Shown piece by piece: positions 1 to 28,418 of a stretch of DNA of 28,418 nt; positions within the stretch are counted from its first letter, which is position 1, and the number at the start of each line of letters is the position of its first letter. The position numbers were made by a program, and so were the translations under genes. The stretch is from the IMG/VR virus record IMGVR_UViG_3300020472_000129, positions 1 through 28,418 of that record; one strand, given 5' to 3'. The notes beneath the pieces were generated by a model. It did not search any database. It was not told the origin of the DNA and was given only the letters and a program-made list of their open reading frames with translations. Source of the stretch: a virus.

Positions 1-107
1 CCTTTAGGGGAGATCTGTTTCAATTCCCATCGGTTCTTGATCTTACGAATACGAACTATTGAACCTGATGGAAGAACCGAAGTAAGAAGAGTTGAAAGTT
101 TTGCCAT
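1..107 (-). CDS. N-terminal fragment of a divergent gene, unknown function
   Basis: Read on the - strand, an ATG at 107-105 opens a frame that stays open to the window edge, giving about 35 residues that begin MAKLSTLLTSVLPSGS and include the basic stretch RIRKIKNRWELKQ. A good ribosome binding site (AGAAAGGA on the - strand) lies just upstream of the ATG, which is the main reason for believing in this start. It is the only - strand gene visible and is transcribed away from the structural operon. Two of the sigma-54-like elements in the neighbouring gap point toward it. Too little is present to assign a family; an N-terminus of a virion or tail protein is possible but not shown. Confidence 0.6.
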   Translation of the reverse strand, partial: MAKLSTLLTSVLPSGSIVRIRKIKNRWELKQISPK

Positions 108-287
108 GATATAAAATCCTTTCTGGCGTTTGGACCGAAACGGTGTGTTCCGATCTCTTGATTATTATTAGACACCATAACCGACTAGGACTCCAGAAAA
201 AAAACACGATTTTACGTTTTAATCACAAATATGATTTGATCACGACTCATCATATATTTTGTCTGGTATCACATATTCGATCAAAAC

Positions 288-304
288 TGGCATGGATTTT
301 GCAT
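288..304 (+). promoter_or_regulatory. Sigma-54-like promoter element A
   Basis: TGGCATGGATTTTGCAT on the + strand. It has the GG-N10-GC spacing that defines -24/-12 promoters (GG at 289-290, GC at 301-302) and differs from the TGGCACG-N4-TTGCA consensus at one position of the upstream block. It shares a longer flank with element B (TATCACATAT upstream, ATGATA downstream). If it is a promoter, transcription would begin near 314, inside the hairpin at 309-325. It may instead be a protein-binding repeat. Confidence 0.5.
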
Positions 305-308
305 GATA

Positions 309-325
309 GGATCGCGCAGCGATCC
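309..325. repeat. Perfect 7-base-pair hairpin
   Basis: GGATCGC, loop GCA, GCGATCC: a perfect inverted repeat and a local GC-rich island in AT-rich DNA. It sits where a transcript from element A would start and is followed directly by the palindrome at 326-339. It could be an operator or a hairpin at the RNA 5' end. No T-tract follows, so it is not a terminator. Confidence 0.6.
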
Positions 326-339
326 GTGATAGATATCAC
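326..339. promoter_or_regulatory. Operator-like palindrome GTGATA-N2-TATCAC
   Basis: GTGATAGATATCAC is a perfect inverted repeat around a 2-base centre and lies 15 bases upstream of element B. The half-site recurs at 267-272 (TATCAC) and 414-419 (GTGATA), with related ATCAC sites near 220, 239 and 381, so the same protein may bind several times in this region. The binding protein is unknown. Confidence 0.45.
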
Positions 340-354
340 ATATATGATTGAAAC

Positions 355-371
355 TGGCACGATTATTGCAT
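355..371 (+). promoter_or_regulatory. Sigma-54-like promoter element B (full consensus match)
   Basis: TGGCACGATTATTGCAT matches the TGGCACG-N4-TTGCA consensus at every defined base, with GG at 356-357, ten bases, then GC at 368-369. It is a near-copy of element A, 67 bases downstream on the same strand. A start site near 381 would send transcription toward the structural operon, through the oppositely oriented elements C and D. Confidence 0.55.
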
Positions 372-418
372 GATATGTCCATCACATATGGGGTACACAG
401 AATTATATATGAGGTGAT

Positions 419-435
419 ATGCAAAATTCGTGCCA
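419..435 (-). promoter_or_regulatory. Sigma-54-like promoter element C (full consensus match, - strand)
   Basis: On the - strand the sequence reads TTGGCACGAATTTTGCATA, again a full match to TGGCACG-N4-TTGCA with GG-N10-GC spacing (+ strand GC at 421-422, CC at 433-434). It faces the left-edge gene, with an expected start near 409 and a leader of about 300 bases. A TATCAC half-site overlaps its downstream edge. Confidence 0.55.
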
Positions 436-480
436 ATAAATCTGATCCTGTCCAATATCGCCTAAGTGATTAATTGGTTA

Positions 481-496
481 TGCAAAAACTATGCCA
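481..496 (-). promoter_or_regulatory. Sigma-54-like promoter element D (- strand)
   Basis: On the - strand the sequence reads CTGGCATAGTTTTTGCATA. GG-N10-GC spacing is kept (+ strand GC at 482-483, CC at 494-495), with two departures from the upstream consensus block. It lies 61 bases from element C in the same orientation, so the four elements form two pairs that converge on about position 395. Confidence 0.45.
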
Positions 497-563
497 GAAA
501 TGATAGAGAAAATAAAAAAACTTCTATGTGATTTGGTTAGAATTTGGACTAGCAGGGTCACGC

Positions 564-579
564 GGTTGCCATGGCAGCC
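564..579. repeat. GC-rich near-palindrome
   Basis: GGTTGCCATGGCAGCC is a 16-base inverted repeat that is perfect apart from one pair, which can be G-U in RNA. It is followed by the palindrome TATACGTATA (581-590). Its composition stands out from the AT-rich surroundings. It could be a protein-binding site; nothing in the sequence identifies the protein. Confidence 0.4.
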
Positions 580-711
580 CTATACGTATATATATACACC
601 GTTATACAAAATTATAGAAAATAGCTTGTCAACACCTTGATATAAAACAGTAAAATAATAGTACAAGAAGTCGGGGTATAGGGTAATATTCGTACTTTAC
701 TAATAAAACAC

Positions 712-740
712 TTGACAAACCAGTAAATAAATGATATAAT
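712..740 (+). promoter_or_regulatory. Sigma-70 promoter P1
   Basis: TTGACA at 712-717, a 17-base spacer and TATAAT at 735-740: a perfect consensus promoter. The upstream flank AATAAAACAC and the downstream AAAC closely match promoter P4 at 24939. Transcription would start near 747 and run toward the first structural gene, with a leader of more than 300 bases. Confidence 0.85.
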
Positions 741-900
741 CACTTTTTAGTCGAGCATCAGCGAGACTATATACGGAGTATAAGTATTATACTATAATAT
801 ACACTATATAACTACTGTATGTAAACATATATGTAATGTGTACTATTATATAATATTGCTACTATGTGTAAACATTATTGTTATTAGTATCACTTTTTAC

Positions 901-929
901 TTGACAGTGATATATACATATGTTATAAT
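901..929 (+). promoter_or_regulatory. Sigma-70 promoter P2
   Basis: TTGACA at 901-906, a 17-base spacer and TATAAT at 924-929, again a perfect consensus. It is preceded by a T-tract (TTTTTAC) and followed by ACG, exactly as in promoter P3 upstream of the capsid gene. The start site would be near 936, giving a leader of about 140 bases before the gene at 1075. Two strong promoters in tandem (with P1) suggest heavy use of host sigma-70 RNA polymerase for this operon. Confidence 0.88.
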
Positions 930-982
930 ACGAAACTAATAAAACTGCGTACTTTTAATCTTTATCTTGAGGGGTTCGTGGT

Positions 983-1055
983 TAGAAGTATGACCTTCTA
1001 GGGTCCAGTGATTGCATTTAAAGGGGTTGAAGGTTAAGCAGTTACCTCCCCCTTT
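983..1055 (+). promoter_or_regulatory. Structured leader with two hairpins before the first operon
   Basis: Two stem-loops lie between P2 and the first gene. The first has arms TAGAAG (983-988) and CTTCTA (995-1000). The second is larger: AAAGGGG (1020-1026) pairs with CCCCTTT (1049-1055), and an inner AGGT/ACCT pair extends it. A T-rich run follows (TCTTTTATT), so the second hairpin could act as an attenuator or intrinsic terminator just ahead of the ribosome binding site AGGG (1065-1067), or as an RNA-stabilising structure. Which of these applies cannot be told from sequence. Confidence 0.55.
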
Positions 1056-1074
1056 CTTTTATTAGGGTATAGAC

Positions 1075-1416
1075 ATGGCAAAAGAAACAGAAAAACAGAT
1101 GCTAGAAAGACTAGCTAAAAGACATCCAGATATATACAAAAAGTTACCTCCAAAACCCAAGCCTAATCCTAAAAACAAAAAGAAATCTAAAATAGAAGAA
1201 TTAACAGGTAAAACTCGTGAGGAAATAGAAAAAGAATATCAAGAAAGTTTAAAAAGAATAGATGAGTACCTTAAAAAACCAAGAAAACGAAAATCAAATC
1301 AAATGGATCGTAGTAACCCAAGAGGTATTGACGTAAAAAATGGTGGTTTAGTACTACGAGTAACAAGAAAAGGACCATTATATAAAGGTAAAAAAAGTGG
1401 CTCCAAGAAAACGTAA
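1075..1416 (+). CDS. Lysine-rich small protein of unknown function
   Basis: First gene of the structural operon, 113 residues, very basic. The N-terminal part looks helical, the stretch around residues 25-45 is rich in Pro and Lys (KLPPKPKPNPKNKKKSKIEE), residues 45-70 are a Glu/Lys helix, and the C-terminus is basic with a short beta-like segment (GGLVLRVTRKGPLYKG). No family is recognised. The start ATG has AGGG about 8 bases upstream and lies below promoters P1 and P2. The 3' end overlaps the next gene by 20 bases, so the two are probably translationally coupled. The charge suggests nucleic-acid binding, but that is inference. Confidence 0.75.
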   Translation: MAKETEKQMLERLAKRHPDIYKKLPPKPKPNPKNKKKSKIEELTGKTREEIEKEYQESLKRIDEYLKKPRKRKSNQMDRSNPRGIDVKNGGLVLRVTRKGPLYKGKKSGSKKT

Positions 1417-1633
1417 TTATAGGAAAGAGTATGATGAGTATCATGCTAAACCTAAACAGAAGAAACGTAGGGCAGGGCGTAATGCTGCTAACAGTAAATT
1501 AAAACCACCGAAAGGTAAAGAAGTACATCATAAGAATGGCAATGCACAAGATAATAGGCGTAGTAATCTAGCCGTAATATCTAAAAGAGCGAATAGGCGT
1601 ATGCAGCCAAAGAGAAAACCTAGAAGAACATGA
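1397..1633 (+). CDS. Short HNH-type endonuclease-like protein
   Basis: 78 residues beginning at a GTG codon that overlaps the previous gene, with AAAGGT upstream as ribosome binding site. The core KEVHHKNGNAQDNRRSNL carries the HH...N...DN...SNL signature of the HNH (beta-beta-alpha-metal) nuclease fold. The rest is very basic (YRKEYDEYHAKPKQKKRRAG at the N-terminus). There are no zinc-binding cysteines and only the minimal HNH core is present, a compact form that I recall from other marine phages. HNH proteins beside terminase genes take part in DNA packaging in HK97-type phages, so a packaging role is plausible; a free-standing homing-type nicking enzyme is the alternative. Confidence 0.8.
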   Translation: MAPRKRNYRKEYDEYHAKPKQKKRRAGRNAANSKLKPPKGKEVHHKNGNAQDNRRSNLAVISKRANRRMQPKRKPRRT

Positions 1634-1636
1634 CAC

Positions 1637-1795
1637 ATGGAAATAGTAGAGGTAGCGACAAGTATATGGCCCATCGTATTTGGGTTAATAACACTAATAG
1701 TAATTCTAGCTAAACTACACTCAGATACGGAAATCCTCAAGGAAAAAGTCCGTACCTTATTTGATTTATTTAATAGTATTGGTAAAGGAAAATAA
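1637..1795 (+). CDS. 52-residue single-pass membrane protein, holin candidate
   Basis: An ATG three bases after the stop of the HNH gene opens a 52-codon frame. Residues 1-9 are short and acidic (MEIVEVATS), residues 10-26 form one strongly hydrophobic helix (IWPIVFGLITLIVILAK), and the remainder is a charged amphipathic helix (SDTEILKEKVRTLFDLFN). One membrane helix followed by a coiled-coil-like tail recalls small phage membrane proteins such as XhlA-type haemolysin/holin accessories. AGAAG lies upstream. The frame ends one base before the ATG of the next gene, which supports it as a real operon member. A holin or lysis-accessory role is inference; no endolysin is seen nearby. Confidence 0.75.
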   Translation: MEIVEVATSIWPIVFGLITLIVILAKLHSDTEILKEKVRTLFDLFNSIGKGK

Positions 1796-1796
1796 C

Positions 1797-2921
1797 ATGG
1801 CATCAAGAATAACAGGTATACCTACTTTTATATACGAATTATTAAATAAAAGTACAAAAGATTCTTTATTTACGCTTACAGGAAAAGCCTTAGATGATGC
1901 AATAAAAGCAATAAATAAATTAGCTAAAGGTGCTAATAAAAAAGCAGACGTTGATAAAACTAAATTAAATAAAGAAGCAAATGATATAATTGGTAGTAAT
2001 AAAACTAGTAAATCTGCACCAGCTAATCAAAATGTTAAACCAAGCACACCTAAAGCAGCTAATCAAAATGTTACACCATCTTCATCATCTACACCTAAAG
2101 CAGCTAATCAAAATACTCTTGGACCTAGCAAAGCATCTGGTGGAGGTAAAACACCTGCTAAAACACCTAAAACACCTAACTATAATAAAAGAGGTGCATT
2201 AGCATTAGGTGCTACATTAATAACTGCTGCTGGTGGATTTAACTTTAATAAAGTAAAAAACTTTTTAACAGGAGGTGAGGATAAAGATCCTAGTAAAAAT
2301 GTTATAGATAAATTCTTTAAAGGTAAGCCTCGTATAGCTAAAAAGAAATTTATAGATAAATTAGATGAGCTTAACAAAAAAAGCGGAAGATCAGGAGATA
2401 GCCGTACAAACGCTAAAAGAGTAAGTAAAAAAGCTAGTACAGATAAAGATAGACCTCCTGCTGATGCTCCACCTTTACCTAAAGAAAAACCTGAACCACC
2501 TAAAAAGCAAAAAGAGATGGACGACAAAAAGTTTGATCGTCAAAAAATAAGAGAATCAGAAGCAAAAACAAGTAAAAAAGCAAAAAGAGATAAGATATTA
2601 AAAGAAGAAGGTAGACAACAACAAGGACAACTACCTAAAAAATCTCCTAAGAAAAAAGGACGCTTTGAACAAGAAAGAAAAGACTACAAGACACCTTTTG
2701 GTACATTGACTGTAGACTCTACAGATAGAGGTATGAGTAAATTTGGTCTTTCTGACAACTGGAAAGAACTAGAAGCTGAAGAAGAAATGAACTTCCGTAG
2801 AGGTGGTATGCCTAGATCAAGAGCATTTGGTAAAGGTGGTATGTACAAAGCACCTAAAAAGAAATATACTGCTGGTCTTAATATGAGATACGGTGGAGCA
2901 ACTAAACGATCTAAAGGATAA
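1797..2921 (+). CDS. Basic low-complexity protein with GGM-motif C-terminus
   Basis: 374 residues from the ATG at 1797, chosen over an earlier in-frame ATG (1761) because AAAGGAAA sits just before it and the upstream choice would overlap the membrane-protein gene. The N-terminal part has near-repeats of the type TPKAANQNV (about residues 75-110), followed by a weakly hydrophobic segment (about 134-150, ALALGATLITAAGGFNF) and a long Lys/Arg/Pro-rich region. It ends with FRRGGMPRSRAFGKGGMYK and a NMRYGG motif. The same layout and C-terminal motifs recur in the next gene, so the two look like diverged paralogues. Function unknown; lying just ahead of the terminase genes and being highly basic, it may be a DNA-associated or internal virion protein. 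Confidence 0.8.
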   Translation: MASRITGIPTFIYELLNKSTKDSLFTLTGKALDDAIKAINKLAKGANKKADVDKTKLNKEANDIIGSNKTSKSAPANQNVKPSTPKAANQNVTPSSSSTPKAANQNTLGPSKASGGGKTPAKTPKTPNYNKRGALALGATLITAAGGFNFNKVKNFLTGGEDKDPSKNVIDKFFKGKPRIAKKKFIDKLDELNKKSGRSGDSRTNAKRVSKKASTDKDRPPADAPPLPKEKPEPPKKQKEMDDKKFDRQKIRESEAKTSKKAKRDKILKEEGRQQQGQLPKKSPKKKGRFEQERKDYKTPFGTLTVDSTDRGMSKFGLSDNWKELEAEEEMNFRRGGMPRSRAFGKGGMYKAPKKKYTAGLNMRYGGATKRSKG

Positions 2922-2925
2922 TAAC

Positions 2926-4020
2926 ATGGCAGTTACCGATATAAAACCAACTGATACTGAAGCTCAAAAAAAAGCTAAAAGAGCATTAAACTTTAGTAGG
3001 GCTAAAAAAGATCAAAAGAATGTCAGAGAAGGTAAGCAAACTGACGCTCAAAAAAATATAGTATCTGTAGGTAAGGAAGTATTACCTTTTTTAATACCTG
3101 TAGGATTATTAGCAGGAGCAGCGGTAAAATTAGGTCGGGTTGCTTTCCAATCTAAGTATGGTAAAAAAGCATGGAATGCTATTACTAAAGGTATTAAAAA
3201 CTTTGAGAGAAGAAGTAGAGAACCCGAGTTTCGTACAAAGGTCATGAAAAACGACAGGTTTATAGACCCTGCTACTGGAAAAATAATGTCAAATGAAGCA
3301 GGTAAAGCAGGTATAAGAAATAACAGATTTGTTAAAGCAACACTAAAACAAGTAGCTGGTGGAGAAGCAATGTATCAAGGGCTTAGTAAAGCAGGAGAAG
3401 AAGTTGAAAAAATTGCTGAAAAAAATAGAAGTAAAGAGAAGACCAACACTTCTACTGTATCTCCTAACCAGAAATCTAGACAGGCTGATTTATCTGTAGT
3501 ACAAAAGGTTACTCAGAAAAAAGATCTAGGTGACATGGCTAAGAAAAATAAAAAGACACAAGACTCAGAAGCATCTGTTGTTTTATCTAGCATAGGTAAG
3601 GATGCAGAAAGTAAGCGTAAAACACCACCTAAACCAAGACCCAAACCTAAAGCTCCTAGACCAAGAGATAAAGATGTTGAGGGTATGGCAAGTACTGAGA
3701 AAAAGATAGCATCTAAAAAAGCTGCTCAAGATATGGCTACCCAAGAAAAAAGATCTAGAAAGAAACCTACTACAACAGATGTAGGTGAGCAAGTATCTAA
3801 AAAGAAAACAGCAAAGAAAAAAGATATAAGCGATCCTAAAAAAGCAAAAGGTTATGATTACAGCCCCAATGAGGATGATTATAAGTTTGAAGCAGATGAC
3901 TTAAACCTTTACAAAGGTGGTATGGCTAAAGCATTTGGTAAAGGTGGAATGTATAAAGGTAATAAGAAAGCATACGGAATGCGGTATGGTGGATTTACCA
4001 GAAGAGGTATGGGTAAGTGA
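2926..4020 (+). CDS. Basic low-complexity protein, paralogue of the preceding gene
   Basis: 364 residues starting at the ATG at 2926, 4 bases after the previous stop, with AAAGGA upstream. An earlier in-frame ATG at 2893 lies inside the previous gene and is rejected. It has a short hydrophobic segment (about residues 52-68, VLPFLIPVGLLAGAAVK), then a long Lys-rich region with many KK/KKK runs, and a C-terminus containing YKGGMAKAFGKGGMYKG and GMRYGGF, nearly the same words as in the preceding protein. The stop codon overlaps the GTG start of the small terminase. No enzyme motif is visible. Function unknown, with the same candidate roles as its neighbour. Confidence 0.8.
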   Translation: MAVTDIKPTDTEAQKKAKRALNFSRAKKDQKNVREGKQTDAQKNIVSVGKEVLPFLIPVGLLAGAAVKLGRVAFQSKYGKKAWNAITKGIKNFERRSREPEFRTKVMKNDRFIDPATGKIMSNEAGKAGIRNNRFVKATLKQVAGGEAMYQGLSKAGEEVEKIAEKNRSKEKTNTSTVSPNQKSRQADLSVVQKVTQKKDLGDMAKKNKKTQDSEASVVLSSIGKDAESKRKTPPKPRPKPKAPRPRDKDVEGMASTEKKIASKKAAQDMATQEKRSRKKPTTTDVGEQVSKKKTAKKKDISDPKKAKGYDYSPNEDDYKFEADDLNLYKGGMAKAFGKGGMYKGNKKAYGMRYGGFTRRGMGK

Positions 4021-4400
4021 AGACTAGCCTAACTGAAAAAGAAAGTCTATTTCTAGACGCTCTGTTTAACGATGCAAATGGTAACTTTCGGGCTGCTATG
4101 GATAGTGCAGGTTATTCTAAAGCAGAGTATCCTGCCAGAATAATTAAAAGGCTCAAAGATGAAATAATAGAACGAGCCGAATATGTATTAGCAGCCAATG
4201 CACCCAAAGCCGTACTGTCTATGGTTAACGTCATTGATGATCCTAGTGCATTAGGTAACAGGGAAAGACTGGCAGCGTCTAAAGAAGTACTAGACAGAGT
4301 AGGGCTAGTTCGTACTGAAAAGATAGAGCATAAGGGTACGCCATCAGCCGTAGTTGTCCTACCTCCACTAAATAAAGACCAAGATGAAGACGAGGAGTAA
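4017..4400 (+). CDS. terS: Terminase small subunit
   Basis: 127 residues from a GTG that overlaps the preceding stop (GTGA), with AGAGG upstream. The N-terminal half reads LTEKESLFLDALFNDANGNF, then AAMDSAGYSKAE, which fits the helix-turn-helix DNA-recognition domain of small terminases; the middle is helical (oligomerisation), and the C-terminus (VVVLPPLNKDQDEDEE) is acidic and probably contacts the large subunit. Size and position, directly before the large terminase with a 17-base overlap, support the call. Small terminases recognise the viral DNA and load the packaging motor. Sequence families of TerS diverge fast, so the call rests on context as much as on motifs. Confidence 0.85.
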   Translation: MKTSLTEKESLFLDALFNDANGNFRAAMDSAGYSKAEYPARIIKRLKDEIIERAEYVLAANAPKAVLSMVNVIDDPSALGNRERLAASKEVLDRVGLVRTEKIEHKGTPSAVVVLPPLNKDQDEDEE

Positions 4401-6198
4401 GACTAAACCAATACCAGCCGTAGGTATAACACCATATGGTTATGATCCAGCTAAGAAAGGTCAAGACAAGTCTTTTTATTATCCAGATAAAAAGGTACTG
4501 ACTAAGCTAGAAGAAGCTATAATAAAGATTAGAGAAGATCAACAACCAGTAAGAAAGGTTGCAGGATGGTTAGAGAATGAAACCACTAGGAGGTTATCTG
4601 CTACCAGATTACACAAATTGGCTTGGACGAAAGAAGAACTTGATGCTCGTAGAGAAAAAAGAGAAGCCAATCTTAATAAAGAACAGAAGAAAGTCAAACG
4701 ACTCAAGAATACAGTTAAACAGACTAGCATTAAAGCAGAACAGGCAAAACGTAGACTTAAAAAAGCCACTGCTAAATCTAGTGATATAGAACAAGAGACA
4801 TTTGAGTTTCCTAACGATACAGTTGCACCAGAACAGGAAGTTGCATTTGAACCTAATAAAGGTCCACAGACAGAGTTTCTGGCAGCAGGGGAACGAGAAG
4901 TATTTTATGGTGGGGCTAGAGGTGGAGGTAAAACCTATAGTCTATTAATAGCACCATTAAGGTTTGCACATAAACCTGCACATAGGGCATTACTATTGCG
5001 TAGGTCTATGCCAGAGTTAAGGGATGTTATCTTTCAGACACAACAGATATATCCTAAAGCATTTAAAGGTGCTAAGTTTAAGGCACAAGAAAACACTTGG
5101 CACTTTCCAAGTGGAGCAAGAATAGAGTTTGGATACTGTGAAAACTTACAAGATGCACTTAGATATCAGGGCCAATCATATACATGGATCGGTGTGGACG
5201 AGCTTCCGCAATATGGCAACTCAGATATATGGCATTTTCTTAGGTCATCGTTAAGAACAGTAGATACAAGTATACCTTTGCAGATGAGGGCAACTGGTAA
5301 TCCAGGAAACATAGGATCTGCATGGGTTAAGAAAATGTTTATAGACCCTGCACCACATGGTAAAAGGTTTGTAGAAGAAGTAAGATTTACTGCTAATGGA
5401 CAAGAAATAGTATCTGGTATTAGTCGTAAATTTATTGCAGCGTCAGTATGGGATAATCCGTACTTGACACAAGACCATAGTTATGTATCAATGTTGGGGT
5501 CACTACCAGAGGCCAAACGCCAACAGTTTTTATATGGGAATTGGGATGTTGTCGAGGATGGAGCGTTTCCAGAATTTGATAAAGATATTCACACTGTCGA
5601 AGCATTTGAAATACCTAGTGGCTGGACTAAGATCAGATCATGCGACTTTGGTTATTCTTCTCATTCTGCTGTTCTTTGGGGAGCTATTGATTACGATGAT
5701 GTTCTTTGGATCTATCGTGAGTTATATGTTAATAAACTGACAGCAGACAAGTTAGCATGGGCTATACTAGATGCTGAAGAGGGTGATGGTAAAATATATG
5801 ATGCTGTACTAGACAGTTCCTGTTGGGCCAAGCGAGGTGATGTAGGTCCATCTATTGCGGAGACTATGAATAGAGAAGGATGTAGGTTTAGACCTTCTGA
5901 CAGATCTCCAGGATCTAGGGTAGCAGGTAAGATAGAGATGCACAAGCGTCTACAGTTAGATGAAGATACAGAAGAACCTAAACTAATTATACTGGATAGT
6001 TGTCGTAACTTAATAAGTCAGCTACCTGCACTACCGTTAGATAAGCGTAATCCAGAGGATGTAGATACAAAATCTGAAGATCACTTATATGACGCACTAA
6101 GGTATATGGTAATGTCAAGACCAATGAATAAGACTACAGCATGGGAAAATGTTCCCAAACAACGCTGGAAGCCTTCAGATAATGCGTTTGGATACTAA
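4384..6198 (+). CDS. terL: Terminase large subunit (packaging ATPase-nuclease) with N-terminal extension
   Basis: 604 residues. Walker A is GARGGGKT (residues 177-184), Walker B is WIGVDELP with Asp272-Glu273, and the C-terminal RNase H-like nuclease has Asp421 (CDFGYSS), Asp477 (VLDSSCW) and Asp570 (HLYDALRY). It powers DNA translocation into the procapsid and cuts the concatemer. The conserved ATPase starts only near residue 150 (EPNKGPQTEFLAAGEREV). Ahead of it are a segment resembling a helix-turn-helix (PVRKVAGWLENETTRRLSAT, about 55-75) and a Lys/Arg-rich predicted coiled coil (about 85-130). Both are unusual for TerL and could let it bind DNA or TerS directly. Overlaps the TerS gene by 17 bases. 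Confidence 0.95.
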   Translation: MKTRSKTKPIPAVGITPYGYDPAKKGQDKSFYYPDKKVLTKLEEAIIKIREDQQPVRKVAGWLENETTRRLSATRLHKLAWTKEELDARREKREANLNKEQKKVKRLKNTVKQTSIKAEQAKRRLKKATAKSSDIEQETFEFPNDTVAPEQEVAFEPNKGPQTEFLAAGEREVFYGGARGGGKTYSLLIAPLRFAHKPAHRALLLRRSMPELRDVIFQTQQIYPKAFKGAKFKAQENTWHFPSGARIEFGYCENLQDALRYQGQSYTWIGVDELPQYGNSDIWHFLRSSLRTVDTSIPLQMRATGNPGNIGSAWVKKMFIDPAPHGKRFVEEVRFTANGQEIVSGISRKFIAASVWDNPYLTQDHSYVSMLGSLPEAKRQQFLYGNWDVVEDGAFPEFDKDIHTVEAFEIPSGWTKIRSCDFGYSSHSAVLWGAIDYDDVLWIYRELYVNKLTADKLAWAILDAEEGDGKIYDAVLDSSCWAKRGDVGPSIAETMNREGCRFRPSDRSPGSRVAGKIEMHKRLQLDEDTEEPKLIILDSCRNLISQLPALPLDKRNPEDVDTKSEDHLYDALRYMVMSRPMNKTTAWENVPKQRWKPSDNAFGY

Positions 6199-8394
6199 AT
6201 GGCTGATGATTTTTTAGATAGTGATGAGAATACTGCACTAGAAGATTCTAATCAATCTACTGAATATGATGATCTTATAGGATATATTGAGAAAAAGTAT
6301 ACTGGTGCTAAGACTGCACGATATACAGATGAGGCACGATGGTTGCAATCCTATAGAAACTATAGAGGTATCTATGGTCCCGATGTTAAATTTACAGATG
6401 CTGAGAAGTCTCGTGTCTTTATTAAAGTAACTAAAACAAAAGTACTGGCAGCGTTTAGTCAACTCTGTGATGTACTGTTTAGCCAGAATAGATTTCCAAT
6501 TGGTGTAGAACCTACTACATTACCTGATGGTGTAGTTGAAGCTGCCCATATAGATCCTAAAAAACCTGCTGGTATGGAAGAAGAACCAGAAATGCCAGAC
6601 ATTCCATTAGTATATGGATTTAACGGTGATGGTAAAGATTTTAATGTGGGTGAAACTGCTGATACATTACTAGCCAAGCTAGGCCCACTAGAAGATAAAT
6701 TAAAGGGAATAGAAAACCTAGAAAAAGGTGTAGGTCAAACTCAATCTTCTATTACATTTGAACCAGCTATGATTGCTGCTAAGAAGATGGAGAAGAAGAT
6801 TAGAGATCAGCTAGAAGAGTCTGCTGCTACCAAGCATCTTAGGTTTTCTGCATTTGAATGTGTCCTGTTTGGTACAGGGATAATGAAGGGTCCATTTGCC
6901 TTTAACAAAGAATATCCTAATTGGGGTGATGATGGTGATTATGAGCCATTAGTTAAGACTATACCTAAAGTAGAGTATACGTCTATATGGAACTTCTACC
7001 CTGATCCTGATGCTATTAATATGGAAGACGCTATGTATGTTATTGAGCGTCACCGTATGACACGATCTCAGGTTAGGGCATTAAAGAAACGTCCATTCTT
7101 TAGAACAAAAGCAATAGAACGAGCAATAGAGTATGGTGAGAGTTATACTCGTGAGTGGTGGGAAGATGATATAGAATCAGATAGCTATGGTATAGATACT
7201 GATGGTGGTGATTCCCAAGGTGGTATAGAAAGATTTGAAGTTGTAGAGTTTTGGGGTACAGTAGATACTGAGATAGCTAAAGAAGCAGGTATCAAACTAC
7301 CTAAAGAACTAAAAAAGAAAGAAGAGATACAGATCAACTGTTGGGTATGTAATGATGAAATACTACGACTAGTAATAAATCCATTTACACCCAAGCGTAT
7401 TCCGTACTGTTCTGCACCATACGAAATTAACCCATATAGTTTCTTTGGTATTGGTTTGGCAGAAAACATGGATGATACTCAGACATTGATGAATGGCTTT
7501 ATGCGTCTTGCTGTTGATAATGCGGTATTATCTGGTAACTTACTTATAGAAGTAGATGAGTCTAACCTAGTTCCAGGCCAAGACTTGACAGTATATCCAG
7601 GAAAAATTTTCAGGAGACAAGGTGGCGCACCAGGACAAGCTATCTTTGGTACTAAGTTTCCTAATGTAAGTAGTGAAAATATGCAGTTGTTTGACAAGGC
7701 TAGGGTATTAGCTGATGAGTCAACTGGATTACCTTCTTACTCATATGGGCAAACAGGTGTTCAAGGTACTGGTAGGACCGCATCAGGTATCTCAATGCTA
7801 ATGGGAGCAGCCACCAGTTCTATTCGTACAGTTATCAAAAATATAGATGACTATATGTTACGTCCTATGGGTGAAGCACTGTTTGCATTTAATATGCAGT
7901 TTGACTTTGACTCAGAGATCAAAGGTGATTTAGAAGTTAGGGCTAGAGGTACAGAGAGCTTTATGAAGAATGAAGTTAGATCACAACGTCTAATAACATT
8001 CTTACAAATTGCAAGTAATCCTGTCCTCGCCCCATTTGCCAAGTTCCCATATATCATGAGGGAGATCGGTAGAACAATGGATCTGGATGTAGATAAGATT
8101 ACAAACAATCCAGAAGAAGCAATGCGTCAGGCAGTACTAATGCAACAGATGCAACAACAAATGCAACCAGAAGGTCCACCAGCAGGAGCTAATCCAAATG
8201 ATCCTACTGGAGGTGGAGGAGGTAATATAGGTGTAGGTACTGCTCCAGGACCAGGACAGCAAGGTTTCCCAACAGGTGGTGGAGCTAATGCTGGACAACA
8301 ACAACGTAGACCTGCACCACAACAAGGAGCCGCTAATGCACCACAACCTCGCCCGAACACTCCTCCCACTGGTCAACCAACCAGACTTCAATGA
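6199..8394 (+). CDS. Portal protein
   Basis: 731 residues, close in size to the P22 portal. It starts at the ATG immediately after the TerL stop (TAAATG), with only a weak ribosome binding site, so coupling to TerL translation is likely. The N-terminal part is acidic and helical; the middle contains the mixed alpha/beta portal core, with typical stretches such as TSIWNFYPDPDAINMEDAMY and a segment around SYSYGQTGVQGTGRTASGIS. The last 80 or so residues (from about 648) are a Gln/Pro/Gly-rich tail (MQQMQQQMQPEGPPAGAN) of low complexity. The portal is the dodecameric gate at one capsid vertex, through which DNA enters and leaves. Position directly after terL is standard. Confidence 0.93.
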   Translation: MADDFLDSDENTALEDSNQSTEYDDLIGYIEKKYTGAKTARYTDEARWLQSYRNYRGIYGPDVKFTDAEKSRVFIKVTKTKVLAAFSQLCDVLFSQNRFPIGVEPTTLPDGVVEAAHIDPKKPAGMEEEPEMPDIPLVYGFNGDGKDFNVGETADTLLAKLGPLEDKLKGIENLEKGVGQTQSSITFEPAMIAAKKMEKKIRDQLEESAATKHLRFSAFECVLFGTGIMKGPFAFNKEYPNWGDDGDYEPLVKTIPKVEYTSIWNFYPDPDAINMEDAMYVIERHRMTRSQVRALKKRPFFRTKAIERAIEYGESYTREWWEDDIESDSYGIDTDGGDSQGGIERFEVVEFWGTVDTEIAKEAGIKLPKELKKKEEIQINCWVCNDEILRLVINPFTPKRIPYCSAPYEINPYSFFGIGLAENMDDTQTLMNGFMRLAVDNAVLSGNLLIEVDESNLVPGQDLTVYPGKIFRRQGGAPGQAIFGTKFPNVSSENMQLFDKARVLADESTGLPSYSYGQTGVQGTGRTASGISMLMGAATSSIRTVIKNIDDYMLRPMGEALFAFNMQFDFDSEIKGDLEVRARGTESFMKNEVRSQRLITFLQIASNPVLAPFAKFPYIMREIGRTMDLDVDKITNNPEEAMRQAVLMQQMQQQMQPEGPPAGANPNDPTGGGGGNIGVGTAPGPGQQGFPTGGGANAGQQQRRPAPQQGAANAPQPRPNTPPTGQPTRLQ

Positions 8395-8563
8395 TTTATT
8401 TCAGGAGTATATAGACAGTAAGATTAATGATACAATTAGAGAGTTTGAGCAAGGAGAAAGTGAAGTGCAGATGTGGAAAGCTCAAGGTAAATTGCATATG
8501 TTAAGAAAGATAAGAGATATGCAGATTGAAGTTAAAACAGCAGCAGATAGAAAGTATCCGTAA
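8336..8563 (+). CDS. Small conserved-type protein nested in the portal 3' end, unknown function
   Basis: 75 residues from the ATG at 8336. This start is preferred to an earlier in-frame ATG (8276) because a strong AAGGAG lies 6 bases upstream of it. The gene overlaps the portal by 59 bases in another frame. The protein is mostly helical and charged: FNDLFQEYIDSKINDTIREF, then EQGESEVQMWKAQGKLHMLR. Small helical proteins of this type after the portal occur in other phages, where they have no settled function. It might assist portal or scaffold assembly; this is inference from position. Confidence 0.75.
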   Translation: MHHNLARTLLPLVNQPDFNDLFQEYIDSKINDTIREFEQGESEVQMWKAQGKLHMLRKIRDMQIEVKTAADRKYP

Positions 8564-8565
8564 TT

Positions 8566-11226
8566 ATGGACCCTGTTTTAGAACATCATTATAATAATAT
8601 TAAAGAAGGTAAAACAAGACAAGATAAAGATGGATATATTAATACTGTTGTTACAATACAGGTTGATAAAATAAAAAAATTAAATAACGGTAAACCTACC
8701 TTAATACCAACAGTGTATAATGGTAAAATAGTATCTGAAAAAGAAGCTATAAAAAAAGCAATAGATAGTGGTAAAAAATGGACTTCAGCAGATACGCACA
8801 AACAATTAAGAGAGTATGATAAAAAATTACATAAACAGATGTCTCCAGAATTAGCAAAAGGCACATTTAACAAGGGCGGTACAACTATGAAAAACGATCC
8901 ACCAGTAGGTTCAACACCATCAGAAGTAGCAGACGATATACCTGCAATGATCTCTGAGGGAGAATTTGTAATACCAGCAGATGTCGTAAGATACGTTGGG
9001 CTAGATAAAATACGAGCAATGATGCAAGAGGCTAAACATGGTCTAGCTTGTATGGAGGATGAAGGACTTATAGTAGACGTAGATGAGGATGGTAGACCTC
9101 AAAAAGATCAGAAAGAAAAATCTGACGATAAAGTAGCAATAATAGAAACAGTACAAATAGAAAAGGTAGATCCTATGATGACTCAAATGGCAGAGGGTGG
9201 TATGACTGATAAAGACAGTCCAGTTAGTTCCCCCATACTTAATCCAGAGAATAAACCAGTAATGGCTGAAGGTGGTATGGTTATAGGACCAGACGGAAGT
9301 CTTAGAATGGCTATGCAAGAAGGTGGTATGCCTATGCAGATGGAAGATATGATGATGGAAGAGATGCCATCTGAAGAACCTGAAATGGCTATGCCCCCTG
9401 AGTTAGCTGATGAGATGGCTCCTCAAGAAGCTGAACCAATGCCAGAAGCACCTATGATGAATGCTCCTGTAGCCCAAGAGTTTAATGGAAAACAACATCT
9501 AATGGCTTACCTACAAGAAGATGAGATCAAAGCCCTACAAGAAGCAGGTAGAGGTTTAGATGAAAACGGTGAGCAAATGCTAAGTCCAGAAGGTATACCA
9601 GTGTTTACAGAAGGTGAAGCAACTGATGATGCGGATGCAGCAGCAGCAGAAGCAGCAGATGCTGCAGGACCAGGTGTTGGTGGAAATCCAAATGATCAAT
9701 CGGATGACACAGGTCCAGCAGGTCAAGATGCAGATGTAGGTGACCCAGGAACTGACTCAGAAAATCAAGCTGAAGAATTTAAAGAACTATCTAAAGAAGT
9801 TAAAGAAGAACTAAGCCCAGAGAAAAAAGATAAAACTTATGTAGCTGGTGTAGGGTTTATTGATAAGTATATTGAACAACGTAATAGCAGACCTAACCCA
9901 CTACAAGGTAAACCTGCCTATGCTGTAGCTACTGCTGCACAAGGTGGACTAATGAGAACTCCTATGTATCTTGATGAGGGTGGTTTTGTTCCAAATATAG
10001 ATAAAGATGGAGAGATAAATGAAGCATCTTCTCAAGAAGATCCAATTCCTAGTGTTGCATCTACTCCATCAGCAAGTCCTGTTGCTTCAGAAGCTACTGT
10101 TGAGTCAGAGGCTCCTACTGAGCCACAAGCTCCTATAGGTTTAATGCAACCTGACGGAACTATAACAGGTGAAGGTATGTATGACACAGTTCAAAATTCA
10201 CGAAATTCTTTAAGTCAAATAGAAGGAATTAATCAACCTACACTTGACTATTTATCTAATAATTTCGATGTAGCAAGTAGCGTAATAGGTGATGGTGACA
10301 TAAGTAATCTTGATGGTGAAAAAGTTAATGCAGATGCTTTAAAACATTTTAATGAGTTTGGTAAAAATGAAGATAGAGTAGGTGATGGTTTGTATCAAGC
10401 TCAAGAAAGAACACCAGAAATGTTTTTAGAAGATGGTAATCCAAACCAAACAATAGAAATTAGAAATATTGCTAAAATATTAGATAAACAACCTGATATT
10501 GGAGATGATTCTTTAGAATATCTTTTTCAAAATACTGATGTATTTAAAGATGCACAAGGCAGAGTAGCTAGTGAAGAAGGTACAACATATGACGATGTAG
10601 CTAAACAACACTATAATTTATATGGAAAAGTAGAAGGAGATAGACGAGGAACAGAAGGTCTTGAGTCTTTCTTTAGTAGACCTGATCTAGGAGAAGATAC
10701 ACTATCTACAATGCCTATACAGGATACTATGGTAGATACAGATGAAATAGGTAATGTAGCATATTCTTCTAGTACGTTTGATGAATCTGGTGATGTTCAA
10801 AATGCTGGAGATGAAGGTCGAGGAGTTCCTAAAGGAGGTTATGATGCCTCTGCTGGAAGACCACAACCTGACCCTGATCTAGGACTTAAAAATTCTTTAC
10901 AAAGTAAACCTGAAGGAGGTACAGGATTTTTTACCAGAGAAACTTTACAGGATTACAAAGATCAATTAAGTAGAGCAAATATGGGTAATTTAGATCCTAT
11001 AGATTTTGATAGCCAATTTGTTCATAAAGGAGGTAATACTTACGACTTTAAATCAGGAGCTACTCTTGCAGGATATCTAGGAGGTTTCCGTGATGCACAA
11101 GGAAATCAAGTTAGTATAGATAAAGCTGTATATCAAAAAGGAGCTAGAAAAGGTCAACCACTAACTCAAGCAGATGTAATAAGAGTAGGACGAAATAGGC
11201 TCAGTAGTATAGACGAGTCTAGTTAA
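8566..11226 (+). CDS. Large acidic mosaic structural protein
   Basis: 886 residues, 3 bases after the preceding stop. Residues 1-95 form a separate unit (PTLIPTVYNGKIVSEKEAIK, then YDKKLHKQMS) similar to a short module in other phage virion proteins. Residues 110-165 hold DPPVGSTPSEVADDIPAMIS and EGEFVIPADVVRYVGL, a segment common in marine phage proteins that often stands near the N-terminus, so the first unit looks like a fusion. The middle is Met/Glu/Gly-rich with EGGM words and acidic linkers. Two repeats of the type YL-N-DV-...-HYN-FGK-E follow (about 560-603 and 650-695); the same repeat occurs in the last gene of the window. The position between portal and scaffold points to a head or internal virion protein. 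Exact role unknown. Confidence 0.85.
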   Translation: MDPVLEHHYNNIKEGKTRQDKDGYINTVVTIQVDKIKKLNNGKPTLIPTVYNGKIVSEKEAIKKAIDSGKKWTSADTHKQLREYDKKLHKQMSPELAKGTFNKGGTTMKNDPPVGSTPSEVADDIPAMISEGEFVIPADVVRYVGLDKIRAMMQEAKHGLACMEDEGLIVDVDEDGRPQKDQKEKSDDKVAIIETVQIEKVDPMMTQMAEGGMTDKDSPVSSPILNPENKPVMAEGGMVIGPDGSLRMAMQEGGMPMQMEDMMMEEMPSEEPEMAMPPELADEMAPQEAEPMPEAPMMNAPVAQEFNGKQHLMAYLQEDEIKALQEAGRGLDENGEQMLSPEGIPVFTEGEATDDADAAAAEAADAAGPGVGGNPNDQSDDTGPAGQDADVGDPGTDSENQAEEFKELSKEVKEELSPEKKDKTYVAGVGFIDKYIEQRNSRPNPLQGKPAYAVATAAQGGLMRTPMYLDEGGFVPNIDKDGEINEASSQEDPIPSVASTPSASPVASEATVESEAPTEPQAPIGLMQPDGTITGEGMYDTVQNSRNSLSQIEGINQPTLDYLSNNFDVASSVIGDGDISNLDGEKVNADALKHFNEFGKNEDRVGDGLYQAQERTPEMFLEDGNPNQTIEIRNIAKILDKQPDIGDDSLEYLFQNTDVFKDAQGRVASEEGTTYDDVAKQHYNLYGKVEGDRRGTEGLESFFSRPDLGEDTLSTMPIQDTMVDTDEIGNVAYSSSTFDESGDVQNAGDEGRGVPKGGYDASAGRPQPDPDLGLKNSLQSKPEGGTGFFTRETLQDYKDQLSRANMGNLDPIDFDSQFVHKGGNTYDFKSGATLAGYLGGFRDAQGNQVSIDKAVYQKGARKGQPLTQADVIRVGRNRLSSIDESS

Positions 11227-11234
11227 TACTATTT

Positions 11235-11263
11235 TTGTATGGCTACCTGTTACCCTCTATAAT
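11235..11263 (+). promoter_or_regulatory. Candidate sigma-70 promoter before the scaffold gene
   Basis: TTGTAT (11235-11240), a 17-base spacer and TATAAT (11258-11263). The -10 box is perfect and the -35 box matches at four positions. It lies in the 75-base gap before the scaffold gene, whose ribosome binding site AAGGAG is at 11290-11295. It is weaker than P1-P4. Confidence 0.5.
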
Positions 11264-11301
11264 ACTGTAGAGCCACTAATAGCCCCAATAAGGAGAGTAA
11301 A

Positions 11302-12129
11302 ATGTCAGACATGACTGTAGAACCAACACGAGTAACTACGATGAAATATCGTAAAAATACAATAGAAGACGATGAAAGAGAAATACAAGAACTAGAAAAA
11401 CAACGAGCAGGATCAGAAGAAGAGGTAGAAGCAGAACCTGAACATCCAGAAGAAAAGACGTTTAAAAAGCGTTATGGAGATCTTAGAAGACATCTACAGA
11501 AGAAAGAAGATGAGCATAGAAAAGAAGTTATGGCTGTTAGAGATCAGCTATCTAGTCTCACTAAGACTCAGGTAAGGCTCCCTAAAACTGATGAAGAAAT
11601 AGAAGATTGGGCTAATAAATATCCTGATGTAGCTAAAGTAGTAGAAACTATTGCTACTAAGAAAGCTAGAGAAAGCACTAAGAATATAGAGGAAAGGTTA
11701 TCCTACATAGCCGAAAAAGAACAAAAAGTAAATAGACAGGTTGCTGAAACTAAATTAAGCAAATTACATCCAGATTATGATGAGCTTAGATCTAGTTCAG
11801 AATTTCACGAATGGGCTGAGAAACAACCCAAGATGATACAACAAGCTCTATACGAAAACGATGATGATCCTGATGCTGCTGCTAAAGCGATCACATTATA
11901 TAAATTAGAAACTGCTAACGATAGAGGTGAATCTAACCCTAAAGAAGCAGCTAGAACAGTTAATACTCGTAGGAGAACATCAGAACCTACTGGTAATACT
12001 AAAACAAAGTGGTCTGAATCCAAGGTAAGAAAACTTTCTGGACAACAATGGGAGAAGTTCTCAGATGAAATACAGGAAGCTATATCTTCAGGAAACTTTG
12101 ATTATGACGAAAGTGGTGCTGCTAGGTAA
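11302..12129 (+). CDS. Capsid scaffolding protein
   Basis: 275 residues, highly charged and predicted almost all helical, with an excellent AAGGAG before the ATG. Glu/Lys-rich helices run from about residue 20 to 150 (EIQELEKQRAGSEEEVEAEP, KKRYGDLRRHLQKKEDEHRK), a helical middle includes WANKYPDVAKVV and KLSKLHPDYDEL, and the basic C-terminal part (about 225-250) ends in an acidic tail. Scaffolds bind coat protein through a small basic helical C-terminal region and direct procapsid assembly, then leave. The assignment rests on composition and on its place directly before the major capsid gene, not on a diagnostic motif. It is separated from the capsid gene by a 198-base control region. Confidence 0.85.
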   Translation: MSDMTVEPTRVTTMKYRKNTIEDDEREIQELEKQRAGSEEEVEAEPEHPEEKTFKKRYGDLRRHLQKKEDEHRKEVMAVRDQLSSLTKTQVRLPKTDEEIEDWANKYPDVAKVVETIATKKARESTKNIEERLSYIAEKEQKVNRQVAETKLSKLHPDYDELRSSSEFHEWAEKQPKMIQQALYENDDDPDAAAKAITLYKLETANDRGESNPKEAARTVNTRRRTSEPTGNTKTKWSESKVRKLSGQQWEKFSDEIQEAISSGNFDYDESGAAR

Positions 12130-12137
12130 TTTTTTAC

Positions 12138-12166
12138 TTGACAAGTATTTTTCAATATGATATAAT
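12138..12166 (+). promoter_or_regulatory. Sigma-70 promoter P3, capsid genes
   Basis: TTGACA (12138-12143), 17 bases, TATAAT (12161-12166). Like P2 it is preceded by TTTTTAC and followed by ACG. It starts 9 bases after the scaffold stop codon and gives the capsid gene its own strong promoter, with a leader of about 155 bases. Confidence 0.88.
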
Positions 12167-12181
12167 ACGTCATCACTTAAT

Positions 12182-12224
12182 AGAGTTTATTTACCCCTTT
12201 TATTAGGACAACTAAATAAACTCT
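12182..12224 (+). promoter_or_regulatory. 12-base-pair hairpin in the capsid mRNA leader
   Basis: AGAGTTTATTTA (12182-12193) pairs perfectly with TAAATAAACTCT (12213-12224), leaving a 19-base loop with CCCCTTTTATTAGG. It begins about 10 bases from the predicted 5' end from P3. A stem-loop so close to the 5' end commonly protects mRNA from decay. No T-tract follows, so termination is unlikely. Confidence 0.65.
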
Positions 12225-12230
12225 CACTAC

Positions 12231-12271
12231 CCATAAGTAAAAGGTACACCATTTTGCATTGGCCCCTTATG
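12231..12271 (+). promoter_or_regulatory. Second stem-loop in the capsid mRNA leader
   Basis: CCATAAG (12231-12237) pairs with CTTATGG (12265-12271) around a 27-base loop. It leaves the AGGAG at 12316-12320 unpaired. It is weaker than the first hairpin and may be a fortuitous match. Confidence 0.35.
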
Positions 12272-12327
12272 GATACCCAAGAATAAATGCCCCTGAACTT
12301 ATTTATAGCCAACATAGGAGATAATTA

Positions 12328-13392
12328 ATGGCTTTTAAGACAGCTGCTGGTTATGGAAACCTGTCGAATGGCAACTTCTCACCTGTAATTTACAGTAAGA
12401 AGGTTCAGTCGGCATTCCGTAAGAACAGTATATGCGAGGACATTACCAATAGTGATTACTTTGGTGAAATCGCAAATTTCGGTGATACAGTGCGTATCAT
12501 CAAAGAACCAGAAATCACAGTCAAAGAGTATGCTCGTGGAACTCAAGTAACTCCACAAGATCTTGAAGACGATGATTTCTCACTTGTTATCGACAAAGCT
12601 AACTACTTTGCTTTTAAAATTGATGACATTGAAGAAGCTCACTCTCATGTGAACTTTGAGTCAATGGCAACTGATCGAGCAGGATATCGCTTGAAAGATC
12701 AGTTCGACATGGAAGTACTAGGTTACTTGACAGGTTTCAAACAAGCTACAATTAGCTCTGTTGCTGGAACCGCAAGAGTAGCTGCTGATAAATCAGGTAC
12801 TGATCCTATTGCAGGAGCAGCAGCCAATGGTTTGTTAGCTTCTATGTTAATTGCTCGTGACAGCTTTGTTTCTGGTGGTGCTGCTACCGACTCAATTGCA
12901 ACGCATCCAGACGGATCTACTGGTGAAGCAACTCCTTTGGAAGTGCTAAACCGTATGGCTCGTTTACTCGATCAGCAAAATGTTGACCGTGATGGACGTT
13001 GGGTTGTTGTCGATCCAGTATTCGCTGAACAGCTTAATGACGAAAACTCCAAACTATTGAACAATGATTTTGCTTCAAGTGATAAAGACATTCTTCGTAA
13101 TGGTCGTATCATTTCTGGCATGGTTCGTGGTTTCAGAGTTTATATGTCAAACAACCTTCCTTCAGTAGGAACAGGTCCAGCTACCATTGATACTAATGGT
13201 TCAAGCGCACATTATGGCGCACTTGTTGCTGGTCATGACTCTGCTGTTGCAACTGCTTCGCAGATTGAAAAGGTTGAATCTTATCGTGACAATGACAGCT
13301 TTGCTGACATCGTTCGTGGTATGCATCTGTATGGTCGCAAAGTTCTTCGCCCTGAAGCACTTGTTCGCGCTCACTACAACATAGCAGGTTAA
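12328..13392 (+). CDS. Major capsid protein
   Basis: 354 residues, with AGGAG 7 bases before the ATG. The N-terminal part (KTAAGYGNLSNGNFSPVIYS, SDYFGEIANFGDTVRIIKEP) and the motif of an acidic, Phe-rich region followed by VIDKANYFAFKIDD are typical of major coat proteins of the HK97 fold in short-tailed phages. VNFESMATDRAGYRL and the C-terminal LYGRKVLRPEALVRAHYNIA agree. Codon use differs from every neighbour: Arg is almost always CGT or CGC rather than AGA, and C-ending codons for Ile, Asn, Phe and Asp are frequent, as expected for the most abundant virion protein. It has its own promoter, stabilising leader and downstream terminator. Confidence 0.93.
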   Translation: MAFKTAAGYGNLSNGNFSPVIYSKKVQSAFRKNSICEDITNSDYFGEIANFGDTVRIIKEPEITVKEYARGTQVTPQDLEDDDFSLVIDKANYFAFKIDDIEEAHSHVNFESMATDRAGYRLKDQFDMEVLGYLTGFKQATISSVAGTARVAADKSGTDPIAGAAANGLLASMLIARDSFVSGGAATDSIATHPDGSTGEATPLEVLNRMARLLDQQNVDRDGRWVVVDPVFAEQLNDENSKLLNNDFASSDKDILRNGRIISGMVRGFRVYMSNNLPSVGTGPATIDTNGSSAHYGALVAGHDSAVATASQIEKVESYRDNDSFADIVRGMHLYGRKVLRPEALVRAHYNIAG

Positions 13393-13404
13393 GGAGAATA
13401 GATC

Positions 13405-13929
13405 ATGGCTACTTATGATATGACAAGCTCCTCTACTACAGGTGTAGGAGCAAATAGTGTTGCGCTTCTTCCAGGCGTAAGCATGAACCATAGTATGTAT
13501 AATGTCGAGGCATATCTTGATATTGATGACTTGGTTGCAAAAGGATATTCTGGTGCAAACGGTGATATCTTTCAACTTCTTGAAATTCCAGCAGGTGTGT
13601 TAGTTATCAACGCTGGTGCAGAAGTAATGAAAGCATTCACTTCAAGTTGCACTCTAGACATGGACTTTGCAGCTGGTGATGATATCATTGATGGTGCTGA
13701 TATTACATCTACTGGTTTTTGTGCAGCAGGAACTAACGGTCAGACTAACACAGTTGTTGGTTCTGGTGCTTCAACTTACACTCAATTTATGGCTAGTACA
13801 GATACAATTGATTGTTTGATTGCTGGAGCAGCTCCTGCTACAGGTAGGTTGCGTGTATATGCTACACTCATTGATTGCAATGAATCTGGAGCAGAGGCAA
13901 CTTCCGCTACGAGAGATGCGTTAGCATAA
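13405..13929 (+). CDS. Probable head decoration or minor capsid protein
   Basis: 174 residues, 12 bases after the capsid gene, with AAGGAG before its ATG; both end at a shared terminator and therefore share a transcript. Composition is that of a beta-rich surface protein, high in Gly, Ala, Ser and Thr with few Lys or Arg (VEAYLDIDDLVAKGYSGANG, then QLLEIPAGVLVINAGAEVM, TGRLRVYATLIDC). Three or four Cys are present. Position directly after the coat protein and co-expression with it favour a capsid-stabilising protein; the family is not recognised from motifs alone. Confidence 0.7.
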   Translation: MATYDMTSSSTTGVGANSVALLPGVSMNHSMYNVEAYLDIDDLVAKGYSGANGDIFQLLEIPAGVLVINAGAEVMKAFTSSCTLDMDFAAGDDIIDGADITSTGFCAAGTNGQTNTVVGSGASTYTQFMASTDTIDCLIAGAAPATGRLRVYATLIDCNESGAEATSATRDALA

Positions 13930-13937
13930 AGTATTGT

Positions 13938-13979
13938 GGGGTAGTTTCTTTAATTAGAGCTACCCCCTTCTTTAATTTG
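13938..13979 (+). terminator. Intrinsic terminator after the capsid genes
   Basis: GGGGTAG (13938-13944) pairs with CTACCCC (13960-13966), then a T-rich tail (CTTCTTTAATTT). It lies between the decoration-protein stop and the adaptor gene. Such a terminator limits full-strength transcription to the two capsid genes while letting some read-through reach the tail genes. Confidence 0.8.
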
Positions 13980-13987
13980 GGCGAGAT

Positions 13988-14704
13988 ATGGCTACAACAT
14001 TTTTAACATTAGTTAATGATACATTAAGACGTTTGAATGAAGTTGAGTTAAGTGCAACTGATTTCCCTAATGCTTCTGGTTTTCGCGCTCAAGTTAAAGA
14101 TGCAGTAAATGCTTCCTTACAAGAAATATCCCAAAAAGAATTTGAGTTTCCTTTTAATTTTACATCTGCTTCTCTAACATTAGTTGCAGGTACAGCAGAG
14201 TATAGTCTTGCTACTGATTTTAAAATAGCAGACTGGGATAGTTTCCGTATTGCTAAAGATGACGATATTAATGCTGATGCTCGATTATTAAAACTAATAA
14301 ACTATGACACCTTTCTAAGTAGATTTTATGAAAGAGATGGTAACGCAACTTCAGCAGAATATACAACCCCTGCATATATATATAGAACATTATCTAATAA
14401 GGCTGCTTTTACACCTATACCTGATGTTGCATATACAGTAAATTATAACTACTTTGCCTACTCTTCTGATTTATCTAGTGCTACAGATACTATGTCTGTT
14501 CCTGATCAATTTAAACACGTTGTTATAGATGGTGCATTGTATCACACTTATATGTTTAGAGATAACTCACAACAGGCAGCTATAACCAAACAGAAGTTTG
14601 AAGAGGGTATAGATCGTATGCGTACATTATTAATTAACAGATTTACTGATGTAAGAGATACGAGAGTAGGGAGACTTCTAGCAGTTCCACATGGTAATCT
14701 ATAA
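13988..14704 (+). CDS. Head-to-tail adaptor / head-completion protein
   Basis: 238 residues. The N-terminal segment FLTLVNDTLRRLNEVELSAT and the helix AQVKDAVNASLQEISQKEFE, the pattern of a helical bundle plus a beta part (LVAGTAEYSLATDFKIADWD), and a C-terminal helix (QQAAITKQKFEEGIDRMRTL) resemble adaptor proteins of short-tailed phages (the role of P22 gp4 or T7 gp11), which bind the portal and start the tail. It is the first gene after the capsid terminator. The start is the ATG at 13988, with a weak GGGCGAG upstream. The stop overlaps the next start (TAATG). Confidence 0.75.
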   Translation: MATTFLTLVNDTLRRLNEVELSATDFPNASGFRAQVKDAVNASLQEISQKEFEFPFNFTSASLTLVAGTAEYSLATDFKIADWDSFRIAKDDDINADARLLKLINYDTFLSRFYERDGNATSAEYTTPAYIYRTLSNKAAFTPIPDVAYTVNYNYFAYSSDLSSATDTMSVPDQFKHVVIDGALYHTYMFRDNSQQAAITKQKFEEGIDRMRTLLINRFTDVRDTRVGRLLAVPHGNL

Positions 14705-16800
14705 TGGCTGATGCGTTAAAAGACGTAACGGTATTATCTCGTGGTGGTTTATTTACAAACGAGGATGCTTTAGCTCTTGCTGGATCTAATCCAGGAGCAG
14801 CAGTTCGTATGTTAAATATGGAAATATCTCAATTCGGTGGTTATAGAAGAATTAGCGGATATGCAGATTATGACTCAACCTATGGTACTGTTTCTGGTTC
14901 AGGTAACGTAACAGGTTTATGGATACTAGAAGGTGTACCATATGCAGTCAGAAGAAATTTAAAAGATAATACAGGATCACTAGGCACTAATCCTTTTGTT
15001 GTTACTAATGGTAGTCCTACAATAACAGTAACACACAGTAGTCACGGTTTATCCGTAGGAGATAGAGTAACATATGCAGGATCATCTGCTGTTGGAGGTA
15101 TAACACCAAACTCAGTAGAAATGGTTATTGCTTCTGTAGTTGATGTTAATAGTTATACAGTTGCATTTACATCTAATGCTAGTTCTGGTGCTACTGGTGG
15201 AGGTAGCTCAGTAACATTTACAGCAAACAACGGAACTCAGACACTAGGATCTAATCCTTTCAGTGTATCAAATACAAGTGCTACTATAACAGTTGCACAT
15301 ACTTCACATGGATTAGTTGTAGGAAACTATGTAACTTTTTCTGGAAGTGATGCAATAGGTGGTCTTACTCCTAACTCTGTAGAGATGCAAGTTGTTACAG
15401 TTCCTGATGCAAATAGTTATACCGTTACCTTTACATCAGCAGCTACTTCTACGGTTAGTGGTGGAGGTGGGTCTTCAGTAACAGCAAACTATAGTAAGTT
15501 TTACAGTGTATGGAAGTATACATCTACAGGATGGACAACGGTAGTATCAAACATATCATCTGTCAGTGTAGATAAATTAAGACATAATATGAACTCCTTT
15601 ACTGGTACTGAGGCAGTTATTATATGTGATGGTGCTAACAGTCCCAGTAAGTTAAGTGGATCAACATTTTCCGTTCATCCAACAGGAGGAGATTACAATC
15701 CTACAGGTGCTTCTTTTACTACTGATTTTAAAAATCATCAGTTCTATGCTGGATTTCCTACGACAGGATTAGGTCCAAATATACTACTATTTAGTGAGCC
15801 TAACGATGATGATGCATTTACTAATAGCGGTGGATCAGGTAACATTAATGTTGGATTTAATATTACTGGACTAGCAAAGTTTAGAGATGCACTATATATA
15901 TTTGGTAAAACTAAAATAAAAAAATTAACAGGATCAGTAAAAGCAGATTACATTATTTCAGAAGTAACAGACAATATCGGATGTATTGCTACTGACAGTA
16001 TTATTGAGTTAGGTGGTGACGTATTATTTCTAGCATCAGATGGTATACGTCCTATTCAGGGTACTGCTAGAATTGGTGACGTTGAGCTTGAAACTGTTTC
16101 TAAACCTGTACAGCAACTATTACAGGATTTACCTAATACACATAATCTAAGTAATATGACATCTGTTGTTATTAGAAATAAATCGCAGTTTAGATACTTC
16201 TTTCCTTCTACTAGTACAGCAGCAGCAGATACAGCAGGTATAATAGGTGGACTTAGATTTGCAGATAGAAGAGTAGGTTGGGAGTTTGGTGAGTTACTAG
16301 GTATAAGAGCATTCGTAGCTACTAGTGGTTTGATAAACGATGTTGAGGTTGTTCTTCATGGTGATTTAAATGGAGAGATATATAGACAAGAATCTGGTAG
16401 TACATTTGACAGTTCTGATGTTGTAGCTGTTTACGCAACACCTTTCTTATACTTTGACTCAACAGAAAAACGAAAGATATTTCAACATATAACATTATTT
16501 ACCAGACCAGAAGGATCTTCTACAATAAACTTAGGTATAGCATATGATTGGGATGATCCAAATGTACCTGATCCTACGACATATTCTTTAACAACAGCAG
16601 GATCATTATCAAGGTATACAACAACAGGTAGTACCTATGATGCTACATTTACATACGATGGATCTACTAGTCCTGTACTAGAGTCCAATATACAAGGGTC
16701 GGGTAGGGCGATCTCATTAGCTATAACATCAACAGGAACTCAGTCTCCCTATAGTATAGCAGGTTTCTCAGTAACATATCAGGATGCAGGATACAGATAA
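14704..16800 (+). CDS. Tail hub/nozzle-like structural protein with two Ig-like repeats
   Basis: 698 residues, coupled to the adaptor by a 1-base overlap. The beginning (VTVLSRGGLFTNEDALALAG, then AAVRMLNMEISQFGGYRRIS) and the body with long beta-rich stretches (FYAGFPTTGLGPNILLFSEP, GDVLFLASDGIRPIQGT) fit the tube or nozzle protein that follows the adaptor in short-tailed phages. Two tandem copies of a unit of about 88 residues lie at about 93-176 and 181-263 (LGTNPFVVTNGSPTITVTHS against LGSNPFSVSNTSATITVAHT), each with SHGL-VG--VT--GS and VD-NSYTV-FTS. These look like inserted Ig-like domains, probably exposed on the outside of the tail. P22 gp10 and T7 gp12 are role models, not proven homologues. 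Confidence 0.75.
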   Translation: MADALKDVTVLSRGGLFTNEDALALAGSNPGAAVRMLNMEISQFGGYRRISGYADYDSTYGTVSGSGNVTGLWILEGVPYAVRRNLKDNTGSLGTNPFVVTNGSPTITVTHSSHGLSVGDRVTYAGSSAVGGITPNSVEMVIASVVDVNSYTVAFTSNASSGATGGGSSVTFTANNGTQTLGSNPFSVSNTSATITVAHTSHGLVVGNYVTFSGSDAIGGLTPNSVEMQVVTVPDANSYTVTFTSAATSTVSGGGGSSVTANYSKFYSVWKYTSTGWTTVVSNISSVSVDKLRHNMNSFTGTEAVIICDGANSPSKLSGSTFSVHPTGGDYNPTGASFTTDFKNHQFYAGFPTTGLGPNILLFSEPNDDDAFTNSGGSGNINVGFNITGLAKFRDALYIFGKTKIKKLTGSVKADYIISEVTDNIGCIATDSIIELGGDVLFLASDGIRPIQGTARIGDVELETVSKPVQQLLQDLPNTHNLSNMTSVVIRNKSQFRYFFPSTSTAAADTAGIIGGLRFADRRVGWEFGELLGIRAFVATSGLINDVEVVLHGDLNGEIYRQESGSTFDSSDVVAVYATPFLYFDSTEKRKIFQHITLFTRPEGSSTINLGIAYDWDDPNVPDPTTYSLTTAGSLSRYTTTGSTYDATFTYDGSTSPVLESNIQGSGRAISLAITSTGTQSPYSIAGFSVTYQDAGYR

Positions 16801-19550
16801 TGGCAGGATATACCAGACAATCTTCAGCACAAATAGTTAGCGGTGAGGTTATATCAGCAGCACCACTTAATGCAGAACTTAACCAAGTTTTAGCAGCCTT
16901 TAACGAATCTACAGGTCACTCACATGATGGTACGGCAGCAGAAGGTCCACCAATAGATAGAGTAGCAGATGCTGATCAACGTAATATGGTGTTAGTAGAC
17001 ACTTCTAATAATCATATTGAATTTTATACTGAAGTAAGTTCTTCTGCCACACAACAATTACGAATACAAGATGGGGCTATTGTTCCTATAACAGACAATG
17101 ATATAGACTTAGGTACAGCATCATTAGAATTTAAAGATATGTTTATAGATGGTACTGCACATATAGACACTCTTGACGTAGATGTAAATGCTACTGTAGC
17201 TGGTACATTAGGTGTTACTGGTGCGCTTACTGGAACAAACATAACTGCTTCTACTGCATTTTTACCCGATGCTTCTGATGGTGCTGCACTAGGTACATCA
17301 TCATTAGAATTTAGTGATTTATTTCTTGCAGATGGTGCTGTAATTAATTTGGGAGATGACCAAGATGTTACTCTTACCCATGTTGCTGATACTGGAGTAC
17401 TACTTAATTCTACTAATAAGATACAGTTTAATGATGCTTCACAATTCATTCACGGCTCTAGTGCTACTGTTCTTTCTCTTGGAGCTACAGATGAGATTGA
17501 CCTTACAGCTACTGCAATAGATATAAATGGTACAGCAGATATTAGTGGTAATACCGCTGTAGGTGGAACACTTACTTCTACTGGTAAGATTACTGCTGAT
17601 GCTGGTATTGATATAGATAACTTTAACATTGATGGTACAACTATAGCATTATCTTCTGGTGATATGACACTAGATGGTGCAGCAGACATTATACTTGATG
17701 CAGGTGGTGATGAGGTTATATTTAAAGATGGTAGTACTAACGTAGGTCATGTTAGTATGGATAGTGATAATCTAACAATCAAATCACTTGTAAGCGATAA
17801 GGACATGATCTTCCAAGGTAATGATGGTGGATCAGGTATTACTGCATTAACATTAGATATGTCAGGTGCAGGTGCAGCTACATTTAATTCTTCCGTTACT
17901 GCTACTGCACTTAGCGTAGGTGATGGTAATATAACTAACGTAGGTGATATTGCTCTTGATTCTATATCTGCTGATGATACAGATATTAATGTAGCAGTAA
18001 CAGATAACTCAGCTACTGCATTTACAATCAAACAAGGATCAGATGCTTATCTTATTGTTGATACAGCTAATAGTAGTGAGTCTGTATCTATCGGTACTGG
18101 TATATCTGGTACTGCTGTAACAATAGGACATGGTACATCTGAAGTAACTATAGGCGATAACTTAACCGTTTCAGGTAACTTAACAGTTAGCGGAACACAA
18201 ACAGTTGTAGATACTGTTACGATGAATGCTCAAAATGCTGTAGTGTTTGAAGGTGCTACTGCTGATGCACATGAAACTACACTATCAATTGTTGATCCTA
18301 CAGCAGATCATACACAATACCTAATTAATCAGGGTGGATATATTCCTGTATTAGATACTGTAACTACTACCGCAATTAGTGCTACTCCTGCTGAATTAAA
18401 CATAATGGATGGAGGAACTAGTGCAACTAGTACTACAATAGCAGATGCAGATAGAGTAGTTGTTAATGATGCTGGAACAATGAAGCAGGTAGCAGTTACA
18501 GATTTGGCTGCATACTTTGATGATGAAATAACTGCAATGCCTAACCTGGTTTCCACTGGAGCATTAGATAGTGGCAGTATTACTTCTGGATTTGGTACAA
18601 TAGATACTGGATCTTCTGCAATAACAACAACAGGTGCGGTAAACTTTGGTTCGTTAAATGATGGTTCAATAGGAGTAACAGCATTTGTAGATGAAGATAA
18701 TATGTCTTCTAATAGTGCTACATTAGTTCCTACACAACAGTCTGTTAAAGCATATGTAGATACCGTTGCAGGTACAGCTAATAATGTAACTGGATTAACT
18801 GCATCTGGTGCAGAACTAAATGTACTTGATGGTGCAAGTGCAGGAACTATAGTAAATAGTAAAGGTGTTATATATAGCTCTGGTGGTAAAGTAAATGCTA
18901 CTAGCTTACAAATAGCTGGTACAGATCTTTCTGCTACGGCTGCTGAATTTAATTTACTGGATGGTGGGTCTACTGTAGGTACTACTGCTGTTGCATCTGG
19001 TGATGGTATACTTACCAATGACGATGGTACGATGAGGCAAACTAGCCTAGATACATTTGATACATATCTCTCTGCATCAACTAAAACACTTACAAACAAA
19101 ACATTAACTGCACCTAAGATAGTTGATGGTGGTTTTATTGCTGATGCAAACGGTAATGAAGGTATAGTATTACAAACTGCCAGTTCTGCCGTAAATGCTT
19201 TAGAAGTAACTAACGCAGCATCAGGTGGATCTGTAGTTGTCGGAGCTATGGGAGATGATTCTAACATCGACATAGACATTACACCAAAAGGAACTGGTGA
19301 AGTAAACATAGCAGCAGGTAACTTAAACTATGCAGGTACAGCCATTACATCTACTGGTGCAGAGATAAATAAACTAGATGGATACAATGGATCTGTAACT
19401 GAATTAAACTACCTTAAATCATTATACGATACTAATGTTACCAGTACAGAATATGATTACTTGAGCGGTGTATCAAGTAACATACAAACACAATTAAATT
19501 CTAGAGCATCGACAGGTAAGGCTATTGCAATGGCAATGGTATTTGGCTAA
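16800..19550 (+). CDS. Tail fibre protein
   Basis: 916 residues, overlapping the preceding stop by one base. The N-terminus carries the fibre-attachment pattern GEVISAAPLNAELNQVLAAF followed by TGHSHDGT. The shaft is repeated, beta-rich, Asp/Thr/Gly-rich sequence with LGTASLEFKDMF and LGTSSLEFSDLF near residues 100 and 160. Further on there are four copies of an AELN-LDG motif (about 18386, 18810, 18940 and 19357), including TASGAELNVLDG and TAAEFNLLDG. The C-terminus is QTQLNSRASTGKAIAMAMVF, an ending I associate with marine phage and prophage fibres. Such proteins form trimeric fibres that contact the host surface. No S74-type self-cleaving chaperone domain is seen. Confidence 0.85.
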   Translation: MAGYTRQSSAQIVSGEVISAAPLNAELNQVLAAFNESTGHSHDGTAAEGPPIDRVADADQRNMVLVDTSNNHIEFYTEVSSSATQQLRIQDGAIVPITDNDIDLGTASLEFKDMFIDGTAHIDTLDVDVNATVAGTLGVTGALTGTNITASTAFLPDASDGAALGTSSLEFSDLFLADGAVINLGDDQDVTLTHVADTGVLLNSTNKIQFNDASQFIHGSSATVLSLGATDEIDLTATAIDINGTADISGNTAVGGTLTSTGKITADAGIDIDNFNIDGTTIALSSGDMTLDGAADIILDAGGDEVIFKDGSTNVGHVSMDSDNLTIKSLVSDKDMIFQGNDGGSGITALTLDMSGAGAATFNSSVTATALSVGDGNITNVGDIALDSISADDTDINVAVTDNSATAFTIKQGSDAYLIVDTANSSESVSIGTGISGTAVTIGHGTSEVTIGDNLTVSGNLTVSGTQTVVDTVTMNAQNAVVFEGATADAHETTLSIVDPTADHTQYLINQGGYIPVLDTVTTTAISATPAELNIMDGGTSATSTTIADADRVVVNDAGTMKQVAVTDLAAYFDDEITAMPNLVSTGALDSGSITSGFGTIDTGSSAITTTGAVNFGSLNDGSIGVTAFVDEDNMSSNSATLVPTQQSVKAYVDTVAGTANNVTGLTASGAELNVLDGASAGTIVNSKGVIYSSGGKVNATSLQIAGTDLSATAAEFNLLDGGSTVGTTAVASGDGILTNDDGTMRQTSLDTFDTYLSASTKTLTNKTLTAPKIVDGGFIADANGNEGIVLQTASSAVNALEVTNAASGGSVVVGAMGDDSNIDIDITPKGTGEVNIAAGNLNYAGTAITSTGAEINKLDGYNGSVTELNYLKSLYDTNVTSTEYDYLSGVSSNIQTQLNSRASTGKAIAMAMVFG

Positions 19551-19563
19551 AAGGAGATAAAAT

Positions 19564-19938
19564 ATGTCAGCACCTAATATTGTCAATGTAGCAACCATTA
19601 CTGCAAAGACAGACACATTACTACTAACAGGTACATCAGCAGTACAACTGTTAGAAAATCCTGCATCATCTGGTAAGGTTATGAAAGTTAATAGCTTAGT
19701 TGTAGCTAACGTAGATGGTACTAATGCAGCATCAATAACTGTAGGAATATATCCTCAAGATGATATTGGTGGTACAGCAGTGCTATTAGCATCTACTATA
19801 TCCGTACCAGCAGATGCCTCCCTAATTGTCATAGACAAAAACATGGGATTATATTTAGAGGAAGATACATCAATCGGTGTTACTGCTAGTGCAGCTAATG
19901 ACTTAGCCTGTACTATTACATATGAAGAACTCTCATAA
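19564..19938 (+). CDS. Small beta-rich tail-associated protein, unknown function
   Basis: 124 residues with an excellent AAGGAGATAAAAT before the ATG. It opens MSAPNIVNVATITAKTDTLL and continues as alternating beta strands with small residues (VMKVNSLVVANVDGTNAASI, then LASTISVPADASLIVIDKNM), ending in an ITYEELS strand. It looks like one beta-sandwich domain. It sits between the fibre and the propeller genes, so a tail-tip or fibre-connecting part is likely. The strong ribosome binding site suggests high copy number. No family can be named with confidence. Confidence 0.75.
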   Translation: MSAPNIVNVATITAKTDTLLLTGTSAVQLLENPASSGKVMKVNSLVVANVDGTNAASITVGIYPQDDIGGTAVLLASTISVPADASLIVIDKNMGLYLEEDTSIGVTASAANDLACTITYEELS

Positions 19939-19947
19939 GGATTTTAA

Positions 19948-21168
19948 ATGCCCAATAGAGGTAAATTTATAGGTAGTCAGGATAACCTATACGTTCCTGA
20001 TGCTCCAACTATAGGTACAGCTACTGCTGGTGACGCTCAAGTATCTGTAGCATTTACTGCACCTTCTGATGTGGGTAATGATGATATTACTGCTTATGGC
20101 GCATCAGCTACAGATGGCACTAATGTTATTGGTGCAACTGGTTCATCTTCTCCAATATCTATAACTGGTCTTACAAATGGCACAAGCTATACTGCACAAG
20201 TATGGGCTATCAACGATTATGGTAATGGCCCACTGTCTGCTGCTACCGCTAGTTTTAGTCCTGCTAGACCTTCAATTGGATTGTTTGCAGCAGGTTATAG
20301 TCAAACTGCTAGTGCAATATTAAAAAGTATAGATAAAATTATAATTGAAACTACTGGCAATGCCACAGACTTTGGTGATCTTACTGTTGTTAGGTATGAT
20401 CTTGCTGGTCTTGGTTCTTCAACAAGAGGAGTATTTGCTGCTGGTAATCTTGATTATACCAATGCTACAAATGTTATGGATTATGTTACTTTTGCTAGTT
20501 TAGGAAATGCTACTGATTTTGGTGACAGAACAATTTCATATTATAATTCAACAGGACTTAGTAATTCTACTAGAGGAATATTTGCTGGAGGACATATTGG
20601 AAACACTTTATACGATGTTATTGACTATATAACCATTGCTAGTACTGGAGATGCAACAGATTTTGGTAATTTGTCGGTAGCTAGGTTTGGTATTGGTGGG
20701 GCAGGTTCTACAACAAGAGGTATATTTTACAGTGGTGGTATTACTAACGCTTCTACATCTGGTAATACTATTGATTACGTTACTATTGCTAGTACTGGTA
20801 ATGCAACAGATTTTGGCGATTCAACATCTGTAAATAGATTAGGAGGTGCTGTATCTAGTGCAACACGTTGTTGTAAACTAGGTGGATATATTGTTTCATC
20901 ATACTCAAATATTATTGAATATGTCACTACAGCTAGTACAGGTAATGGCACAGACTTTGGAGATTTGTCAGTAGCTAAGTATATTGCTAACTCAAATGCA
21001 TCTAGTAAAATACGTGGTGTTGTTGCTGGTGGAGTAGATGGTTCAAGAGTAAATACAATCGAATATATAACTATTGCTAGTGCTGGTAACGGTACTGATT
21101 TTGGCGATTGCTCTGGTCTAATTAGTCAGCAAGGTGGTGCATCAAACGCACATGGAGGTATAGCATAA
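19948..21168 (+). CDS. FN3 domain plus one six-bladed kelch-like propeller, tail receptor-binding candidate
   Basis: 406 residues. Residues 18-107 form a fibronectin type III domain (PDAPTIGTATAGDAQVSVAF, SPISITGLTNGTSYTAQVWA). Residues 111-406 are six repeats of about 49 residues with the pattern RG-[VI]-F-x-GG ... [DE]Y-[VI]-T-[IF]-A-S-x-GNATDFGDL-x-x-x-R. The first blade starts after PARPSI and the last ends SNAHGGIA. The GG after a hydrophobic strand, an aromatic-Tyr/Asp strand and a later F-x-x-L then Arg are the spacing of kelch blades, so one closed six-bladed propeller is the natural reading. With an FN3 connector it probably sits at the tail tip or fibre and binds a host sugar or protein. 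Function is inferred. Its stop overlaps the next start. Confidence 0.8.
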   Translation: MPNRGKFIGSQDNLYVPDAPTIGTATAGDAQVSVAFTAPSDVGNDDITAYGASATDGTNVIGATGSSSPISITGLTNGTSYTAQVWAINDYGNGPLSAATASFSPARPSIGLFAAGYSQTASAILKSIDKIIIETTGNATDFGDLTVVRYDLAGLGSSTRGVFAAGNLDYTNATNVMDYVTFASLGNATDFGDRTISYYNSTGLSNSTRGIFAGGHIGNTLYDVIDYITIASTGDATDFGNLSVARFGIGGAGSTTRGIFYSGGITNASTSGNTIDYVTIASTGNATDFGDSTSVNRLGGAVSSATRCCKLGGYIVSSYSNIIEYVTTASTGNGTDFGDLSVAKYIANSNASSKIRGVVAGGVDGSRVNTIEYITIASAGNGTDFGDCSGLISQQGGASNAHGGIA

Positions 21169-23003
21169 TGGCTCCTTCATTCTCAGGCGTATGGAATTTA
21201 TCTACATTCTATCAATATACCAGTGCTTTACCTAGCCCACCTGTATTAGGTATTCTTGCTGGTGGTTTTAATAGTGGCTATGCTAATCGTGCAGACTATC
21301 AAACTATAAATTTTAATGATGGTAATGGTACTGATCAAGGTGATTTGACTTTAGCTAGATATGATATTGCTGGATTTGGTTCAACAACAAGGGCTGTATT
21401 TGCAGGTGGATATGGGTCTAGCGTTACAAATGTTGTTGATTATGTAGAACACGCTGCATTAGGTAATGGCACAGATTTTGGTGATCAGACTGTTGCAGGA
21501 TCTGGATCAGGAGCGCATAGCAGTAATACTAGAGGTCTTGTAGCTAGTTTTACCAATGCTTCTGGCGTGAATACAGAAAATAAAACAATAGATTATTATA
21601 CTATCGCTAGTACAGGTAATGCTACTGACTTTGGAGACTTATCTTCTAATAGAAACTCCACGCAAGGTGGAGGTGGTACTACAAGGGCTATATTTTTTGC
21701 TGGTAATGCTTGGGGAGTTGGCCCTACAAATGTAATTGATTATGTGACTATCGCTACCACTGGTGACGCAACAGATTTCGGCGATGCTTCAAATAGCATA
21801 TACACTCATCATGCTAACGTAGATAGTTCTACAAGATCTATATTTTTCGGTGGATATACAGGTAGTCATATAGATGTTATTGAGTATGTAACCATAGCCA
21901 GTGCAGGTAACGCTACAGATTTTGGTAACTTAGATCAGGCTCAAAGTGCTAGAAGTGCTGGTTTAAGTAATGGTACTATAGGAATACTTGCTGGTGATGT
22001 AGGTGGTACTAGTGCAAATAACCAAAAAATAACGATAGCTTCTACTGGAAATGCTACCGATTTTGGAACACTGCAAACATATGGTGGTACATATATGGCA
22101 TATCAAGGTAGTGCATCACCTCACAATCCAGCAGTACAAACAGTTTCTTTACCAGCAGCTTTAGGATTATTTGCTGGTGGTGATGGTCAATCTGCAATAG
22201 AGTTTATAGATATAGCTACAACAGGCAGTGTAGGTATGTTTGGTGATTTAACTGCAAAAAGATATGGAATGCAAGGTGGTGCATCCAGTGCAACAAGAGG
22301 TGTGTTTGGTGGTGGTATCACAGTTGACATCATGGAGTATGTTACGTTTTCTACTAAAGGCAAAGCAACAGACTTTGGTAATTTAAGTGGAAACAGATAT
22401 GTAGTTGCAGGAAGTTCAAATAGTACAAGGGGTTTATTTTCAGGTGGTACTGATGGAAGCAGTGTACAGGATATAGTAGAATATATTACTATTGCTTCTG
22501 CTGGTAATGTTACAGATTTTGGTAATCTTTCAGCTGCTTCTCAATATGGTTCAGCATTAGCAAGTACAACTAGAATGGTTACTAATATAGGTGAAGCTGG
22601 TGGATCGGCTGTTGATACAATGGATTATTTTACTATTGCTTCAGCAGGTAACGCTACAGATTTTGGTAATTTAACAGCTACAACAGTCCAGAATGCATCT
22701 GCATCTAGTAGTACCAGAGGTGTATTCGCAGGGGGAACAAGAGGTGGGGGAGGTAATATAATTGACTACATTACCATTGCCAGTGCAGGAAATGCTACAG
22801 ATTTTGGCGACCTTACGTCAGCAAGAATTAGAATAACAGGTGTATCTTCTAGCACTAGAGGAGTATTTGGCAGCAGAACAGGTAATGCAGTTGTTGATTA
22901 TGTTACCATTGCCAGTGCTGGTAATGCTACTGATTGGGGTGATTTAAGTGTTAATTTTGATTATAAGGCATCAGCATCTAACTCACACGGAGGTATAGCA
23001 TAA
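21168..23003 (+). CDS. Tandem double kelch-like propeller protein (12 blades)
   Basis: 611 residues. A 27-residue head (SFSGVWNLSTFYQYTSALPS) is followed by 12 repeats of about 49 residues with the same GNATDFGDL core as the preceding gene. After repeat 6 comes a break (SPHNPAVQTVSLPAALGLF) instead of the usual STRG junction, and the last repeat ends SNSHGGIA, so the protein reads as two six-bladed propellers in series. Blades 7 and 8 have position-specific wording (GMFGDLTAKR; FSTKGKATDFG) that is matched by blades 7 and 8 of the next gene, which shows descent by duplication of the whole two-propeller unit. Likely a tail or fibre receptor-binding protein. Starts at ATG overlapping the previous stop; no strong ribosome binding site, so coupled translation is likely. 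Confidence 0.8.
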   Translation: MAPSFSGVWNLSTFYQYTSALPSPPVLGILAGGFNSGYANRADYQTINFNDGNGTDQGDLTLARYDIAGFGSTTRAVFAGGYGSSVTNVVDYVEHAALGNGTDFGDQTVAGSGSGAHSSNTRGLVASFTNASGVNTENKTIDYYTIASTGNATDFGDLSSNRNSTQGGGGTTRAIFFAGNAWGVGPTNVIDYVTIATTGDATDFGDASNSIYTHHANVDSSTRSIFFGGYTGSHIDVIEYVTIASAGNATDFGNLDQAQSARSAGLSNGTIGILAGDVGGTSANNQKITIASTGNATDFGTLQTYGGTYMAYQGSASPHNPAVQTVSLPAALGLFAGGDGQSAIEFIDIATTGSVGMFGDLTAKRYGMQGGASSATRGVFGGGITVDIMEYVTFSTKGKATDFGNLSGNRYVVAGSSNSTRGLFSGGTDGSSVQDIVEYITIASAGNVTDFGNLSAASQYGSALASTTRMVTNIGEAGGSAVDTMDYFTIASAGNATDFGNLTATTVQNASASSSTRGVFAGGTRGGGGNIIDYITIASAGNATDFGDLTSARIRITGVSSSTRGVFGSRTGNAVVDYVTIASAGNATDWGDLSVNFDYKASASNSHGGIA

Positions 23004-24931
23004 TGACGCAAAGATACCTTGGTGGGATAATAACAGCAAACCCGGTAGAACCATCTAGCAATCTATCTACTGCATCTGCATCTGGTATGTGGACATTGCA
23101 GGAAGCATTGAGTTTCTATAGAGCAGGTGATTGGCCTGATGCTACTAATACACCTAGTGTTGGCCTTATTAAAGGAGGTTATGCAGCTTCAGCACCTACA
23201 GATACAGTAAATAAAATTATTCCAGAAACAGCAGGTAACGCTACTGATTTTGGTAATCTATCAGCCAGTAATTATTCTCTTGGTGCGTTATCTTCAGACA
23301 CAAGATCAGTTGCTGCTGGTGGATATTATAATAATTCTGCCTATACTAACACAATAGAATATTTTACTTTTGCTAGTGCTGGTAATGCAACAGATTTTGG
23401 TGATGCATCTGCTGTAATATTTAATACAACTGGAATTTCAAATAATGTAAGAGGTGTATTTGCATTAGGAAATGCAGGAGGTTCTAATGTTAATACTCTT
23501 GAATATATAACAATACCCTCAACAGGTAATTCTATAGATTTTGGTGATGCAACAGAAGCTAAAGACGCTGCTGCTTCTGTTGGAAGTTCTACTAGAGGTG
23601 TATTTGCTGGAAGAGCTACATCTTATACTAACGTAATAGAGTATATTACTATAGCAAGTTCTAGTAATGCGACAGACTTTGGTGATCTTACTACTTCTAG
23701 AGGTTATATGCATGGGGGAGCAAGTAGTAGTACTAGAGGCGTATTTGGGCCCGGATTAGGTGGAGGTGGAAGTACTTATTTTAATACACTAGATTACATA
23801 ACTATTGCGTCTACTGGAAACGCTACAGATTTCGGAGATGCATTAGCTGCTACATATGGCACAAGTGGTATGTCAAATAGTACAAGAGGAATATTTTCTG
23901 GTGGTCAAGATTCAGGTGGTAGGCTTAATGTAATACAACAGATTACAATAGCTACTACAGGAAACGCCACAGATTTTGGCGATTTACTTTCAGTTACTTC
24001 TTATAATGCATCTACTTGCTCTGGTAATCCAGCAGTACAAAACGAAACTGGATTTCCCCCTGCTGCTATAGGATTGTTTGCTGGTAGCACTAATGCAGGT
24101 CAGACTACTATTTTGTATGTTAATATAGCAACAGATGGTGAAGGAGCAATGTTTGGTGACGCTGCTGTTGCAAGAGGAAGTACATCAGGTGGTAGCGCAA
24201 GTTCAACTAGAGCAGTGTTTGCAGGTGGTGGTAGCAGTGGAATAAACAATATAGATTATGTTGAGTTTAGTACAAAAGGGAAAGGTACAGATTTCGGTGA
24301 TTTAAATAACGCTGTAACTGGTGGAGGGCAAGTAAGCAGTTCTACCAGAGGTATTCATGCTGGTGGTTTGGTTAGTAGTAGAATTAATGTTATTGATTAT
24401 TTTACTATAGCCAATGCAGGTAACGCTACTGATTTTGGGGATCTTACGGCTGTTAAAAATAGTATAGGTAGTGCAGGAGGAACAACAAGAGGTTTATTCT
24501 TTGGTGGTTACACTAGTGGTTACTTAAATGTAATTGAGTATATAACTATAGCCAATACAGGAAATGCAACAGATTTTGGAGATCTTTCAAATGCTGTAAG
24601 TAATATTAATGGTGTAGCTTCAAATACTAGAGCATTATTTGCAGGTGGATATAGTCAAGTTTCTGATTCATTAATAAATGTAGTTGAATATGCAACTATT
24701 GCCAGTACAGGTAACGCAACAGATTTTGGAGATTTATCTGTTGGTTCAAATCGTAACGCTGGAGTTACAGATAAAACAACTGCATTATTTCATGCAAGTC
24801 AAGGTAATGCGGGATATCCTAGTGTAGATAAATTTACTATTGCAAGTACGGGTAATGCTGCTGATTGGGGTGATCTTGTAGGAACGCAATACAATTACAG
24901 TTCTACCTCTAACTCACATGGTGGACTTTAA
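23003..24931 (+). CDS. Tandem double kelch-like propeller protein (12 blades), paralogue of the previous gene
   Basis: 642 residues. The head (about 1-53) contains ASGMWTLQEALSFYRAGDWP, related to the shorter SGVWNLSTFYQ head of the previous protein. It is followed by 12 repeats with the GNATDFGDL core. The break after repeat 6 (CSGNPAVQNETGFPPAAIGL) lies where the previous protein has its own, and the final repeat ends SNSHGGL. Blade 1 (KIIPETAGNATDFG) is closest to blade 1 of the FN3-propeller protein (KIIIETTGNATDFG). Two six-bladed propellers are inferred. It overlaps the previous stop by one base and is the last gene before promoter P4. Probably part of the adsorption apparatus. Confidence 0.8.
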   Translation: MTQRYLGGIITANPVEPSSNLSTASASGMWTLQEALSFYRAGDWPDATNTPSVGLIKGGYAASAPTDTVNKIIPETAGNATDFGNLSASNYSLGALSSDTRSVAAGGYYNNSAYTNTIEYFTFASAGNATDFGDASAVIFNTTGISNNVRGVFALGNAGGSNVNTLEYITIPSTGNSIDFGDATEAKDAAASVGSSTRGVFAGRATSYTNVIEYITIASSSNATDFGDLTTSRGYMHGGASSSTRGVFGPGLGGGGSTYFNTLDYITIASTGNATDFGDALAATYGTSGMSNSTRGIFSGGQDSGGRLNVIQQITIATTGNATDFGDLLSVTSYNASTCSGNPAVQNETGFPPAAIGLFAGSTNAGQTTILYVNIATDGEGAMFGDAAVARGSTSGGSASSTRAVFAGGGSSGINNIDYVEFSTKGKGTDFGDLNNAVTGGGQVSSSTRGIHAGGLVSSRINVIDYFTIANAGNATDFGDLTAVKNSIGSAGGTTRGLFFGGYTSGYLNVIEYITIANTGNATDFGDLSNAVSNINGVASNTRALFAGGYSQVSDSLINVVEYATIASTGNATDFGDLSVGSNRNAGVTDKTTALFHASQGNAGYPSVDKFTIASTGNAADWGDLVGTQYNYSSTSNSHGGL

Positions 24932-24938
24932 ATAAAAC

Positions 24939-24967
24939 TTGACAAACGCTTAAAAATATGGTATATA
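24939..24967 (+). promoter_or_regulatory. Sigma-70 promoter P4, late block
   Basis: TTGACA (24939-24944), 17 bases, TATATA (24962-24967). The flanks AATAAAAC and AAAC are those of P1. It begins a few bases after the last propeller gene and serves the gene at 25017, whose AAAGGAGATAAT ribosome binding site is strong. No terminator is seen between the tail operon and this promoter. Confidence 0.8.
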
Positions 24968-25016
24968 TATATTCCCATTCAGGGGGATACATATACTAAT
25001 AAAGGAGATAATATAT

Positions 25017-25847
25017 ATGACAGATACAAACTTAGTAGTACATGAATTAAAGGTAAACTTACCTGCTGATGTAAAGCCAGAATACAATACAATGTTAGCT
25101 AATATACAGGAAAAGATGCCTCAAGTAGCACAAGCTACTTCTAATTTTCATAAGTCACACTCACAGTTCATGGGTGTTACATTAGACGTAACTGCAATAA
25201 CACCTATTCGATCTGTAAAGCACACACTAGCTGAAATAGATAGAACCAGAGGTGCATTGCAAGAAGCATACATTGGTATGAAGAAGAAAGAAAATGAACT
25301 AAAGAAGAAAGAACGTGACCTAGAATCATGTGAAGATGATTTAGATCGTGAGTTACTAGAGATAGAGATACTAGAAATAGAAGGACACTTAGCAGGTACT
25401 AAGAATAGTGTACAGGGTGCAATCAGAAAGATGTCATTCTTTACCAACCAGTATGATAACCTTATGAAACACATAGGTAAAGAAGAACTAACTGAAGCTG
25501 ATTACGAGTTAGAAGAAGCACGATATCACATTATGACCTGTATGAAACAGGCATTAAATAGTGCTAGACCTAGAGGTGGTACAATTGATGAGGGTAACAT
25601 GATCTACCTATTTGATTTAGGTATCAATGCAGCCCAAGCACAAGCAGAAGTATTTGCGTACCTACAATGGGAAAATAATATTATTAGTGAAGGTAAAGCC
25701 CCAACTCATGCTAATACAGTAGAATGGTTAGAGGCTTGTGCAGATAAGTGGGCTAGTTGTCCTTCTGATTTTGCAAACAGTCGTGGTTTTGATGTATATG
25801 ATCCATTGTCATTAACTAATGTACCACAATTAGAAGCAGCCGAATAG
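25017..25847 (+). CDS. Helical protein of unknown function, probable virion or late protein
   Basis: 276 residues, with AAAGGAG ahead of the ATG. After an N-terminal beta-like segment (NLVVHELKVNLPADV), residues about 75-125 form a strongly charged coiled coil (GMKKKENELKKKERDLESCE, LEIEILEIEGHLAG). The C-terminal half is helical with Cys and Trp (TVEWLEACADKWASCPSDFA). No enzymatic motif or signal peptide is seen. It opens a unit with its own promoter, and the two small gaps that follow (14 bases each) indicate an operon with the next genes. Internal virion or tail-tip assembly protein are candidate roles. Not recognised. Confidence 0.75.
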   Translation: MTDTNLVVHELKVNLPADVKPEYNTMLANIQEKMPQVAQATSNFHKSHSQFMGVTLDVTAITPIRSVKHTLAEIDRTRGALQEAYIGMKKKENELKKKERDLESCEDDLDRELLEIEILEIEGHLAGTKNSVQGAIRKMSFFTNQYDNLMKHIGKEELTEADYELEEARYHIMTCMKQALNSARPRGGTIDEGNMIYLFDLGINAAQAQAEVFAYLQWENNIISEGKAPTHANTVEWLEACADKWASCPSDFANSRGFDVYDPLSLTNVPQLEAAE

Positions 25848-25861
25848 GAAAGGAAACCAAT

Positions 25862-26212
25862 ATGGCTTATAAAGTATGTAAATATCGGCTCAATGCTGAT
25901 GGAACAATACCAGATTTCTTGCACTTCGGGCATAGCCCAATGGGGATGCATGGAGTTTATGTAGTTGTAGATAGCTCTACTGCATCACCTAGAGATAATG
26001 TTATGATCGGCATTGTTAAACATGGTGGTAGTGGTGATTTTACTGAGATTGCTAGTAAGTCTGATCTGCAAACATATCTAGCTTCTGTATCAGGAGATTG
26101 GACAGATCCAGATCCAACTGAAGATGATCCAGATAAGACTAAAGCATTTGATAATGCAGCTCACGCTAAACTAGTATGGGATGCTTTAGATGCCTGTAAC
26201 GCTACGTTATAG
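25862..26212 (+). CDS. Small protein of unknown function
   Basis: 116 residues with GGAAAGGAAA upstream. It has an alpha/beta look: a basic start (MAYKVCKYRLNADGTIPDFL), a strand pair around GVYVVVDSSTASPRDNVMIG, an acidic turn (DPDPTEDDPDKTK) and a helical end (HAKLVWDALDACNATL). No motif is recognised. It lies between two probable virion proteins in a tightly spaced unit. Confidence 0.7.
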   Translation: MAYKVCKYRLNADGTIPDFLHFGHSPMGMHGVYVVVDSSTASPRDNVMIGIVKHGGSGDFTEIASKSDLQTYLASVSGDWTDPDPTEDDPDKTKAFDNAAHAKLVWDALDACNATL

Positions 26213-26226
26213 AAAAGGAAAGTAAT

Positions 26227-27360
26227 ATGGTAGGTGTTTATGAAAATTATGTAAAAAGTCAAACTGATTTGACAGATGTGTTTTTAGGAGGAGAAACTGT
26301 AACTCCTGAACAAGCTACGCAAAACAGAGAAACACTTCTTACAAACTTAGGAATAGATCCAACAAATGTTCCAGTAGATAGACAATTAGAAATAGTTGGT
26401 GATCATCACTTTAATGTGATGGGAGGCAAGAATGAAAATAGAACTATTGCTCAACCTGAAGCTCCTCCTTCTGATCCCCTAGCTACTCAAGCATCTGTAG
26501 ATTCATTACAACAAAAATTTGATAACTTTAAACCTGTTAATGTAACATCAGGTGGTGGTGATTATAGAACTATGAATATCACTCAAGGACCAGACATAGA
26601 CTATGATCGTATTCAAGGTTTTGTAGGAACTCCTGAAGTTCGTGATGAAGAAGGTAATATTGTTACAGAAGCAACAGGAATATATGCTCAACCTGGAGGT
26701 CTTATGTCAGGACAACAGGATCTTATGACTGGTCAACAAACTCTAGGTACTGGTCAAGGTGTTCTTGCAGAAGGTCAAGCTACATTAGGTGAAGGTCAGA
26801 CTACGCTAGCAGCAGGTCAACAGGGTATCATGGGTGGACAACAGGTACTAGGTGAAGGTCAACAAGCTATCGGTGGTGCTATTGGTGTAGCTGATCAGAA
26901 CCAACCTCAAACATTATTTGGTGGTCAGATGGCACTAGGTCAAGGTCAGGCAGGTATTACTACAGGTGTTCAAGGGTTAGGTAGAGATCTAACTAATCTA
27001 ACAGGTAATCTTAGTGACTTTGAGAGCGCACAAAGACAATATCAATTAGCTGCTGAAGGTCAGAGAGCGCAGGGTAGAGAAATAGGTATGACTACTCGTG
27101 ATCAGTTAGAAGATCAATTAAGAACTGTCGGAGCGCAAACTAATAGAATGGCAGAACAACAGGCACAGGCAAGACAACAAGGTATGATGGCTCCTCAACA
27201 AGCACCACAAACACAACAGGCAAGTCAGGCAGCACAGATTGCAGGTCAAAATCTTAGATCATTTGCACCTCAAGGTGGAGGTATGATGGGTCCAACTGGT
27301 CCTGTTGCAGTAGATCCTAGAGATCAAGTCGGTTTTGGACCTACAAGAAGTCCAGTTTAA
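26227..27360 (+). CDS. Virion-type protein with glycine-glutamine heptad repeats
   Basis: 377 residues, with AAAGGAAAG before the ATG. Residues 1-150 are mixed (VYENYVKSQTDLTDVFLGGE). About residues 158-262 are tandem heptads of the form x-L-x-x-G-Q-x (QDLMTGQ, QTLGTGQ, GVLAEGQ, ATLGEGQ, QVLGEGQ), about 14 copies, some degenerate. After it comes a Gln-rich helical region (RMAEQQAQARQQGMMAPQQ) and a Gly/Pro C-terminus. Heptads with one hydrophobic position and a Gly-Gln pair suggest an extended helix or fibre-like rod. No family recognised; an internal or ejected virion protein is plausible from context. Confidence 0.75.
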   Translation: MVGVYENYVKSQTDLTDVFLGGETVTPEQATQNRETLLTNLGIDPTNVPVDRQLEIVGDHHFNVMGGKNENRTIAQPEAPPSDPLATQASVDSLQQKFDNFKPVNVTSGGGDYRTMNITQGPDIDYDRIQGFVGTPEVRDEEGNIVTEATGIYAQPGGLMSGQQDLMTGQQTLGTGQGVLAEGQATLGEGQTTLAAGQQGIMGGQQVLGEGQQAIGGAIGVADQNQPQTLFGGQMALGQGQAGITTGVQGLGRDLTNLTGNLSDFESAQRQYQLAAEGQRAQGREIGMTTRDQLEDQLRTVGAQTNRMAEQQAQARQQGMMAPQQAPQTQQASQAAQIAGQNLRSFAPQGGGMMGPTGPVAVDPRDQVGFGPTRSPV

Positions 27361-27372
27361 TAGGAGAATATA

Positions 27373-28418
27373 ATGCCACAAGCAGGTGAAACTAGAAAAA
27401 ACCAAGGTAGATGGGAAGTATTTGATCCTTCTATGGGTCAACAGGGTGAGTTTGTAACTGTTCCTACAAATAGATTAGAGGAATTAAACTTATCTGTACC
27501 TCAAAACTATGCTACTGGACCTACTCCAGAAGGTAAACAAATAACTATAGATCCTAATACTGGACTAAGTGTATTTACTGATATACCACCTGATCCTAAT
27601 GCTCCTCCACCACCTAAAAGTGCAGAACAGATAAGAGATGAACAGTTTAATACTCAGTTAGCTAGTTATGTAGATGATCAAGGTAATATTCGTGAAGATT
27701 TGATGGGTGGTGATTTTAACTTTACTGCACAACAATTAAGAGATTTAAATGCTCAAGGTAATACTGATCAATTACAATCTGCTTTAACTAATCTACAGGG
27801 AAGACAAACAGCTAGAGATACTGGATTTAAAGGTGCGTTTGATGATCCAACTAAAGCACAGGCATTTTTAGGAGCGCAAGGTACTAATTTAGGTAATGTA
27901 GATGCCTATGGTCAACAAACTGCTCAAGGCCAACAGGCAAACATGGCAACTAATCCTACATTAATACAGGGAACACTAGACGCACAAGGTTATATGGATG
28001 CAAACCAAGATGTTGCACAAGCTGTACAAAGAGGTGATTTTGGATCTGCTCAAGAACATTATGATAAATTTGGTAAATTTGAAGGAAGAACTGCACCTAC
28101 AACAGGTGGTACAATATTTAAACCTACAATGCAACAAGTACAACCAGAGGAGTTGCTTAATAAACAGAATTATCAACTGGACCCTAGATCCACATTCGCA
28201 CCTACGCAAACAGTGCAGAATGTACAACAAGCAACTGCTCAACCTAAAACTGGACCTGCTAACTTTCAAGCTACTCAAATGTTTGATCAGGTACAGCAAC
28301 AGAATATACAGGCAGCAAAACAAACTGATCTAAGAGATTTTGTAACAGCCCAACAAGAACAAGTTGACACTCAATCAACGGTACAGGGTCAGTTAGCATC
28401 TCTTACTGCTCAGTTTGA
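27373..28418 (+). CDS. Gln-rich virion-type protein, cut by the right edge
   Basis: An ATG at 27373 with TAGGAGAATA upstream opens a frame with no stop through the last base (348 complete codons visible). The sequence starts MPQAGETRKNQGRWEVFDPS. A Pro-rich stretch (PPDPNAPPPPKSAEQIRDEQ, about residues 75-95) is followed by a Gln/Ala/Thr-rich region. At about residues 207-240 there is a unit YMDANQDVAQAVQ, then AQEHYDKFGKFEGR, the same repeat family that appears twice in the large protein encoded at 8566-11226. The shared unit suggests that both belong to the same virion substructure. The 3' end lies outside the window. Confidence 0.8.
   Translation, partial: MPQAGETRKNQGRWEVFDPSMGQQGEFVTVPTNRLEELNLSVPQNYATGPTPEGKQITIDPNTGLSVFTDIPPDPNAPPPPKSAEQIRDEQFNTQLASYVDDQGNIREDLMGGDFNFTAQQLRDLNAQGNTDQLQSALTNLQGRQTARDTGFKGAFDDPTKAQAFLGAQGTNLGNVDAYGQQTAQGQQANMATNPTLIQGTLDAQGYMDANQDVAQAVQRGDFGSAQEHYDKFGKFEGRTAPTTGGTIFKPTMQQVQPEELLNKQNYQLDPRSTFAPTQTVQNVQQATAQPKTGPANFQATQMFDQVQQQNIQAAKQTDLRDFVTAQQEQVDTQSTVQGQLASLTAQF

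Follow-up and report, generated by a model that had tools for sequence, protein, structure and literature searches.

The proteins examined here most closely resemble kelch beta-propellers, as found in the animal proteins KEAP1, KLHL12 and KLHL3 and in the designed protein SAKe6. The likeness extends to six four-stranded blades, a double glycine after strand B, a Tyr in strand C, closure by a C-terminal A strand, and BC and DA loop diversity on the binding side. The classical kelch consensus contains a spaced aromatic pair, Tyr ... Trp. In KEAP1, the C-terminal A strand completes blade I to close the ring, and substrates bind to the face built from the BC and DA loops (PMC4668279). In KLHL20 these loops likewise make the substrate-binding face. 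Unlike the KEAP1/KLHL proteins and SAKe6, with which they share only 11–17% sequence identity, the proteins of this study usually have Phe in place of the kelch Trp, occur as tandem propellers in phage gene arrays, and are barely detected by Pfam kelch models.

That phages encode kelch propellers is already known: BFVD contains phage proteins annotated as kelch. A Foldseek search of BFVD returned phage kelch-like matches at E 3e-19 to 1e-9, some annotated as kelch or as virion structural proteins. Such proteins occur in Burkholderia phage BcepSaruman, Pseudomonas phages PS119XW, PhiPA3 and Noxifer, and Synechococcus phage S-SKS1, and are only about 10–20% identical to the propellers described here. 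The host-recognition protein of S. aureus phage phi11 is a phage receptor-binding protein that likewise includes a beta-propeller (PMC4901313). That propeller reportedly has five blades and sits in a single protein; unlike those of our locus, it is not part of a gene array. Marine phages also have host-recognition metaviromic islands, in which hypervariable recognition genes lie at or beside the tail fibre gene. The domains listed for these islands are carbohydrate-binding, C1q-like and lectin-like, with no kelch array among the annotations given and no mention of a propeller (PMC3909814).

The window analysed here is a whole IMG/VR record, a 28,418-bp (28.4-kb) fragment from the genome of an uncultured virus of bacteria. 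Its terminase, portal, major head protein and tail genes follow the same order as in HMO-2011 and the CRP roseophages, and its major head protein and portal are 62–63% and 63–64% identical, respectively, to the closest of HMO-2011, CRP-345 and CRP-1. This gene order and these identities mark the window as the structural module of a marine podovirus of the HMO-2011 type. Where HMO-2011 has small genes mostly annotated as tail fibre, the window has an array of three kelch genes (g1, g2 and g3); we found no kelch blades in the tail loci of the cultured phages HMO-2011, CRP-345 and CRP-1. The gene ahead of the array, g0, occupies the position of HMO-2011 gp42, a ‘putative structural protein’. At least one flanking gene of the window is also found at 103 of 112 related loci, most commonly g0 and the segment encoding an fn3 domain at the N-terminus of g1, the latter with matches in 89 of the 112. 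The locus is laid out as follows.

16800..19550, + strand: upstream tail-fibre gene, 916 aa, counterpart of HMO-2011 gp43, with a shared MAGYTRQSS N-terminus
19564..19938, + strand: g0, 124-aa protein ahead of the array, at the HMO-2011 gp42 position; matches in 87 of 112 related loci
19948..21168, + strand: g1, 406 aa, fn3 domain plus one predicted six-bladed kelch propeller
20005..20247, + strand: fn3 domain of g1, aa 20–100 (Pfam fn3, E 8e-6)
20263..21150, + strand: propeller 1, g1 aa 106–401, six blades of four strands in the AlphaFold2 model, with VIA matches to kelch structures
21154..21158, + strand: GGAGG in the HGG codons of the g1 cap, probable Shine-Dalgarno site of g2 (sequence and codon statistics)
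21168..23003, + strand: g2, 611 aa, GVWNL segment (~25 residues) plus two predicted propellers
21246..22118, + strand: predicted propeller 2, g2 aa 27–317; blade segments 88–98% identical to related locus L002
22119..22160, + strand: g2 linker between propellers, NPAVQTVSLPAA; high DNA similarity to L002 stops at 22139
22161..22988, + strand: predicted propeller 3, g2 aa 332–607; 44–52% identical to its L002 counterpart
22989..22993, + strand: GGAGG in the HGG codons of the g2 cap, probable Shine-Dalgarno site of g3 (TAATG overlap)
23003..24931, + strand: g3, 642 aa, N-terminal segment with SGMWTL motif plus two predicted propellers
23159..24025, + strand: predicted propeller 4, g3 aa 53–341; 79–98% identity to L002 per blade segment
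24026..24067, + strand: g3 linker between propellers, NPAVQNETGFPPAA; similarity to L001 and L002 stops at 24040
24068..24916, + strand: predicted propeller 5, g3 aa 356–638; cap codons GGTGGA

Three other features lie around the array. In the protein encoded at 14704–16800, Pfam detects an endosialidase beta-barrel domain (E 3e-11), and a PHROG amidase family is matched as well (E 2e-45). A 326-aa frame runs antisense to the tail-fibre gene at 18329–19309 (- strand) and probably arises merely from the repeats in the fibre sequence. The interval that separates the array from the following gene (24932–25017) contains a sigma-70-like promoter, good as judged by eye (TTGACA, 17 bp, TATATA), and an AAAGGAG site; related locus L004 shows the start of a similar stretch.

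Counting the blade-end motif [D/M][F/Q/W]G[D/N/T] gives 6 repeats in g1 and 12 each in g2 and g3. This count and the open reading frame (ORF) coordinates bear out a sequence-only reading of the window, which had described 6, 12 and 12 repeats in three adjacent genes. That reading also placed a linker with NPAVQ and a Pro-rich stretch only after repeat 6, and the spacing agrees: blade ends lie 44–51 residues apart except for a single 59-residue gap in g2 and another in g3, both after repeat 6 and both containing NPAVQ and a Pro-rich linker. The SNAHGG/SNSHGG caps that it assigned to all three proteins are present at their C-termini as SNAHGGIA, SNSHGGIA and SNSHGGL. The repeat period is nearer 48 than the proposed 49 residues. 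It made no mention of the fn3 domain of g1, the probable Shine-Dalgarno role of the caps, or exchange at the level of propellers.

An AlphaFold2 model of g1, built with 31 aligned relatives, has pLDDT mostly above 90 over residues 110–400 and contains 24 strands, arranged as six blades of four in a closed ring. Foldseek against the PDB placed the kelch domains of KLHL12 and KEAP1 in the lead (KLHL12: E 5e-18, TM (target) 0.89). In VIA-align the Z score was 38.4 against SAKe6BE, a designed kelch protein with six blades, and 37.4 against KEAP1 (1zgk), over 280–284 residues at 2.0–2.1 Å; its best 50 matches were kelch propellers only, and other propeller families may be overlooked by this fold search. 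Residues 109–400 of the model align with KEAP1 326–609, or nearly so. Given how KEAP1 closes, blade 1 is completed in this model by the incomplete final repeat that precedes the SNAHGG cap. The closed six-bladed propeller and the kelch resemblance proposed from sequence are both upheld by the model and its matches; the g1 model shows neither a beta-solenoid nor another blade number. An AlphaFold2 model of g3 (16 relatives) had a mean pLDDT of 35 and was discarded. Blades 1–6 of g3 match the g1 propeller in one alignment at 49% identity, and g2 aligns to g3 in two parts, at 48% and 53%; identities of 48–53% indicate that propellers 2–5 probably share the six-bladed kelch fold of g1.

The kelch signature is recognizable at the level of single residues. 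Among 1,195 near-full blades from the family, glycine occupies the two positions after hydrophobic strand B in 974 and 1,110 blades, and Tyr stands at its kelch position in 1,007. The kelch Trp position holds Phe in 1,148 blades and Trp in 17, and the aromatic spacing is longer than in the classical repeat. Pfam kelch models gave no match in the window proteins, and among the 31 relatives Kelch_1 matched one only, at E 0.036. PDB sequence searches with g2 and with a 31-member profile returned nothing useful; the link to kelch came from the fold search only.

We built a blade HMM and scanned IMG/VR and a few genome records for relatives; a blade was counted only if it extended to the FGD end. 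In IMG/VR, viral contigs yielded at least 544 stretches coding for relatives. Of the complete, distinct ORFs, 262 in all, 204 encode 6 blades, 36 encode 12 and 2 encode 18, so that 242 hold exactly 6, 12 or 18. Most of the others are either ORFs with 11, 17 or 5 blades, in which the HMM apparently missed one divergent copy, or fragments of split genes that together make up 6 or 12. Counts of 7 and 13 in a first census were mostly caps scored as partial blades and vanish once the FGD end is required. The multiple-of-six repeat count noted from sequence therefore holds beyond the window: the rule of six characterizes the whole family and is no coincidence of one locus, and the sixes in relatives, together with the split-gene totals, rule out chance for the window counts.

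The array had also been called unusually large. This is right in part, as relatives reach greater sizes: the longest adjacent run in the fetched loci, at L022, comprises seven propellers with 42 blades. The arrays at L014, L016 and L022 have another N-terminal module (MSTLKVDTI ... EPSSPSNGD ... YINGEFK) and caps that resemble SGNAS in place of SNAHGG. Relatives L111–L118 lie on contigs binned as Maricaulis, Pirellulales, Epulopiscium, Desulfobacter and a Thermoprotei archaeon, and may be prophage or mis-binned phage DNA.

Variation within the propellers is concentrated on one face. Per-position entropy over the 1,195 blades, with strand limits taken from the g1 model, averages ~3.2 bits in the DA segment and ~3.1–3.2 bits in the BC loop, versus 1.8 in the AB turn and 1.2 in the CD turn, and the BC loop changes length in about half of the blades. 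In 24 independent close pairs (median identity 74%), 38% of BC and DA sites differ versus 15% of AB and CD sites. The array thus combines a place in the tail-fibre locus with hypervariability on the presumptive binding face, the two observations that bear on a putative receptor-binding role. The most economical reading of these sequences is a putative adhesin whose scaffold is fixed and whose ligands meet a single variable face, presented in five copies. The adsorption role suggested by the sequence-only reading is well supported by the locus and by the position of variation, from which we infer that the three proteins bind a host receptor and are located in the virion.

Whole propellers appear to be the unit by which relatives differ: similarity breaks at linkers, at gene junctions or at the fn3/propeller border. 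Between g2 and L002, identity is 88–98% in the segments of blades 1–6, 66% in the linker segment and 44–52% across the second propeller, and the high-identity DNA match ends at 22139, within the linker. The L002 counterpart of g3 retains propeller 4 at 79–98% identity but reaches a stop just after NPAVQ and lacks a second propeller; the flank downstream of the array is again 91.5% identical to L002. Alignments to L001, L003 and L005 stop at 20263–20264, the fn3/propeller border; L005 has its relative of the g1 propeller ~2.2 kb further along, where the gene begins with a different N-terminus. After de-duplication, the fetched loci together give 68 similarity breaks, many of them at the outer array edge, of which 6 lie in propeller bodies versus ~51 expected (30-bp margin), and the 20 breaks strictly inside arrays include 6 in propeller bodies versus an expected 76% (p 2e-5); these tests treat loci as independent after crude de-duplication and alignment ends as true breakpoints, and the counts are not independent events because related loci share ancestry. 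Conserved junction DNA alone could draw alignment ends to junctions. We infer recombination as the cause of the breaks; rapid propeller divergence could account for some of them, but hardly for the step from 88–98% to 44–52% in g2.

The gene junctions carry a second signal. Genes g1 and g2, and likewise g2 and g3, overlap as TAATG, and the HGG codons of their caps (CAT-GGA-GGT in g1, CAC-GGA-GGT in g2) place GGAGG 9 nt before the next ATG. The g3 cap uses GGT-GGA because no gene abuts downstream. Family-wide, HGG codons spell GGAGG or GGGGG in 127 of 129 coupled genes, those followed almost directly after the stop by the start of another gene, versus 9 of 48 genes with no abutting downstream start (Fisher p 5e-28, again with related loci treated as independent); internal Gly-Gly pairs use GGAGG in about 20%. 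This codon bias indicates that the cap HGG codons probably double as the Shine-Dalgarno site of the next gene. Since uncoupled genes also conserve the HGG residues, their role is probably in the fold, with translation having co-opted the motif.

Some propeller genes are themselves split (L068, 3720–4238/4242–4808; L032, 5370–5828/5832–6374; L075, 7230–7661/7692–8273; L007, 3947–4501/4506–5840; and L087 twice, 7191–7628/7635–8204 and 8149–8694, the second case reaching the contig end). In all of these loci the cut lies in the BC loop directly after Gly-Gly, mostly in blade 3: a stop is followed within 0–30 nt by an ATG that opens the remainder of the propeller. Genes with both halves complete total 6 or 12 blades, and most split genes have a GGAGG/GGGGG-like site in the Gly-Gly codons at the cut. 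Assembly error aside, these interrupted genes suggest propellers made of two chains, or else gene decay. We give an even chance to a cassette system in which the propeller is the exchange unit and a Gly-Gly Shine-Dalgarno site starts either the next cassette or the second chain of a split propeller. If this holds, phages could add, drop, swap or split propellers while keeping translation and fold.

Multiples of six might instead stem from unequal crossing-over and have no structural meaning, as in a solenoid. The blades are ~65–70% similar at the DNA level (blastn), which makes slippage possible, but this explanation is exceedingly improbable in view of the 242 of 262 ORFs with 6, 12 or 18 blades, the totals of 6 or 12 kept by complete split genes, and the high-confidence closed ring of the g1 model. 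We also consider it very unlikely that the propellers are enzymes, galactose-oxidase-like or glycan-degrading depolymerases, and not pure binders. One BFVD match is a phage protein annotated as galactose oxidase, and the amidase and endosialidase matches of the nearby 14704–16800 gene mean that tail enzymes exist in the same module. However, the ligand-side BC and DA loops are the least conserved part of the propeller, the opposite of an active site; the entropy profile suggests no conserved set of metal or acid-base residues on the loop face, and the closest folds, KEAP1/KLHL and designed kelch, are non-enzymatic.

A passive role would place recognition elsewhere, for example in the 916-aa tail fibre, and leave the propellers as virion decoration or as spacers in a branched fibre. 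The array genes closely follow the tail-fibre gene, and the face opposite the variable one (AB and CD turns, STGNATDFGD) is strongly conserved and could mediate stacking. Spacers, however, need neither a face that is hypervariable even among close relatives nor the apparent exchange of whole propellers, and we regard this role as unlikely.

With good confidence, we read the three genes as encoding virion adhesins of a marine podovirus of the HMO-2011 type, which form a multivalent and modular array whose propellers appear to be exchanged as wholes. The five propellers would present their hypervariable BC/DA face to host-surface ligands. Each gene would form a self-contained cassette of N-terminal segment, one to three propellers and cap, with the short Trp-containing N-terminal segment or the fn3 domain probably docking to the tail. 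The cap would end the chain, and its Gly-Gly codons would supply the site at which ribosomes bind to translate the next cassette. Propellers could then be gained, lost or swapped between phages with fold and translation intact, whole-propeller exchange being tolerated because the linker, the cap/Shine-Dalgarno/start and the fn3 borders are conserved. The outcome would be a multivalent receptor-binding array that is quickly re-tooled.

Searches of the literature, taking in few subscription journals and preprints, found no description of six-fold tandem arrays of adhesin cassettes or of phage kelch adhesins. Within the literature covered, and as far as we searched, the family itself and its six-fold tandem arrays in the HMO-2011-type adhesin slot are new, as are the boundary-biased exchange and the dual-use cap. 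A tblastn search of 50,697 named phage records with g2, g3 and two divergent relatives returned, within propellers, only weak matches to S-SKS1, although the BLAST low-complexity filter may conceal some relatives; CRP-143 gave a 40-residue match outside the propeller. Nearly all PHROG matches of the family lack an assigned function.

Marine phages seem to carry an abundant class of adhesins that has gone unnamed, with at least 544 stretches in IMG/VR and almost none in the 50,697 named records. The rule of sixes is a reliable guide for annotating and modelling such proteins, and the family offers hundreds of natural six-bladed kelch domains in which the core is constant while one face varies. 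Together, boundary-biased exchange and the probable Shine-Dalgarno role of the cap provide a testable account of how phages may re-tool host recognition.
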